From positions 1 through 64,000 of the forward strand of contig NZ_LT629757.1 of assembly GCF_900104965.1 (NCBI RefSeq): a stretch of 64,000 nt of DNA, given 5' to 3'. Both the position numbers and the translations under genes were made by a program. Of this stretch, positions 1 to 64,000 are shown piece by piece. Under the pieces are notes generated by a model. It saw only the letters and a program-made list of their open reading frames with translations, did no database searches and was not told the origin of the DNA. Within the stretch, counting starts at the first letter, position 1. Every line of letters starts with the position of its first letter. This DNA comes from Nocardioides scoriae (lineage in GTDB: Bacteria > Actinomycetota > Actinomycetes > Propionibacteriales > Nocardioidaceae).

Positions 1-77
1 ATCGCGACACGCCTGAGGTCGCCGAGCGGGCGATCGCGACACGCCTGAGGTCGCCGAGCGGGCGATCTCGACACGCC
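1..77. repeat. 32-bp direct repeat, first array (runs off window edge)
   Basis: Two identical 32-bp units (1-32 and 33-64) starting atcgcgacacgcctgaggtc are followed by a third that diverges after about 13 bases. The array is cut by the left window edge, so its copy number is unknown. I see no gene in 1-403; this array and the one at 181-395 fill most of it, and 78-180 shows nothing I can name. Confidence 0.85.
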
Positions 78-180
78 CCGGCCCTCGGTCCCCGAGGAGG
101 TCGCCCTGGCGACCGTCTCGAGGGGTCCGGCTCCGAGACAGGACTCCTTCCTTCCTCAGCCACCGACAGCGGGTCACGGC

Positions 181-395
181 GTACGACGACGGCCCGGTCG
201 GCGGGGTTCGGCGTACGTCGATCGCCCGGTCGGCGGGGTGCGGCGTACGACGATCGCCCGGTCGGCGGGGTGCGGCGTACGAGAATCGCCCGGTCGGCGG
301 GGTGCGGCGTACGACGATCGCCCGGTCGGCGGGGTTCGGCGTACGACGATCGCCCGCTCGGCGGGGTGCGGCGTACGACGATCGCCCGGTCGGGG
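181..395. repeat. 32-bp tandem repeat array, six full copies plus one partial
   Basis: Six head-to-tail 32-bp units start at 181, 213, 245, 277, 309 and 341, and a truncated seventh runs 373-395. The consensus begins gtacgacgatcgcccggtcg and ends gcggggtgcggc; copies differ at one to three positions. There are no unique spacers, so this is a minisatellite and not a CRISPR. Since 32 is not a multiple of three, the array is open in several frames and creates spurious ORFs. It ends 8 bp before the stop codon of the leftward dehydrogenase gene at 404, so it lies in that gene's 3' flank and may vary in length between strains. Confidence 0.92.
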
Positions 396-403
396 CCACC
401 CGG

Positions 404-1216
404 TCAGCGCGGGAGGCGGCGGCGGGAGGCGAGCTCGAAGGCGGGGCCCACGACGCGGTCCCAGATCGGCGGGGCGAGGTTGAAGGCCAGGAGCATCAGG
501 TAGTTGCTCCAGGCCGTCTGCACCGAGCGCGAGGGCGTCCGGCCGCCGTGGGCGTGGCGCAGCACCGCGCGGGCGGCCCGCTCGGGCGAGATGGTGGGCG
601 GCGGGGGCGTGTTGACGCCGCCGGCCGAGTCGAGGGCGCTGCCGTAGATCGGGGTGTCGACGCTGCCCGGGGCGACGTGGACGATCCGCACGCCCGGCAC
701 GTCGAGGTTCTCGATGTGGAGCTGGCGTGCCAGGGCGCGCACGCCCCACTTGCTGACGACGTACGGCGTCATCTCCGGCACGTTGATGTGGCCCAGGAGC
801 GAGCCGACCAGCACCAGGGTGCCGCTGCCCTGCCCCCGGAGGACGGGCACGACGTGGCGCGCGACGTTGGCCGCGCCCAGCAGGTTGGTCGAGACCACCG
901 AGTCGAAGTCCTCGGGGGTGGTGTCCTCGGTGCGGCCGTAGCTGACCACGCCCGCGCAGTGCAGCACGGCGTCGAGGTGGCCGCGCTCGCGCAGCGCCTG
1001 CTCGACGGCCTCCGCGACGGCGTCGTCGTCGGCGACGTCGGCGACCAGCACGGTCGCGCCGGCGGCGCCGGCCGCGAGGCACTCCTCGGCGACCTCCTCG
1101 AGCACCTCCTTGCGCCGCGCGAGCAGCGCGACGTGGTCGCCCTCGGCGGCGGCCTGGAGGGCGGTGGCCCGGCCGATGCCGCTCGAGGCTCCGGTGATGA
1201 TGACGGTCCTGCTCAT
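404..1216 (-). CDS. Short-chain dehydrogenase/reductase (SDR family)
   Basis: A 270-residue classical SDR, predicted cytosolic and NAD(P)H-dependent. The Rossmann motif TGASSGIG is at 8-15, HCAG replaces NNAG at 86-89, and the catalytic set N111, S139, Y152, K156 (YVVSK) is complete. The C-terminal tail (about 195-270) is longer than in minimal SDRs and shares TPIY and PPPxISPE patches with the divergent neighbour at 1249, so the two are paralogues. The ATG at 1214-1216 has a GAGG-type ribosome site about 8 nt upstream. The substrate cannot be read from sequence. The 32-bp repeat array begins 8 nt past its stop codon. Confidence 0.88.
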   Translation of the reverse strand: MSRTVIITGASSGIGRATALQAAAEGDHVALLARRKEVLEEVAEECLAAGAAGATVLVADVADDDAVAEAVEQALRERGHLDAVLHCAGVVSYGRTEDTTPEDFDSVVSTNLLGAANVARHVVPVLRGQGSGTLVLVGSLLGHINVPEMTPYVVSKWGVRALARQLHIENLDVPGVRIVHVAPGSVDTPIYGSALDSAGGVNTPPPPTISPERAARAVLRHAHGGRTPSRSVQTAWSNYLMLLAFNLAPPIWDRVVGPAFELASRRRLPR

Positions 1217-1235
1217 GGGGTGACCTCTGCGTCCG

Positions 1236-1241
1236 TAGGGT
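1236..1241 (+). promoter_or_regulatory. -10 hexamer TAGGGT of the divergent SDR gene
   Basis: TAGGGT ends 7 nt before the ATG at 1249. That spacing fits a leaderless mRNA and favours the ATG at 1249 over the in-frame GTG at 1240, which would overlap the hexamer. Confidence 0.6.
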
Positions 1242-1248
1242 GGTGGGG

Positions 1249-2178
1249 ATGACGACGACGACGATCGACCGAGTGGTGATGGTCGTCGGGGCGACCTCCG
1301 GGATCGGCCTCGCGGTCGCCGAGCAGGCGAGCGGGAGGGGCGAGACCGTCGTGGTCGTCGCCCGCGATCCGGGGAGGGTCGAGGAGGTCGCGGCGGGGCT
1401 GCCCGGCGAGGCGCTCGGGATCGCCCTCGACGTGGTCGACGGGGAGGCGGTGCACGCCGCCGTCGAGACCGTGGTGCGCCGCTTCGGCCGTCTGGACGCC
1501 GTGGTGACGACCGCCCAGGTGATGGCCTACGGCGACGTGGAGCAGGTGCCGCCGGAGATCGTGCAGCGGGTCGTGGACACCGCCGTGATGGGCACCCACC
1601 ACCTCGCCCGCGCCGTGCTGCCGGTCTTCCGGTCGCAGGGCGGCGGCACGCTGGTGGTGGTGAGCTCGCTGCTCGCGGAGATCGCGGTGCCGCGGATGGG
1701 GATCTACAGCGCGGCCAAGTGGGGCCAGCTGGGGCTCGTGCGCTCGCTGCAGGCCGAGGTCCGCCACGAGCGCGACCTGCACGTCTGCCTGGTGCTGCCG
1801 GGGGCGATCGACACCCCGATCTACCACCAGGCCGCGACGTACGGCGGCAGCCGTGGCTCGGCCCCGCCGCCGGTCATCAGCCCCGAGTCGGTGGCCCGGA
1901 CCTGCCTGGCGATGCTCGAGCGTCCCCGTCGACTGGTCCACGCCGGGCCGGTCAACCGGCTCGCGGTGATCGGCTTCCGGGCGATGCCGTGGGTCTACGA
2001 CCGGGTGGCGCGTCCCATGGTCGACCTGGTGGCCCTGCGCGGACCCGCCGCCGAACCCTCCGCGGGCAACGTGCTGGAGCCGCTGCCGCGGCGCGAGGGC
2101 CTCAACGGCGGCTGGACCTTCGTGGGCCGGCTGCGCCGTGCCGACGGCCGGGCGCGCTGGCGACGCCGGTCGCGCTGA
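1249..2178 (+). CDS. SDR-family protein with degenerate catalytic asparagine
   Basis: A 309-residue SDR paralogue of the gene at 404-1216, arranged head to head with it. The nucleotide motif GATSGIG (14-20) and the catalytic S140, Y153 and K157 (YSAAK) are present. The structural NNAG motif reads TTAQ (87-90), and the position of the catalytic Asn reads Ala112 (DTAVMG against STNLLG in the paralogue). A C-terminal extension after about 205 carries the paired [12 protein letters not shown] signature plus a basic tail. It could be a reductase of altered activity or a non-catalytic partner of its neighbour. An in-frame GTG at 1240 is the alternative start; the TAGGGT position favours 1249. Confidence 0.85.
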
Positions 2179-2395
2179 GCGCGGTGCCGGCGGCAGGACC
2201 GGCGCCAGCCGGGGCTGGCCTGCCGGGTGGGGAAGGTGCGTCATCGGTGCTCCGGTCGCGTCTGGGGCCACGGGTCGAAGCGGGGCACCTCCGAGCGTAG
2301 CCAGGCGCCCGCAACGCCCGGTCCGCCCGCGGGCCGCGCGACGCGGGTCCGGCGGGGTGCCGGGGACGCTCAGGCAGCGCTGCGATGATGCGCGG

Positions 2396-3529
2396 GTGAG
2401 CAAGCGCCGCGACGTCGTCATCCTGGGCTCGACCGGGTCGATCGGGACCCAGGCCCTCGACGTGGTGCGGGCGGCGCCCGAGCGCTTCCGCGTGGTCGCG
2501 CTGACCGCCGGGGGCAGCCAGCCGGAGCTCTTCGAGCAGCAGGTCGCGGAGTTCGCCCCCGCCTTCTCCGGGCTCGGGGAGGACGCCTCCGTCGAGGCCG
2601 CGTCCCTGGCCTGCGACGTCGTGCTCAACGGCATCACGGGTGCGGTCGGGCTGCGGCCCACCGTCGCCGCGCTGGAGGCCGGGTCGGTGCTGGCGCTGGC
2701 CAACAAGGAGTCGCTCATCATCGGCGGCCCGGTCGTGACCGACCTGGCGGCGCCCGGCCAGATCGTGCCGGTGGACAGCGAGCACAGCGCCCTGGCGCAG
2801 TGCCTGCGCGGCGGGACCGCCGCAGAGGTGCGCCGCCTCGTGCTCACCGCCAGCGGGGGTCCCTTCCGGGGGCGCACCCGCGAGCAGCTGGCCGAGGTCA
2901 CCCCCGAGCAGGCGCTGGACCACCCGACCTGGGCCATGGGCCCGGTCGTGACCATCAACTCCGCGACCCTGGTCAACAAGGGGCTGGAGGTGATCGAGGC
3001 GCACCTGCTCTTCGACGTGCCGTACGCCGACATCGAGGTCGTCGTGCACCCCACGAGCGTCGTGCACTCGATGGTGGAGTTCACCGACGGCTCGACGCTG
3101 GCGCAGGCCAGCCCGCCGACGATGCTGATCCCGATCGCCCTCGGCCTGGCCTGGCCCGACCGGGTGCCCGGCACGGCCCCGGCCGTCGACTGGACCCGAC
3201 CGCAGACCTGGGACTTCCACCCCCTCGACCACGACGCCTTCCCGGCCGTCCGGCTGGCCCGGCGCGCCGGCGAGCGGGGCGGCACCGCCCCTGCGGTCTA
3301 CAACGCGGCCAACGAGGTCTGCGTCGAGGCGTTCCGCACCGGCCGGCTGCCGTTCGTGGCGATCGTGGACACGATCGGCGAGGTGCTCGCCGCCCACGAC
3401 GTACGCTCGGGATCGGCCGACGCGCCCACCCCCACCGGGCCGCAGCGGCTCACCGTCGAGGACGTCCTGGCCGCCGACCGGTGGGCCCGGGACCACACCG
3501 CGAGCCTGCTGGAGGGCACCACCCGATGA
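2396..3529 (+). CDS. dxr: 1-deoxy-D-xylulose 5-phosphate reductoisomerase
   Basis: Converts DXP to 2-C-methyl-D-erythritol 4-phosphate with NADPH, the first committed step of the MEP isoprenoid pathway. It has 377 residues. The NADPH loop GSTGSIG is at 11-17, LANKES at 101-106 and the metal/substrate motif VDSEH at 126-130. The stretch between the first Rossmann half and LANKES is about 25 residues shorter than in E. coli Dxr, with the frame intact. The GTG at 2396 immediately precedes the conserved N-terminus, and GATGAT ends 6 nt upstream as a possible leaderless -10. Its stop overlaps the rseP start (ATGA). The 217 bp upstream (2179-2395) shows no gene. Confidence 0.95.
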
Positions 3530-4854
3530 CCGCGCTGTTCTACCTCCTCGGCGTGCTCGTCTTCGTCGTCGGGCTGCTGGGCTCGGTGGCGCTGCACGAG
3601 GCCGGCCACCTGATCCCCGGCAAGCTGTTCAACGTCCGGGTGACGCAGTTCTTCGTCGGCTTCGGACGGACCCTGTGGTCGCGGCAGCGGGGTGAGACGG
3701 AGTACGGCCTCAAGGCGATCCCGCTCGGCGGCTACTGCAAGCTCGTCGGGATGGTGCCGCCCAACGCCGCGGACGCCGAGGCGGGTCCCGACCAGGTCCG
3801 CAGCCGCGCGACCGGCATGTTCGCCCAGCTGGTCAGCGACGCCAAGGACGCGGAGTACGAGCACGTCGACCCCCACGACCACGACCGGCTGTTCTACAAC
3901 AAGCCGTGGTGGCAGCGGGTGGTCATCATGGGCTCCGGCGTCGCGATCAACCTGGTGCTGAGCTTCCTGCTCTTCGCGGTGGTCTTCATGGGCTACGGCG
4001 TCTACCAGCCGACCACCACGATCTCCTCGGTCTCGCAGTGCGTCGTGGCCACCACCGCGGCCACCGCCGACCAGCCGCCGCGCGCGTGCACCTCGTCGGA
4101 CCCCGAGTCGCCGGCGAAGGCCGCGGGCTTCCGCCCCGGCGACCGGTTCGTGTCGATCAACGGCACCGCGATCGGCGGCTGGGAGCAGATGCAGGCCGCC
4201 ATCCGCGACAACGGCGACCGCACCGCCACCATCGTGGTCGAGCGCGACGGCCGCGAGGTCACCCTGCGCCCCACGACGACCGTCACCACCCAGGCGACCG
4301 ACCCCGAGGACCCGACCACCGTCACCGAGGTGGGCTTCCTCGGCGTGGTGCCGCTCCAGGAGCGCGAGCGCCAGGGCGTGGGGTACGTCGCCGGGCGGAT
4401 GGTCGACGGCACCGTGCAGACCGCCCAGACGATCGGCACCCTGCCCGCCCGCGTGTACGACGCGGGGCAGGCCGCGCTCGGCCTCGAGGAGCGCGACCCC
4501 AACGGCCCGATGAGCGTCGTCGGGGCCGGCCGGGTCGCGGGCGAGCTGGCCTCGGAGGACCGGATCCCGGTGCTCGACCGGTTCTTCCTCATCGTCGGCC
4601 TGCTCGCCGGGCTCAACCTGTTCCTGGGCCTGGTCAACCTGCTGCCGCTGCCGCCCTTCGACGGCGGCGGGATCGCCACGACGCTCTACGAGACCGCGCG
4701 TCGCCGCATCGCCCGGGCGCGCGGCAAGCCCGACCCCGGCGGGGTCGACAGCGCCCGGCTGCTGCCCCTGACGTACGCCATGGCAGCGGTGATCCTGCTG
4801 GTCAGCGTGGTGCTGATCTTCGCCGACGTGCTGGCGCCGGTGAGCCTGTCGTAG
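3526..4854 (+). CDS. rseP: RseP/Rip1-type site-2 intramembrane zinc metalloprotease
   Basis: A 442-residue membrane protease of the M50 family, which cleaves transmembrane anchors such as anti-sigma factors inside the bilayer. HEAGH (24-28) sits in the first hydrophobic segment, and the second metal site is in [11 protein letters not shown] with N371 and D379. A PDZ domain occupies about 150-235, preceded by a transmembrane segment near 130-155; two more hydrophobic helices lie near 355-375 and 420-440. It is translationally coupled to dxr by a 4-nt overlap, the usual actinobacterial order dxr-rseP-ispG. No substrate is identifiable in the window. Confidence 0.93.
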
Positions 4855-4873
4855 CGACTCCTAGACTGGGGTC

Positions 4874-6025
<1,152 letters not shown>

Positions 6026-6043
6026 CCAGTCGGCGCGGCCGCC

Positions 6044-7525
6044 TCACCACACCGTGTAGAAGAGCTGCTGCACCACCAGCGCGGTCAGCAGCTGCAGGCC
6101 CAGACCCCAGCGGCGCCACCGCTCGGGCAGCAGGGCGCACGAGACGAGCAGCCACGGCATGAACGGCAGCCAGATCCGCTCGACCTCCGCCTTGCTCATG
6201 CCCGACGCGTCGGCGGCGGCCACCATCACCACGGCCGCCCCGGCGAGCAGCAGCGGGGCGTGGTCGCGGCGCAGCCACGCCCGGGGGCGTGCCGCCAGGT
6301 GGGCCACCCCGGCGGCGACCAGCGGGCCCGCGCTGATGACGAGCAGTGCCAGGTTGGCCCAGCGCCAGTAGTCCTCCGGCCGGTCCTTGGCGATGCCCTC
6401 CTCGTAGCGCTCGACCAGCGCGGGGTAGAAGTCCCACCACGCCCAGCCGGCGGCGGCGAAGCCCAGCACGACGACCAGGGCGGCGCCGGCGGCCAGCGGC
6501 AGCGGCCGCCAGGAGCGCCCGGCCACCAGCACGGCGACGGCGAGCAGGCCCATGAGCGGCATGCCGTAGGACATCATCACCAGCATCCCGAGCAGCAGGC
6601 CCGCGAGCAGCGACCAGCCGACGCCGCGGCGCCTGTCCCGGCGCTGCTTCCGGTCGTGCGCCTTCGGGGTGGACGCGCGGGCGAGGGCGGCGGTGCCCAG
6701 CGCCAGGCACGCGATGCCCCAGGCGGCGACGGCGGCGAACACCGCGTCGCCCGAGACGGCCATGAAGACCGCGGTCGGCGCGACCACCAGGAAGGGGGCC
6801 GCGCGTCGGGCGGTCGCCTCCGCGCCCAGGGCACGCAGCGTCACCAGCACCGCGAGCGCGGTGGTCGCGGCCAGCAGCGTCACCACCACCCCGGCGGCCA
6901 GGTCGCCGCCGAGGCCGACCTTGACCAGCGCGACGAAGAACAGCAGCGCGGCGGGCGGGTGGCCCGCGACGTGGGTGGGGAACGCGTCGGGGGAGTCCAG
7001 CGGCATCCGCTCGAGCCAGGTGGAGAACAGGGTGCCGAGACCGCCGACGTCGCGGGCGGTGGTGAGGTACTCGTAGGGGTTGCCCAGCTGGCGCGAGAGG
7101 CCGGCGGTGCCGTCGACCAGCGCGAGCGACAGCATCCAGGCCAGGCCGGCGGCGTAGCCCACGACCAGCAGCCGGCGCCAGGGCAGCCGCTCGGCCAGCC
7201 CCGCGGCGTACCTCCAGCTGAGCAGGGCCAGCAGCACCGCCGGCGCCGTGCCGGGGCCGAACCACTTCGGCTCCCACAGGCCGTGCAGCGGCGGGACGGC
7301 ACGGTCGGAGGCCGAGCGCGGGGCCCGTGAGTAGACCTCCTCGCCGCTGTGCCCGGGATACCAGAACGACCACGCCACCAGGCCGACCGCGACCGCCAGG
7401 CCGAGCCACGGCAGCAGGCGGGGGAGCATCGACCGCACCCGGTCGCCCCGGTCGCCGCCGGGGGCGCGGGAGGAGGCCCCGGAGGAGGACGAGCGGTCGG
7501 TGAGGGCAGCCACGGGGGCGAGCAT
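6044..7525 (-). CDS. Polytopic membrane protein, GT-C glycosyltransferase-like
   Basis: A 493-residue integral membrane protein with about 10-12 hydrophobic segments, the first near 38-54. A loop following TM1 carries SGEEVYSR and a later one reads THVAGHPPAALLFF (about 184-197); the distal part has EVERIWLPFMPWLL. Such polar loops between helices in a 450-550 residue protein resemble GT-C lipid-linked sugar transferases, but I see no unambiguous DxD/ExD catalytic pair, so this is a fold-level guess. The N-terminal 32 residues are low-complexity, and an internal Met33 is an alternative start. It is probably co-transcribed with the lipoprotein gene 48 bp upstream. Confidence 0.6.
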   Translation of the reverse strand: MLAPVAALTDRSSSSGASSRAPGGDRGDRVRSMLPRLLPWLGLAVAVGLVAWSFWYPGHSGEEVYSRAPRSASDRAVPPLHGLWEPKWFGPGTAPAVLLALLSWRYAAGLAERLPWRRLLVVGYAAGLAWMLSLALVDGTAGLSRQLGNPYEYLTTARDVGGLGTLFSTWLERMPLDSPDAFPTHVAGHPPAALLFFVALVKVGLGGDLAAGVVVTLLAATTALAVLVTLRALGAEATARRAAPFLVVAPTAVFMAVSGDAVFAAVAAWGIACLALGTAALARASTPKAHDRKQRRDRRRGVGWSLLAGLLLGMLVMMSYGMPLMGLLAVAVLVAGRSWRPLPLAAGAALVVVLGFAAAGWAWWDFYPALVERYEEGIAKDRPEDYWRWANLALLVISAGPLVAAGVAHLAARPRAWLRRDHAPLLLAGAAVVMVAAADASGMSKAEVERIWLPFMPWLLVSCALLPERWRRWGLGLQLLTALVVQQLFYTVW

Positions 7526-7573
7526 GGCAGGTGGGGGCCAAGCACCGCCCGCGGATCGGGCGGGTCGGCCGGG

Positions 7574-8296
7574 CTAGCCGGCGGCCGTCAGCGCCCGGCG
7601 CACGACGAGCTCGGCGGCGTGCCCCTGGCGCCACGCCCTGCTCTCGCGGGAGAGGAACGCGAGGTCCTTGAGCGCCTTGGCCCGGGACTTCTTCTCCGAC
7701 AGGTCGACCACGGTCGCCTGCTGCCAGGCGGGGTCCTGGTCGGCGGCCGCCTGCTCGGCGCGGCGCTCCATCGTCCGCAGCGCGGCCTCGACCTGGGCCG
7801 CGGTCGGGGCGCCGCGCCCGGCCTTCCCCGAGGGTCGGGCGTACGCCGCGGCGCGCTCGCCCACCCGGTCGAGCTGGTAGGCGAGGTCGTAGGGCCGCAG
7901 CGTCGTGACGAACGCCGCCAGGCTCGTCAGCTGGGTCTTCTCGGCGGCCAGCGTCCGCTCGCAGTCCGAGGCCTTCGCGGTGGTGGCGTAGTAGTCGACC
8001 GACGCGGCGATGCTGGTCGTGCGCCCCGGCAGGGAGGAGGGGTGCTCGTCGTCACCGTCGGGCAGCCGGTCGCCGAGCGCGCGCCACTGGTCGCGGCAGT
8101 CCTGGTCGGCGGCGCTCGCGGTGGGGGTGTCGGACGCGTCACCGGTGCCACCGGACCCGCCGTCGCCACCGCCGCAGCCCCCGAGCAACAGGCCCCCGAC
8201 GACCAGCGGGGCCAGCAGCGGCAGCAGCCGTGGCGCCGACGGTGAGACCCGCGGGCGGGCGGGTCGCGAGCAGGCGGCAGGAGGGGTGCGGCGCAT
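7574..8296 (-). CDS. Predicted lipoprotein of unknown function
   Basis: A 240-residue protein whose N-terminus has Arg-rich residues, a hydrophobic stretch (about 24-38) and the lipobox LGGC with Cys41, followed by a Gly/Ser/Asp linker. The mature part has two Cys (CRDQW and DCERT regions) that could form a disulfide and is mostly helical, with a charged C-terminal half rich in Ala, Arg and Glu. I do not recognise a family. The ATG at 8294-8296 is the only start that gives a proper lipoprotein signal. It is divergent from the GNAT gene at 8369 and upstream of the membrane protein ending at 6044. Confidence 0.75.
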   Translation of the reverse strand: MRRTPPAACSRPARPRVSPSAPRLLPLLAPLVVGGLLLGGCGGGDGGSGGTGDASDTPTASAADQDCRDQWRALGDRLPDGDDEHPSSLPGRTTSIAASVDYYATTAKASDCERTLAAEKTQLTSLAAFVTTLRPYDLAYQLDRVGERAAAYARPSGKAGRGAPTAAQVEAALRTMERRAEQAAADQDPAWQQATVVDLSEKKSRAKALKDLAFLSRESRAWRQGHAAELVVRRALTAAG

Positions 8297-8368
8297 GGCG
8301 TCACCGTAGTGCTCGGCGCCCCCGCTGACCGGCGAACCGGCCGAGCACGGGTGCCGTAGGCTCGCGCC

Positions 8369-9214
8369 GTGGTCAGGACCAGCCAGAGCGTGCGCGTCCT
8401 CGGCCCGGCCGACGTGGAGGCCGCCCTCGCGGTCATCGCGCGTGACCCGGTGGTCAACGTCTTCGCCGACTACCGCACCCGGCTGACCCAGCTCGACCCG
8501 CGCTGGCTCGGTGGCGAGATGTGGGGCTACCACGAGGGCGACGAGCTGGTCTCGCTGTGCCACGTGGGGGCCAACCTGGTGCCGGTCGGCGCCGGTCCGG
8601 AGGCCTGCGCGGCGTTCGCCGAGCGCGCGATGCGCTCCGGTCCGCGCAGCTCGACCCTGGTGGGCCCGCGCGAGGCCGTCGAGCAGATGTGGGACGACCT
8701 GGCCACCCACTGGCCGGCGCCGCGCGAGCTGCGCTGGGACCAGCCGCACCTCGAGGCCCTGCGACCCGCCGAGGTGGCCTCCGACCCGGCCGTGCGACGC
8801 ACCACGCGCGAGCAGGCCACGACCCTCTACCCGGCCTGCGTGGCGATGTACACCGAGGAGGTGGGCATCTCCCCGGAGGTCGACGGCGGGCGCGACCTCT
8901 ACCGGGCGCGGGTCAACCAGCTGATCGGCCGCGGCTGGTCGTTCTCGCGGATCGAGGACGGCCGGGTGCTGTTCAAGGCCGAGGTCGCCTGCGCCAGCCC
9001 GTCGGCCTGCCAGGTCCAGGGCGTGTACGTCGATCCCGAGCTGCGCGGCCAGGGCCTCGCGACGGCGGGGATGGCGGCCGTGGTGGAGGCCTGCCAGCGC
9101 GAGATCGCCCCGTCGGTGTCGCTCTACGTCAACGCCCACAACACCGCGGCGCGGGCGGCGTACGCCCGGGCGGGGTTCGTCCAGACCGAGACGTTCTCGA
9201 CGATCATGTTCTGA
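8369..9214 (+). CDS. GNAT N-acetyltransferase with N-terminal DUF4081-like domain
   Basis: A 281-residue protein with an N-terminal half (about 1-135) of DUF4081 type and a C-terminal GNAT domain. The acetyl-CoA loop is visible in VQGVYVDPELRGQGLATAG (RGQGLA near 227-232), and the typical late motif VNAHNTAARAAYARAGF ends the fold. This family commonly sits between ispG and proS in actinobacteria, as here; its acceptor is unknown. The GTG at 8369 follows TAGGCT (8357-8362) by 6 nt, so it is predicted leaderless. After the stop, short hairpins at 9215-9266 may end transcription before the secreted phosphoesterase. Confidence 0.88.
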   Translation: MVRTSQSVRVLGPADVEAALAVIARDPVVNVFADYRTRLTQLDPRWLGGEMWGYHEGDELVSLCHVGANLVPVGAGPEACAAFAERAMRSGPRSSTLVGPREAVEQMWDDLATHWPAPRELRWDQPHLEALRPAEVASDPAVRRTTREQATTLYPACVAMYTEEVGISPEVDGGRDLYRARVNQLIGRGWSFSRIEDGRVLFKAEVACASPSACQVQGVYVDPELRGQGLATAGMAAVVEACQREIAPSVSLYVNAHNTAARAAYARAGFVQTETFSTIMF

Positions 9215-9266
9215 GCAGGTCGGGTCCACCTGCTGCTCACCTCCCAGGTGGTTGCCAGATGCAACC
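9215..9266 (+). terminator. Two small hairpins after the GNAT gene
   Basis: Stem gcaggt (9215-9220)/acctgc (9228-9233) and stem ggttgc (9250-9255)/gcaacc (9261-9266). Neither has a U-tract; they could end the GNAT mRNA or belong to the leader of the next gene. Confidence 0.35.
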
Positions 9267-9321
9267 GTGGTGGAGTCTGCTGGTCCTCTCCCACCCGGGA
9301 GACCGACCGAGGAGCAGCTCC

Positions 9322-11004
9322 GTGACCTCTCACCTCCGCCTCAGCGCCGCCGCGCTCACCGTGCTCGCGGCCACCGCGTCCGCCACCGTCGGGCTCGCGC
9401 CCGCGCACGCCACGTCCGCGCCGCAGCGGGCGCACCAGTCCCGCACCACCCCGGCCCGCACGACCCCGGCCCGCGCCCAGTCCCGCACCACCCCGGCGCG
9501 GGTGCGCCGGGCGACCGGGCGGCTGCCGGGCGGCTACCGGCACCTCGTCGTGATCTACGAGGAGAACCACTCCTTCGACAACCTCTACGGCACGTGGGGG
9601 CCGGTGGGCGGCCGGGCCGTCGACGGGCTCGCGAACGCCACCCGCGCGCAGGAGACCCAGGTCGGCCAGGACGGCCAGCCCTACGGCTGCCTGCCCCAGG
9701 ACGACGTCAACCTGACCGCGCCGCCGCTCTCGGACCTGTGCCAGGACCGCGCCCACCAGGTCACCGCCGGCCACTTCGGCAACCGGCCCTTCACCATCGA
9801 CGACGTCATCGCGCCCGAGGACCGCACCTGCCCCGCGCCGGGCACCTCCGCGCCCAACGGCGTGCTGGAGGACTCGCCCGGCGCCGAGCCGGGCGGCTGC
9901 ACCCGCGACATCGTGCACCGCTTCTACCAGGAGCAGTACCAGCTCGACGGGGGCAAGCAGGACCGCTACACCACCGGTTCCGACGCGCTCGGCCTCACCC
10001 AGGGCACCTACGACACCCGCCGGCTGCCGATCTGGCGCTACCTGCACTCCCGGGGCGCCCCGAAGTACACGCTGGCCGACCGCTTCTTCCAGGCCGCCTT
10101 CGGCGGGTCGTTCCTCAACCACCAGTTCCTGGTGGCCGCCCGGGCGCCGATCGACACCTCGGCGGCCACCGACGGGGCCCGCAACTCGGTGCTCGACTCC
10201 AACGGGATGCCGACCTCCTACCCGCAGTACACCGCCACCGGACCGGTGGTCGACGACCGCCTGACGCAGTCGTGCGCCGACCCCGAGGCCGACGACGCCA
10301 CCCGCGCCTGCGGCGACTTCGCCGTCAACACCATCCAGCCCGGCTCGGCGCCCCACGGCTCCGGGCCGGCCATGGCGCTGGTCGACGACGCGAAGTACCC
10401 CACGATCGGCGACCGGCTCAGCGCCAAGGGGATCTCGTGGGGCTGGTACTCCGGCGGCTGGGACGACGCCGTCGCCGGCCGGCCCGGTGCGCTCTTCCAG
10501 TACCACCACCAGCCGCTCAACTACTTCCGCACCACCGCCGAGGGCGGCCCGCTGCGCTCGCACCTGCGCGACGAGAAGCGCTTCATCGCCTCCGCCAGGG
10601 CCGGCCGGCTCCCGGCCGTGTCCTTCGTCAAGCCCTACGGCGCGGAGAACGAGCACCCCGGCTACGCCAGCGAGTCCACCGGCTCGGACCACCTCGTCGA
10701 CCTGCTCGAGACGATCCGGCGCGGCCCGCAGGCGCGCTCCACGCTGGTGGTCGTGACCTACGACGAGTTCGGCGGGCAGTGGGACCACGTGGCGCCGCCG
10801 AAGGGCGACGCCTTCGGTCCCGGCACCCGGATCCCGGCGCTGGTCCTCGGTGGCCGGCAGCGGCGCTCCTCGGTCGACCACACGACGTACGACACCACCT
10901 CGATCCTGGCCACCATCGAGCACAGCTACGGCCTGCGGCCGCTGTCCCCGCGCGACGCGCGGGTGCGGGACCTGCGGGCGGCGGTGCGGGTGGGCCGGCG
11001 CTGA
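9322..11004 (+). CDS. Secreted phosphoesterase (phospholipase C / acid phosphatase family)
   Basis: A 560-residue exported hydrolase of the phosphoesterase family that includes non-haemolytic phospholipases C and AcpA-type acid phosphatases. Two diagnostic motifs are present: EENHSFDN at 80-87 and TYDEFGGQWDHV at 479-490. The signal peptide (about 1-32) ends AHA, followed by a linker with repeated RTTPAR units. The GTG at 9322 was chosen because it gives the signal peptide directly and has GAGGAG upstream; an in-frame ATG at 9259 would add 21 residues. It lies between GNAT and proS, which are normally close, so it looks like an insertion into the conserved order. The leaving group it acts on is not deducible. 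Confidence 0.88.
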   Translation: MTSHLRLSAAALTVLAATASATVGLAPAHATSAPQRAHQSRTTPARTTPARAQSRTTPARVRRATGRLPGGYRHLVVIYEENHSFDNLYGTWGPVGGRAVDGLANATRAQETQVGQDGQPYGCLPQDDVNLTAPPLSDLCQDRAHQVTAGHFGNRPFTIDDVIAPEDRTCPAPGTSAPNGVLEDSPGAEPGGCTRDIVHRFYQEQYQLDGGKQDRYTTGSDALGLTQGTYDTRRLPIWRYLHSRGAPKYTLADRFFQAAFGGSFLNHQFLVAARAPIDTSAATDGARNSVLDSNGMPTSYPQYTATGPVVDDRLTQSCADPEADDATRACGDFAVNTIQPGSAPHGSGPAMALVDDAKYPTIGDRLSAKGISWGWYSGGWDDAVAGRPGALFQYHHQPLNYFRTTAEGGPLRSHLRDEKRFIASARAGRLPAVSFVKPYGAENEHPGYASESTGSDHLVDLLETIRRGPQARSTLVVVTYDEFGGQWDHVAPPKGDAFGPGTRIPALVLGGRQRRSSVDHTTYDTTSILATIEHSYGLRPLSPRDARVRDLRAAVRVGRR

Positions 11005-11046
11005 ACCCCCGGTCACAGGGGCCTGGGGAGTCGTTAGCCTTGCGCG

Positions 11047-12837
11047 GTGAAGTCTCCCCAGGTCCTCCGGATGTCGTCCCTGTTCGTGCGCACGCTGCGC
11101 GAGGACCCCGTCGACGCCGAGGTGCCCAGCCACCGGCTGCTGGTCCGCGCGGGCTACATCCGTCGGGCCGCGCCCGGCATCTACACCTGGCTGCCGCTCG
11201 GCCTGCGCGTCTTCCGCAAGGTCGAGGCGATCGTGCGCGAGGAGATGGACGCCATGGGCGCCCAGGAGCTGCAGTTCCCGGCGCTGCTGCCCCGCGAGCC
11301 CTACGAGGCGACCAACCGCTGGACCGAGTACGGCCCCAACATCTTCCGGCTCCAGGACCGCAAGGGCGGTGACTACCTGCTCGGGCCGACCCACGAGGAG
11401 ATGTTCACCCTCGTGGTGAAGGACCTCTACTCCTCCTACAAGGACCTCCCGGTCTGGCTCTACCAGATCCAGACGAAGTACCGCGACGAGGCGCGTCCGC
11501 GCGCGGGCCTGATGCGCGGGCGCGAGTTCGTGATGAAGGACAGCTACTCCTTCGACGTCACCGACGCCGGCCTCGACGCGTCGTACGCCGCGCACCGGGC
11601 GGCGTACGTCAGGACCTTCGACCGGCTCGGGTTCGACTACGTCGTCGTGCGGGCGACCAGCGGTGCGATGGGCGGCTCGCGCTCGGAGGAGTTCCTCGCG
11701 AGCAGCGAGGTGGGGGAGGACACCTACGTCCGCTGCACCACCTGCGACTACGCCGCCAACGTCGAGGCCGTGCAGGTGCCGGCGCCCGCCCCCGTGGCCC
11801 ACGACGACGTCCCGGCCGCGCACGCCGAGAAGACGCCCGACACCCCGACCATCGCGACCCTGGTCGACCACCTCAACGAGGCCTACCCGCGCGAGGACCG
11901 CCCCTGGCACGCCGGCGACACCCTCAAGAACGTGCTGGTCGTGCTCAAGCACGCCGACGGCACCCGCGAGCCGCTGGCCATCGGCCTGCCCGGAGACCGC
12001 GAGGTCGACCAGAAGCGGCTCGAGGGCATGCTCGAGCCGACCGAGGTCGAGCCGATGGACGAGGCGGAGTTCGCCCGCCACCCCGCGCTGGTCAAGGGCT
12101 ACATCGGCCCCGGTGCGCTGGGCTCGGAGCAGGCCTCCGGCATCCGCTACCTGCTCGACCCGCGGGTCGGGGAGGGCACCCGCTGGGTGACCGGCGCCGA
12201 CACCCCCGGCAGCCACGTGATCGACCTCGTGGCGGGGCGCGACTTCACCGGCGACGGCACCATCGAGGCCGCCCAGGTGCGCGACGGCGACGCCTGCCCG
12301 CAGTGCGCGACGGAGGGCCGCGACGGGGTCCTCGAGACCGCCCGCGGCATCGAGATGGGCCACATCTTCCAGCTCGGCCGCAAGTACGCCGAGGCGCTCG
12401 ACCTCAAGGTGCTCGACGAGAACGGCAAGCTGGTGACCGTCACCATGGGCTCCTACGGCATCGGCGTCTCGCGCGCCGTGCCGGTCATCGCCGAGGACAA
12501 CCACGACGAGCTCGGGCTGGTGTGGCCCCGCGAGGTCGCCCCCGCCGACGTCCACCTCGTGGCCACCGGCAAGGACTCCGCCGTGTTCGAGGCCGCCGCC
12601 ACGCTCGCCGACGCGCTCGCCGCCGAGGGCGTCGAGGTCATCTACGACGACCGCCCCAAGGTCAGCCCCGGCGTGAAGTTCAAGGACGCCGAGCTGATCG
12701 GCGTGCCGACCATCGTCACCGTCGGTCGCGGCCTCGTCGACGGCAACGTCGAGGTCAAGGACCGCCGCTCCGGCGTACGCACCGAGGTGCCCGTGGGCGA
12801 GGCCGTCGCTCACCTGGTGGGGGTCGTGCGGGGGTAG
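11047..12837 (+). CDS. proS: Prolyl-tRNA synthetase, bacterial type
   Basis: A 596-residue class II aminoacyl-tRNA synthetase that charges tRNA-Pro. Motif 2 ([21 protein letters not shown]), the class II core and the C-terminal anticodon-binding domain (from about 485, [22 protein letters not shown]) are present. An insertion domain of the YbaK-type editing fold lies between motifs 2 and 3 (about 245-400), as in E. coli-type ProS. The GTG start is 6 nt after TAGCCT (11035-11040), suggesting a leaderless transcript. A 34-bp perfect palindrome 8 bp past the stop is the likely terminator. Confidence 0.97.
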
Positions 12838-12845
12838 GCGGGGTG

Positions 12846-12879
12846 GGGCAGTTTCCCCGGTCGACCGGGGAAACTGCCC
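12846..12879. terminator. Perfect 34-bp palindrome after proS (dispersed element, copy 1)
   Basis: Arms gggcagtttccccgg/ccggggaaactgccc around TCGA. The identical 34 bp recurs at 14075-14108. A half-site gggcagtttc follows at 12907-12916. There is no U-tract. The element lies 8 bp after proS, so a terminator or mRNA 3'-end role is likely. The rest of 12838-13070 holds no gene. Confidence 0.8.
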
Positions 12880-13082
12880 GCCGAACCGGACGAAAGGCCC
12901 ACCGACGGGCAGTTTCGGCCGACATCGACGCCCGGATCGTCGGACTGCGTCCGCGCCCGTCGTACGCCGCGCGCACGTCCTGCCCGCCCCGGACGGTGGA
13001 CTCCGACAACGATCGCGTCACGGGGGCTGGTGCCCGGGCGGGTTCCTTCCTACGGTGAGGGCCTCTCTCGGGAAGGAAACCC

Positions 13083-14054
13083 ATGTCTCGCATCCTCGTG
13101 CGGGCGGCCCTGACGGCCGCCCTCGCCACCACCCTCACCGCCGGTGTCTCCAGCGCCGCCTTCGCGCCCACGGCGACCGCCGCGCCCTCGACCCGCTCGG
13201 TCGACTGCGTCGAGACCGGCCACGCCGACCACGCCGGCTCGTCGGCCCGGGTCGCCCCCGGCCACGGCAGCGGCAGGGCCGACACCCGCGAGGTGAGCCC
13301 CGCGGAGCAGCGCCAGATCGACCAGAGCACCCGCGCGATCCTCAAGAAGAAGCGCCAGCAGCAGTCGCGCTCCCTCGCCGCGGGCAACAGCATCGCGAGC
13401 ATCCCGGTCTACGTGCACGTGATGATCGGCAACGGCAACGCCGGCAACGTGACCGACAGCCAGATCACCCGCCAGATCTCGGTGCTCAACCAGACCTACG
13501 GCGGCGCCGACGTCAACGGGGCCGGGCTCAACACCGGCGTGGGGTTCTACCTCGCCGGCACCGACCGCTACGTCAACAACTCCTGGCACCAGGACAAGCA
13601 GAGCTCGACGTACCGCGCGAAGACCCGCCTCGGTGGCAAGAACGCCCTCAACATCTGGCTCGTCGACTTCAGCTACCTCGGGGTCGCGACCTTCCCGTGG
13701 GACTACGCCAAGCAGCCGAAGATCGACGGCATCCGGGTGCAGTACAGCTCCCTGCCCGGCGGCAGCGCCACCAACTACAACCTCGGTGAGACCGCCACCC
13801 ACGAGGCCGGCCACTGGCTCGGGCTCTACCACACCTTCCAGGGCGGCTGCGCCGACCCGGGCGACTCCGTGAGCGACACCCCGGCCCAGGCCTCGCCCTC
13901 GACGGGCTGCCCCACCGGCCGCGACAGCTGCACGGCCCCCGGCACCGACCCGATCCACAACTACATGGACTACAGCTACGACAGCTGCTACACGACGTTC
14001 AGCGCGGGCCAGGACTCGCGCATCGACCAGATGTGGGCGGCGTACCGCGCCTGA
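13083..14054 (+). CDS. Secreted M43-family (pappalysin-like) zinc metalloprotease
   Basis: A 323-residue exported protease. A signal peptide covers about 1-34 (cleavage near TATAA-PS), followed by a Ser/His-rich propeptide to about 100. The metzincin motif HEAGHWLGLYH spans 240-250 with H240, E241, H244 and H250, and the Met-turn is NYMDYS with M295, closed by the family's C-terminal SYDSCYTTFSAGQ. Paired Cys residues flank the active site. The ATG has a strong ribosome site GGAAGG at 13071-13076, unlike the leaderless housekeeping genes around it. The same perfect palindrome sits about 200 bp upstream and immediately downstream, so the gene may have been inserted as a cassette. Confidence 0.92.
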   Translation: MSRILVRAALTAALATTLTAGVSSAAFAPTATAAPSTRSVDCVETGHADHAGSSARVAPGHGSGRADTREVSPAEQRQIDQSTRAILKKKRQQQSRSLAAGNSIASIPVYVHVMIGNGNAGNVTDSQITRQISVLNQTYGGADVNGAGLNTGVGFYLAGTDRYVNNSWHQDKQSSTYRAKTRLGGKNALNIWLVDFSYLGVATFPWDYAKQPKIDGIRVQYSSLPGGSATNYNLGETATHEAGHWLGLYHTFQGGCADPGDSVSDTPAQASPSTGCPTGRDSCTAPGTDPIHNYMDYSYDSCYTTFSAGQDSRIDQMWAAYRA

Positions 14055-14071
14055 CCCCGGTTCGTCCCGCG

Positions 14072-14111
14072 CGAGGGCAGTTTCCCCGGTCGACCGGGGA
14101 AACTGCCCTCG
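14072..14111. terminator. Perfect 40-bp palindrome after the M43 gene (dispersed element, copy 2)
   Basis: The 34-bp core of 12846-12879 is repeated exactly and extended by three more pairs on each side (cga/tcg), giving a 20-bp stem whose centre is TCGA. It lies between the convergent M43 and aldo/keto reductase genes and probably works on both strands. Confidence 0.82.
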
Positions 14112-14178
14112 TGGCGTTCGTGGGCCCGTCCTCGCGCGGGACGTCATCCACTGCAGTCGTCAGGACGACCACCTCGTA

Positions 14179-14240
14179 CGACGTCCCGGCGCGCCCGGCG
14201 ACGTCCCGGCGCGCCCGGCGACGCCCCGGCCCGGCCCGGC
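14179..14240. repeat. 20-bp tandem repeat, two exact copies and a degenerate third
   Basis: Unit cgacgtcccggcgcgcccgg at 14179-14198 and 14199-14218; a third copy from 14219 has C-for-T and other changes. It lies in the 3' flank of the leftward aldo/keto reductase gene. No other feature is seen in 14112-14301. Confidence 0.75.
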
Positions 14241-14301
14241 GAGACAAACCGCCCGCCCGGCGACGCCCAGGCCCGTCCGGCGCCGTCTGACCCGCGACCC
14301 C

Positions 14302-15258
14302 CTAGATCGCGTCCAGCTCGACGAGGTCCTCGGGGGTGGGCTGCCAGCGGACGGCGGCGGCGTTGGTGCGGACCTGGTCGGGACGGGTGGCGCCCGAGAT
14401 GACCGAGCCGACCGCGGGCTGGGCGGCGAGACCGGCGATGGCGACGTCGGTGGGGGTGAGGTCGCGAGCGGCGGCGTACGCCTCGAGCGCCTCGATGCGG
14501 TCCCAGTCGGCGCGGTCGAGCCACTGGGACCGGGTGGGGTCGAGCTGGGCGCGGGAGCCGTCGGGGGCGGCCTCGCCGCGGCGGTACTTGCCGGTCAGCA
14601 GGCCGTACTCCAGCGGGAAGAACGGCAGCACCCCGAGGCCGAAGCGCTCGCACACGGGGACGACCTCGCGCTCCAGCGAGCGGTCGAGCAGGGAGTAGCG
14701 GTTCTGCGCCGAGACGAATCGCTCCAGACCGCGGGTCTCGGCGGTCCACGACGCGTCGGCGACCTGCCAGCCGGTGAAGTTGGAGCATCCGACGTAGCGG
14801 ACCTTGCCCTCCTGGACGAGCTCGGTCAGCACGGCGAGCGTCTCGGCCACCGGCGTCACCTCGTCGGGCACGTGGATCTGGTAGAGGTCCAGGTGGTCGG
14901 TGCGCAGCCGGCGCAGGCTGGCCTCGACGGCCCGTCGGACGTAGCGGCGCGACCCGCGCACCCCGTGGTCGGCCCCGTTGGTGCCCTGCATGTCGGCGCC
15001 GAACTTGGTGGCCACCACGAACTCGTCGCGTCGTCCCTGCAGCGCCTCGCCGAGCATCGACTCGCTCGCGCCCGGCTCCGCGCCGTAGACGTCGGCGGTG
15101 TCGAGCAGCGTCACGCCGGTGTCCTGGGCGGCGTCGAGGATCGCCGACACGCCGTCCTGGTCGACGCGGCGGCTGAAGGCGTTGCAGCCGATGCCGACGG
15201 CGCTCACCACGAGTCCGGAGGCGCCGAGCGGACGGTAGGTCATCTCCGAGGGGGTCAT
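14302..15258 (-). CDS. Aldo/keto reductase
   Basis: A 318-residue TIM-barrel oxidoreductase, NADPH-dependent in this family. The catalytic tetrad is complete: D53, Y58 (LLDTADVYG), K85 (ATKFG) and H130 (DLYQIHVPD). The substrate-side GCSNFTGWQ and the cofactor loop near SVISGATRPDQV are present. It resembles AKR11/12-type general aldehyde/sugar reductases, but the substrate is not set by the motifs. The ATG at 15256-15258 lies 6 nt after TAGGGT (15265-15270 on this strand), so the mRNA is probably leaderless. It converges with the M43 gene across the 40-bp palindrome. Confidence 0.92.
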   Translation of the reverse strand: MTPSEMTYRPLGASGLVVSAVGIGCNAFSRRVDQDGVSAILDAAQDTGVTLLDTADVYGAEPGASESMLGEALQGRRDEFVVATKFGADMQGTNGADHGVRGSRRYVRRAVEASLRRLRTDHLDLYQIHVPDEVTPVAETLAVLTELVQEGKVRYVGCSNFTGWQVADASWTAETRGLERFVSAQNRYSLLDRSLEREVVPVCERFGLGVLPFFPLEYGLLTGKYRRGEAAPDGSRAQLDPTRSQWLDRADWDRIEALEAYAAARDLTPTDVAIAGLAAQPAVGSVISGATRPDQVRTNAAAVRWQPTPEDLVELDAI

Positions 15259-15367
15259 GTCCCGACCCTACGAGGCGCCCGCCACCCCTCGACGGCCCGT
15301 GCGGCCCTCCGGCGCGTGCGGCAGCGAGCGCGCGGGCGGAGCGGCGGTCGGCACCTCCGTGCGCGGA

Positions 15368-15382
15368 ACGTTGCACGAACGT
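15368..15382. promoter_or_regulatory. Candidate operator acgtt-N5-aacgt upstream of the Tat-exported amidase
   Basis: Inverted repeat acgtt (15368-15372)/aacgt (15378-15382) with spacer gcacg, about 75 bp before the GTG at 15458. It is short enough to occur by chance. Confidence 0.25.
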
Positions 15383-15457
15383 CATCCGGCGACTTCTGGC
15401 CGACACGTGGGTCTGCTCGGGTGTCGGGGACCCGTCATCTGCTCGGAGGAGACCCCC

Positions 15458-16774
15458 GTGCCCGCTCACCCGCCCGTCCCCGCCACCGCCCACGAGCCCG
15501 CACCGGGAGTCGGCCCCGCGGCCGCTCCCGCCGTCGGGCCGGCCCGGCGCTCGATGCTGCGCGCCGCCGCTGCGAGCGCCCTCGGTGGCGCCCTCGTCGT
15601 CGGCGAGCAGGGCGCCGCGTCGGCTGCGCCCGTCGCCGCCGCCCGGCCGATCCAGGTGCTCCAGCCCGGGGTCGGCCGCACCCGGGGTCGCTACGTCCCG
15701 GCCCGGGCCGACGAGGTGCTGTGGGGCCGGCTTCCCAACCGCGACACCCCGCCGGTGGCCGTGGTGCGCTCGGGCGACGTCGTCACCCTCGACACCATCT
15801 CCCACGAGGGCCTGCTGGAGGACCAGGGCCAGGACCCCCGCCAGTTCTTCGAGCAGTACGGCGTGGCCGAGCGCTCGGTGCTGCGCGACGCCGTCGCCGT
15901 GGCCGCTCGTACGCCGCACGACGGGCCCGGCCCCCACGTCGTGACCGGCCCGATCGCGGTGCGCGGCGCCGAGCCGGGCGACGTCTTGAGGATCGACGTG
16001 CTCGACCTGCCGCTGCGGGTGCCGTACGGCGTGATCTCCAACCGGCACGGCAAGGGCGCGCTGCCGGGGGAGTACCCCGAGCAGTTCGAGGGCCAGCCGT
16101 CGGCGCGGCGGTACTTCAACGAGGGCGGCAACATCAGCGTCTTCGCCGCTGCCGAGCGCACCCGCGGCCGGCTGCGCGGACGGCTCCCGGGGGCGGTCAA
16201 GGTGGGCTTCGACCTGCACCCCTTCATGGGCATGATGGGCGTCGCCCGCGACACCTCGGCCCTGGTCGACTCCGTCCCGCCGACCGACGCCGGTGGCAAC
16301 ATCGACATCAACGACCTGACCGTCGGCTCGACGCTCTACCTGCCGGTGCAGGTGGCGGGCGCGATGTTCTTCGCCGGCGACCCCCACATGGCCCAGGGCG
16401 ACGGCGAGGTCGCGCTGACCGCCATGGAGGGCTCGCTGCGCCCGACCTTCCGGCTCACCGTGATCAAGAAGGGCTCGACGAAGGCACCGCGGCCGGCGTA
16501 CGACGCGCCCTTCGCCGAGAACCGCGACTTCTGGATCCCGATCGGGCTCAGCGACCCCGACGGCCCCGAGAACGGCGGCAACGCGACCAGCCTCGACCTC
16601 GCCATGAAGAGCGCGGTCCGCCAGGCCATGGCCTTCCTCACCGAGGAGCTCGGGATGGCGGGGCCGGTGGCGTACGCCTACCTCTCCGCGGCCGCCGACT
16701 TCCAGTGCTCGCAGGTCGTCGACCGCACCACCGGCATCCACGCCCTGATCCGCAAGGCCGACTTCGGGAGGTGA
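15458..16774 (+). CDS. Tat-exported acetamidase/formamidase-family protein
   Basis: A 438-residue protein of the FmdA/AmdA family, which hydrolyses short amides such as formamide or acetamide. Family patches HPFMGMMGVA and GGNIDINDLTVGSTLYLP, followed by GDPHMAQGDGEV, are clear. The N-terminus is unusual: a Pro/Ala-rich stretch leads to a twin-arginine motif ARRSMLRAAAASALGG and a hydrophobic segment ending near ASA-AP, so export through Tat is predicted. The GTG at 15458 has GGAGGA at 15445-15450, spacing 7; the reading frame runs open further upstream, but that part has no ribosome site. No amide transporter lies nearby. Confidence 0.88.
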   Translation: MPAHPPVPATAHEPAPGVGPAAAPAVGPARRSMLRAAAASALGGALVVGEQGAASAAPVAAARPIQVLQPGVGRTRGRYVPARADEVLWGRLPNRDTPPVAVVRSGDVVTLDTISHEGLLEDQGQDPRQFFEQYGVAERSVLRDAVAVAARTPHDGPGPHVVTGPIAVRGAEPGDVLRIDVLDLPLRVPYGVISNRHGKGALPGEYPEQFEGQPSARRYFNEGGNISVFAAAERTRGRLRGRLPGAVKVGFDLHPFMGMMGVARDTSALVDSVPPTDAGGNIDINDLTVGSTLYLPVQVAGAMFFAGDPHMAQGDGEVALTAMEGSLRPTFRLTVIKKGSTKAPRPAYDAPFAENRDFWIPIGLSDPDGPENGGNATSLDLAMKSAVRQAMAFLTEELGMAGPVAYAYLSAAADFQCSQVVDRTTGIHALIRKADFGR

Positions 16775-16787
16775 TCGCCCCAGGTCG

Positions 16788-16852
16788 GGGTAGTCCGAGA
16801 CGTTCGGCAGGCCGAGACGGACACAACGGATGCCGAACGTCTCGGACTACCC
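16788..16852. terminator. Bidirectional terminator: 22-bp perfect inverted repeat
   Basis: Left arm 16788-16809 (starting gggtagtccgagacg) and right arm 16831-16852 are exact reverse complements separated by 21 nt. The loop itself contains gccgagacgg, echoing the arm. It separates the convergent amidase and tldE genes. A C-tract (16854-16860) follows on the + strand. Confidence 0.75.
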
Positions 16853-16877
16853 GCCCCCCCGGGGACAGCGAGCCGGC

Positions 16878-18278
16878 TCAGCCCGAGGCACCGCCGGTGA
16901 AGTTCCACGAGGCGAGGTGCAGGGCCGGGCAGGAGAACCGGGGCGAGGTGGCGGTGTAGGTGTCGCCCGGGATCGGGGTGGCGGTGCGGCCGACGGCGCG
17001 GACGTTGCCGGGCGCCAGCGCCTGCTCGTAGGCCTGGGTGAAGCGGAAGTTCTTCACCGGGCGGGTGACCCGGCCGTCCTCGACCAGCCAGACGCCGTTG
17101 CGGGTCAGGCCGGTGATCGACAGGGTGCGGGGGTCCAGGACGCGGGTGTACCAGAAGTCGGTCACCAGCAGTCCGCGCTCCACGCCCGCCACCAGCGCGG
17201 CCACCGAGGCGTCGGCCGCGGGGCCGTCGGCCTCGTCCGCCACCGCGTCGAAGCCGTCGGTGGGCACGATCCCGAGGTGGCGGGCCGAGGGGCCGGTGCC
17301 GAAGCGGTTCTCGGCGTCGTGGCCGGTGCTGGTGGTGCCCGCCTCGGCGGCGGTGCGCCGGTCGTGGGTGACGTGGCGGGTGACGCCGTCCTCGACCAGC
17401 ACCAGCCGCTGCCGCGGGGTGCCCTGCGAGTCGTAGCCGACGCCGACCGCGAGCGGGTCGTCGACCACGGTGACGGCCGGGTCGAACTGCGAGGCCCCGA
17501 CGCGCACGAAGGAGCGGCGCTCGTTGACGGCCTTGCCGTTGAAGGCGCCGAAGGCGAGGTTGGTCAGCAGGTCGGAGACGGCGTCGGGCTCGAGGACGAC
17601 CTCGTAGCGCCCCGGCTCCAGCTCGACGGGCTCGGCCCAGGCGCGGGCCTTGGCCGCGGCCCGGGCGCCGAGGGCGGTGCCGTCGAGGTCGGCGAGCCGC
17701 AGCGGCATCGCGCGGGCGACGCCGTCGGCGCGGCCCTCGGTCGCCTCGGCGCGGGCGACGCCGGCGAGGCCGCACTCGGCGGCCCGCCCCGAGACGAGCT
17801 GGCCGGCCGAGCTGGCCAGCGCGCTGTGCCGGTGGGTGGTGCGGCAGTAGCCGGCCGTCTCGAGGCCGGCCGCGCCGTCGACGAAGGCCCGCACGACCTC
17901 GGCGCGGTCGGTGGGCGACGCGTGGGCGGTGGCCTCGTCCGGCGGCGTGGCGTGCGCCGGGTCGACCGGTGCGAGCAGGCCGGGCCAGCTGGGGTCGGCG
18001 GGCGCGACGCGGGTCGAGGCGGCCACCCGCTCGACCAGCCGGTCGAGGTCGCCGGCACCGACGACGCTGGCGGACCCGGCCGCGGTGCGGCCCTCGTGGT
18101 GCACCAGCACCCGGACGGTGGTGACGTCCTCGGCGACGTTCTGGTGGATCACCGAGCCGGCGAAGCGGGTCAGCGCCACCTCGTGGCGGTCGGCCTCGAC
18201 CGTCACGTCGGCGCCGGGGAGCGCGCGGCCGACGGCCTCGACGGCGGCGGTGGCGAGGTCCTCCTGGGGGGTGCTCAT
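16878..18278 (-). CDS. tldE: TldE/PmbA-family metalloprotease subunit
   Basis: A 466-residue partner of TldD; in E. coli the TldD-TldE heterodimer is a processive peptidase that trims unfolded peptides, matures microcin B17 and degrades CcdA. This subunit lacks the HExxxH zinc motif, as expected for TldE, and has the PmbA-type C-terminal beta-rich domain (GLLVTDFWYTRVLDPRTLS, NFRFTQAYEQAL). The ATG overlaps the tldD stop by 4 nt (ATGA), so the pair is translationally coupled. No RiPP precursor or other obvious substrate gene is visible nearby. Confidence 0.92.
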   Translation of the reverse strand: MSTPQEDLATAAVEAVGRALPGADVTVEADRHEVALTRFAGSVIHQNVAEDVTTVRVLVHHEGRTAAGSASVVGAGDLDRLVERVAASTRVAPADPSWPGLLAPVDPAHATPPDEATAHASPTDRAEVVRAFVDGAAGLETAGYCRTTHRHSALASSAGQLVSGRAAECGLAGVARAEATEGRADGVARAMPLRLADLDGTALGARAAAKARAWAEPVELEPGRYEVVLEPDAVSDLLTNLAFGAFNGKAVNERRSFVRVGASQFDPAVTVVDDPLAVGVGYDSQGTPRQRLVLVEDGVTRHVTHDRRTAAEAGTTSTGHDAENRFGTGPSARHLGIVPTDGFDAVADEADGPAADASVAALVAGVERGLLVTDFWYTRVLDPRTLSITGLTRNGVWLVEDGRVTRPVKNFRFTQAYEQALAPGNVRAVGRTATPIPGDTYTATSPRFSCPALHLASWNFTGGASG

Positions 18279-19711
18279 GCCCGCACCCCCACCCGTACGC
18301 CGCGGAACCGGGCGGGCGCGGCGGGATGGCCCGTGTGGCCGGTCTGGCCGGGCTGGCCCTTGCCGCAGTTGGGGGTGCCCCACGCGACGGACTCGTGGGA
18401 GAGCCGGTCCATCGAGGCCCAGAAGGTCGGGCCGATGCCGGTGTAGGTCGGGTTGCGGACCAGCCGGCCCAGCGCGCCGTTCTTCACCTCGTAGCCGACC
18501 TCGGTGCCGAACTGGAAGTTGAGCCGTCGGTCGTCGATCGACCAGGAGCGGTTGCTCTCCATGTAGATCCCGTCGTCGGTGTCGCTGATGATTTCCTCGA
18601 AGCTGTGCGGACCGGGCTCCAGCCCGACGTTGGTCATCCGCACCATGGGCAGCCGGGCCCAGCCGTCGGCGCGCACGCTGCCGGCGTACGGCAGGCCGGC
18701 GACGGCCGCCGAGTCGCGTCCGGCGAGCACACCCACCCACACGCCCTCGCGCACCGCGTCGCGCTTGGTGGCGGGGGTGCCCTCGTCGTCGTAGCCGAAG
18801 GACCCGAGCGCCCCGGGGATGGTCGGGTCGATGCTGATGTTCATCAGCTCCGAGCCGTAGCGCAGCGACCCGAGCCTGGACAGGTCCAGCCACGAGGTGC
18901 CGGCGTACGCCGCCTCCCAGCCGAGGATCCGGTCGAGCTCGATGGCGTGGCCCACGGACTCGTGGATCTGCAGCGCCAGCTGCTCCGAGCCCAGGATCAG
19001 GTCGGTGGTGCCGCTGGGGCACTCGGGGGCGGTGAGCAGCTCGCGCGCCTCGGCGCCGACCCGGGCGGCGTGCGCCTGGAGGTCGAGGCCCTCGACGAAC
19101 TCCCACCCGCGGGTCGCGAACTGCCCGCGCGAGGCGGGGTAGGAGCGGCGCTGGGTCTCGTGCTCCCCGATCGCCGTGGCCTGGATGCCGGCCCCGCTCT
19201 CGCGGACGTGCTGGTCGATGCGGTGGCCCTCGCTGGAGACGAACCACTTGCGCGTCTCCCAGATGTCGTACGACGCGGTGGCCAGGTCGGCGCCGTGCTC
19301 GAGCATGGTCTCGGTGGCCCGCACCAGCAGGTCGCCCTTGGTGGCCAGGGACACCTCGAAGGGGTCGACCTCGCAGTCGCTGGCCCACGACCCGACCGCC
19401 GCCTCGCTCGGCACCAGCCCGCTGCCCTCGCGGGAGACCAGCCCGCTGGCCCGCGCGATCTCCGCGGCCCGGGCCCCGGCGTCCTTCACGGCGCGGTCGC
19501 CGAGGTCGGGGACCGCGTAGAAGCCCCACCCGGACCCCACCAGGGCGCGGACCCCGATGCCGGAGTCGGCGTCCTGCGTGACGTCGTCGACGGCGCCGTT
19601 GCGCGCCGACATGGACTCGTAGCGGCGGTGCATCACCCGGGCGTCGGCGTAGCTGGCGCCGGCGTCGAGCGCTGCCTGGACGGCCGCCTGCGCGGCGTCG
19701 AACTCGCTCAT
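18275..19711 (-). CDS. tldD: TldD-family zinc metalloprotease, catalytic subunit
   Basis: A 478-residue catalytic subunit with HESVGH at 250-255, followed by the acidic EL(D) of the family's extended motif; the C-terminal GTPNCGKGQPGQ supplies the conserved Cys ligand. The N-terminal half (about 1-200) is the usual TldD/PmbA N domain. The ATG at 19709-19711 is 6 nt downstream of TAGGGT on this strand (19718-19723), suggesting a leaderless transcript that includes tldE. The last residues after the GKGQP motif are Gly/Pro/Arg-rich and not conserved in character. Confidence 0.95.
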   Translation of the reverse strand: MSEFDAAQAAVQAALDAGASYADARVMHRRYESMSARNGAVDDVTQDADSGIGVRALVGSGWGFYAVPDLGDRAVKDAGARAAEIARASGLVSREGSGLVPSEAAVGSWASDCEVDPFEVSLATKGDLLVRATETMLEHGADLATASYDIWETRKWFVSSEGHRIDQHVRESGAGIQATAIGEHETQRRSYPASRGQFATRGWEFVEGLDLQAHAARVGAEARELLTAPECPSGTTDLILGSEQLALQIHESVGHAIELDRILGWEAAYAGTSWLDLSRLGSLRYGSELMNISIDPTIPGALGSFGYDDEGTPATKRDAVREGVWVGVLAGRDSAAVAGLPYAGSVRADGWARLPMVRMTNVGLEPGPHSFEEIISDTDDGIYMESNRSWSIDDRRLNFQFGTEVGYEVKNGALGRLVRNPTYTGIGPTFWASMDRLSHESVAWGTPNCGKGQPGQTGHTGHPAAPARFRGVRVGVRA

Positions 19712-19776
19712 CCCCCGACCCTAGCCACGGCCCCGGACGGCCCGGGACGGCCCCGGGGCCCCCGGAGCGGGCAGGT

Positions 19777-19820
19777 CGGGTCAGCCCGGCCGGGTCAGCC
19801 CGGGCCGGGTCAGCCCAGGC
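19777..19820. repeat. 15-bp tandem repeat covering the stop codon of the DUF4439 gene
   Basis: Three copies of cgggtcagcccgggc (14, 15 and 15 bp) run 19777-19820. The TCA of the last copy is the stop codon (19810-19812) of the leftward DUF4439 gene, and the preceding copies repeat the same trinucleotide in its 3' flank. Confidence 0.75.
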
Positions 19821-20229
19821 CGGGGAGGTCCACCGGCGCGCCGCCGAAGCCGAGCTCGCGCACGGCGCTGGTCGCGAGGGCGGCGACGGCCAGCCGGCGG
19901 TCGTCGCCGGCGGTGTTGGCGACCAGCTCGCCGTAGGTGTCGGTGACGCGGCGCTCCACGGTGCGGGCCACGGCCTGGACCTCGTCGGGGGTGCCGACGG
20001 GGCCGGGCAGCTCGTAGTCGGTCTGAGAGGCGACGGGGTCGACCTCGCGCCGGGCGAGCAGGGCCACGAGGCCGTCGCGGGCGTCGCGGTGGTCGGCGTA
20101 CGCCTGCTGCAGCCGGGCGAACAGCACCGGCTGCTCGGAGGAGGAGGACCGGGCGCCGAGGATGCCGTAGAGGTAGACGGCCGCGTGCTCCGCGGCGAGC
20201 GCCTTCTGCAGCGCCTGCACCGGGGTCAC
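19810..20229 (-). CDS. DUF4439 ferritin-like domain protein
   Basis: A 139-residue, mostly helical protein. The N-terminal ALAAEHAAVYLYGILGAR is the signature of the DUF4439 ferritin-like family; Glu and His residues in ALAAEH and QQAYADHRDARD could bind metal. The GTG start at 20227-20229 overlaps the stop of the upstream Tat lipoprotein gene (GTGA), so the two are made together. The pair sits beside rimP. The ligand and function are unknown; co-production with a lipoprotein suggests action at the cell surface, although this partner has no signal of its own. Confidence 0.82.
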   Translation of the reverse strand: MTPVQALQKALAAEHAAVYLYGILGARSSSSEQPVLFARLQQAYADHRDARDGLVALLARREVDPVASQTDYELPGPVGTPDEVQAVARTVERRVTDTYGELVANTAGDDRRLAVAALATSAVRELGFGGAPVDLPGLG

Positions 20230-20726
20230 GTCGCGGTCCACGTGGCCAGGCGCTGACCGGTGCCGGCCCCCATCGAGGCGAGCAGCCGGGCGAACTCGCC
20301 GCTCTGGGCCTGCACGGCCAGCTCGCCGAGCCGGGCCTGCAGCACCCCCTCGCGGCGGCGCAGCTCGCGCAGCGCGGCGGGGCGCCCGCCCGGGACGGCG
20401 TACGTCGGCGCGCTGGTCGACGGGGTGGCGCCCCCCGGCACGGCGTCGACGAGCGTCGCGACGTGGGCGCGGTGCATCGACAGCAGCGGGACGAGGTCGC
20501 CGCGGGTCGCGGGGAAGGTGGTGACCGTGGCCCGCAGCGCGTCGACCATCGCGCGCACGGCGGCCAGCGCGGTGGTCGCCACGGCGACGTCGGGGGAGGG
20601 GCTCGCCGGCCGGCGGGGGCGGTCCTCGCCCAGCGGCGCGTCGACCGAGCAGCCGGTCACCGAGGCGGCGGCGAGCGCCGCGACCCCCGCGGTGCCACCG
20701 GCCAGGAAGCCACGACGGGAGAGCAC
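20226..20726 (-). CDS. Tat-dependent lipoprotein, partner of the DUF4439 protein
   Basis: A 166-residue protein starting with a twin-arginine motif (SRRGFLAGG) and a hydrophobic segment that ends in the lipobox VTGC (Cys26), so it is a Tat-exported lipoprotein. The mature part is Ala/Arg-rich and helical with an HRAH segment near the middle (LLSMHRAHVATLV); helical bundles of this kind resemble the ferritin-like fold of its neighbour, so the two may be related halves of one complex. It is divergent from rimP. Confidence 0.75.
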   Translation of the reverse strand: MLSRRGFLAGGTAGVAALAAASVTGCSVDAPLGEDRPRRPASPSPDVAVATTALAAVRAMVDALRATVTTFPATRGDLVPLLSMHRAHVATLVDAVPGGATPSTSAPTYAVPGGRPAALRELRRREGVLQARLGELAVQAQSGEFARLLASMGAGTGQRLATWTAT

Positions 20727-20781
20727 GCCGCGATCCTAGGCGGGCGCCGCCGCCGTGGCCGTCGCGACCCGTCGGGGGCGT

Positions 20782-20787
20782 TAGGGT
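20782..20787 (+). promoter_or_regulatory. -10 hexamer TAGGGT of the rimP-nusA operon
   Basis: TAGGGT 37 nt before the rimP ATG would give a leader of about 30 nt with the ribosome site GGGAGG at about 20811-20816. I see no convincing -35 box. Confidence 0.5.
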
Positions 20788-20824
20788 TGTCCCTCCACAA
20801 CAGCACAGCAGGGAGGTCTCGGAC

Positions 20825-21301
20825 ATGACCACGTCAAGCACCAGGGACCGCCTCACCGAGGCGCTGACCGAGCCGATGACCGCGCTCGGCCTCGACCTCG
20901 AGGCCGTCGACCTCTCCGCCGCCGGGAAGCGCAGCGTGCTCCGCGTGGCCGTCGACAAGGACGGCGGCGTCTCGATGGACGACATCGCCGAGGCGACCCG
21001 CGAGGTCTCGCGCGTCCTCGACGACGGCGACCTCATGGGGGAGCGCGCCTACACCCTCGAGGTGTCCTCGCGCGGCGTCGACCGCCCGCTCGCCCTGCCG
21101 CGCCACTGGCGCCGCAACGTCGGCCGGCTGGTCCAGGTCACCTTCGCCGACCCGGCCACCGAGGCCGTGACCGGCCGCCTGGTCTCCTCCGACGAGGACG
21201 GCGCCGGGCTGGAGGTCGACGGGAGCCCGCGACGGGTCTTGTTCGACGAGGTCGCGCGCGCCCAGGTCCAGATCGAGTTCACCAAGCACGAGGAGTCCTG
21301 A
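20825..21301 (+). CDS. rimP: Ribosome maturation factor RimP
   Basis: A 158-residue protein needed for maturation of the 30S subunit. It has the two-domain RimP layout: an N-terminal alpha/beta domain containing [15 protein letters not shown] and the Y(T)[12 protein letters not shown] motif at about 78-90, then a C-terminal SH3-like barrel. The ribosome site GGGAGG is about 8 nt upstream. Its stop overlaps the nusA start by one base (TGATG), giving the classic rimP-nusA coupling. Confidence 0.95.
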
Positions 21302-22275
21302 TGGACATCGACATGACCCTGCTGCGCATGCTCGAGCGCGAGAAGGAGATCCCCTTCGAGGTGCTCGTCGAGGCGATCGAGCAGGCGCTGCTGACGGCGT
21401 ACCTCCGCAGCACCGGGGCCCAGGAGAGCGCGCGCGTCGAGCTCGACCGCAAGAGCGGCCACGTCGTGGTGATGGCCCAGGAGACCGACGACGAGGGCAA
21501 CGTGGTCGGCGAGTTCGACGACACCCCCGCCGGGTTCGGCCGGATCGCGGCGACGACGGCGAAGCAGATCATGCTGCAGCGGCTGCGCGACGCCGAGGAC
21601 GAGCGCAAGTTCGGGGAGTTCCTCGGCAAGGAGGGCGACATCGTCTCGGGCCTGATCCAGCAGGGCCGGGACCCCAACGACGTCATGGTCGACCTGGGCC
21701 AGCTCGAGGCGCTGCTGCCGCCGGGCGAGCGCGTGCCGGGTGAGGACTACTCCCACGGCACCCGCATCAAGTGCCTGGTCGTGAGCGTCCGCAAGGGGAT
21801 GCGCGGCCCGCAGGTGATGCTCTCGCGCACCCACCCCAACCTGGTCAAGAAGCTGTTCGCCCTCGAGGTGCCCGAGATCGCCGACGGCACCGTCGAGATC
21901 GCCGGGATCGCGCGCGAGGCCGGCCACCGCACCAAGATCGCGGTCCACACCCGGGTGCCGGGCGTCAACGCCAAGGGCTCCTGCATCGGTCCGATGGGGC
22001 AGCGGGTCCGCAACGTGATGAACGAGCTGGCCGGCGAGAAGATCGACATCATCGACTGGTCCGACGACCCCGCGACGCTGGTCGGCAACGCGCTGAGCCC
22101 CGCCCGGGTCTCCAGCGTCACCGTGGTCGACGCGGCCGCGCGCTCGGCCCGCGTCGTGGTGCCCGACTTCCAGCTCTCGCTCGCGATCGGCAAGGAGGGC
22201 CAGAACGCCCGCCTCGCCGCCCGGCTCACCGGCTGGCGCATCGACATCCGCTCCGACGAGGCCTCGACCGACTGA
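21301..22275 (+). CDS. nusA: Transcription termination/antitermination factor NusA
   Basis: A 324-residue RNA polymerase-binding factor: N-terminal domain (1-110), S1 domain (about 110-185) and two KH domains (KH1 near 190-255 with [19 protein letters not shown]2 near 260-320 with [20 protein letters not shown]). The C-terminal acidic repeats of E. coli NusA are absent, as is usual in actinobacteria. It is coupled to rimP. The following gene is on the opposite strand (22291), which breaks the usual nusA-ylxR continuity. Confidence 0.97.
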
Positions 22276-22290
22276 GCCGCCGGCGCACCC

Positions 22291-23268
22291 TCAGGTCCGC
22301 GGCTGGCGCTGCCAGGTGGTGAGCACGGGCCGGTAGCCCGTGCGCGCCCAGAACGGCGCCGACAGCGGGTTCGTGGCGCTGTGGTGCAGGGCGACCGTGC
22401 GCACGCCGGCCGCCGCGGCGCGCAGGTGCACCGTCGCGGCCAGCGCCGCACCGGTCCCGCCGCCGCGGGCGGCGGGATCCACGTGGAGCAGCCCCAGGTA
22501 CGCCGTCGGCCCCTGCCCCACCGAGGTCGCGATCCAGTCGGAGTGCTCGGGCGGGCTGGCCCGGACCACCCCCACGACCGCGCCGTCGCGCTCGGCCACC
22601 CAGCTCCAGCCGGACCGGTCGGCCACGGCCTCCTCGACCTCGCGGCGCACGACCGGCTCGAGGCCGGTGCGCCGGGGCAGGATCCCGGCCCGGGTGTCGA
22701 AGGCCTGCACGGCCAGCGTGGCGGCGACGAGCGCCTCGACGTCGTCGCCGGTGGCGGGACGCACCCGCAGGCCCTCGGGCACCTCGGGCCGCTGCCGCGC
22801 GTCGGTCGTGGTGACCCGGCGCACGGCCGTCGTGGTGGTCGCGGCGAACCCCGCGACCAGCAGCGGCCGGGTGAGCACGAGGTCGCGGGAGGCGACGGTG
22901 ACCTGGACCGCGAGGTCGGGCGGCAGCAGGTCGCAGGCGCGGGCCAGCAGGTCGGCGAGCTCCTCGACGGGCTGCTCGTCCCCGGACAGGCGGAGCTGGA
23001 GCCGGCCGACGCGGTCCTCGCTCCACAGCGCCCCGGTGCCCCCGGCGTCGGTGGCCACGACGTCGACCAGCGCCAGCGCCCGTCCGTCCGGCGCCCGGAC
23101 CGCGCGGGCGTCCTCGCCCCGGAGGGGGGCCGGCACCCCGGCCAGGGGGTCGAGCGCCGCCACGCGACGCACGTGCGCGGCGTGGAGGGCGTCCAGGTCG
23201 TGCAGGTCGTGCAGGTCGTGCGGGTCGTGCGGGTCGCCCGGGTCCGGGAGGCGGGGTGCGTCGCTCAC
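22291..23268 (-). CDS. GNAT acetyltransferase with His/Asp-repeat N-terminus, inserted between nusA and ylxR
   Basis: A 325-residue protein with a C-terminal GNAT domain (about 165-320; LGLLHVDPAARGGGTGAAL carries the acetyl-CoA loop, and HHSATNPLSAPFWARTGY the last motif) and an N-terminal domain that may be a degenerate second GNAT fold. Its first 25 residues are a DPHD/LHD repeat made by 9-bp DNA units near 23200-23235, a length-variable and possibly metal-binding tail. The GTG start lies 6 nt after TAGCCT (23275-23280 on this strand). It faces against the conserved operon, so nusA and ylxR-infB need separate promoters. Substrate unknown. Confidence 0.82.
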   Translation of the reverse strand: MSDAPRLPDPGDPHDPHDLHDLHDLDALHAAHVRRVAALDPLAGVPAPLRGEDARAVRAPDGRALALVDVVATDAGGTGALWSEDRVGRLQLRLSGDEQPVEELADLLARACDLLPPDLAVQVTVASRDLVLTRPLLVAGFAATTTTAVRRVTTTDARQRPEVPEGLRVRPATGDDVEALVAATLAVQAFDTRAGILPRRTGLEPVVRREVEEAVADRSGWSWVAERDGAVVGVVRASPPEHSDWIATSVGQGPTAYLGLLHVDPAARGGGTGAALAATVHLRAAAAGVRTVALHHSATNPLSAPFWARTGYRPVLTTWQRQPRT

Positions 23269-23335
23269 CTCACCAGGCTAGGAGCCGGGTCACCCGCCGC
23301 TGACCATCGGGTTAGGGCTGAGGGGCGGCTGCGGC

Positions 23336-23341
23336 TAGAGT
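23336..23341 (+). promoter_or_regulatory. -10 hexamer TAGAGT of ylxR-infB
   Basis: TAGAGT ends 8 nt before the GTG of ylxR. It gives the ylxR-infB pair a promoter of its own, needed because the gene between nusA and ylxR is on the other strand. Confidence 0.5.
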
Positions 23342-23349
23342 GTCATGCG

Positions 23350-23679
23350 GTGGATTCACTGCTGGGCGACACACGACACGAGGACGGTCCCGTCCGGACC
23401 TGCGTCGGGTGCCGGCAGCGAGCCACCAAGCGTGAGTTGCTGCGAGTGGTCGCTCGCTCGGACTCCGACGACCAGGACGCCTCCTGGTCCGTCGAGCCCG
23501 ATCCGACCGGCTCCGCCGCAGGCCGTGGGGCGCACCTGCACCCCACCGACACGTGCCTGGCCCTGGCCGAGCGCAGTCGGGCCTTCGCTCGCGCCCTGCG
23601 CCACGACGTGCGGGGCCGAGGGGTCCTGCGCCTGGACCGGCTCCGGGAGCACCTCGCGGCCCGCACCACCACGAACTGA
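23350..23679 (+). CDS. ylxR: YlxR (DUF448) RNA-binding protein
   Basis: A 109-residue small basic protein of the YlxR family; in Bacillus subtilis the homologue modulates RNase P and is also called RnpM. The hallmark RTCVGCR is at 16-22, followed by ELLRVVA and the GRGAHLHPTDTCL segment. The GTG at 23350 follows TAGAGT by 8 nt. The normal actinobacterial partner infB lies downstream, separated by a 113-nt leader with three mini-ORFs. Confidence 0.92.
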   Translation: MDSLLGDTRHEDGPVRTCVGCRQRATKRELLRVVARSDSDDQDASWSVEPDPTGSAAGRGAHLHPTDTCLALAERSRAFARALRHDVRGRGVLRLDRLREHLAARTTTN

Positions 23680-23705
23680 CCGAACGAGAACGGGAGCATC
23701 CGCTC

Positions 23706-23720
23706 ATGAGCCTGCGATGA
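23706..23720 (+). CDS. Leader mini-ORF 1 (MSLR)
   Basis: Four codons and TGA; gggag lies 9 nt upstream. The product is unlikely to matter; the act of translation may. Confidence 0.45.
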   Translation: MSLR

Positions 23721-23734
23721 CGACTTCGCGATGA
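23717..23734 (+). CDS. Leader mini-ORF 2 (MTTSR)
   Basis: Five codons and TGA; its ATG overlaps the stop of mini-ORF 1 (ATGA), in a different frame. Confidence 0.42.
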
Positions 23735-23751
23735 GCATGCACATCAACTAG
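23731..23751 (+). CDS. Leader mini-ORF 3 (MSMHIN)
   Basis: Six codons and TAG; its ATG overlaps the stop of mini-ORF 2, in the third frame. Its stop is 8 nt before the infB leader hairpin. Confidence 0.42.
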
Positions 23752-23792
23752 CGGTTCGACCTCCTGGACGGGGTACGGACCAGGAGGAAAAC

Positions 23793-26714
<2,922 letters not shown>

Positions 26715-26751
26715 CCCTGCGCGACGCACGACCCGCGGCACCTCGCGTGGC

Positions 26752-26787
26752 GGCGGCGGTTCCCAGGTCCGCCTGGGAACCGCCGCC
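26752..26787 (+). terminator. Hairpin 1 between infB and rbfA
   Basis: Perfect 16-bp stem ggcggcggttcccagg/cctgggaaccgccgcc with loop tccg, 37 nt after the infB stop. A terminator or processing site is likely; there is no U-tract. Confidence 0.7.
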
Positions 26788-26790
26788 TGC

Positions 26791-26808
26791 CCGGTGTCGC
26801 AACACCGG
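26791..26808 (+). other. Hairpin 2 between infB and rbfA
   Basis: Stem ccggtgt/acaccgg with loop cgca, 3 nt after hairpin 1. Confidence 0.55.
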
Positions 26809-26815
26809 CTGAGTG

Positions 26816-26845
26816 GCGGTCTCCCGAGCGACCTCGGGAAACCGC
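26816..26845 (+). other. Hairpin 3 between infB and rbfA
   Basis: A 13-bp stem with one mismatch, gcggtctcccgag/ctcgggaaaccgc, loop cgac, ending 30 nt before the rbfA ATG. Its outline (GGTTTCCC, then GGTCG, then GGGA) resembles the palindromes at 12846 and 14072. Confidence 0.6.
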
Positions 26846-26875
26846 TCCCGGCCACGAACCAGCGAAGGAACCCCC

Positions 26876-27364
26876 ATGGCAAGCCCCCGCGTGCGCAAGA
26901 TCGCCGACCGGATCAAGGTCGTCGTCGCCGAGATGCTCGAGCGTCGCGTCAAGGACCCGCGTCTGGGGTTCGTCACCATCACCGACGTGCGCGTCTCCGG
27001 TGACACCCAGCAGGCCACCATCTTCTACACCGTGCTGGGCGCCGAGGCCGACCTCGACGGCACGGCTGCGGCCCTGGCCTCGGCGCGCGGCCTGATCCGC
27101 TCCGAGGTGGGCAAGCAGCTCGGCACCCGTCACGTGCCGACCCTGGAGTTCATCCACGACGCGCTGCCCGAGACCGCGCGCCAGATCGACGACCTCCTCG
27201 ACCGGGTGCGCGCCAGCGACGCCGACCTGGCCCAGAACGCCACCGGCGCGACGTACGCCGGCGAGCCCGACCCCTACCGGAAGCCCCGCGAGCAGGACGA
27301 CCTCGACGAGGACGACGCCGAGCGGGGCGACGAGGGCGACGCGCAGGACGACCCCCGGGCGTGA
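26876..27364 (+). CDS. rbfA: Ribosome-binding factor A
   Basis: A 162-residue 30S maturation factor with a KH-type fold. The N-terminal [32 protein letters not shown] (about 27-38) and the C-terminal [19 protein letters not shown] are family-typical. The last 30 residues are an acidic Asp/Glu-rich tail, common in actinobacterial RbfA. The ATG has AGGAA about 7 nt upstream. It overlaps truB by GTGA. It is separated from infB by three hairpins. Confidence 0.94.
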
Positions 27365-28257
27365 GCCCCGCCGCCGCGCGACCCGAACCGACCCCGGGCC
27401 TGGTCGTGGTCGACAAGCCCGGCGGGATGACCTCCCACGACGTCGTCTCCCGCGGTCGCCGGCTGCTCGGCACCCGCAAGGTGGGCCACGCCGGCACGCT
27501 CGACCCGATGGCCACCGGCGTGCTGGTGCTCGGCGTCGGCCGAGCCACCCGGCTGCTGGGCCACCTGCTGCTGTCCGAGAAGGCGTACGCCGCCACGGTG
27601 CGGCTGGGCGCCACCACCACGACCGACGACGCCGAGGGCGACCTGCTGGTCGCCCGGCCGACCGGCCACGTCACCGACGACGACGTGCGCCGCGTCCTGG
27701 CCGGCTTCGTCGGCGAGCTCGACCAGGTGCCGTCGGCGGTCTCGGCCGTCAAGGTCGACGGCAAGCGGGCCTACCAGCGGGTGCGCGACGGCGAGACGGT
27801 CGAGCTCGCGCCCCGCCGCGTCACGATCCACGACCTCCAGGTCCACGACGTGCGCCTCGGCGAGGACCACGTCGACGTCGACCTGTCGGTGCGCTGCTCC
27901 AGCGGCACCTACGTCCGCGCGATCGCCCGCGACGCCGGCGAGGCGCTCGGCGTCGGGGGCCACCTGACCGCGCTGCGCCGCACCTCGGTGGGGCCGTTCG
28001 GCCTCGAGGTCGCCCGCACCCTGGAGGAGCTGGCCGAGAGCCCCGGGGTGCTGCCCATCCACGAGGCGGCCCGGATCGGGTTCCCCGGCGTCGACCTCGA
28101 CGACGCCCAGGCCACCGACGTGCGGATCGGCCGACGCCTCGACCTCGACCTCGGCCACCCCGGACCGGTCGCCCTGTTCGCCCCCGGGGGTGCGTTCCTG
28201 GCGCTCTACGAGCAGGCGGGCGAGCAGGCCCGGGCCGTCGCGGTCTTCACCGGCTGA
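27361..28257 (+). CDS. truB: tRNA pseudouridine(55) synthase
   Basis: A 298-residue TruB that makes pseudouridine 55 in the T-arm of tRNAs. The catalytic aspartate is D48 in [11 protein letters not shown] (43-53), preceded by [11 protein letters not shown]; YxR-type residues and [15 protein letters not shown] are present, and a short C-terminal domain replaces a full PUA. The GTG overlaps the rbfA stop (GTGA). Confidence 0.95.
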
Positions 28258-28278
28258 GGTCGTCGGTAGGGTTTCGGC

Positions 28279-29232
28279 GTGCGCATCTGGCGATCCCTCG
28301 ACGACGTGCCCGCCGACCTCGGCGCCACGGTGGTGACGATCGGCAACTTCGACGGCGTCCACCTCGGTCACCGGGCGGTGCTGCGCCGCGCTCGCGAGCG
28401 GGCCGACCGCGACGGGCTGCGCGTGGTCGCGGCCACCTTCGACCCGCACCCGATGGCGGTGCTGCGGCCCGACCACGCGCCGCTGACCCTCACCGACGTC
28501 GAGCGGCGCTGCCTGCTGCTGGGCGAGGCCGGCGTCGACGACGTCTTCGTGATCCCGTTCTCGCGCGAGATCGCCGCGTGGACGCCGCAGGAGTTCATCG
28601 ACCGCGTGCTGGTCGACGGCCTCCACGCCGCCGCCGTGGTGGTGGGGGCCAACTTCCGCTTCGGCGCCCGGGCGGGCGGCGACGTCGCCCTGCTGCGCGA
28701 GGTCGGCCGCGAGCGCGGGTTCACCGCCGAGGGGATCGAGCTCGACGGCGGTCCGCAGGTGTGGTCCTCGACCTACGTCCGCACCTGTCTGGCGGCCGGC
28801 GACGTCGAGGGCGCCGCCGAGGCGCTGGGCCGCGCCTTCACCGTCATCGGCCAGGTCGTGCGCGGCGACCAGCGCGGCCGCGAGCTCGGCTACCCCACGG
28901 CCAACGTGCCGACCCAGGGGATCGCCGCTCCCGCCGACGGGGTGTACGCCGGCTGGCTGCGCGTCCTCGACACCACCGACCCGCTCGCCGGTCAGTCGCT
29001 CCCGGTCGCGATCAGCGTCGGCACCAACCCGACCTTCGAGGGCGACCGCGAGCGCCGCGTCGAGTCGTTCGTGCTCGACCGCAGCGACCTCGACCTCTAC
29101 GACCGCACCGTGGAGGTGGCCTTCGTGGCCCACATCCGCGGGATGGTCCGCTTCGACGGGGTCGAGCCGCTGCTGGAGCGGATGGCCCTCGACGTCGAGC
29201 GCACCCGCGAGCTGCTCGGCCTGGTGCCGTGA
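28279..29232 (+). CDS. ribF: Bifunctional riboflavin kinase / FAD synthetase
   Basis: A 317-residue enzyme making FMN and then FAD from riboflavin. The FAD-synthetase half (1-180) has GNFDGVHLGHR with HLGH at 28-31 and a later SSTYVR; the kinase half (about 185-310) has RGRELGYPTANV. The GTG at 28279 is 6 nt after TAGGGT (28267-28272), so it can be transcribed leaderless apart from truB. Its stop overlaps the start of a membrane protein (GTGA). Confidence 0.95.
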   Translation: MRIWRSLDDVPADLGATVVTIGNFDGVHLGHRAVLRRARERADRDGLRVVAATFDPHPMAVLRPDHAPLTLTDVERRCLLLGEAGVDDVFVIPFSREIAAWTPQEFIDRVLVDGLHAAAVVVGANFRFGARAGGDVALLREVGRERGFTAEGIELDGGPQVWSSTYVRTCLAAGDVEGAAEALGRAFTVIGQVVRGDQRGRELGYPTANVPTQGIAAPADGVYAGWLRVLDTTDPLAGQSLPVAISVGTNPTFEGDRERRVESFVLDRSDLDLYDRTVEVAFVAHIRGMVRFDGVEPLLERMALDVERTRELLGLVP

Positions 29233-30131
29233 CCGAGCCCGGTCCCGGGCCGGCGCACGTCCACGACGACCACTGGTTCGTCGAGCACGGCCTGCCCTGG
29301 TTCGTGCCCGAGCGCCGCGAGCGTGCCCACCGGGCGCTGCACAGCCCCCGGGTCGTCCTCGGCCTGGCGCTGGTGGCCGCGGCCAGCCTGCTGCTCGGCG
29401 GCCTGCTCGCCTGGGCGACGGGCTCGCCCAGCCTGGCCCCGGCGTCGCTGCTGACCGCGACGGGCGTGGCGGCGGTCGCCTACGCCGGCACGGCGCTGGG
29501 CGCGTGGCCGATCGCCCGCTGGGCGGTGCTGCGCACCCTGGGCAGCCTGCCGATGCTGTTCCCCCTGGTGACACGGGCGCTGCCGCTGCTGCTGCTGTTC
29601 ATCACGTTCCTGTTCGTCAACGCCGAGGTGTGGCAGCTCTCGGCCACCCTCGACGGCGGCGTGCTGTGGCTGACGGTGCTGCTGTTCGCCGCCATCGGCG
29701 TGGTGTTCCTGCACACCCGGCTCGCCGAGGAGCTCGACCGCGTCGACGACGCCGCGGGCGCCCCGCAGATCCACGGCCTGGAGAAGGCCAACCTGATCCT
29801 GGTGCTGATGATCGCCCAGGCGGTCCAGGTGCTGCTGCTCGCCGTGACGGTGTTCGCGTTCTTCATGGTCTTCGGCGGCCTGGTGATGACCCACACGGTG
29901 CAGGAGGCCTGGACCCAGCAGGACGCCGTGCAGGCGCTGCCCTGGGCCGACAACCTCTCGGTCGAGCTGGTGCAGGTCTCGGTCTTCCTGGCCGCCTTCT
30001 CGGGGCTCTACTTCACCGTCTACGCCGTCACCGACGAGACCTACCGCGACCAGTTCTTCACCGAGATCAAGGCCGAGCTCGACCGGGCCGTCGAGGTCCG
30101 CGCGGCCTACCTGGCCGAGCGCTCCCGCTGA
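29229..30131 (+). CDS. Multi-spanning membrane protein of unknown function
   Basis: A 300-residue protein with about six hydrophobic segments (approximately 42-62, 72-95, 115-135, 140-160, 195-220, 250-272) and a charged His-rich N-terminal tail (HVHDDHWFVEH). No recognised catalytic motif. The GTG overlaps the ribF stop. Its last 25 bp overlap, tail to tail, the end of the leftward membrane-protein gene 30107-30727. Confidence 0.65.
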   Translation: MTEPGPGPAHVHDDHWFVEHGLPWFVPERRERAHRALHSPRVVLGLALVAAASLLLGGLLAWATGSPSLAPASLLTATGVAAVAYAGTALGAWPIARWAVLRTLGSLPMLFPLVTRALPLLLLFITFLFVNAEVWQLSATLDGGVLWLTVLLFAAIGVVFLHTRLAEELDRVDDAAGAPQIHGLEKANLILVLMIAQAVQVLLLAVTVFAFFMVFGGLVMTHTVQEAWTQQDAVQALPWADNLSVELVQVSVFLAAFSGLYFTVYAVTDETYRDQFFTEIKAELDRAVEVRAAYLAERSR

Positions 30132-30727
30132 CGGGACTGGTGCCGGGGCTGCTGGCGGGTGCGTCGCCGGACCGCGGGGTCGTCGCCGGTCGCCAGCGGG
30201 ATCCGCAGGTCCCAGGCGCGCACGCCCCCGTCGGCCCACAAACGGGCCGCGCTCAGCCGCAAAACGCGGGTCGCGGCCAGCACCAGCACGGCGGCCAGGG
30301 GCAGCTCGACGAGCAGGGCGGTCACCACCGACCACACCCGGTCGTCGCCGTGGGCGGTCATCACGTCGAACCAGGCGTCGCAGACCAGCAGCACGCCGGT
30401 CGTGAACGACGTCAGCACCACCAGCTGGCGTCGCAGCCACCCCAGCACCGCCGTGGCGGCGAGCATCGCGACGAGCAGCAGGTCGAACCCGACCCAGGTG
30501 CGGTCCCAGTTCTGCGCGGCGTACTCCCGGGGCAGGGTGAGGGCCAGGTAGACGACCCACGGCACCAGCACCACGGCGGAGGTGACCGTCAGGGCCACCC
30601 ACACGTCGCGGGTGCGGCGCAGCCAGCGCTGCGACGGCACGATCTCCTCGACCGGGCGGGCCAGCCGACGGATCAGGTCGCGCCGCTCCTCGGGGGACAG
30701 CACCGCGATCTCGGCGTCGGTGATCAT
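30107..30727 (-). CDS. Small membrane protein of unknown function, coupled to the GH13 gene
   Basis: A 206-residue protein: a soluble N-terminal part (about 1-45, acidic then basic), four hydrophobic segments (about 47-68, 80-100, 105-122, 135-155) and a basic C-terminal tail rich in Arg/Gln. No domain is recognised with confidence. Its ATG overlaps the stop of the upstream amylosucrase-like gene by ATGA, so the two are coupled. It overlaps the convergent gene 29229-30131 by 25 bp at the 3' ends. Confidence 0.68.
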   Translation of the reverse strand: MITDAEIAVLSPEERRDLIRRLARPVEEIVPSQRWLRRTRDVWVALTVTSAVVLVPWVVYLALTLPREYAAQNWDRTWVGFDLLLVAMLAATAVLGWLRRQLVVLTSFTTGVLLVCDAWFDVMTAHGDDRVWSVVTALLVELPLAAVLVLAATRVLRLSAARLWADGGVRAWDLRIPLATGDDPAVRRRTRQQPRHQSRQRERSAR

Positions 30728-32619
30728 GGCTCCAGTGTGAGCCACACCGCCTGGTAGGGGTCGAGCTCCACGGCGTGGTCCCAGGTCTGGCCCGAGCGGG
30801 GGCGTCGACCGGTGACCCGGTCCACGACGCGGCCCGCCACCAGCCCGACCGAGTCGAGCACCTCGCCCGGCACGTGGGCGGGCCGGGGCGTGACGTTGTA
30901 GGCGCCGAGCATCGTGCCCAGCGGGTGGCGCCGGGCGACCAGCAGCACGCCCGGGTCGCGGGGCTGCAGCACCTCGGAGGCGACCGCGGCGTGCAGGTGG
31001 GGCAGCGCCCTCCGGGCGGCCAGCAGCCGCCGCAGGTCGGCGTTGACCCCGTGCTCGTCGGGGAGGTCGCCGCCGTCGGCGGGCCACGGCATCACCGGGC
31101 GGTGCGCCCAGCGGTTGTCCTCGGCGTGCTCGGGCACCGCGTCCCAGTCGGGGTCGGTCAGCAGCCCGAGCTCGTCGCCCATCCACAGCACCGGCAGGCC
31201 GCCGTGGCCGAGCACCAGGGCGTGGACCAGGCGGATCCGGGCCGGGGCGAGGGGGTCGCCGACCTCGAGGCCGGCCAGCGAGGCCAGCGAGCCCGAGATC
31301 CGCCGGTCGCGGGTCTGCTCGTTCTCCTGGAAGACCAGGCCGCGGGCCCACGAACCCGGGAAGTCGCCGGAGTAGAAGTCCGACAGGAACGCCCGGTGGC
31401 CGTGGCCGGTCACCCCGACCGCCGCGGCGTCCGCGTCGTCGATCGCCCAGCCGATGTCGTCGTGGCAGCGGGCGTAGGTCACCCAGGCGGTGGTCGACGG
31501 CGGCGCCGGCAGCTGGCGCAGCGCGTGGGAGGCGAGCGCGACGTCCTGGCTGGCCAGCATCGACCAGACCTGCACCATCAGGCTGTTGTGGTAGGCCAGG
31601 TCGCTCACCTTGCCGTGGTGGCGGCCCCGCCCGAGGTAGGCGACGAGGTCCTGCGGGCCCACGATCGCCTCGGCCTTGAACAGCGTCGCGGGGCAGGCGA
31701 TCCGGGCCACCGTGCGCAGCGCCTGGGTCAGGTCGTGCACCTCGGGCTGGTTCTGGCAGCTGGTGCCCATCCGCTTCCAGGTGAACGCGATGGCGTCCAG
31801 CCGGAACACCTCGACCCCGTGGTTGGCCAGCTCGAGGATGATGTCGGCGTACTCGCACAAGACGTCGGGGTTCGACCAGTCGACGTCCCACTGGTAGTCG
31901 TTGAACGTCGTCCAGACCCAGCCGTCGAGCTCCTCGTCGAAGCTGAAGCTCCCGGGTGCGAAGTCGGGGAACACCTCGGGCAGGGTGCGCTCGTAGGCGT
32001 CGGGCAGCTCGCGGTCCTCGAAGACCAGGAAGTAGTCGCGGTAGCGCTGCTCGCCGGCCCGCGCCCGCCGCGCCCACTCGTGCTCGCGGGCGACGTGGTT
32101 GAGCACCAGGTCGAGGCACAGGCTGATGCCCTGGCCGCGCAGCTCGGAGGTGAGGTGGCGCAGGTCCTCGACGGTGCCGAGGTCGGGGCGCACGGTGCGG
32201 TAGTCCATGACCGCGTAGCCGCCGTCGTTGGGCGCCGGTCGCGGCAGCAGCAGGGGCATCAGGTGCAGGTAGCGCACCCCCAGCCCCTGCAGGTACGCCG
32301 CCCGGTCGGCGACGCCGGCCAGGTCGCCGGCGAACCGCTCGGCGTACGCCGCGTAGCCGATCGTCTCGGGCCGCTGGAACCAGTCGGGCGCCAGCTGGCG
32401 CCGGAGGTCGAGCGCGTGCAGGTCGTCCGAGCGCGCCGCGAAGGCCTGCGCCGCGAGCCCCAGGAGCCGGTCGCGGACGGCGGCCGGGTCGGCGTACAGC
32501 GGCGCCAGGGCGGCCTCGAGGTCGGGCAGCCAGCGCTCCACGCGCGCGGCGAACACCTCGCGGCGGTGGGCGGGCAGGCCGGCCAGGACGTCGAGGACGG
32601 GGGCGACGGGATCGGGCAC
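30724..32619 (-). CDS. Amylosucrase-type GH13 glycoside hydrolase/transglucosylase
   Basis: A 631-residue GH13 enzyme with the amylosucrase/sucrose hydrolase signature DFAPGSFSFDEELDGWVWTTF and NDYQWDVDWSNPDVL. The catalytic triad can be placed: nucleophile D275 (FRLDAIAF), acid/base E317 (LFKAEAIVG) and D388 in CHDDIGW. Amylosucrases split sucrose and build alpha-1,4-glucan; related enzymes only hydrolyse sucrose, and the sequence does not decide between them. No signal peptide is seen, so it is predicted cytosolic. The GTG at 32617-32619 lies 6 nt after CATACT. It is downstream of the molybdopterin gene and coupled to a membrane protein. Confidence 0.9.
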   Translation of the reverse strand: MPDPVAPVLDVLAGLPAHRREVFAARVERWLPDLEAALAPLYADPAAVRDRLLGLAAQAFAARSDDLHALDLRRQLAPDWFQRPETIGYAAYAERFAGDLAGVADRAAYLQGLGVRYLHLMPLLLPRPAPNDGGYAVMDYRTVRPDLGTVEDLRHLTSELRGQGISLCLDLVLNHVAREHEWARRARAGEQRYRDYFLVFEDRELPDAYERTLPEVFPDFAPGSFSFDEELDGWVWTTFNDYQWDVDWSNPDVLCEYADIILELANHGVEVFRLDAIAFTWKRMGTSCQNQPEVHDLTQALRTVARIACPATLFKAEAIVGPQDLVAYLGRGRHHGKVSDLAYHNSLMVQVWSMLASQDVALASHALRQLPAPPSTTAWVTYARCHDDIGWAIDDADAAAVGVTGHGHRAFLSDFYSGDFPGSWARGLVFQENEQTRDRRISGSLASLAGLEVGDPLAPARIRLVHALVLGHGGLPVLWMGDELGLLTDPDWDAVPEHAEDNRWAHRPVMPWPADGGDLPDEHGVNADLRRLLAARRALPHLHAAVASEVLQPRDPGVLLVARRHPLGTMLGAYNVTPRPAHVPGEVLDSVGLVAGRVVDRVTGRRPRSGQTWDHAVELDPYQAVWLTLEP

Positions 32620-32660
32620 GGGAGGAGTATGCCCGGCCGTCCGGGACCCCGGACCGGGCG

Positions 32661-34826
32661 TCACGAGGCCGCGGCGACCGTCACCGGGACGCCGTTGAGC
32701 GCGGCGTTGCCCGAGACGTCGAGGCGCTCGGGATCGGTGAGGTCGTTGACCGACACCCCGGCCAGCTTGGAGGCCGAGGCGAGCAGGACGCCGTCGACCT
32801 GGTGGCCGTAGCCGTGGGGCAGCGAGACCACGCCGGGCATGACGTCGTCGGTGGCGACGACCTCGGTGGTGACCGCGCCGACGCGGGAGGCGATGCGGAC
32901 CAGGTCGCCGTCGGACAGGCCGCGGGCGGCGAGGTCGTCGGGGTGCATCAGCAGCTGGTGGCGGGCCTTGCCCCGGGTGAGCCGGGGCGTGTTGTGCATC
33001 CAGGAGTTGTTGGTGCGTTGGTGCCGGCGCCCCACGAGCAGCAGCTCGTCGTCGCCGGTGGCCGTGTCGGCGAGCCACGCGCGCAGCCGGTCGAGGTCGG
33101 CCAGGACCAGGTCGGGCGCGAGGTGCACGAGCTTGTCGCGGGTCTGCAGCCGTCCGGGCAGCACCGGTCGCAGCGGGCCGAGGTCGACCCCCTCGGGGTG
33201 GGCCCGCAGCGCGCGCAGGGTGGTGCGGCGACCGGCGAGGAGGAGCAGCTCGACCAGCCGGGTGGGGCTGGTGGAGAGCACGGCCCGGTCGGAGAGCCCC
33301 GCGACCAGACGCGAGGCCCGCCGGCGCAGGCCGCCGCTGGAGGGCGCCGCGCGACGGGCGGCGACGCGCAGCGCGAGGTCGCGGAAGATCTCCCAGTCGT
33401 GGCGGGCGCCCTCCGGCTTGGGCAGCACCGCGGGGGAGAAGCGGGCGGTGTTGCGCACCGCGAGGGCGTGGAAGACGAGGTCGTAGTGGTCGCGCTCCAG
33501 CGCCGAGGTGGGCGGCAGCACCACGTGGGCGTGGCGGGTGGTCTCGTTGAGGTAGATGTCGATGGCGACCACGTGCTCGAGCCCGGCGACCGCCTCGCCC
33601 AGGCCCCGGCCGTCGGGGGTCGAGAGCACCGGGTTGCCGGCCACGGTGAGCAGCGCCCGCACCTGGCCCTCGCCCGGGGTCGTGATCTCCTCGCGCAGCG
33701 CGCTGACGGGCAGCTCGCCGGAGAACTCCGGCAGGCCCCGCACGCGGCTGCGCCACGCGCCGAGGTGACCCCGGCCGACGAGGCCGCGGGCGACCAGGTC
33801 GATCGCGGGCTCGGTGAACATCACGCCGCCCTCGCGGTCGAGGTTGCCGGTGAGCACGTTGAGCAGGTGCACGGCCCACTGCGCGAGCGAGCCGAACCCC
33901 TGGGTCGAGAGCCCCATCCGGCCGTACACCGCGGCCCGCTCGGCGGCGGCGAGCTCGCGCGCCAGCCGACGGATCTCCTCGGCGTCGAGGCCCGAGGCGG
34001 CGGCGGCCACCTCCGGGGTGAGGTCGGCGACGGCGAGCCGCACCGCCTCCAGCCCCCGGACGTACGCCGGCGGCGTGGCCAGGCCCTCGGCCAGCACGAC
34101 GTGGACCATGGCCAGCAGCACGGCCGCGTCGGAGCCCGGCCGCACGAAGTGGTGCTCGTCGGCCACCTTGGCGGTCTCGGTGCGCCGCGGGTCGAGCACC
34201 ACCATCCGGCCGCCCCGGGCCCTGAGCTCGCGCACCCGGCCCGGGAAGTCCGGCACCGTCATCAGGGAGCCGTTGGAGGCCATCGGGTTGGCCCCGAGGA
34301 CGAGGAAGAAGTCGGTGCGGTCCAGGTCGGGGACCGGGATGAGCAGCTGGTGGCCGTAGAGCTGCCAGGCCAGCAGCTGCGCGGGGAGCTGGTCGACCGA
34401 GGTGGCGCTGAAGGTGTTGTGGCTGCGCAGCGTCTTGGCCAGCCGGGTGCCGTGGGTCATCGCCCCCAGCGAGTGGACGTTGGGGTTGCCGAGGTAGACC
34501 GCGACGGCGTCGCGCCCGTGCTCCTGCTGCACCCGCACCAGCCCGTCGGCGGCGAGGTCGAGGGCCTCGTCCCAGGAGATCTCCTCCCAGGTGGCGTCGG
34601 GGCCCTCGCCGACGCGGCGCACCGGCCTGGTCAGCCGGTCCGGGTCGGCCTGGACGTCGGCGATCGCCACGCCCTTGGGGCAGACGTGGCCCCGCGAGAG
34701 CGGGTCGTCGGGGTTGCCGCGCACGCCGGTGACGCGGGGGCCGTCCGGGTGCCGCTCGACGGTGAGGACGAGGCCGCAGATGGCCTCGCACAGGTTGCAG
34801 GCCGTGAGCACCGTCTCGGTCGTCAT
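32661..34826 (-). CDS. Molybdopterin-dependent oxidoreductase with N-terminal [4Fe-4S]
   Basis: A 721-residue single-subunit member of the DMSO reductase/formate dehydrogenase superfamily. An N-terminal [4Fe-4S] set is visible: C10, C13, C17 (CNLCEAIC) and C49 in GHVCPKG. The molybdopterin-binding folds carry VDQLPAQ and the C-terminal domain GHQVDGVLLASASKLAGVSVN. I do not find an obvious Cys or Sec molybdenum ligand; a Ser or another residue near SATSVDQ may serve. No Tat signal, so it is predicted cytosolic. No small subunit or redox partner gene flanks it. The ATG at 34824-34826 is 88 bp from the divergent acyl-CoA synthetase start. Confidence 0.88.
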   Translation of the reverse strand: MTTETVLTACNLCEAICGLVLTVERHPDGPRVTGVRGNPDDPLSRGHVCPKGVAIADVQADPDRLTRPVRRVGEGPDATWEEISWDEALDLAADGLVRVQQEHGRDAVAVYLGNPNVHSLGAMTHGTRLAKTLRSHNTFSATSVDQLPAQLLAWQLYGHQLLIPVPDLDRTDFFLVLGANPMASNGSLMTVPDFPGRVRELRARGGRMVVLDPRRTETAKVADEHHFVRPGSDAAVLLAMVHVVLAEGLATPPAYVRGLEAVRLAVADLTPEVAAAASGLDAEEIRRLARELAAAERAAVYGRMGLSTQGFGSLAQWAVHLLNVLTGNLDREGGVMFTEPAIDLVARGLVGRGHLGAWRSRVRGLPEFSGELPVSALREEITTPGEGQVRALLTVAGNPVLSTPDGRGLGEAVAGLEHVVAIDIYLNETTRHAHVVLPPTSALERDHYDLVFHALAVRNTARFSPAVLPKPEGARHDWEIFRDLALRVAARRAAPSSGGLRRRASRLVAGLSDRAVLSTSPTRLVELLLLAGRRTTLRALRAHPEGVDLGPLRPVLPGRLQTRDKLVHLAPDLVLADLDRLRAWLADTATGDDELLLVGRRHQRTNNSWMHNTPRLTRGKARHQLLMHPDDLAARGLSDGDLVRIASRVGAVTTEVVATDDVMPGVVSLPHGYGHQVDGVLLASASKLAGVSVNDLTDPERLDVSGNAALNGVPVTVAAAS

Positions 34827-34914
34827 GGCGGCATCCTCGCACGCAGCGGGGACTGCCGCCGGGGCCCGCGAGGTGCCAGGGTGGGCGCACCTGCTCACCG
34901 CCGGAAGGACCCCG

Positions 34915-36633
34915 ATGACCACCGATGTGACCGCGCTCTACCGCGACGCCCGCGACCGGCTGCTGGCCTGGAACGGCGACCACGAGGCGGCCGTCGCGCA
35001 GTTCCGCTACCCCGAGGTCACCGGCACCTTCAACTGGGTCTGCGACTGGTTCGACGTCGTCGCCGAGGGCAACGACCGGCCCGGGCTGGTCGTGGTCGCG
35101 GAGGACGGCTCCAGCACCTCGCACAGCTTCGCCGAGCTCCACGACCGGTCGCTGCGGGTGGCCGCGTGGCTGCACGACCTCGGCGTGCGCCGGGGCGACT
35201 CGGTGATCGTGATGCTCGGCAACCGGGTCGAGCTGTGGGAGTCGATGCTGGCCGTGATGCGGCTCGGCGCGGTCGTGATGCCGACGACCACCGCGGTCGG
35301 TCCGGCCGACCTGACCGACCGGATCGCGCGCGGGGCGGTGCGCCACGTCGTCGTGGACGCGGCCGCCGTCGGGAAGCTCGACGGCGTCGCGGGCGACTGG
35401 ACCCGGATCGCCGTGGGCGAGGCCGAGGGCTGGCACCGCTTCTCCGACGGGTACGCCGCGGCGCCGAGCGAGCTGGGCCACCCCGGCACCCAGGCCCAGG
35501 ACCGGCTGCTCCTCTACTTCACCTCGGGGACGACCTCGCGGCCCAAGCTGGTCGAGCACACCCAGGTCTCCTACCCCGTGGGCCACCTGTCGACGGCGTA
35601 CTGGCTGGGGCTGCGTCCCGGCGACGTCCACCTCAACATCTCCTCCGCCGGCTGGGCCAAGCACGCGTGGTCCTGCTTCTTCGCGCCGTGGATCGCCGAG
35701 GCGACGATCGTGGTCCTCGACTACGCGCGCTTCGAGCCGACCTCGCTGCTGGCGCGGCTGCGCGAGCACGGCGTCACCACCTTCTGCGCGCCGCCGACGG
35801 TGTGGCGGATGCTCATCAAGAGCGACCTGGCCGGCGGGCCGGGGGCGCTGCGCGAGCTGATCGGCGCCGGCGAGCCGCTCAACCCCGAGGTGATCGCCCA
35901 GGTGCAGCAGCAGTGGGGGATGACGCTGCGCGACGGCTACGGCCAGACCGAGATGACCGCCGCGGTCGGCAACACCCCCGGCTCGGTGGTCAAGCCGGGC
36001 TCGATGGGACGTCCGCTGCCGGGCGTGCCGGTCGTGCTGGTCGACCCGCTGTCGGGCGCGCCCGTCGAGGGCGCGGGGGAGGGCGAGATCTGCCTGGACC
36101 TGCGCGCGGGGCACCCGCTGCCGCTGATGACGGGCTACCAGGGCGACCCCGAGCGCGACGCCGAGGCCATGGCCGGCGGTTTCTACCACACCGGCGACCT
36201 CGCGAGCCGCGACGAGGACGGCTACATCACCTACGTCGGCCGCACCGACGACGTCTTCAAGGCCAGCGACTACAAGGTCAGCCCCTTCGAGCTGGAGTCG
36301 GTGCTGATCGAGCACCCCGCGGTGGCCGAGGCGGCCGTGGTCCCCGCCCCCGACGCGGTGCGGCTCGCCGTCCCCAAGGCCTACGTCGCCCTCGCCGCCG
36401 GCCACGAGCCCACCCGCGAGACCGCGCTGTCGATCCTGCGGCACGCGCGCGACCAGCTCCCGCCGTACCTGCGGGTGCGCCGCCTGGAGTTCGCCGAGTT
36501 GCCCAAGACCATCTCGGGCAAGATCCGCCGCGTCGAGCTGCGCGGGCTCGAGGAGGACGCCGTCGCGGAGGCGGTCGGCCGCCCCGCCGAGTGGCGCTAC
36601 GAGGACTTCGAGGAGCTGCGCGCCGCGCGCTGA
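34915..36633 (+). CDS. AMP-dependent acyl-CoA synthetase
   Basis: A 572-residue ANL-family ligase that adenylates a carboxylic acid and forms a CoA thioester. The P-loop YFTSGTTSRPK is at 201-211 (with Ser where Gly usually follows TT), YGQTE at 342-346, the GDLA hinge region follows, and catalytic K536 lies in PKTISGKIRR. It resembles medium-chain and benzoate-type ligases; the acid is not deducible. The ATG has GGAAGGA about 6 nt upstream. The gene is divergent from the molybdopterin enzyme and ends about 45 bp before the rpsO promoter. Confidence 0.92.
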   Translation: MTTDVTALYRDARDRLLAWNGDHEAAVAQFRYPEVTGTFNWVCDWFDVVAEGNDRPGLVVVAEDGSSTSHSFAELHDRSLRVAAWLHDLGVRRGDSVIVMLGNRVELWESMLAVMRLGAVVMPTTTAVGPADLTDRIARGAVRHVVVDAAAVGKLDGVAGDWTRIAVGEAEGWHRFSDGYAAAPSELGHPGTQAQDRLLLYFTSGTTSRPKLVEHTQVSYPVGHLSTAYWLGLRPGDVHLNISSAGWAKHAWSCFFAPWIAEATIVVLDYARFEPTSLLARLREHGVTTFCAPPTVWRMLIKSDLAGGPGALRELIGAGEPLNPEVIAQVQQQWGMTLRDGYGQTEMTAAVGNTPGSVVKPGSMGRPLPGVPVVLVDPLSGAPVEGAGEGEICLDLRAGHPLPLMTGYQGDPERDAEAMAGGFYHTGDLASRDEDGYITYVGRTDDVFKASDYKVSPFELESVLIEHPAVAEAAVVPAPDAVRLAVPKAYVALAAGHEPTRETALSILRHARDQLPPYLRVRRLEFAELPKTISGKIRRVELRGLEEDAVAEAVGRPAEWRYEDFEELRAAR

Positions 36634-36677
36634 CGGCCCCGACGACGCACGATTTCGGCCCGCCCGAGGCCCGCTGC

Positions 36678-36683
36678 TAGCAT
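36678..36683 (+). promoter_or_regulatory. -10 hexamer TAGCAT upstream of rpsO
   Basis: TAGCAT gives a leader of about 125 nt to the rpsO GTG at 36817. A TTTCGG about 19 bp upstream is a possible -35. The leader contains a small hairpin cgtcg-tcag-cgacg. Confidence 0.45.
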
Positions 36684-36816
36684 GGAGCGGTTGTCCGGGC
36701 ACGTCGTCAGCGACGTGGTCACCCGGGCAGCACCCGCCGTAGAACGGCCGCGGAACAAGAGTGCCCGGGTGAACAGGCCCCGGCGCGCCGCGCAACGAGC
36801 AGAGAGGCAGTCAGAC

Positions 36817-37092
36817 GTGTCCATCGGCACCGACGCAGAGACCAAGAAGAAGATCATCGCCGAGTACGCCACGGTCGAGGGCGACACCGGTTCCCCCGAG
36901 GTGCAGGTCGCGCTGCTGACGCACCGCATCTCGCACCTCACCGAGCACCTGAAGAAGCACAAGCACGACCACCACAGCCGTCGTGGCCTGCTGCTGCTCG
37001 TCGGCCAGCGCCGTCGCCTCCTGAACTACATGGAGAAGAGCGACATCGAGCGCTACCGCTCGATCATCGCGCGCCTCGGCCTGCGACGCTGA
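36817..37092 (+). CDS. rpsO: 30S ribosomal protein S15
   Basis: A 91-residue S15, usual length 89. It contains the conserved [43 protein letters not shown] and the final [14 protein letters not shown]15 binds 16S rRNA and represses its own mRNA in other bacteria; the 130-nt leader could serve that. GTG start with AGAGAGG about 10 nt upstream. A clear hairpin follows 8 bp after the stop. Confidence 0.97.
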
Positions 37093-37100
37093 ACCACCGG

Positions 37101-37126
37101 ACGGCTCACCCTGCGGGGTGAGCCGT
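37101..37126 (+). terminator. rpsO terminator hairpin
   Basis: Perfect 11-bp stem acggctcaccc (37101-37111)/gggtgagccgt (37116-37126) with loop tgcg, followed by a weak T-run (tcgtgct). Confidence 0.8.
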
Positions 37127-37205
37127 TCGTGCTAGAACACAACTGCACACCCGATTCCCACCTCAGGAGTGGTCCGCGAGCCTTCGGGCCCGGTCCTCGG
37201 TAGTA

Positions 37206-37335
37206 GGGATTGGTGTCCTCCTCCACGAGGACCGGCGCGTCGGTCACGGACCGCGCCGCCGCCGGCACCAGTCCCTTCGATCGAAGATCGGCCCACCACG
37301 CGGCCCGCGGATCGCTTCGCGAACGAAAGCGACAA
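37206..37335 (+). promoter_or_regulatory. Structured pnp leader
   Basis: gggattggtg (37206-37215) pairs with caccagtccc (37266-37275), one G-U pair included, and encloses the smaller stems tcctc/gagga and ggcgcg/cgcgcc. The palindrome cttcgatcgaag and a tcgc/gcga stem follow. The whole sits between the rpsO terminator and the TTG of pnp. Elsewhere PNPase represses its own mRNA after RNase III cuts a leader stem, so a similar role is possible. Confidence 0.5.
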
Positions 37336-37340
37336 CCCTT

Positions 37341-39578
37341 TTGTCTGACACCACCACCGGGACCGACGTCTACGCCGTCGAGACCGTCATCGACAACGGC
37401 AAGCACGGTCAGCGCACCGTCAAGTTCGAGACCGGCTTCCTGGCCCGCCAGGCCGCCGGCGCCGTCACGGCCTACCTCGACGACGACACGATGCTGCTCT
37501 CGGCCACCACGGCCGGCAAGCACCCCAAGGACCACTTCGACTTCTTCCCCCTGACGATCGACGTCGAGGAGCGGATGTACGCCGTGGGCCAGATCCCCGG
37601 CTCGTTCTTCCGCAGCGAGGGTCGCCCGGGCGAGGACGCGATCCTCACCTGCCGCCTCATCGACCGGCCGCTGCGCCCCACCTTCAAGAAGGGCCTGCGC
37701 AACGAGGTCCAGGTCGTCATCACCGTGATGGCGCTCGACCCCAACCAGCCCTACGACGTGCTCGCGATCAACGCCGCGTCCGCCTCCACCCAGCTCTCCG
37801 GCCTGCCGTTCTCCGGCCCGGTCGGCGGCACCCGCGTGGCCCTCATCGACGACCAGTGGGTCGCCTTCCCGACGCACGCGCAGCTCGAGGAGGCCACCTT
37901 CGACATGGTCGTCGCGGGCCGCGTCACCGAGACCGGCGACGTCGCCATCATGATGGTCGAGGCCGAGGCCACCGAGCAGACCTGGGAGCTCGTCCAGTCG
38001 GGCAAGCAGGCCCCCACCGAGGAGGTCGTCGCGACCGGTCTGGACGCCGCGAAGCCCTTCATCAAGCAGCTGTGCGAGGCCCAGGCCGAGCTGGCCAAGC
38101 AGGCCGCCAAGCCGGTCCAGGACTTCCCGATCTTCCTGGACTACGAGGACGACGTCTACGCCGCCGTCGAGGCCGCCGCCAAGGACGACACCGCCGCGGC
38201 GCTGACCATCGCCGGCAAGCTGGAGCGCGAGGAGCGCCTCGACGACGTCAAGGCCGCCCTGCTCGAGAAGGTCGCCGGCCAGTTCGAGGGTCGCGAGAAG
38301 GAGGTCGGCGCGGCCTACCGCTCGCTGACCAAGTCCCTGGTGCGCGAGCGCGTGCTGCGCGACAAGGTCCGCATGGACGGTCGCGGCCTCACCGACATCC
38401 GCACCCTCTCGGCCGAGGTCGAGGTCATCCCGCGGGTGCACGGCTCGGCGCTGTTCGAGCGCGGCGAGACCCAGATCCTGGGTGTCACCACGCTCAACAT
38501 GCTCAAGATGGAGCAGCAGCTCGACACGCTGTCCCCGGAGAAGCACCGCCGCTACATGCACAAGTACGTCTTCCCGCCCTTCTCCACGGGCGAGACCGGC
38601 CGCGTGGGCTCGCCCAAGCGCCGCGAGGTCGGCCACGGCGCGCTCGCGCGCCGCGCCCTGCTGCCCGTGCTGCCCACCCGCGAGGAGTTCCCCTACGCGA
38701 TCCGCCAGCTCTCCGAGGCCATGGGCTCCAACGGCTCCACCTCGATGGGCTCGGTCTGCGCCTCGACCCTGTCGCTGCTGCAGGCGGGCGTGCCGCTGAA
38801 GGCCCCCGTCGCCGGCATCGCGATGGGTCTCATCTCCGGCCAGGTCGACGGCAAGGACGAGTACGTCGCCCTCACCGACATCCTGGGCGCCGAGGACGCG
38901 TTCGGCGACATGGACTTCAAGGTCGCCGGCACCAAGCAGTTCGTCACCGCGCTGCAGCTCGACACCAAGCTCGACGGCATCCCCGCCGAGGTCCTGGCCG
39001 CGGCCCTGACCCAGGCCCGCGACGCCCGCCTGGCCATCCTCGAGGTGATGGCCGAGGCCATCGACGCCCCCGAGGAGATGTCGGTCCACGCGCCGCGCAT
39101 CATCACCGTCCGCATCCCCGTGGACAAGATCGGTGAGGTCATCGGCCCCAAGGGCAAGGTCATCAACCAGATCCAGGACGACACCGGTGCGTCGCTGTCC
39201 ATCGAGGACGACGGCACGATCTACATCGGTGCCACCAACGGCGAGGCCGCCGAGGCCGCCCGCCAGGCGGTCAACGCGATCGCCAACCCGACGATGCCCG
39301 AGGTCGGCGAGCGCTACCTCGGCACCGTGGTGAAGACGACCAACTTCGGCGCCTTCATCTCGCTGCTGCCCGGCAAGGACGGCCTGCTGCACATCAGCAA
39401 GCTGCGCGCGCTGGCCGGTGGCAAGCGGGTCGACAACGTCGAGGACGTCGTCTCCGTGGGCCAGAAGATCCAGGTCCAGATCGCCGAGATCGACGACCGC
39501 GGCAAGCTGTCGCTGGCGCCCGTGGTCGAGGAGACCACCGAGGGCTCCACCGACGGTTCGGACGCCGAGTCCGAGTGA
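37341..39578 (+). CDS. pnp: Polyribonucleotide nucleotidyltransferase (PNPase)
   Basis: A 745-residue phosphorolytic 3'-5' exoribonuclease. Two RNase PH cores are visible ([10 protein letters not shown]; then [30 protein letters not shown] in segments), followed by a KH domain ([17 protein letters not shown]) and an S1 domain ([21 protein letters not shown]). TTG at 37341 is chosen because it gives the expected N-terminus ([12 protein letters not shown]); no good Shine-Dalgarno precedes it, and the leader is highly structured. Its stop overlaps the M16 peptidase start (GTGA). Confidence 0.96.
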
Positions 39579-40852
39579 CGTCCCAGGCGACGCCGGCGGG
39601 CGACCTGCCCGCCGGCGTGCGCCGGACCGTCCTGCCGGGCGGCCTGCGCGTGGTGACCGAGCACGTGCCGGGCGTCCGCTCGGCGGCGGTCGGCGTCTTC
39701 GTGCAGGTCGGCTCGCGCGACGAGGCCCCGCAGCTCAGCGGCGCCTCCCACTTCCTCGAGCACCTGCTCTTCAAGGGCACCCCGACCCGCACCGCGATGG
39801 AGATCTCCACCGCGTTCGACGAGGTCGGCGGCGAGTTCAACGCCTACACGGCCCGCGAGTACACCTGCTACCACGCCCGCGTCCTCGACGAGGACCTGCC
39901 GATGGCGCTCGACACCCTCGGCGACATGCTCACCTCCTCGCTCATCACCCCCGACGACGTCGAGGCCGAGCGCGAGGTGATCCTCGACGAGATCGCCATG
40001 CACGACGACGACCCCGACGACGTCGTCCACAACCTCTTCGCCGCGACCGCGTGGGCCGGCACCCCGCTGGCCCGCCCGATCGCCGGCACCGCGGAGTCGA
40101 TCCGCGCGCTCACCCGGGCCCAGGTCAACGGCTACTACCGCCGCCGCTACCGCGCCGGGACGACCGTCGTGGCCGTGGCCGGCAACGTCGACCACGACGA
40201 CGTGGTCGACTGCGTCGCCACCGCGTTCGCCGGCTCGGGCTTCCTCGCGCGCGACGCGGTCCCGCAGGGCCCCCGCCTGGCGGAGCGGCCCCGGCCGCTG
40301 CGCCGCGGCGAGGTCGTCACCTCGCGGCCCTTCGAGCAGGTCAACGTGGTGCTCGGGGTCCAGGGCCTGACCCGGTCGGACCCCCGCCGGCTGCTGCTCA
40401 GCGTGCTCAACGCCGGCCTCGGCGGCGGCTCGAGCTCGCGGCTGTTCCAGGAGGTGCGCGAGCGCCGCGGCCTGGCGTACTCCGTCTACTCCTTCGGCCT
40501 CGGCTACTCCGACGCCGGCATGGTGGGCGTCGCCGCCGGCTCCCTGCCGAGCAAGGCCGACGAGCTGCTGCGCGTGGTGCGCGCCGAGCTGGCCAAGGTC
40601 GCCGAGCACGGCCTCGACGACGACGAGGTCGAGCGCGGCAAGGGCCAGGCCCGGGGCGGGCTGGTGCTGTCCCTGGAGGACACCGGGTCGCGGATGACCC
40701 GGCTGGGCGAGGCCGAGCTGTTCCAGCGCCGGCTGCGCTCGGTCGACGAGGTGCTGACCCGCATCGACGAGATCACCGCCGCCGACGTCCGCGCGCTGGC
40801 GCGCGAGGTGTTCCGCCGCCCGCAGACGCTGGCCACCGTCGGCCCCGCCTGA
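39575..40852 (+). CDS. M16-family zinc peptidase (processing peptidase-like)
   Basis: A 425-residue inverzincin. The inverted zinc motif HFLEH spans 59-63, with the distal Glu expected in the [12 protein letters not shown] segment. The C-terminal half is the inactive M16 repeat with [26 protein letters not shown]. It is predicted cytosolic with no signal. In actinobacteria it is commonly next to pnp, as here, and is coupled to it by GTGA. The substrate is unknown. Confidence 0.93.
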
Positions 40853-41632
<780 letters not shown>

Positions 41633-41767
41633 GGTGTGACTGCACGAACATGCAAAGCACCATCATGTAGCAACCCAGACGGTGCCAACTGGCCCGCGGA
41701 CGGGCACGCTTGAGGAACCGGGAGCCACCTCCCGCACCTCTCCTCCTCTCGCGAATCGAGTCCGTGC

Positions 41768-43390
41768 ATGCGCAGCAGCACCACGTTCCTGTCGGTCGCC
41801 GCGATGGCCCTCACGGCCGCCGCGGTGGCCGGCCCCCAGGCCCAGGCGGCCCCCACCGGCCAGGCCGCCGCGGCCGCTCCGTCCGGCACCCGTGTCGAGC
41901 GGGCCGAGGCCCTGGTCAAGGCCCACCCGGCCGCGACCCGCTTCGGCGCCCAGCAGTCCCTGCAGCCCGTCGCCAGCCTGGTGGACCCCGACGGCACCAG
42001 CCACGTGCGCTTCGAGCGGACCTACGCCGGCCTCCCCGTGGTCGGCGGCGACCTCGTCGTGCACCAGAGCGGTGCCGGGGCCTGGAAGGGCTCGAGCCAG
42101 ACCCTCGACGACGACCTGTCGCTGGCCACGGCCCCCACGGTCACCAAGGCCGCGGCCGTGACGAAGGCGCTGGCCCCCAGCGTGACGACGCGGTCGATCC
42201 GCGGCCAGGAGGCCCAGGGCGGCACCCTGGTCGTCGATGCCCGGGGCGCCTCGCCGCGGCTCGCGTGGAAGGTGCTCAGCGGCGGCACCCAGGCCGACGG
42301 CACCCCCAGCCGGCTCGCGACGTACGTCGACGCGAGGACCGGCAAGGTGCTGCGCGCCGAGCAGGAGATCGTCAACATCGACGGCACCGGCAACACGCTC
42401 TACAGCGGCACCGTGCCGCTGAGCGTCACGCAGTCGGGCTCGACGTACCAGCTGAAGAACGCCGGCATCCGCGGCAACACCTACACCACGGACTTCGCCA
42501 ACGGCACCGACTCCTACACCTGCCAGGTCTTCGGCACGAACTGCAAGGCCGGCACCGTCATCACGAGCAGCACGACGACCTTCGGCAACGGCCTCAGCAG
42601 CAACCGCGCCACCGCCGGCGCCGACGCGCAGTACGGCAGCAACGAGACCTGGGACTACTTCCAGCAGGTGCACGGACGCAACGGCATCTTCGGCACCGGC
42701 AAGGGGTCCTTCAACCGGGTCCACTACGGCAAGAACTACGTCAACGCCTTCTGGGACGGCACCAAGATGACGTACGGCGACGGCGACGGCGTCAACTACG
42801 GCCCGCTGGTCTCCCTCGACGTGGCCGGGCACGAGATGAGCCACGGCGTCACGGAGAACAGCGCCAACCTCACCTACTCCGGGGAGTCGGGCGGCCTCAA
42901 CGAGGCCACCTCGGACATCTTCGGCACCCTGGTGGAGTTCTACGCCGCCAATGCAGGCGACCCCGGCGACTACCTCATCGGCGAGGAGTTCGACCTCAAG
43001 AACCACGTCGGCCTGCGCCGCATGGACAACCCGGCCTCCGACGGCAGCTCGCTCAACTGCTACTCCGCCACGGCCGGCTCCGCCGACGTCCACTACTCCT
43101 CGGGCATCGGCAACCACTTCTTCTACCTGCTGGCCGAGGGCTCGGGCGCCAAGACGATCGGTGGCACCGCGCACAGCTCGCCGACCTGCAACGGCTCCAG
43201 CGTCACCGGCATCGGCCGCGACGCCGCCGGCAAGATCTGGTACCGCGCGCTCACGACCTACATGACCTCCGGCACCAACTACGCCGGGGCCCGCACCGCC
43301 ACGCTGAACGCCGCTCGTGACCTCTACGGCTCGGGCAGCACCCAGTTCAACACGGTGGCCAGCGCCTGGAGCGCGGTCAACGTGTCCTGA
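41768..43390 (+). CDS. Secreted M4 (thermolysin-like) metalloprotease
   Basis: A 540-residue preproprotease. Signal peptide 1-28 (ending AQA-AP), an FTP/PepSY-type propeptide to about 210, and the catalytic domain with HEMSH (355-359) and the third zinc ligand E379 in GGLNEATSD, the thermolysin spacing. The C-terminal M4 helical domain carries GIGNHFFYLLAEGSG and IGRDAAGKIWYRAL. The 135-bp upstream region (41633-41767) is less GC-rich than its surroundings and probably holds the promoter. Three hairpins follow the stop. With the M43 protease and the phosphoesterase this is a third secreted hydrolase in the window. Confidence 0.94.
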   Translation: MRSSTTFLSVAAMALTAAAVAGPQAQAAPTGQAAAAAPSGTRVERAEALVKAHPAATRFGAQQSLQPVASLVDPDGTSHVRFERTYAGLPVVGGDLVVHQSGAGAWKGSSQTLDDDLSLATAPTVTKAAAVTKALAPSVTTRSIRGQEAQGGTLVVDARGASPRLAWKVLSGGTQADGTPSRLATYVDARTGKVLRAEQEIVNIDGTGNTLYSGTVPLSVTQSGSTYQLKNAGIRGNTYTTDFANGTDSYTCQVFGTNCKAGTVITSSTTTFGNGLSSNRATAGADAQYGSNETWDYFQQVHGRNGIFGTGKGSFNRVHYGKNYVNAFWDGTKMTYGDGDGVNYGPLVSLDVAGHEMSHGVTENSANLTYSGESGGLNEATSDIFGTLVEFYAANAGDPGDYLIGEEFDLKNHVGLRRMDNPASDGSSLNCYSATAGSADVHYSSGIGNHFFYLLAEGSGAKTIGGTAHSSPTCNGSSVTGIGRDAAGKIWYRALTTYMTSGTNYAGARTATLNAARDLYGSGSTQFNTVASAWSAVNVS

Positions 43391-43453
43391 CCTCCTCCCC
43401 CCAGGAAGGTCAGGATCCCCCGGACGGGGGGCCCGTGCTGGGCACACGGGCCC
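43385..43453 (+). terminator. Multiple hairpins after the M4 protease
   Basis: Stem tcctgacct (43385-43393, includes the stop codon)/aggtcagga (43407-43415); then cccccggacggggg; then gggcccgtg (43429-43437)/cacgggccc (43445-43453). The region to 43634 shows no gene. Confidence 0.75.
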
Positions 43454-43634
43454 CTCGTCCACCCCCTCCGACGTCGTCCCCACCCCTCCACCCCTCCTCC
43501 GGGGGCGACGCCACACCACGACCGCCGGGCGGTCCGGGTCCCCGTCTCGGGGGTGACCCGGCCCCCGGCGGTCGAGTGCGTCCCGGGTGCGGTCGCGGTG
43601 TGTCGGGCGCTGCCGGTCGACGGCGGGTCGTGGC

Positions 43635-44180
43635 TCAGTCGCTGAAGGCGGTGTGCAGCCGGACCTGGTTGACGGTGACGGCACCGTCGCCGAGCAGGTC
43701 GAGCGTGCGGTGGGCCCCGTCGGGTCCCCAGCCGGCGCCGGTGAGGAAGGCGCGCAGCGCGTCGTCGGTCGAGGCCAGCCAGCTGACGCCGCGGCGGAAC
43801 CGGTCGGCGACCAGGGTGTCCGCGGCCGCCATCAGCAGCCGGGAGCCGTGACCGGCGCCGCGGCGGTGGGGGTCGACCGTCAGGTCGGTCAGCTCGCCGA
43901 CCGCGACCGGGTCGCAGTCGGGGTCGGTCGCCGGCCCGGTCAGCACGAAGCCCGTGACGGTGTTGCGCTCGAGCCCCACCAGCACCCGCTGGCGGGCGTC
44001 CTGCGGCCGGGCGAGGCGCTCGCGCCACCCGACGGCCAGCTGCTCGGGGTCGAGCTGGTCGAGCAGCTCGGCGGGCAGCAGGTCGGCGTACGACGCGCGC
44101 CAGGCCCGCACCTGGACCGCGGCGATCGCGGGGGCGTCGTCGGCCCAGGCCACCCGGGCGGACACGTCGGCGCTGGTCAT
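43635..44180 (-). CDS. GNAT acetyltransferase
   Basis: A 181-residue single-domain GNAT. The core reads [23 protein letters not shown] (acetyl-CoA loop RRGAGHG), and the late strand [21 protein letters not shown] is present. The ATG at 44178-44180 is used rather than the in-frame ATG at 44235-44237, since that would overlap the start of thyA and add an unconserved tail. GGAT lies 6 nt upstream as a possible leaderless -10. It is divergent from thyA. Substrate unknown. Confidence 0.82.
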
Positions 44181-44235
44181 GCCGCCATCCAAGCACCGCC
44201 ACGGGGAGCGGCCCCACCGCGGGTAGGTTGGGCGC

Positions 44236-45051
44236 ATGCAGGCCTACCTGGACCTCCTCCGCCACGTCCTGGACCACGGGGTCGAGAAGTCCGACCGCAC
44301 CGGCACCGGCACCCGCAGCGTCTTCGGCCACCAGCTGCGCTTCGACCTGACCCAGGGCTTCCCCCTGGTGACGACCAAGAAGGTGCACACCCGCTCGGTC
44401 TTCGGCGAGCTGCTGTGGTTCCTGCGCGGCGACACCAACGTGCGGTGGCTCCAGGAGCGCGGCATCACCATCTGGGACGAGTGGGCCGACGACCTCGGCG
44501 ACCTCGGGCCGGTCTACGGCTACCAGTGGCGCTCCTGGCCCACGCCCGACGGCCGCCACGTCGACCAGGTCGCCCAGGTGGTCGAGCAGATCCGCACCAA
44601 CCCGGACTCGCGCCGCCACCTGGTCTCGGCGTGGAACGTCGCCGACGTCCCCGCGATGGCGCTGGCGCCGTGCCACGCGCTGTTCCAGTTCTACGTCGCG
44701 CCGTCCGCGCCGGGGGAGACCCGGGGCCGGCTCAGCTGCCAGCTCTACCAGCGCTCGGCCGACGTCTTCCTGGGCGTGCCCTTCAACATCGCCTCCTACG
44801 CCCTGCTCACCCACATGGTGGCGCAGGTGACCGACCTGGAGGTCGGTGACTTCGTGCACACCTTCGGCGACGCCCACCTCTACCTCAACCACCTCGAGCA
44901 GGCCGAGCGGCAGCTCGGGCGCAACCCCCGGCCGCTGCCGACGCTGCGGCTCGACCCCTCGGTGCGCGCGCTCGACGAGTTCGACCTCGACCACATCGTG
45001 CTGGAGGGCTACGACCCCCACCCCGGCATCAAGGCCCCCATTGCCGTCTGA
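44236..45051 (+). CDS. thyA: Thymidylate synthase ThyA
   Basis: A 271-residue folate-dependent thymidylate synthase. The active-site cysteine is C146 in APCHALFQF, with the [12 protein letters not shown] phosphate loop near 20-31 and [17 protein letters not shown]. This is the classical ThyA and not the flavin-dependent ThyX often found at this place in actinobacteria. ATG lies 6 nt after TAGGTT (44224-44229), so it is leaderless. It overlaps the folA start. Confidence 0.96.
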
Positions 45052-45556
45052 GGCGTCCACCCCCGAGCCGTCGGGACGCGTCGTCCAGGTGGCCGCCGTG
45101 GCGACCGACGGCACCATCGGCGACGGCCCGGACATCCCCTGGCACGTCCCGGGGGAGCAGGCGTTCTTCAAGCAGCTCACCCTGGGCCACACCCTGCTGA
45201 TGGGGCGCACCACCTTCGCCTCGATCGGGCGGCCGCTGCCGGGCCGGACCACCGTCGTGCTCACCCGCGACCCCGCCTGGAGCCACCCCGGCGTCGAGGT
45301 CGCCCACGACGTCGCGACCGGCCTGGCGCTCGCGCGCTCGCTGCCGGGCGAGGTGATGGTGGCCGGCGGCGCGCAGGTGTACGCCGCGCTGATGCCCCAC
45401 GCCACGGAGCAGGTGCTCACCCACGTCCACCTCGAGCCCGGCGGCGACGTCCGCTACCCGGCGTACGCCGAGCAGGAGTGGCGCGAGGTGCGTCGCGAGG
45501 AGCACGAGCTGTTCCACCGGGTCTGGCTGCAGCGCGTCCGCCCCGCCGGGGGCTGA
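45041..45556 (+). CDS. folA: Dihydrofolate reductase
   Basis: A 171-residue DHFR that recycles the dihydrofolate made by ThyA, which it overlaps by 11 nt. [17 protein letters not shown] holds the catalytic acidic residue region (PGE), followed by [17 protein letters not shown] and the [14 protein letters not shown] motif of the NADPH site. TTG at 45041 is chosen because an internal GTG (VAAVATDG) would remove the first beta strand; AAGG lies upstream of the TTG. Confidence 0.92.
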
Positions 45557-45569
45557 CTAGGGTCGGGTC

Positions 45570-46493
45570 ATGGACCTGCGCATCTTCACCGAGCCCCAGC
45601 AGGGCGCGACCTACGACCAGCAGCTGCGGGTGGCCCGCGCGGCCGAGGACCTCGGCTTCGGGGCGTTCTTCCGCTCCGACCACTACCTCGCGATGGGCGG
45701 CGACGGCCTGCCCGGGCCCACCGACGCCTGGGTGACGCTGGCCGGGCTGGCCCGCGAGACCAGCACCATCCGCCTGGGCACCCTCGTCACCTCGGCCACC
45801 TTCCGGCTGCCCGGCCCGCTGGCGATCGCCGTGGCCCAGGTCGACCAGATGTCCGGTGGCCGGGTCGAGCTCGGCCTCGGCGCGGGCTGGTTCGAGGCCG
45901 AGCACGCGGCGTACGGCATCCCGTTCCCGAGCACCGGCGAGCGCTTCGACCGGCTCGAGGAGCAGCTGGCGGTCGTGACCGGGCTGTGGGAGACCCCGGA
46001 GGGGGAGCGGTTCAGCCAAGCCGGCACCCACTACCCGGTCGCGGACTCGCCCGCCCTGCCCAAGCCGGTGCAGCGCCCGCGCCCGCCCGTGGTGGTGGGC
46101 GGCGTCGGCAAGCGCCGCACCCCCGCGCTCGCCGCGCGGTACGCCGACGAGTTCAACCTGCCCTTCGCCTCCGAGGAGGTCACCCGCGCCCAGATCGGCC
46201 GCGTCCAGGACGCCTGCCGGGAGATCGGGCGCGACCCCGGCGAGCTGGTGTGGTCGACCGCCCTGACCGTGGCGTGCGGCCGCGACGACGCCGAGGTCGC
46301 GCGGCGCGCGTCCAACGCCGGGCGCGACGTCGAGGAGCTGCGCGCCAACGGGCTCGCGGGCAGCCCCGACGAGGTGGCCGAGAAGCTCGACGGCTTCGCC
46401 GCGCTCGGCGTCAGCCGGGTCTACCTGCAGGTCCTCGACCTCGACGACCTCGACCACCTCGAGCTGCTGGCCGGGCTCGTGGGCCGCGGCTGA
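45570..46493 (+). CDS. LLM-class F420-dependent oxidoreductase
   Basis: A 307-residue TIM-barrel flavin/F420-dependent oxidoreductase of the luciferase-like family. Typical features are FFRSDHYL, MSGGRVELGLGAGWFEAEH and PPVVVGGVGKRRTP. The substrate is not set. ATG is 6 nt after TAGGGT (45558-45563). It is convergent with the TM2 gene. Its presence suggests that the host makes cofactor F420, as many actinobacteria do. Confidence 0.88.
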   Translation: MDLRIFTEPQQGATYDQQLRVARAAEDLGFGAFFRSDHYLAMGGDGLPGPTDAWVTLAGLARETSTIRLGTLVTSATFRLPGPLAIAVAQVDQMSGGRVELGLGAGWFEAEHAAYGIPFPSTGERFDRLEEQLAVVTGLWETPEGERFSQAGTHYPVADSPALPKPVQRPRPPVVVGGVGKRRTPALAARYADEFNLPFASEEVTRAQIGRVQDACREIGRDPGELVWSTALTVACGRDDAEVARRASNAGRDVEELRANGLAGSPDEVAEKLDGFAALGVSRVYLQVLDLDDLDHLELLAGLVGRG

Positions 46494-46520
46494 GCCCCGC
46501 CGGCGACCCGTCCGCCGGGC

Positions 46521-46961
46521 TCAGCCCAGCGGACGGCCGTCGGCGTCGGGCACCTTGCGCAGCAGGATGAGGATGAAGTCGATCAGTGACCAGATGCCGC
46601 AGCCACCCAGGGTGACGAGCTTGAGGATGCCCAGGCCGGTCTGGCCGAGGTAGAAGCGGTCGACGCCGAAGCCGCCGAGGAAGGCCGAGAGCAGCACCGT
46701 GGTGAGCCACTCGCGCGAGGAGAACAGCCCCGGCAGCTGCTTGGCCGGGAACCAGCCGCCGCCGGAGTTCTCGCGCAGCGACGCGTCGGCCTTGAGCTGG
46801 CCGGCGAGCGCCATCTGCTGGAGCTGCCCGAAGCCGTAGGGGCCGTACTCCTGGCCGAGGTGGGCGAGCATGAAGCTGCCCTGCACGGCCGGCTGGCCGT
46901 ACCCCTGTCCGTACCCCTGTCCGTGCCTCGCGCCGTACCCCTGGCCGTCGTCATGCGTCAT
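46521..46961 (-). CDS. GYF-like/TM2-domain membrane protein
   Basis: A 146-residue protein: a Gly/Tyr/Gln-rich N-terminal repeat (GYG-x-GQ units encoded by 12-bp repeats near 46897-46922), a GYF_2/DUF4339-like domain (about 32-80, [18 protein letters not shown] and [12 protein letters not shown]), then a TM2 domain with two membrane helices ([25 protein letters not shown], then a Gly-rich turn and a second helix). TM2 proteins are usually of unknown function. The ATG at 46959-46961 is used; an ATG 7 nt inside is out of frame. Confidence 0.85.
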
Positions 46962-47036
46962 GCCCCGAATATATGGCGCTCGCCCGGACGACGCCGGTGA
47001 CCCGCGCCGGGGCGGGCGGGCGATAGCCTGGGGAGC

Positions 47037-47933
47037 ATGAGCCTGCCTGCTGCGCCCTTCGGCCGCGTGCTGACCGCCATGGTCACGCCGTTCGACGCCG
47101 AGGGTGGCGTCGACCTCGACGCAGCGGTGGCGGTCGCGGGCTACCTCGCCGACCACGGCCACGACGGCGTGGTCATCTCCGGCACGACGGGCGAGTCGCC
47201 CACGACCTCGGTCGCCGAGGACGGCGAGCTGCTGCGCGCCGTCAGCTCGGCGGTCGGCGACCGCCTCCAGGTCGTCGCGGGCGTCGGCACCAACTCCACG
47301 GCCCACAGCCTCGAGCTGACCGAGCAGGCGACCAAGCTCGGCGCGGCCGGCGTCATGGTCGTGACGCCCTACTACTCCAAGCCCAGCCAGCTCGGCGTGC
47401 TCGCGCACTTCGACGCGGTCGCCGCCGCCACCGACCTGCCGGTGATGCTCTACGACGTCCCCGGACGCACCGGCACCCGCGTCTCGTGGGAGACCTACGC
47501 CCGTGCCGCCGAGCGGTCCAACGTGGTCGCGGTCAAGGAGGCGGTGGGCGACTTCGCCCAGGGCGTCCGGCTGGTCCGCGACCTGGGCCTGGCGCTCTAC
47601 TCCGGCGACGACGTCGCCAACCTGGCCTGGCTGGCGCACGGCGCCGCCGGCGTGATCTCCGTGGTCGGCCACGCCTCCGGTGACGCCCACGCGGCGATGG
47701 TCGCGGCCGTCGACGCCGGCGACCTCGTGCGCGCCCAGGAGATCTACCACTCGCTGCTGCCGGCGATCGACGCCGTCATGGGCGCACCCAACTACGGCGC
47801 GACGACCGCCAAGGCTGCCCTGCAGCTGCTCGGCGTCCTCGACAACCGCCGCGTGCGCCTGCCCCTGCTCGAGCTCGACGACGTCGAGCTCGACACCCTG
47901 CGGGCCGGCCTCGCCGCCGCCCACCTGATCTAG
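47037..47933 (+). CDS. dapA: 4-hydroxy-tetrahydrodipicolinate synthase
   Basis: A 298-residue aldolase-family enzyme that condenses pyruvate and aspartate semialdehyde, feeding DapB. Schiff-base K167 is in [20 protein letters not shown] and the catalytic Tyr of [11 protein letters not shown] are present. ATG is 7 nt after TAGCCT (47024-47029), and GGGAG lies between, so leaderless and led translation are both possible. rnj follows after 9 bp. Confidence 0.96.
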
Positions 47934-47942
47934 AGGAGACCC

Positions 47943-49634
<1,692 letters not shown>

Positions 49635-49741
49635 AGCGTGGGTCGCCCCGTGGATGGCCCCCGTGCACCATGTGGTGACCCGCCCTGGGGGCGTAGTCTC
49701 GTAACTGGGCCAAACCAGCACGCATATCGGACATGTCACCC

Positions 49742-49747
49742 TAGAAT
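49742..49747 (+). promoter_or_regulatory. -10 hexamer TAGAAT for the histidine kinase
   Basis: TAGAAT 60 nt before the ATG at 49808 gives a leader of about 55 nt with ribosome site GGGGGGA. A palindrome-like stretch (gccccc 49657-49662/gggggc 49687-49692) may end the rnj mRNA. Confidence 0.5.
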
Positions 49748-49807
49748 CGGGGCGAAGGTCCAGGTCGGGCCCTTGCCTAGCCAGTTCGGTCCTGGGGGGA
49801 CCAGCCC

Positions 49808-51661
49808 ATGCAAATGACAGAGTCTCCTCGTGCCGAGGGGATCCGCCGTCTCTACGAGCTGATGCTGCGCGTCAACTCGTCGACGGACCTGTCCGAGGTG
49901 CTGGACGAGATCGCCCGTGGCGTCGTCGAGGTGCTGGGCTTCGGCATCGCCGCCATCGCCCGCCTCGAGGGCGAGACCTTCGTGATGACCACCGTGGCCG
50001 GCTCGGAGGAGGTCCGCGAGCAGATCATCGGCCGGCGCACCCCCGTGGCCTCGATCTTCAACGAGTTCGCCCAGGCCGACGAGTGGGGCGTGCTGCGCTT
50101 CGTGCCCCACGACCGGATGCCCGACGCGCTCGAGGAGTCCGCGTGGGTGCCGGAGTTCGAGCCCGACGCCGGCCCCGACGCGTGGCACCCGCTCGACGCC
50201 CTCTACGCCCCCCTCTACTCCGCGACCGGCCAGCTGCTCGGCAACATGTCGGTCGACCTGCCGCCGGGCAACCGCATCCCCAACCGCGAGGAGCGCGAGC
50301 TGCTCGAGATGTTCGTGGTGCAGGCCGGCCTGGCGATGTACAACGCCCAGCAGCGCGAGCGGTTGAGCAACCAGGTCCGGATGGGCTCGATGCTGCGGGC
50401 GGTGTCCTCGGCCGGCCAGCTGGCCGAGCTCGACCTGTCGCTGCGCGAGGCGGCCCAGGCCGTGGCCAAGGGGCTGCGCACCGAGCACCTGTGGATCCGC
50501 TGCTTCCCCAGCGGCGACCTCGGGCAGATCGAGCAGTCCGCGGCGTACCCGCCCGACGAGCGCGAGCAGAGCCCCGACCTGGTCCAGGTCAAGAGCCTGC
50601 TGGCGGCCCGTGCGGCCAAGCTCGGCCGACCGGTGCTGGTGACCGAGACCAACTCCTTCGAGCTCGACGACAACCTCGACGACGAGCAGCGCGTGCTGGT
50701 GCGCGAGCTGCTGCGCGACAACGCCGAGGACAGCCTGATGTTCGCCCCGATCGGCGTGGGCCGCGAGGTGCTCGGCTACGTGCTGCTCGCGCGCGACACC
50801 CGCGACCCCTGGACCGAGGACGAGCAGGACGCCGTCATGGAGGTCGGGCGCACCCTGGGCCGGGTCGTGCTCAACGCCCGCCTCTACGACCGCGAGCGCC
50901 ACCTGGTGGGCGAGCTCCAGGAGCTCGACCGCTACAAGGGCGAGCTGATCGCGACCATCTCCCACGAGCTCAAGACGCCGCTGACCTCGATCATCGGCCA
51001 CATCGAGCTGCTCGAGGACCTCGACACCGGCATGCCGTCGGTCGACGCCATCTCGCGCAACGCCGACCGGCTCAACCGGCTGGTCCAGAACCTCCTCAAC
51101 TACTCCCAGGTCCAGGACAAGCGCGAGACCGTGCGGCGTCCGGTCGACCTGCGCGTGCTCGCCGAGCAGTCGATCGACCTGATGACGATCGCGGCCGAGC
51201 AGGGGTCGGTGGGCGTCACCGTCGACCTGCCCGCCGAGGACGTCCAGGTCACCTCCGACCCCGACGAGCTGGGCAAGGTCGTCGACAACCTGGTCAGCAA
51301 CGCCGTGAAGTACACCCTGCCCGGCGGCTCGGTCGACGTCTCGGTCGGCCAGGACGGCCACCACGCGTGGGTCCAGGTCGCCGACACCGGCCTCGGCATC
51401 TCCGCGGCCGACCAGGTGCAGCTGTTCTCGGCCTTCCACCGCTCCAGCAACCCCGAGGCGCTCTCGATCCCCGGCACCGGCCTGGGCCTGGCGATCTCGC
51501 GCCGGATCGCCCAGATGCACGGCGGCGAGATCCTCGTCTCCTCCGAGCTGGGTCGCGGCAGCGTCTTCCGGCTGCGGCTCCCGCTGCGCCGGCCCGTCGA
51601 CGACGAGGACGGCCTCGAGCCGGGCCCGCGCGACGACCCCGCCGCCGCGTCCCAGGGCTGA
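49808..51661 (+). CDS. Soluble GAF-GAF sensor histidine kinase
   Basis: A 617-residue kinase without transmembrane segments. GAF domain 1 (about 20-180) and GAF domain 2 (about 195-360) are followed by HisKA (phospho-acceptor H386 in SHELKTPL) and HATPase (N box [28 protein letters not shown]). The C-terminal tail is Asp/Pro-rich. No response regulator gene lies next to it, so it is an orphan whose partner is elsewhere. It lies just before ftsK; a different kinase pair (OsaAB) lies by ftsK in Streptomyces as I recall, so position alone does not show orthology. Confidence 0.92.
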
Positions 51662-51741
51662 GCCCCACCACGACAGCCGACCCCCGGCCCCCCGGCGTGT
51701 GACGCGCGGGGCGGGAGTGGTGCGCGGGTAGATTCCGCAGC

Positions 51742-54372
51742 ATGGCGACCCGTACGTCTTCCCCCCCGGGGTCGCGCAGCTCCAGCACTGCCAAGAAGTC
51801 CGGCAGCAAGCCCGCGAGTGCGCGCACCCGGTCGTCGGGAAGCACCTCCACCTCCGGACGCACCTCCGGCCGTGCCGCGGCCAAGGCGCCCGCGCGCGGC
51901 AGGGGGGCAGCCAAGCGGCCCGCACCCCGGGCCGTGCGCAACGGCACCGGTCCGGTCGCCCGCCTCTTCCTGGCCCTGGCCCGCGTGCTGGTCACCGCCT
52001 GGCTGGGCCTGGCCCACGCCGTAGGCGGTGGGGTGCGCCGCGTCGGCCACACCGCCTCCGACCTCGAGCCCGAGCACCGTCGCGACGGGGCCGGGCTGTT
52101 CCTGCTGGGCCTGGCCGTCGTGGTCGCCGCCGCCGTGTGGTGGCAGCTCCCGGGCTGGCTCGGCGACTTCACGCGCGCGGTCGTCGCGGGCTCGGTCGGG
52201 CTGGTGGCGTGGTTCGTGCCGCTGCTGCTCGTCTTCGTGGCCTGGCGCAACCTGCGCGACCCCGAGCGCAACGGCCCGGCCGGACGCCAGGTCATCGGCT
52301 GGGGCACCCTGCTGTTCGGCGTGCTCGGCATCGTCCACCTGGCCAACGGCTCGCCCGCCCCCGAGCTGGGCGACACCCGCCCCCTCCAGCAGGCCGGCGG
52401 GGCCGTCGGCTTCGTGGTCTCCAAGCTGCTCATGGACCTGCTGCAGACGGCGTACGTCGTGGTGCCGCTGCTGGTGCTGCTCACGCTGTTCGGCCTGCTG
52501 GTCGTGACGGCCACGCCCGTCTACCAGATCCCCGCCCGGTTCCGGGAGCTCGGCGAGCGGATCATGGGCACCCACCCCGACGACCTGGTCGACGAGGACG
52601 ACGACACCGGCCGGGGCCGCCGCGGCCGCGCGCTCGACGACGAGATCGACCCCGACATGGGCGACCCGGCGTACGACTCCCCGGTGCTGGAGGAGCGCGA
52701 GGTCAAGCGCCGCTCGCGCCGCCGCGACGCCGAGCCGGCCGCCCCCACCCGCGACCCCGGCATCGACCTGGCGCTGACCGACGACGAGGAGCCGGCGCGT
52801 CCCGCCGCGCGCGCAGCGGCCGAGCCGGCCGCCAAGGAGGGCCTCGAGCCCCCGCCGCACACCCCGCTGCCGGCCCGCGTGGAGCAGCTCTCGCTCTCGG
52901 GCGACGTCACCTACTCGCTGCCCGACAGCGAGGTCCTCAAGCCCGGTTCGGTCCACAAGGCCCGCTCGGCCGCCTCGGACGCCGTGGTCAACCGGCTCAC
53001 CCAGGTGCTCGAGGAGTTCGACATCGACGCGCAGGTCACGGGCTACACCCGCGGCCCGACGGTCACCCGCTACATCGTCGAGCTCGGCCCGGCCGTCAAG
53101 GTCGAGAAGATCACCGGCATCGCGAAGAACATCTCCTACGCCGTGGCCTCGGCCGACGTGCGGATCCTCTCGCCCATCCCCGGCAAGTCCGCGGTCGGCA
53201 TCGAGATCCCCAACACCGACAAGGAGGTGGTGTCGGTCGGCGACGTGCTGCGCAGCCCCGTCGCGCGCAACGACCACCACCCGATGGTGTGCGGCCTGGG
53301 CAAGGACGTCGAGGGCGGCTTCGTGGTCGCCAACCTGGCCAAGATGCCGCACCTGCTCGTCGCCGGTGCCACCGGCTCGGGCAAGTCGTCCTTCATCAAC
53401 TCGATGATCACCTCGCTGCTGATGCGGGCCACGCCCGACGAGGTGCGGATGATCATGGTCGACCCCAAGCGGGTCGAGCTGAACGCCTACGAGGGCATCC
53501 CGCACCTGATCACCCCGATCATCACCAACCCCAAGAAGGCCGCCGAGGCGCTGCAGTGGGTGGTCCGCGAGATGGACCTGCGCTACGACGACCTGGCCCA
53601 CTTCGGGTTCCGCCACGTCGACGACTTCAACAAGGCGGTGCGGGCCGGCAAGGTGCAGGTGCCGCCCGGCAGCGAGCGCGTGCTCACGCCGTACCCCTAC
53701 CTGTGCGTGATCGTCGACGAGCTCGCCGACCTGATGATGGTCGCGCCGCGCGACGTCGAGGACGCGATCGTCCGCATCACCCAGCTCGCGCGTGCCGCCG
53801 GCATCCACCTGGTGCTGGCCACGCAGCGGCCCTCGGTCGACGTCGTGACCGGTCTGATCAAGGCCAACGTGCCCTCCCGCCTGGCCTTCGCCACCAGCTC
53901 GCTCGCCGACAGCCGGGTCATCCTCGACCAGCCGGGCGCGGAGAAGCTGGTCGGCCAGGGCGACGGCCTGTTCCTGCCGATGGGGGCCTCCAAGCCCGTG
54001 CGCGTGCAGGGCTCGTGGGTCACCGAGGCCGAGATCGCCCTGGTCGTGGCGGCCTGCAAGACCCAGCTCGAGCCCAACTACCGCGAGGACGTCACCGCCC
54101 CGGCGGCCTCCAAGCGCGAGCTCGACGACGACATCGGCGACGACATGGAGCTGGTGGTCCAGGCCATCGAGCTGGTGGTCTCCACCCAGTTCGGCTCGAC
54201 CTCGATGCTCCAGCGCAAGCTGCGCGTCGGCTTCGCCAAGGCCGGGCGCCTCATGGACATCCTCGAGAGCCGCGGGGTGGTGGGCCCCAGCGAGGGGTCC
54301 AAGGCCCGCGACGTGCTCATCAAGCCCGACGACCTCGACGAGGTCGTCGCCACCATCCAGGGGGAGCAGTGA
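51742..54372 (+). CDS. ftsK: DNA translocase FtsK
   Basis: An 876-residue septal DNA pump. A basic Ser/Lys/Pro-rich N-terminus (1-70) is followed by four membrane helices (about 72-95, 115-140, 152-175, 235-258 by hydropathy), an acidic linker (270-380), the motor with Walker A GATGSGKS (542-549) and Walker B-type VIVDELAD (about 655), and the C-terminal gamma winged helix (SKRELDDDIGDDMELVV through GVVGPSEGSKARDVLI) that reads KOPS. ATG is 7 nt after TAGATT (51729-51734). The stop overlaps the RodZ-like gene (GTGA). Confidence 0.95.
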   Translation: MATRTSSPPGSRSSSTAKKSGSKPASARTRSSGSTSTSGRTSGRAAAKAPARGRGAAKRPAPRAVRNGTGPVARLFLALARVLVTAWLGLAHAVGGGVRRVGHTASDLEPEHRRDGAGLFLLGLAVVVAAAVWWQLPGWLGDFTRAVVAGSVGLVAWFVPLLLVFVAWRNLRDPERNGPAGRQVIGWGTLLFGVLGIVHLANGSPAPELGDTRPLQQAGGAVGFVVSKLLMDLLQTAYVVVPLLVLLTLFGLLVVTATPVYQIPARFRELGERIMGTHPDDLVDEDDDTGRGRRGRALDDEIDPDMGDPAYDSPVLEEREVKRRSRRRDAEPAAPTRDPGIDLALTDDEEPARPAARAAAEPAAKEGLEPPPHTPLPARVEQLSLSGDVTYSLPDSEVLKPGSVHKARSAASDAVVNRLTQVLEEFDIDAQVTGYTRGPTVTRYIVELGPAVKVEKITGIAKNISYAVASADVRILSPIPGKSAVGIEIPNTDKEVVSVGDVLRSPVARNDHHPMVCGLGKDVEGGFVVANLAKMPHLLVAGATGSGKSSFINSMITSLLMRATPDEVRMIMVDPKRVELNAYEGIPHLITPIITNPKKAAEALQWVVREMDLRYDDLAHFGFRHVDDFNKAVRAGKVQVPPGSERVLTPYPYLCVIVDELADLMMVAPRDVEDAIVRITQLARAAGIHLVLATQRPSVDVVTGLIKANVPSRLAFATSSLADSRVILDQPGAEKLVGQGDGLFLPMGASKPVRVQGSWVTEAEIALVVAACKTQLEPNYREDVTAPAASKRELDDDIGDDMELVVQAIELVVSTQFGSTSMLQRKLRVGFAKAGRLMDILESRGVVGPSEGSKARDVLIKPDDLDEVVATIQGEQ

Positions 54373-56033
54373 ACGCACCGATCACGGCCGAGCAGACCGG
54401 GGTCTCGGTCCGGCACGACGCCCGCATCGCCGCGGTCGTGGCGCTGCTGTCCGCCGTCCTGACCGTGGCGTGGTTCGCCCGCGCGCTGCGCACCGGTGAG
54501 CCCACCGACTGGATCTGGTGCCTGGTGCCCGCCGTGGTCGGCGTGGTGCAGCTGATGGTGGTCCGCGACGCCCGCACGCCCCTGATGGTGGCCGACGAGC
54601 TCGGGGTCCGCGTCCGGCGCGGCGACACCTGGCACGGCGTCCGCTGGCAGGACGTCGAGCGGGTCGAGGTCCGCTCGTCGGGCCGCTTCCTGCGCGACGG
54701 CCAGCTCGTGGTCCACCCCGTCGGCGCCGACGTCGACCCGCGCGGGGCCGAGGCCCCGCTCGACGGAGCCGCGGACGGCGAGGCGGTCGCCGCCACGCCG
54801 CCCCTGCCCGAGCTCGCGGTGCCGCTGGGCCTCGCGACGCGGCTGGAGTTCGACGGCCTCACCGGCGACCTGGTCGCCGACCTCGACGCCCTCGGCCAGG
54901 GCCAGGTGCCGGTGCTCGTGCTGACCCGCCCGGTCCCGGCGCGCGCGCCGCGGTCGGTCGCCGTCGAGGAGCAGCCGCAGGAGCCGGTCGAGGAGCCGGT
55001 GGAGGAGGCTGCCGCCGAGCTGCCCGTCGAGCTGCCCGTCGACCAGCCAGCCGACCAGCCCGTCGAGGAGCCCGTCGCGGCCGTGCTGGTCGAGCCGGCC
55101 GCGGCCGCCGAGCCCGAGCGGACCGACGAGGTCGCGGCGTACGCCCCGGTCGAGCCGACGCGCAGCTCGCGCCCGGCCGCCCGTGCCGAGGTGCACCGCG
55201 AGTCGGTGCGTCGCCTGCCCGACCCGCCCGCCATCCCCGCCCAGCGTGCCGGCGCGCCGGTCCTCGTGGCCCGGGTCGACGACCTGCCGCCCGCGCCCGC
55301 GCTGGTGGCCCCCGAGGACGCCGTCATCGGCCCGATGATCGCGGCCGCGCGCCACCGCGCCCGGCTCAGCATCGACACCCTCAGCGAGCGCACCCGGATC
55401 CGCCCCCACGTGCTGGAGTGCATCGAGGTCGACGACTTCGCCGCCTGCGGCGGCGACTTCTACGCCCGCGGCCACATCCGCACCCTCGCGCGCGTCTTCG
55501 GGCTCGACGCCGAGCAGCTCGTCGAGGTCTACGACCTGCGCTACGCCCAGGCCGAGATCGAGGCCCGCCAGGTCTTCGAGGCCGAGCTCGCCACCGGCAT
55601 CGGCGGCGGCGTGCGGACCTCGACGTCCGGTCCGCGCTGGAGCCTGCTGGCCGCCTGCGTGCTGGCCCTGGTCGCGATCTGGGGCGTGGCCCGGATCTTC
55701 AACGACACCCCGCAGGAGCTGGTCAGCCCGGCCCCGGGCGTCGTCGACTCCGCCGGCCTCGCGGGCACCGAGCCCAGCAAGGCGCCGGCCAGCACCCTGG
55801 CGGCCCTCCAGGTGAGCGCCGCCGGCGCGTCGCCGCAGGTGGTCGTGCGCGACAAGGCCGGCCGCATCCTGTGGGCCGGCGAGCTGGCCGACGGCCAGAG
55901 CCAGCAGGTCATCGGCACCGCGCCCTTCGACGTGACGGCGAGCAACGGCCAGGCCGTCAAGGTCTCCTACCTCGGCAAGGCGCGCGGCACCGTCGGGGCC
56001 AGCGCGGCCGCCGACAACCGCCAGTTCGGCTGA
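54369..56033 (+). CDS. RodZ-like protein fused to an N-terminal membrane/PH-like module
   Basis: A 554-residue protein, about twice the usual length of actinobacterial RodZ-like proteins. Two membrane helices (about 18-38, 47-66) lead a PH-like domain (about 72-180; [19 protein letters not shown]), then a Pro/Glu-rich disordered region with PVEEP repeats (about 195-310), an HTH_25 domain (317-390), one membrane helix (about 424-444) and a C-terminal DUF4115-like beta domain (about 475-545). RodZ bridges the bacterial cytoskeleton and envelope; here it sits in the ftsK operon through a GTGA overlap. No stop or ribosome site separates the two halves, so I read one fused protein. Confidence 0.82.
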
Positions 56034-56034
56034 T

Positions 56035-56075
56035 CCCCGCCGCTGGCCGGCCGGTGACGGCTGGCAGCGGCGGGG
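56035..56075 (+). terminator. Hairpin after the RodZ-like gene
   Basis: Stem ccccgccgctg (56035-56045)/cagcggcgggg (56065-56075), 11 bp with a 19-nt loop, one base after the stop codon. Confidence 0.55.
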
Positions 56076-56136
56076 GAGCCGGGCCGGGTCGCCAGTTCGT
56101 GCGGGCGGCCCCGAGCAGGCATACTCGACCAGGCTC

Positions 56137-57582
56137 ATGACTACTTCCCACGCCGCTCCGCCAGCCCCCGCCCCCACGACCGTCGCGATGGTCACGCTGG
56201 GATGCGCCCGCAACGAGGTCGACTCCGAGGAGCTGGCCGGCCGGCTCGAGGCCGGCGGCTTCCTGCTCGTCGACGACCCGGAGGGCGCCGACACCGTGGT
56301 GGTCAACACCTGCGGCTTCGTCGAGGCGGCCAAGAAGGACTCGGTCGACACCCTGCTCGCCGCGGCCGACCTCAAGGACGGCGGGTCCACCCAGGCAGTG
56401 GTCGCCGTCGGCTGCCTGGCCGAGCGCTACGGCGCCGACCTGGCCACCTCGCTGCCGGAGGCCGACGCGGTCCTGGGCTTCGACGACTACCCCGACATCG
56501 CGGCCAAGCTGAGGGGCATCCTGGCCGGCGAGCAGCACCACCCGCACACGCCGTCGGACCGACGCAAGCTGCTCCCGATCTCCCCGGTCGACCGCGCGGC
56601 CGCGCCGGCGTACCAGCCCGGGCACGGGGAGCGCCGCCGCCTCGACGCGGGGCCGATGGCCCCGCTCAAGCTGGCCTCGGGCTGCGACCGCCGCTGCACC
56701 TTCTGCGCGATCCCGGCCTTCCGCGGCTCGTTCGTCTCCCGGCGTCCCTCCGACGTGCTGGCCGAGGCCCGCTGGCTGGCGGAGCAGGGGGCCAAGGAGC
56801 TGTTCCTGGTCAGCGAGAACTCCACGTCGTACGGCAAGGACCTCGGCGACCTCCGGCTGCTCGAGACGATCCTGCCCGAGCTCGCAGCCGTCGACGGCGT
56901 CGAGCGGGTGCGTGTCTCCTACCTGCAGCCCGCCGAGACCCGGCCGGGCCTGCTGCAGGCGATCGCCGGGACGCCCGGCGTCGCGGCGTACTACGACCTG
57001 TCGTTCCAGCACGCCTCCAACCCCGTGCTGCGGCGGATGCGCCGGTTCGGCGACAGCGAGTCCTTCCTCGGCCTGCTCGAGCAGGGCCGCGCCCTGGCGC
57101 CGACCGCCGGGGCCCGCTCCAACTTCATCGTCGGCTTCCCGGGCGAGACCGAGCACGACCTCGAGGTCCTGTGCGACTTCCTGTCCCGGGCCCGCCTCGA
57201 CGCGATCGGTGTCTTCGGCTACTCCGACGAGGACGGCACCGAGGCCGAGGGCTTCGCCGACAAGCTCGACCCCGAGGAGATCCGCGAGCGGCTCGAGCAC
57301 GTCACCGCCCTGGCCGAGGAGCTCACCGCCCAGCGGGCCGAGGAGCGGGTGGGCGAGGACGTGCTGGTCCTCGTCGAGTCCGTCGAGGACCACGACGGCG
57401 AGCTGGTCGTCGAGGGCCGCGCCGCCCACCAGGGTCCCGAGGTCGACGGCAGCACGCTGCTGCGCGGCGTGGACCCGGCCGTGGCCGTGGGTGACATGAT
57501 CCCTGCACGCGTCGTCGAGACCGACGGGGTCGACCTCGTGGCCGTGGTCGGTGCCGCACCAGCCCCGGAGGAGCGTCGTTGA
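56137..57582 (+). CDS. rimO: Ribosomal protein S12 methylthiotransferase RimO
   Basis: A 481-residue radical SAM enzyme that methylthiolates the conserved Asp of S12. The N-terminal cluster uses C23, C59 and C93; the radical SAM cluster is C183, C187 and C190 in [13 protein letters not shown] domain ends the protein (about 410-475). The start ATG at 56137 lacks a strong ribosome site; the protein has a Pro/Ala-rich N-terminal extension of about 17 residues. Its stop overlaps the pgsA TTG. Confidence 0.94.
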
Positions 57583-58241
57583 GCCAGCCCGCCGCCCCCG
57601 ACCAGCCCCACCGTCGGACCCCGAGCAACTGGAACGTCCCGAACGCGCTGACCACCCTGCGCATCGTGATGGTGCCGTTCTTCGGCTGGGCGCTGCTCCA
57701 CGACGGCGGCCACGACCTGCTGTGGCGCTGGATCGCGTTCGTGCTGTTCGCGCTGGCGATGCTGACCGACAAGATCGACGGCGACCTGGCCCGCAAGCAC
57801 GACCTGGTCACCGACTTCGGCAAGATCGCCGACCCGATCGCCGACAAGGCGATGACCGGGATGGCCTTCATCGGCCTCGCGATCATCGCCGACTTCATGC
57901 CGGCGTGGCTGTGGTGGACCATCACCGTGCTGGTGCTCGTGCGCGAGTGGGGGGTCACCTTCGCGCGGCTCTCGATCGCCAAGGAGATCGTGATGCCGGC
58001 CAAGCAGAGCGGCAAGGTCAAGACGACCATGCAGGCGCTGGCCCTGGGTGGCTTCGTGGCCCCCTTCGGCCTGCTGGACGGCGGCCTCGCGCTCGTCGGT
58101 GACGCGCTGTGGTGGATCTCCGCCCTGGCCCTGGCCGTCGCGGTGGTGCTGACCATGACCTCGGGCTACGAGTTCGCCCGTGACGTCGTGCGGCACCGGG
58201 CGGGGCGGCCGACCGAGGTGGAGCGCCAGCAGCAGGCGTGA
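57579..58241 (+). CDS. pgsA: CDP-diacylglycerol-glycerol-3-phosphate 3-phosphatidyltransferase
   Basis: A 220-residue membrane enzyme making phosphatidylglycerol phosphate. The CDP-alcohol phosphotransferase motif is complete: D64, D67, G68, A71, R72, G81, D85, D89. About five membrane helices. TTG at 57579 overlaps the rimO stop and has GGAGGAG upstream. As I recall, cinA and recA often follow pgsA in actinobacteria; here the order breaks and a palindrome plus a CGNR gene follow. Confidence 0.92.
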
Positions 58242-58246
58242 GGCCC

Positions 58247-58276
58247 GCTGATCACCCGGACGTCCGGGTGATCAGC
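58247..58276. terminator. Perfect 30-bp palindrome between pgsA and the CGNR gene
   Basis: Arms gctgatcacccgg/ccgggtgatcagc with centre acgt, 5 bp after the pgsA stop, between convergent genes. A second 10-bp palindrome tgttgcaaca lies at 58288-58297. Confidence 0.78.
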
Positions 58277-58326
58277 CGCTTGACGGGTGTTGCAACAGAC
58301 GTCAGGTAGCTGGAAAGGACGTCCAG

Positions 58327-58875
58327 TCAGTCCGCGCGCTGGCGGTCTCGGTAGGCCCGGACGTTCTCCCGGTTGCCGCAGCCGTCCTCGCAGAAGCGGC
58401 GCGAGCGGTTGCGCGAGAGGTCGACGACGACGTTGGCGCAGTCGTCGGCGGCGCAGGTCTTGAGCCGGTCGAGCTCGTGGGAGCGGACGACGTCGACGAA
58501 GGCCATCGCGGCCTCGACGGCCATGCGCAGGTGCAGCGGCGCGTCCTGCGGCACGGCGTGGATGTGCCAGCCGAGGCCGTCGTGGTCGACGAGCTGGGGG
58601 AGTGCCTCGGCGTCGGCGAGGATCTGGTTGACCCGCTCGACGAGGGCGTCCTCGTCCAGGTGCCACAGCTCGCGCAGGCCGGGCCGCAGCGCCCGGACGG
58701 CCTCCAGCTCGTCGGCGTCGCCGAGGCGGCTGCCGAACCAGCCCTGCTCGTCGAGGAAGCGCACCAGGTCGTCGTGGGTGCGCAGGGTGTCCTCGCCCGA
58801 CCCGCCCGCCGGGTCGCTGTTGACCAGCGCGGTGGCGGCGGCCAGCGCCAGCTCCGTGTCATGGGCAAAAGTCAT
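58327..58875 (-). CDS. CGNR zinc-finger regulator (ABATE-type)
   Basis: A 182-residue protein with an N-terminal stress-response/ABATE domain and a C-terminal CGNR zinc finger: C141, C146, C162 and C166 in the FCEDGCGNRENV region. This family contains likely DNA-binding regulators. It is divergent from an EamA exporter, a usual pairing for this family. The ATG has GGAG about 8 nt upstream. It converges with pgsA over the 30-bp palindrome. Confidence 0.88.
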   Translation of the reverse strand: MTFAHDTELALAAATALVNSDPAGGSGEDTLRTHDDLVRFLDEQGWFGSRLGDADELEAVRALRPGLRELWHLDEDALVERVNQILADAEALPQLVDHDGLGWHIHAVPQDAPLHLRMAVEAAMAFVDVVRSHELDRLKTCAADDCANVVVDLSRNRSRRFCEDGCGNRENVRAYRDRQRAD

Positions 58876-58876
58876 G

Positions 58877-58923
58877 TTGACTCCTGTCTGCTCATCTCCC
58901 TACAGTAACTGGTGTCCCACTGT
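58877..58923 (+). promoter_or_regulatory. Divergent promoter/operator of the CGNR-EamA pair
   Basis: A sigma-70-like promoter points right: TTGACT (58877-58882), 18 bp, TACAGT (58901-58906). An inverted repeat acagt (58902-58906)/actgt (58919-58923) overlaps the -10 and could be the CGNR operator. The leftward -10 may be TACTGT on the other strand of 58902-58907. Confidence 0.6.
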
Positions 58924-58956
58924 TTGACCCCTGACGAGACGAAGGGCGGTGGCCTC

Positions 58957-60033
58957 GTGCCGACCAGCACCGCGAGCACCCCCGCCGCCGGCGCCACCCG
59001 CGGCGCCGGCCCCGGCACCCCGACCGGTGCCCCGGTGGCAGCGCGCTCGGGGCGCGGCCTCGCCTTCGCGCTCGTCTCGGCCGCCACCTTCGGCACCTCG
59101 GGCCCGTTCGCCAAGTCGCTGCTCGAGACCGGGTGGACGCCGGGCTCGGTGGTGTTCCTGCGGATCGCCGGTGCGGCGCTGCTGCTGCTCGTGCCGACGC
59201 TGCGCGCCCTCGACGGACGCTGGGACCTGCTGCGGCGCGGCTGGGTCCAGGTCGTGGTGTACGGCGTGATGGCCGTCGCCCTGCCGCAGCTGGCGTTCTT
59301 CTACGCCGTGCAGCACCTCTCGGTCGCCGTGGCCCTGCTGCTGGAGTACCTCGGCCTGATCCTCGTCGTCGGCTGGACCAGCCTGGTGCGCCGTCGCCTG
59401 CCGTCGCTGCCGACCCTGCTGGGCGTGGCCCTGGCGCTGGCCGGCCTGGCGCTGGTGCTCGACCTCCCGGCGCTGGCCGGCGGCGGGGCGGTCGAGATCA
59501 GCGGTGTCGGCGTGGCCTGGGGGCTGCTCGCGGCGCTCGGCCTGGCGTCGTACTTCGTGATGTCGGGCGCCTCCAGCGACGACTCGCTGCCGCCGATGGC
59601 GCTGGCCGGGGGAGGCCTGGTGGTCGGCGGCGTCGGCTTCGGGGTGCTCGGGCTGGTCGGGCTGCTGCCGATGACCTTCCGCACGGCCGACGTCACCCTG
59701 GCCGGGGCCTCGCTGCCCTGGTGGGTGCCGGTGGTGGAGCTGGCCGTGCTGGCCGCCGCCACGGCGTACGTCGCGGGCATCGTCGGTGCCCGCCTCCTCG
59801 GGGCCAAGCTGGCCTCCTTCGTGGGCCTGTCCGAGGTGCTCTTCGCGGTGCTGTTCGCCTGGCTGCTGCTGGCCGAGCTGCCGGGCCTGGTGCAGCTGCT
59901 CGGTGGCCTGCTCATCCTGGCCGGCGTCGTGGTGGTGCGCGCCGACGAGACCCGCGGCGAGGCGGCCGGCCCGCCGGCCGAGCCGCTGCCGGTCGAGGAG
60001 CCGCGCGCCGCCGCCGGGGACGCGCGGGACTAG
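58957..60033 (+). CDS. EamA-family transporter (DMT superfamily)
   Basis: A 358-residue membrane protein with 10 predicted helices forming two EamA repeats (about 40-165 and 175-320). The substrate is unknown; this superfamily includes amino-acid and metabolite exporters. GTG at 58957 has GAAGGGCGG upstream; an in-frame GTG at 58912 would start 5 nt after the -10 hexamer and add 15 residues, so both are possible. The Ala/Pro-rich N-terminus and acidic C-terminus are disordered. It is divergent from the CGNR regulator. Confidence 0.85.
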   Translation: MPTSTASTPAAGATRGAGPGTPTGAPVAARSGRGLAFALVSAATFGTSGPFAKSLLETGWTPGSVVFLRIAGAALLLLVPTLRALDGRWDLLRRGWVQVVVYGVMAVALPQLAFFYAVQHLSVAVALLLEYLGLILVVGWTSLVRRRLPSLPTLLGVALALAGLALVLDLPALAGGGAVEISGVGVAWGLLAALGLASYFVMSGASSDDSLPPMALAGGGLVVGGVGFGVLGLVGLLPMTFRTADVTLAGASLPWWVPVVELAVLAAATAYVAGIVGARLLGAKLASFVGLSEVLFAVLFAWLLLAELPGLVQLLGGLLILAGVVVVRADETRGEAAGPPAEPLPVEEPRAAAGDARD

Positions 60034-60036
60034 CCT
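60031..60036 (+). promoter_or_regulatory. -10 hexamer TAGCCT overlapping the EamA stop codon
   Basis: The TAG stop of the EamA gene is the first half of TAGCCT, which lies 7 nt before the ATG at 60044. One trinucleotide serves as stop codon and promoter element. Confidence 0.55.
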
Positions 60037-60043
60037 GGCGGGC

Positions 60044-60970
60044 ATGGCCCCGACCGACGCGGACGAGCTCGCGGCCCTCGCCGAGCCGCTGTACGCCGGC
60101 ACGGTCGCCGACTTCGTCACCACCCGCGACGCCCTGGCCAAGCAGGCCACCGCGTCCGGTGACAAGCCCCTGGCCGCCGCCGTGAAGAAGCTGCGCAAGC
60201 CGTCGGTGGCCGCCTGGGCGGTCAACCTGCTCGTGCGTCGCGAGCACGAGCAGATCGAGCAGGTCCTGGGCCTGGCCGAGTCCCTGCGCGCCGCGGCCGC
60301 TGCGCTCGACGGCGACGAGCTGCGCCAGCTCACCCGGCAGCGGCGCCAGCTGACCAGCGCGCTGACCACGACGGCCCGCGCCCGCGCGCGCCAGGCCGGC
60401 ACCCGGCTCTCGGAACCGGTGGCCGAGCAGGTCGAGGGGGTGCTGACCGCCGCCATGCTCGACCCGGTCGCGGCGGAGGTGGTGCTGACCGGTCGTGTCG
60501 TGTCCGCCTTCACCTCGACCGGCGTCGACGACCTCGACGTGGCGGCGGTGGTCGCGGTCCCCGACGCGCTCGGCGTGCGGGCAGAGCCGGCCCCGGACGA
60601 CGGGGAGGGGGAGGACGACGCCGTCCCCGGGCCGCCCGCGCTGCGCGTGGTGGTCGACGAGGGGGCCCGGCTGGCCGCGGCGCAGGAGGCGCTCGAGGAG
60701 GCCGACGAGGCGGTGCGGGCGGCCGAGGCCGAGCACGCGGAGGTCGAGGAGTCGGTGCAGGCGCTGGACGCCCGGCGGCTGCAGCTCCAGGGCGAGGCCG
60801 AGGAGCTGCGGCGCCGGCTGGCCGAGATCGAGGAGCGGGCCGACCAGGTCGACGAGGACCACGAGGAGGCCCAGGAGGCGCTCGCCGACGCCGACGGGGT
60901 GCTGCGCGAGGCGCGGGAGAGCCAGGCGCGGGCCCGGCGCGCCGTGGAGGACCTCGAGCGGGACCGGTGA
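60044..60970 (+). CDS. Coiled-coil protein of unknown function
   Basis: A 308-residue protein with no recognised family. The N-terminal 120 residues are helical and carry the patch AAAVKKLRKPSVAAWAVNLLVR (residues about 43-64), which I have seen in many unnamed actinobacterial proteins. From about 205 on it is a long coiled coil rich in Ala, Glu, Arg (heptad-like EEADEAVRAAEAEHAE). No signal or membrane segment. ATG follows TAGCCT by 7 nt. A structural or regulatory scaffold is a guess only. Confidence 0.72.
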   Translation: MAPTDADELAALAEPLYAGTVADFVTTRDALAKQATASGDKPLAAAVKKLRKPSVAAWAVNLLVRREHEQIEQVLGLAESLRAAAAALDGDELRQLTRQRRQLTSALTTTARARARQAGTRLSEPVAEQVEGVLTAAMLDPVAAEVVLTGRVVSAFTSTGVDDLDVAAVVAVPDALGVRAEPAPDDGEGEDDAVPGPPALRVVVDEGARLAAAQEALEEADEAVRAAEAEHAEVEESVQALDARRLQLQGEAEELRRRLAEIEERADQVDEDHEEAQEALADADGVLREARESQARARRAVEDLERDR

Positions 60971-61006
60971 GGTGACGGTCGCGGTCGACGGACCTAGGGT
61001 GCCGTG

Positions 61007-61651
61007 ATGGAGACCCCCGAGAGCGCGGAGACCGCCCCGCCCGACGCCGCACCTCCGGCGCACGCCCTCGACCCGCGTGCCCCCGACCAGGCCGAGCTGC
61101 TGCTGCGCTACCTGCAGCGGGCCCGCGAGTCCCTGCTGGGGTCCCTCGACGGGCTCTCCGACCACGACGTCCGGCGCCCGATGACCCCCACCGGGACCAG
61201 CCTGCTCGGCCTGGTCAAGCACGTCGCGGGCGTGGAGATGGGCTACCTCGGGGCGTGCGTCGGCCGGCCGCTCCCGGACCCGCCCGCGTGGGACGACGAC
61301 GCGGCGTACGACGCGGGGGCCGACATGTGGGCCACGGCCGAGGAGTCCCGCGAGGAGGTCGAGGGCCTCTACCGCCGCACCTGGGCGCACGCCGACGCGA
61401 CCGTCCGCACCCTGAGGCTGGACGCGCCCGCCGAGGTGCCGTGGTGGCCCGAGGACCGGCGCCGCACCACCCTGGGCTGGCTGCTGGTGCACCACCTCGA
61501 CGAGACCGCCCACCACGCCGGCCACGCCGACGTCCTGCGCGAGTCGCTCGACCCCCGCTCGGGCCGCGTCAAGGACCCCGGGCGCGACGACGCCTGGTGG
61601 GAGGCCCACGTGGCCGAGGTGCAGGCCGCGGCCGACGCGCACCGCGGCTGA
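61007..61651 (+). CDS. DinB/DUF664-family protein
   Basis: A 214-residue four-helix-bundle protein of the DinB/YfiT superfamily, whose members can be metal- and thiol-dependent (mycothiol or bacillithiol) transferases. Likely metal ligands are H72, H169 and H173 (with H162, H163, H170 nearby, VHHLDETAHHAGHAD). ATG at 61007 is preferred over GTG at 61004 because TAGGGT (60995-61000) ends exactly 6 nt before it. Its substrate is unknown. Confidence 0.82.
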   Translation: METPESAETAPPDAAPPAHALDPRAPDQAELLLRYLQRARESLLGSLDGLSDHDVRRPMTPTGTSLLGLVKHVAGVEMGYLGACVGRPLPDPPAWDDDAAYDAGADMWATAEESREEVEGLYRRTWAHADATVRTLRLDAPAEVPWWPEDRRRTTLGWLLVHHLDETAHHAGHADVLRESLDPRSGRVKDPGRDDAWWEAHVAEVQAAADAHRG

Positions 61652-61722
61652 GCGCACGACCCGACCCCGCGTGGGGCAGGATGGGCCGGGCCTGCTCACC
61701 CCCGCCACCACCAGGAGTCCAC

Positions 61723-62751
61723 ATGCGCGTCGGAGTGCTCACCGGCGGGGGCGACTGCCCCGGCCTCAACGCCGTCATCCGGGCCGTCGTCCGCAAGGGC
61801 GTCAAGGAGTACGGCTACGAGTTCGTCGGCTTCCGCGACGGCTGGAAGGGCCCCCTCGAGGGCGTCACCACCGAGCTCGGCATCCCGCAGGTGCGCGGCA
61901 TCCTGCCCCGCGGCGGCACCATCCTCGGCTCCTCGCGCACCAACCCGTTCAAGGTCGAGGGCGGGGTCGAGAAGATCAAGGCCAACCTCGCCGACCTCGG
62001 CGTCGACGCGCTCATCGCCATCGGCGGCGAGGACACCCTGGGCGTGGCCACGAAGCTGCACGACCTCGGCGTCCAGGTCGTGGGCGTGCCCAAGACGATC
62101 GACAACGACCTCAACGCCACCGACTTCACCTTCGGCTTCGACACGGCCGTCAACATCGCCATGGAGGCGATCGACCGGCTCCACACCACCGCCGAGTCCC
62201 ACCACCGGGTGCTCGTCGTCGAGGTGATGGGCCGCCACGCCGGCTGGATCGCGCTGCACGCCGGCATGTCCGGCGGCGCCAACGTGGTGCTGATCCCCGA
62301 GAAGCCCTTCGACATCGAGCAGGTCTGCGCGCTGGTCGAGCGCCGCTTCGAGGACCACTACGCCCCGATCCTCGTCGTGTCCGAGGGCGCCGTGCCGGTG
62401 GAGGGCGGCGAGATGAGCCTGGTGTCGGGGGAGAAGGACGCCTTCGGCCACGTCCGCCTCGGCGGCATCGGCGACCGGCTCGCCAGCGAGATCGAGCACC
62501 GCACCGGCAAGGAGGCCCGCGCGGTCGTGCTCGGCCACGTCCAGCGCGGCGGCACCCCGACCGCCTTCGACCGCTGGCTGGCCACCCGCTTCGGCCTGCA
62601 CGCCATCGACGCCGTCCACGACGGCGACTTCGGCACGATGATGGCGCTGCGCGGCACCCGCATCGAGCGCGTCCCGCTCATCGAGGGCACCGGCGAGCTC
62701 AAGCTCGTCGACCCCCAGGAGTACGCCGAGGCCGAGGTCTTCTTCGGCTGA
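61723..62751 (+). CDS. pfkA: 6-phosphofructokinase with PPi-type active site residues
   Basis: A 342-residue group A phosphofructokinase that forms fructose 1,6-bisphosphate. GGGDCPGLNAV (8-18) and TIDND (125-129) are present. At the donor-discriminating positions it has D104 (GGEDT) and K124 (PKTIDND), where E. coli ATP-PFK has Gly at both. Asp104/Lys124 is the pattern of pyrophosphate-dependent PFKs, so PPi may be the donor; actinobacterial enzymes of this clade are mixed, so this is a prediction. ATG has AGGAG 8 nt upstream. Confidence 0.92.
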   Translation: MRVGVLTGGGDCPGLNAVIRAVVRKGVKEYGYEFVGFRDGWKGPLEGVTTELGIPQVRGILPRGGTILGSSRTNPFKVEGGVEKIKANLADLGVDALIAIGGEDTLGVATKLHDLGVQVVGVPKTIDNDLNATDFTFGFDTAVNIAMEAIDRLHTTAESHHRVLVVEVMGRHAGWIALHAGMSGGANVVLIPEKPFDIEQVCALVERRFEDHYAPILVVSEGAVPVEGGEMSLVSGEKDAFGHVRLGGIGDRLASEIEHRTGKEARAVVLGHVQRGGTPTAFDRWLATRFGLHAIDAVHDGDFGTMMALRGTRIERVPLIEGTGELKLVDPQEYAEAEVFFG

Positions 62752-62896
62752 GCCGGCGGTCGGGTCCCCCGGGGGCACGACGGTCGGTGGCGCACCAGGT
62801 TTCGCCCGTGTGACGTCTCCGCGCGTCGTGCGTGCAGGTACTGGTCGTCGGGCGCGTCGTGGTCCACGATGACCAGACGTCGTCACGGAGGTCGCC

Positions 62897-64000
62897 ATGT
62901 CCAGCACCACGTCCGAGCAGAGCACCGAGGACCAGCCCGACCTCAAGCGGGTGATGGGTCCCGGCTTGCTGCTGCTGTTCATCGTCGGCGACATCCTGGG
63001 CGCGGGCGTGTACGCCGTGACCGGCCGCCTCGCGGGCCAGGTCGGCGGCATCGCCTGGCTGCCCTTCCTGGTGGCGTTCGCGGTCGCCACGCTGACGGCG
63101 TTCTCCTACCTCGAGCTGGTGTGCAAGTACCCCCGGGCCGCCGGCGCCGCGCTCTACACGCACAAGGCCTTCGGCATCCACTTCGTGACCTTCCTGGTGG
63201 CCTTCACCGTGATGGCCTCGGGCATCACCAGCGCCTCGACGTCGTCGGGGCTGCTGTCGAGCAACCTGCTGATCGGGCTCAACGAGATCTCCGGGGCGGT
63301 GCCGACCGGTGACACCGCCACCCTGCTGGTGGCGCTGGCCTTCATGGTCGTGCTCGCGCTGATCAACCTGCGCGGCGTGGGGGAGAGCGTGAAGTTCAAC
63401 GTCGTGCTCACCCTGATCGAGATGACCGCACTGGCCATCGTCATCGCCATCGGCTTCGTGGCCATCGGCGGCGGCAACGGCGCGCTCGACCGGATCACCG
63501 TCTTCGAGAACCCCGACGACAAGGGCCTGTTCGCGGCCGTCACCGTGGCGACGGCCATCGCGTTCTTCTCGATGGTCGGCTTCGAGGACTCGGTCAACAT
63601 GGTCGAGGAGACCAAGGACCCGGCCCGGATCTTCCCGCGGATGATGTTCACCGGGCTCGGCATCGCGGTGCTGATCTACATGCTGGTGGCCGTCTCGGTC
63701 GTCGCCGTGATCCCCGCCGGCGACATCGCCAACCCGCAGAACCCCGAGGCCGGCATCCTGCTCGACGTCGTCCGGGTGGGCGCCCCCAACCTGCCGATCG
63801 ACAGCATCTTCCCGTTCCTCACGGTCTTCGCGGTCGCCAACACCGCCCTCATCAACATGCTCATGGCCAGCCGGCTGGTCTACGGCATGGCCAGCCAGCA
63901 GGTGCTGCCCAAGGCGCTGGGCAAGGTCTCCAAGCGCAGCCGGGCGCCCTGGGCCGCGATCGCCTTCACCACGACGCTCGCGCTCGTGCTGATCGTGGTG
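62897..64000 (+). CDS. APC-family amino acid permease (3' end outside window)
   Basis: The first 368 codons of a permease; the frame is open to the window edge. The N-terminus has GPGLLLLFIVGDILGAGVY (TM1 with the unwound GxG), and the family loop FEDSVNMVEETKDPARIF is present; about ten membrane helices lie in the visible part. It is predicted to be an amino acid/proton symporter, substrate unknown. ATG has GGAGG 7 nt upstream. The 145-bp upstream gap holds a C5G5 palindrome (62767-62776) but no gene. Confidence 0.88.
   Translation, partial: MSSTTSEQSTEDQPDLKRVMGPGLLLLFIVGDILGAGVYAVTGRLAGQVGGIAWLPFLVAFAVATLTAFSYLELVCKYPRAAGAALYTHKAFGIHFVTFLVAFTVMASGITSASTSSGLLSSNLLIGLNEISGAVPTGDTATLLVALAFMVVLALINLRGVGESVKFNVVLTLIEMTALAIVIAIGFVAIGGGNGALDRITVFENPDDKGLFAAVTVATAIAFFSMVGFEDSVNMVEETKDPARIFPRMMFTGLGIAVLIYMLVAVSVVAVIPAGDIANPQNPEAGILLDVVRVGAPNLPIDSIFPFLTVFAVANTALINMLMASRLVYGMASQQVLPKALGKVSKRSRAPWAAIAFTTTLALVLIVV

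Follow-up and report, generated by a model that had tools for sequence, protein, structure and literature searches.

An overlapping mini-ORF chain and a conserved hairpin precede infB across sampled Actinomycetes and may tie IF2 synthesis to re-initiation

Introduction

Why should an actinobacterial genome keep three overlapping reading frames of four to six codons in the short gap before infB, the gene for translation initiation factor IF2, and could they take part in setting how much of this factor is made? The question is raised by the infB locus of Nocardioides scoriae, contained in the 64-kb stretch of DNA analysed here (the window), for which a preliminary description had proposed that ribosomes passing through three mini-ORFs open a stem hiding the infB Shine-Dalgarno sequence (SD). 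IF2 is essential, and the class concerned includes major antibiotic producers and mycobacteria. As far as the available text of the respective reports goes, control of infB has been described at the level of promoter activity, mRNA half-life and cold-shock translational bias in E. coli (PMC6511841), the gene belongs to the SigR regulon in Streptomyces (PMC5472188), and M. tuberculosis shows pervasive translation that includes a large number of very short ORFs, infB being absent from the text available for this last work (PMC9094748). In the open-access literature, a scope outside which supplementary ribosome-profiling tables lie, we found no description of the infB mini-ORF chain, nor one of control of IF2 at its leader in this class.

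Materials and Methods

We collected 310 infB loci from samples of the own genus, family, phylum and class, 80 named records being included in this number, and found the start codon in 307 of them (no usable start in L030, L266 and L229). No infB match was obtained at threshold in 11 of 393 class, 12 of 120 family and 1 of 24 genus genomes. Merging identical 150-nt leaders left 295 distinct sequences, or 290 after removal of five from other classes. The sampling is non-random: the class set was drawn from the best-scoring of the matches listed, 59 genomes were hand-picked to add families and genera, and the own genus is over-represented. A chain was defined as at least three mini-ORFs linked by RTGA or TRRTG overlaps, with the last stop 21-80 nt before infB; a looser count took the longest chain within 150 nt. 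Folding calculations used 278 of the 279 chain leaders of the latter count (one was dropped).

Results

The infB leader in the window

The genes around the leader run in the order rimP (20825), nusA, a GNAT acetyltransferase gene on the opposite strand, ylxR and infB (Table 1), the identity of the last being confirmed by a Pfam IF2_N match. The acetyltransferase gene splits nusA from ylxR-infB and breaks the usual gene run. The gap between ylxR and infB measures 113 nt and holds the three mini-ORFs, each neighbouring pair of which has an ATGA in common, so that all three frames are occupied; on re-reading the sequence, the preliminary description of them proved exact at every coordinate. The perfect 8-bp stem that it had placed 8 nt past the last stop, with AGGAGG in the 3' arm, is likewise present (hairpin H_B). 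Two features go beyond that description, namely a GGGAG ahead of the first mini-ORF and a second hairpin, H_A, that shares bases with the SD-pairing stem. Read from the stop of mini-ORF3 onwards, the order is C-GGTTCG, CCTCCTGG, CGGACC and the SD, AGGAGG.

Table 1. Positions of the infB leader parts and neighbouring genes in the window
Feature	Position	Strand	Basis and remarks
nusA	21301-22275		
GNAT acetyltransferase gene	22291-23268	-	
ylxR (DUF448), upstream gene	about 23353-23679	+	Pfam PF04296, E 1.1e-20; stop TGA 23677-23679
GGGAG, Shine-Dalgarno-like	23692-23696	+	Sequence; 9 nt 5' of mini-ORF1 ATG
Mini-ORF1, MSLR, ATG AGC CTG CGA TGA	23706-23720	+	CGA-TGA end overlaps next ATG
Mini-ORF2, MTTSR, ATG ACG ACT TCG CGA TGA	23717-23734	+	ATGA overlap at each end
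Mini-ORF3, MSMHIN, ATG AGC ATG CAC ATC AAC TAG	23731-23751	+	TAG 1 nt 5' of H_A 5' arm
Hairpin H_A (conserved), GGUUCG / CGGACC	23753-23758 / 23776-23781	+	3' arm abuts SD
Hairpin H_B (SD-pairing, lineage-specific), CCTCCTGG / CCAGGAGG	23760-23767 / 23780-23787	+	Perfect 8 bp; incompatible with full H_A
infB Shine-Dalgarno, AGGAGG	23782-23787	+	Sequence; 5 nt before GTG 23793
infB, translation initiation factor IF2, GTG start	23793-26714	+	Pfam PF04760 IF2_N; 973-aa ORF

An 8-bp stem onto the SD arose by chance in 11 of 5000 shuffles. Taken by itself, a three-link chain is not very rare: two more, with GTG starts, occur in the window (60944 on the plus strand, 23307 on the minus strand). The genome itself, searched for ATGA-only triples, contains 46 matches to ATGA-N(4-25)-ATGA-N(4-25)-ATGA, and both links are in frame at infB only; in four other genomes of the class, a looser RTGA pattern with a fixed first spacing matched 58 times, 16 times with two in-frame links, and two of these 16 are infB leaders. 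Of the 14 two-link RTGA chains that lie away from infB (in G142, G181, G269 and G375), some could be further re-initiation leaders. It is therefore conservation, and not bare anatomy, that marks the infB chain as non-random.

Conservation of the chain

In this non-random sample, a chain of at least three mini-ORFs precedes infB in 280 of the 290 distinct class leaders, against 27 of 2900 shuffles, which leaves 10 leaders without a full chain; the looser count gives at least three linked mini-ORFs in 279 of 295 distinct leaders, against 125 of 5900 shuffles. Each of the 43 sampled family labels, which were assigned by hand, has at least one chain leader, and among leaders from other classes of the phylum a chain was found in 1 of 25. 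Chance as the source of the infB chain is rejected by the shuffles and these other-class leaders together. The single case from another class, L346, consists of four links with unlike peptides, and is either due to chance or an independent case. A separate oddity is a Streptomyces cahuitamycinicus record (L282), an IF2_N-like sequence without leader chain and possibly a paralogue.

Within the own genus, an infB match was obtained in 23 of 24 genomes, and every one of these 23 leaders has the series of ATGA motifs together with three or more chained mini-ORFs. In L002, L003, L006 and L012, mini-ORF2 is longer by a 15-nt insertion, which disturbs neither its frame nor the overlaps on its two sides. 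The impression, voiced in the preliminary description, that Streptomyces infB leaders carry a similar ATGA series was borne out, with MSTR, MSTR and MSTPMK as the chain peptides (L275). Other named examples are Mycobacterium interjectum (MSTP, VKSR, MTRIPMRYS), Corynebacterium pelargi (MSTR, MKHQR, MNVNAHR), Microbacterium paludicola (METK, VNGSK, MRPVRL) and Glycomyces terrestris (MKTTR, MKFSR, MNWLSVEG), each peptide being followed directly by its stop. Among these, the architecture stays constant while the sequences vary.

Reading frame, junctions and ORF lengths

Successive RTGA motifs, counted from 150 to 30 nt before infB at distances of 4-40 nt, are spaced with a remainder of 2 (modulo 3) in 563 of 642 cases (2:0:1 = 563:57:22), and in 415 of 473 when duplicates are merged (415:36:22). 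This is the spacing with which each ORF leads into the overlap that follows, and in the control, ATG without a following A, it is found in 6 of 42 cases. The junctions themselves are interchangeable: the longest chains contain 566 ATGA, 45 GTGA, 17 TGATG, 10 TAATG and one TAGTG, and in one family (f8) the first junction, judged by eye, is GTGA, TAATG or TGATG depending on the genome. An SD-like motif precedes the first mini-ORF in 109 of 213 distinct leaders and in 538 of 2130 shuffled ones. By eye, a GGAAGCAGGTCGAGA-like stretch before mini-ORF1 (23690-23705 in the window, and in relatives) is common to several families and is perhaps an extended SD.

The ORF lengths fall mostly on a few values, with 4 codons for the third-from-last ORF in 183 of 279 leaders, 5 codons for the second-from-last in 212 and 5-7 codons for the last in 249. 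Some of the longest chains (e.g., L179 and L108) open with an in-frame extension on the upstream side or with a start that is probably due to chance. The last stop lies 21-70 nt before infB throughout the 279 leaders and 36-55 nt before it in 253. The commonest peptides, MSTR, MSTQR and MSTPMK, contain no run of codons for one amino acid, as would be looked for in an amino-acid-sensing leader peptide, nor did 23200-23830 of the window show the intrinsic-terminator-like site that such an attenuator would use as alternative structure. In Rothia, Nesterenkonia, Kocuria and Micrococcus (L246, L247, L264, L286, L295 and L308), the last mini-ORF extends to 17-32 codons and the preceding two are short. 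A last ORF of at least 17 codons was found in 15 leaders, two of which (L179 and L108) look like wrong chain choices; H_A is present in 11 of the 15 and absent in 4, and begins 0-5 nt past the stop in 8.

At the RNA level, the chain region folds no more than shuffles do (z -0.14, 100 leaders), hence RNA structure does not account for its conservation. A structured RNA or riboswitch over the chain was rejected on this near-zero fold score and on the lack of an above-chance Rfam match, a search of 20500-27500 having returned, at E values of up to 1, three matches that fell well short of the gathering scores. Since the RTGA spacing is locked to the frame and the junctions can replace one another, selection appears to act on overlapping translation, and both sets of counts favour translation of the mini-ORFs and re-initiation between them.

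The same statistics bear on the idea that a protein binds repeated GAUGAG-like motifs and that the ORF chain is a by-product. ATGAG is indeed frequent at 11- or 14-nt spacing, and at 398 of 535 junctions the codon before the overlapped stop is CGA, yet the spacing tracks the frame, the junctions switch to GTGA, TGATG or TAATG, and Microbacterium, Glycomyces and Mycobacterium keep the chain with different sequences. A protein-binding sequence motif is weakened as a candidate by this frame-locked spacing and junction exchange, and we regard it as extremely improbable. The use of CGA as last sense codon before the overlapped stop (e.g., 23715-23720 and 23729-23734) exceeds what the overlap requires, and perhaps reflects slow decoding or the termination context.

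Hairpins before the infB start

Between the last mini-ORF stop and the SD, and ending just before the latter, the leaders carry a hairpin of the GGUCCG/CGGACC type, H_A, which reaches a score of at least 13 in 258 of 278 leaders, against 40% of shuffles, and of at least 15 in 233, against 21%. In 241 of the 258, with 0-9 nt allowed, its 5' arm starts 0-5 nt past the last stop; for its 3' arm, the search itself imposed the range, which reached from 11 nt upstream of the SD hexamer to 2 nt into it. All 23 own-genus leaders have H_A, and in mycobacteria its arms read GAGGCG/CGCCUC or GAGGUCG/CGACCUC. The stop-to-start segment as a whole folds better than shuffles (mean z -2.28, 120 leaders).

In an alignment of 119 leaders built without regard to structure, H_A positions pair in 78.1% of cells, compared with 70.8% when partners are shuffled and 20-55% when the arms are slid, and the slid controls weigh more, because shuffling leaves relatedness in. 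Changes on both sides number 72, against 32 (sd 4) after shuffling, and the covariation score is 0.265, against 0.150; none of 500 shuffles reached the observed value for pairing, both-side changes or covariation score. For the number of pairs with both-side changes (7 vs. 5.3) and that of further pair types (22 vs. 19.1), 41 and 37 of the 500 shuffles, respectively, came up to the observed value. The two outer pairs fail to form in 85 and 64 sequences, and the signal sits in the six core pairs. Judged by these sequence comparisons, the chain and the hairpin together constitute a real leader element that has been conserved in the class as sampled.

For the SD-pairing stem the outcome is different. 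A strong H_B was found in 26 of 278 leaders (9.4%, vs. 1.9% of shuffles), and at a lower score the share is 18.7% (vs. 14.4%). Of the two features whose conservation was to be checked according to the preliminary description, the mini-ORF chain thus stands and the SD-pairing stem does not; even in the own genus, where it is a real feature, the latter is strong in 7 of 23 leaders, and the hairpin that all 23 share is H_A. An attenuator that sequesters the SD would entail a conserved SD-pairing stem, which the 26 of 278 leaders do not provide, and the predicted accessibility of the SD across the 278 leaders is the same as in shuffles. As a general device, the SD-pairing stem was rejected by the stem search and by partition-function calculations of SD accessibility with and without a ribosome.

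Nor did the folding calculations bear out a systematic opening of the SD by a ribosome at the last stop, the mean unpaired probability moving from 0.56 to 0.59 in the leaders and from 0.54 to 0.59 in shuffled ones. Occluding the first 13 nt past the last stop opens the SD in 57 and closes it in 33 of the 278 leaders (20.5 and 11.9%, compared with 17.0 and 5.8% of shuffles), and across these leaders SD accessibility singles out neither sign of regulation.

These numbers also weigh on the main rival to a leader that feeds infB, namely negative feedback with a logic like that of GCN4, in which traffic on the chain would repress infB. With IF2 plentiful, mini-ORF3 would be completed, H_A broken and the SD paired in the lineages that have H_B, or ribosomes would be consumed upstream; with IF2 short, H_A would fold, the SD would be free and infB would be translated. 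H_A does stand beside the SD and not over it, and most folds inspected by eye leave the SD unpaired. The enrichment of H_B at high score and the doubled share of leaders in which occlusion closes the SD fit as well, as do the folds of the window leader, where the best fold of the segment holds H_B (-17.8 kcal/mol), excludes the full H_A and is close in energy to the best fold with H_A (-15.6 kcal/mol). Autogenous control of initiation factors is, moreover, known in general. Against this, 252 of the 278 leaders have no H_B at high score, the enrichment at lower score is slight, and occlusion opens the SD in more leaders than it closes. Negative feedback suits the H_B lineages, and for the class we consider it unlikely.

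Discussion

That the chain controls infB translation in cis, in one direction or the other, is probable. We hold with moderate confidence that it does so as a cis-acting termination-re-initiation relay, of either sign, that makes IF2 synthesis dependent on IF2. Several results speak against it: predicted SD accessibility equals that of shuffles and shifts in no systematic way on occlusion, two of the five covariation measures were matched by some shuffles, an SD-like motif stands before only 109 of 213 first mini-ORFs, two-link chains occur away from infB as well, and some leaders lack a full chain (10 of 290) or, with a long last ORF, H_A (4 of 15). Within the available text of the sources, a mycobacterial reporter has shown that ribosomes re-initiate at an AUGA overlap (PMC11260477); for E. 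coli, overexpressed IF2 is described to raise and overexpressed IF3 to lower re-initiation, which also needs features of the initiator tRNA (PMC2268962). Since re-initiation in E. coli depends on IF2, the likeliest reading of the leader is a relay through which IF2 synthesis would follow the capacity for re-initiation, and sensing of IF2 by it is plausible by analogy.

In such a relay, a ribosome would start at mini-ORF1 and terminate after 4 codons at a TGA overlapping the next ATG, so that re-initiation would be needed for mini-ORF2 (5 codons) and again for mini-ORF3 (about 6 codons), the stop of which lies at the foot of H_A. With about 12 nt downstream covered by a terminating ribosome (a value cited in the available text of PMC4833913), the ribosome there would cover the 5' arm of H_A. 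We infer from the IF2 dependence in E. coli that, with two re-initiations in series, the number of ribosomes arriving at mini-ORF3 would vary steeply with IF2 activity. In the positive version, this traffic would feed infB, the ribosome melting or passing H_A or crossing its base to the SD beyond, and IF2 output would be the product of several initiation steps dependent on IF2 and fMet-tRNA. We lean tentatively towards this version. It would yield more IF2 when IF2 is plentiful, a positive feedback that is unusual for a housekeeping factor. Translation of the mini-ORFs, their linkage by re-initiation and the effect on infB translation, including its sign, are read from anatomy and evolution, on which the link to termination-re-initiation coupling is also founded.

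Two further accounts would explain the chain otherwise. The chain could be a constitutive booster that senses nothing, catching ribosomes like an antenna so that they load close to infB and the leader stays under translation. In the available text of Korolev et al. (2016; PMC4833913), leader genes, those of Actinobacteria included, are proposed to enhance translation of the gene that follows through re-initiation. For such a purpose one mini-ORF near the start codon would suffice, yet the leaders retain three whose lengths vary little, and their last stop is mostly 36-55 nt away from infB (253 of 279 leaders), compared with 10-11 bp in that survey, which makes a mere booster distinctly unlikely. 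Alternatively, translation of the chain could shield the nascent leader from Rho or pausing, with H_A as a pause or protein-binding hairpin. Published mycobacterial work, in its available part, deals with premature termination and translated uORFs, and the segment containing H_A is stably folded (z -2.28, 120 leaders); but no intrinsic-terminator-like site was found in 23200-23830 of the window, and covering 45 nt with ribosomes needs no exact frame overlaps. Transcription control of this kind is, in our judgement, very unlikely.

The re-initiation relay has parts in common with several known systems. In the pairs described for termination-re-initiation (TeRe; Huber et al., 2019, PMC6728339; uPPE2-PPE2, PMC11260477), in the text available, ATGA or TGATG overlaps link neighbouring ORFs, as they do between the mini-ORFs here; the infB leader differs in having three serial ORFs of about 4-7 codons and a hairpin, mostly 36-55 nt before an infB that is not itself overlapped by an upstream ORF in any of the 279 leaders (last stop 21-70 nt upstream). 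The leader genes surveyed in Actinobacteria (Korolev et al., 2016, PMC4833913) are alike in having a short upstream ORF and a proposed re-initiation, whereas that survey allows each gene no more than a single leader ORF and reports a spacing peak at 10-11 bp, and infB occurs 0 times in its available text. The rimP-leader of the rimP-nusA-infB operon (PMC2965389) also lies within an infB-containing operon, but, from the text available, is a short terminator motif before rimP, and 20500-27500 of the window gave no Rfam match above chance. In the ribosome shunt of plant pararetroviruses, as far as described in the available text of PMC5902531, a short ORF stops before a stem and the start site lies beyond it; here too the stop comes directly before the stem (241 of 258 leaders) and, within the range imposed by the search, the start site directly beyond, but in the viral case the ribosomes are eukaryotic and scan, and the structure is far larger; the likeness is one of geometry. 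Shared by nearly all sampled members of the class, the arrangement suggests, from the comparison of leaders, an ancient switch, apparently not described before, that acts on a core component of translation.

In eukaryotes, GCN4 is preceded by a series of short uORFs, and re-initiation on them depends on delivery of the initiator tRNA. Its uORFs are separated and served by scanning 40S subunits, whereas those of the infB leader overlap, with an SD before the main gene. It is conceivable, though to us somewhat doubtful, that the leader is a class-wide sensor through which IF2 reads its own activity, serial initiations on overlapping ORFs of 4-6 codons amplifying small changes in re-initiation into a steep change in ribosome arrival at the hairpin that sets infB, as a bacterial counterpart of the GCN4 type, possibly with a shunt-like crossing. 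The mini-ORFs, too short for stable proteins, predict ribosome footprints on frames of 4-7 codons that the usual annotation misses. Present in every sampled family label, the leader would offer a natural test of re-initiation in bacteria, and would also test whether cells gauge their own initiation capacity.
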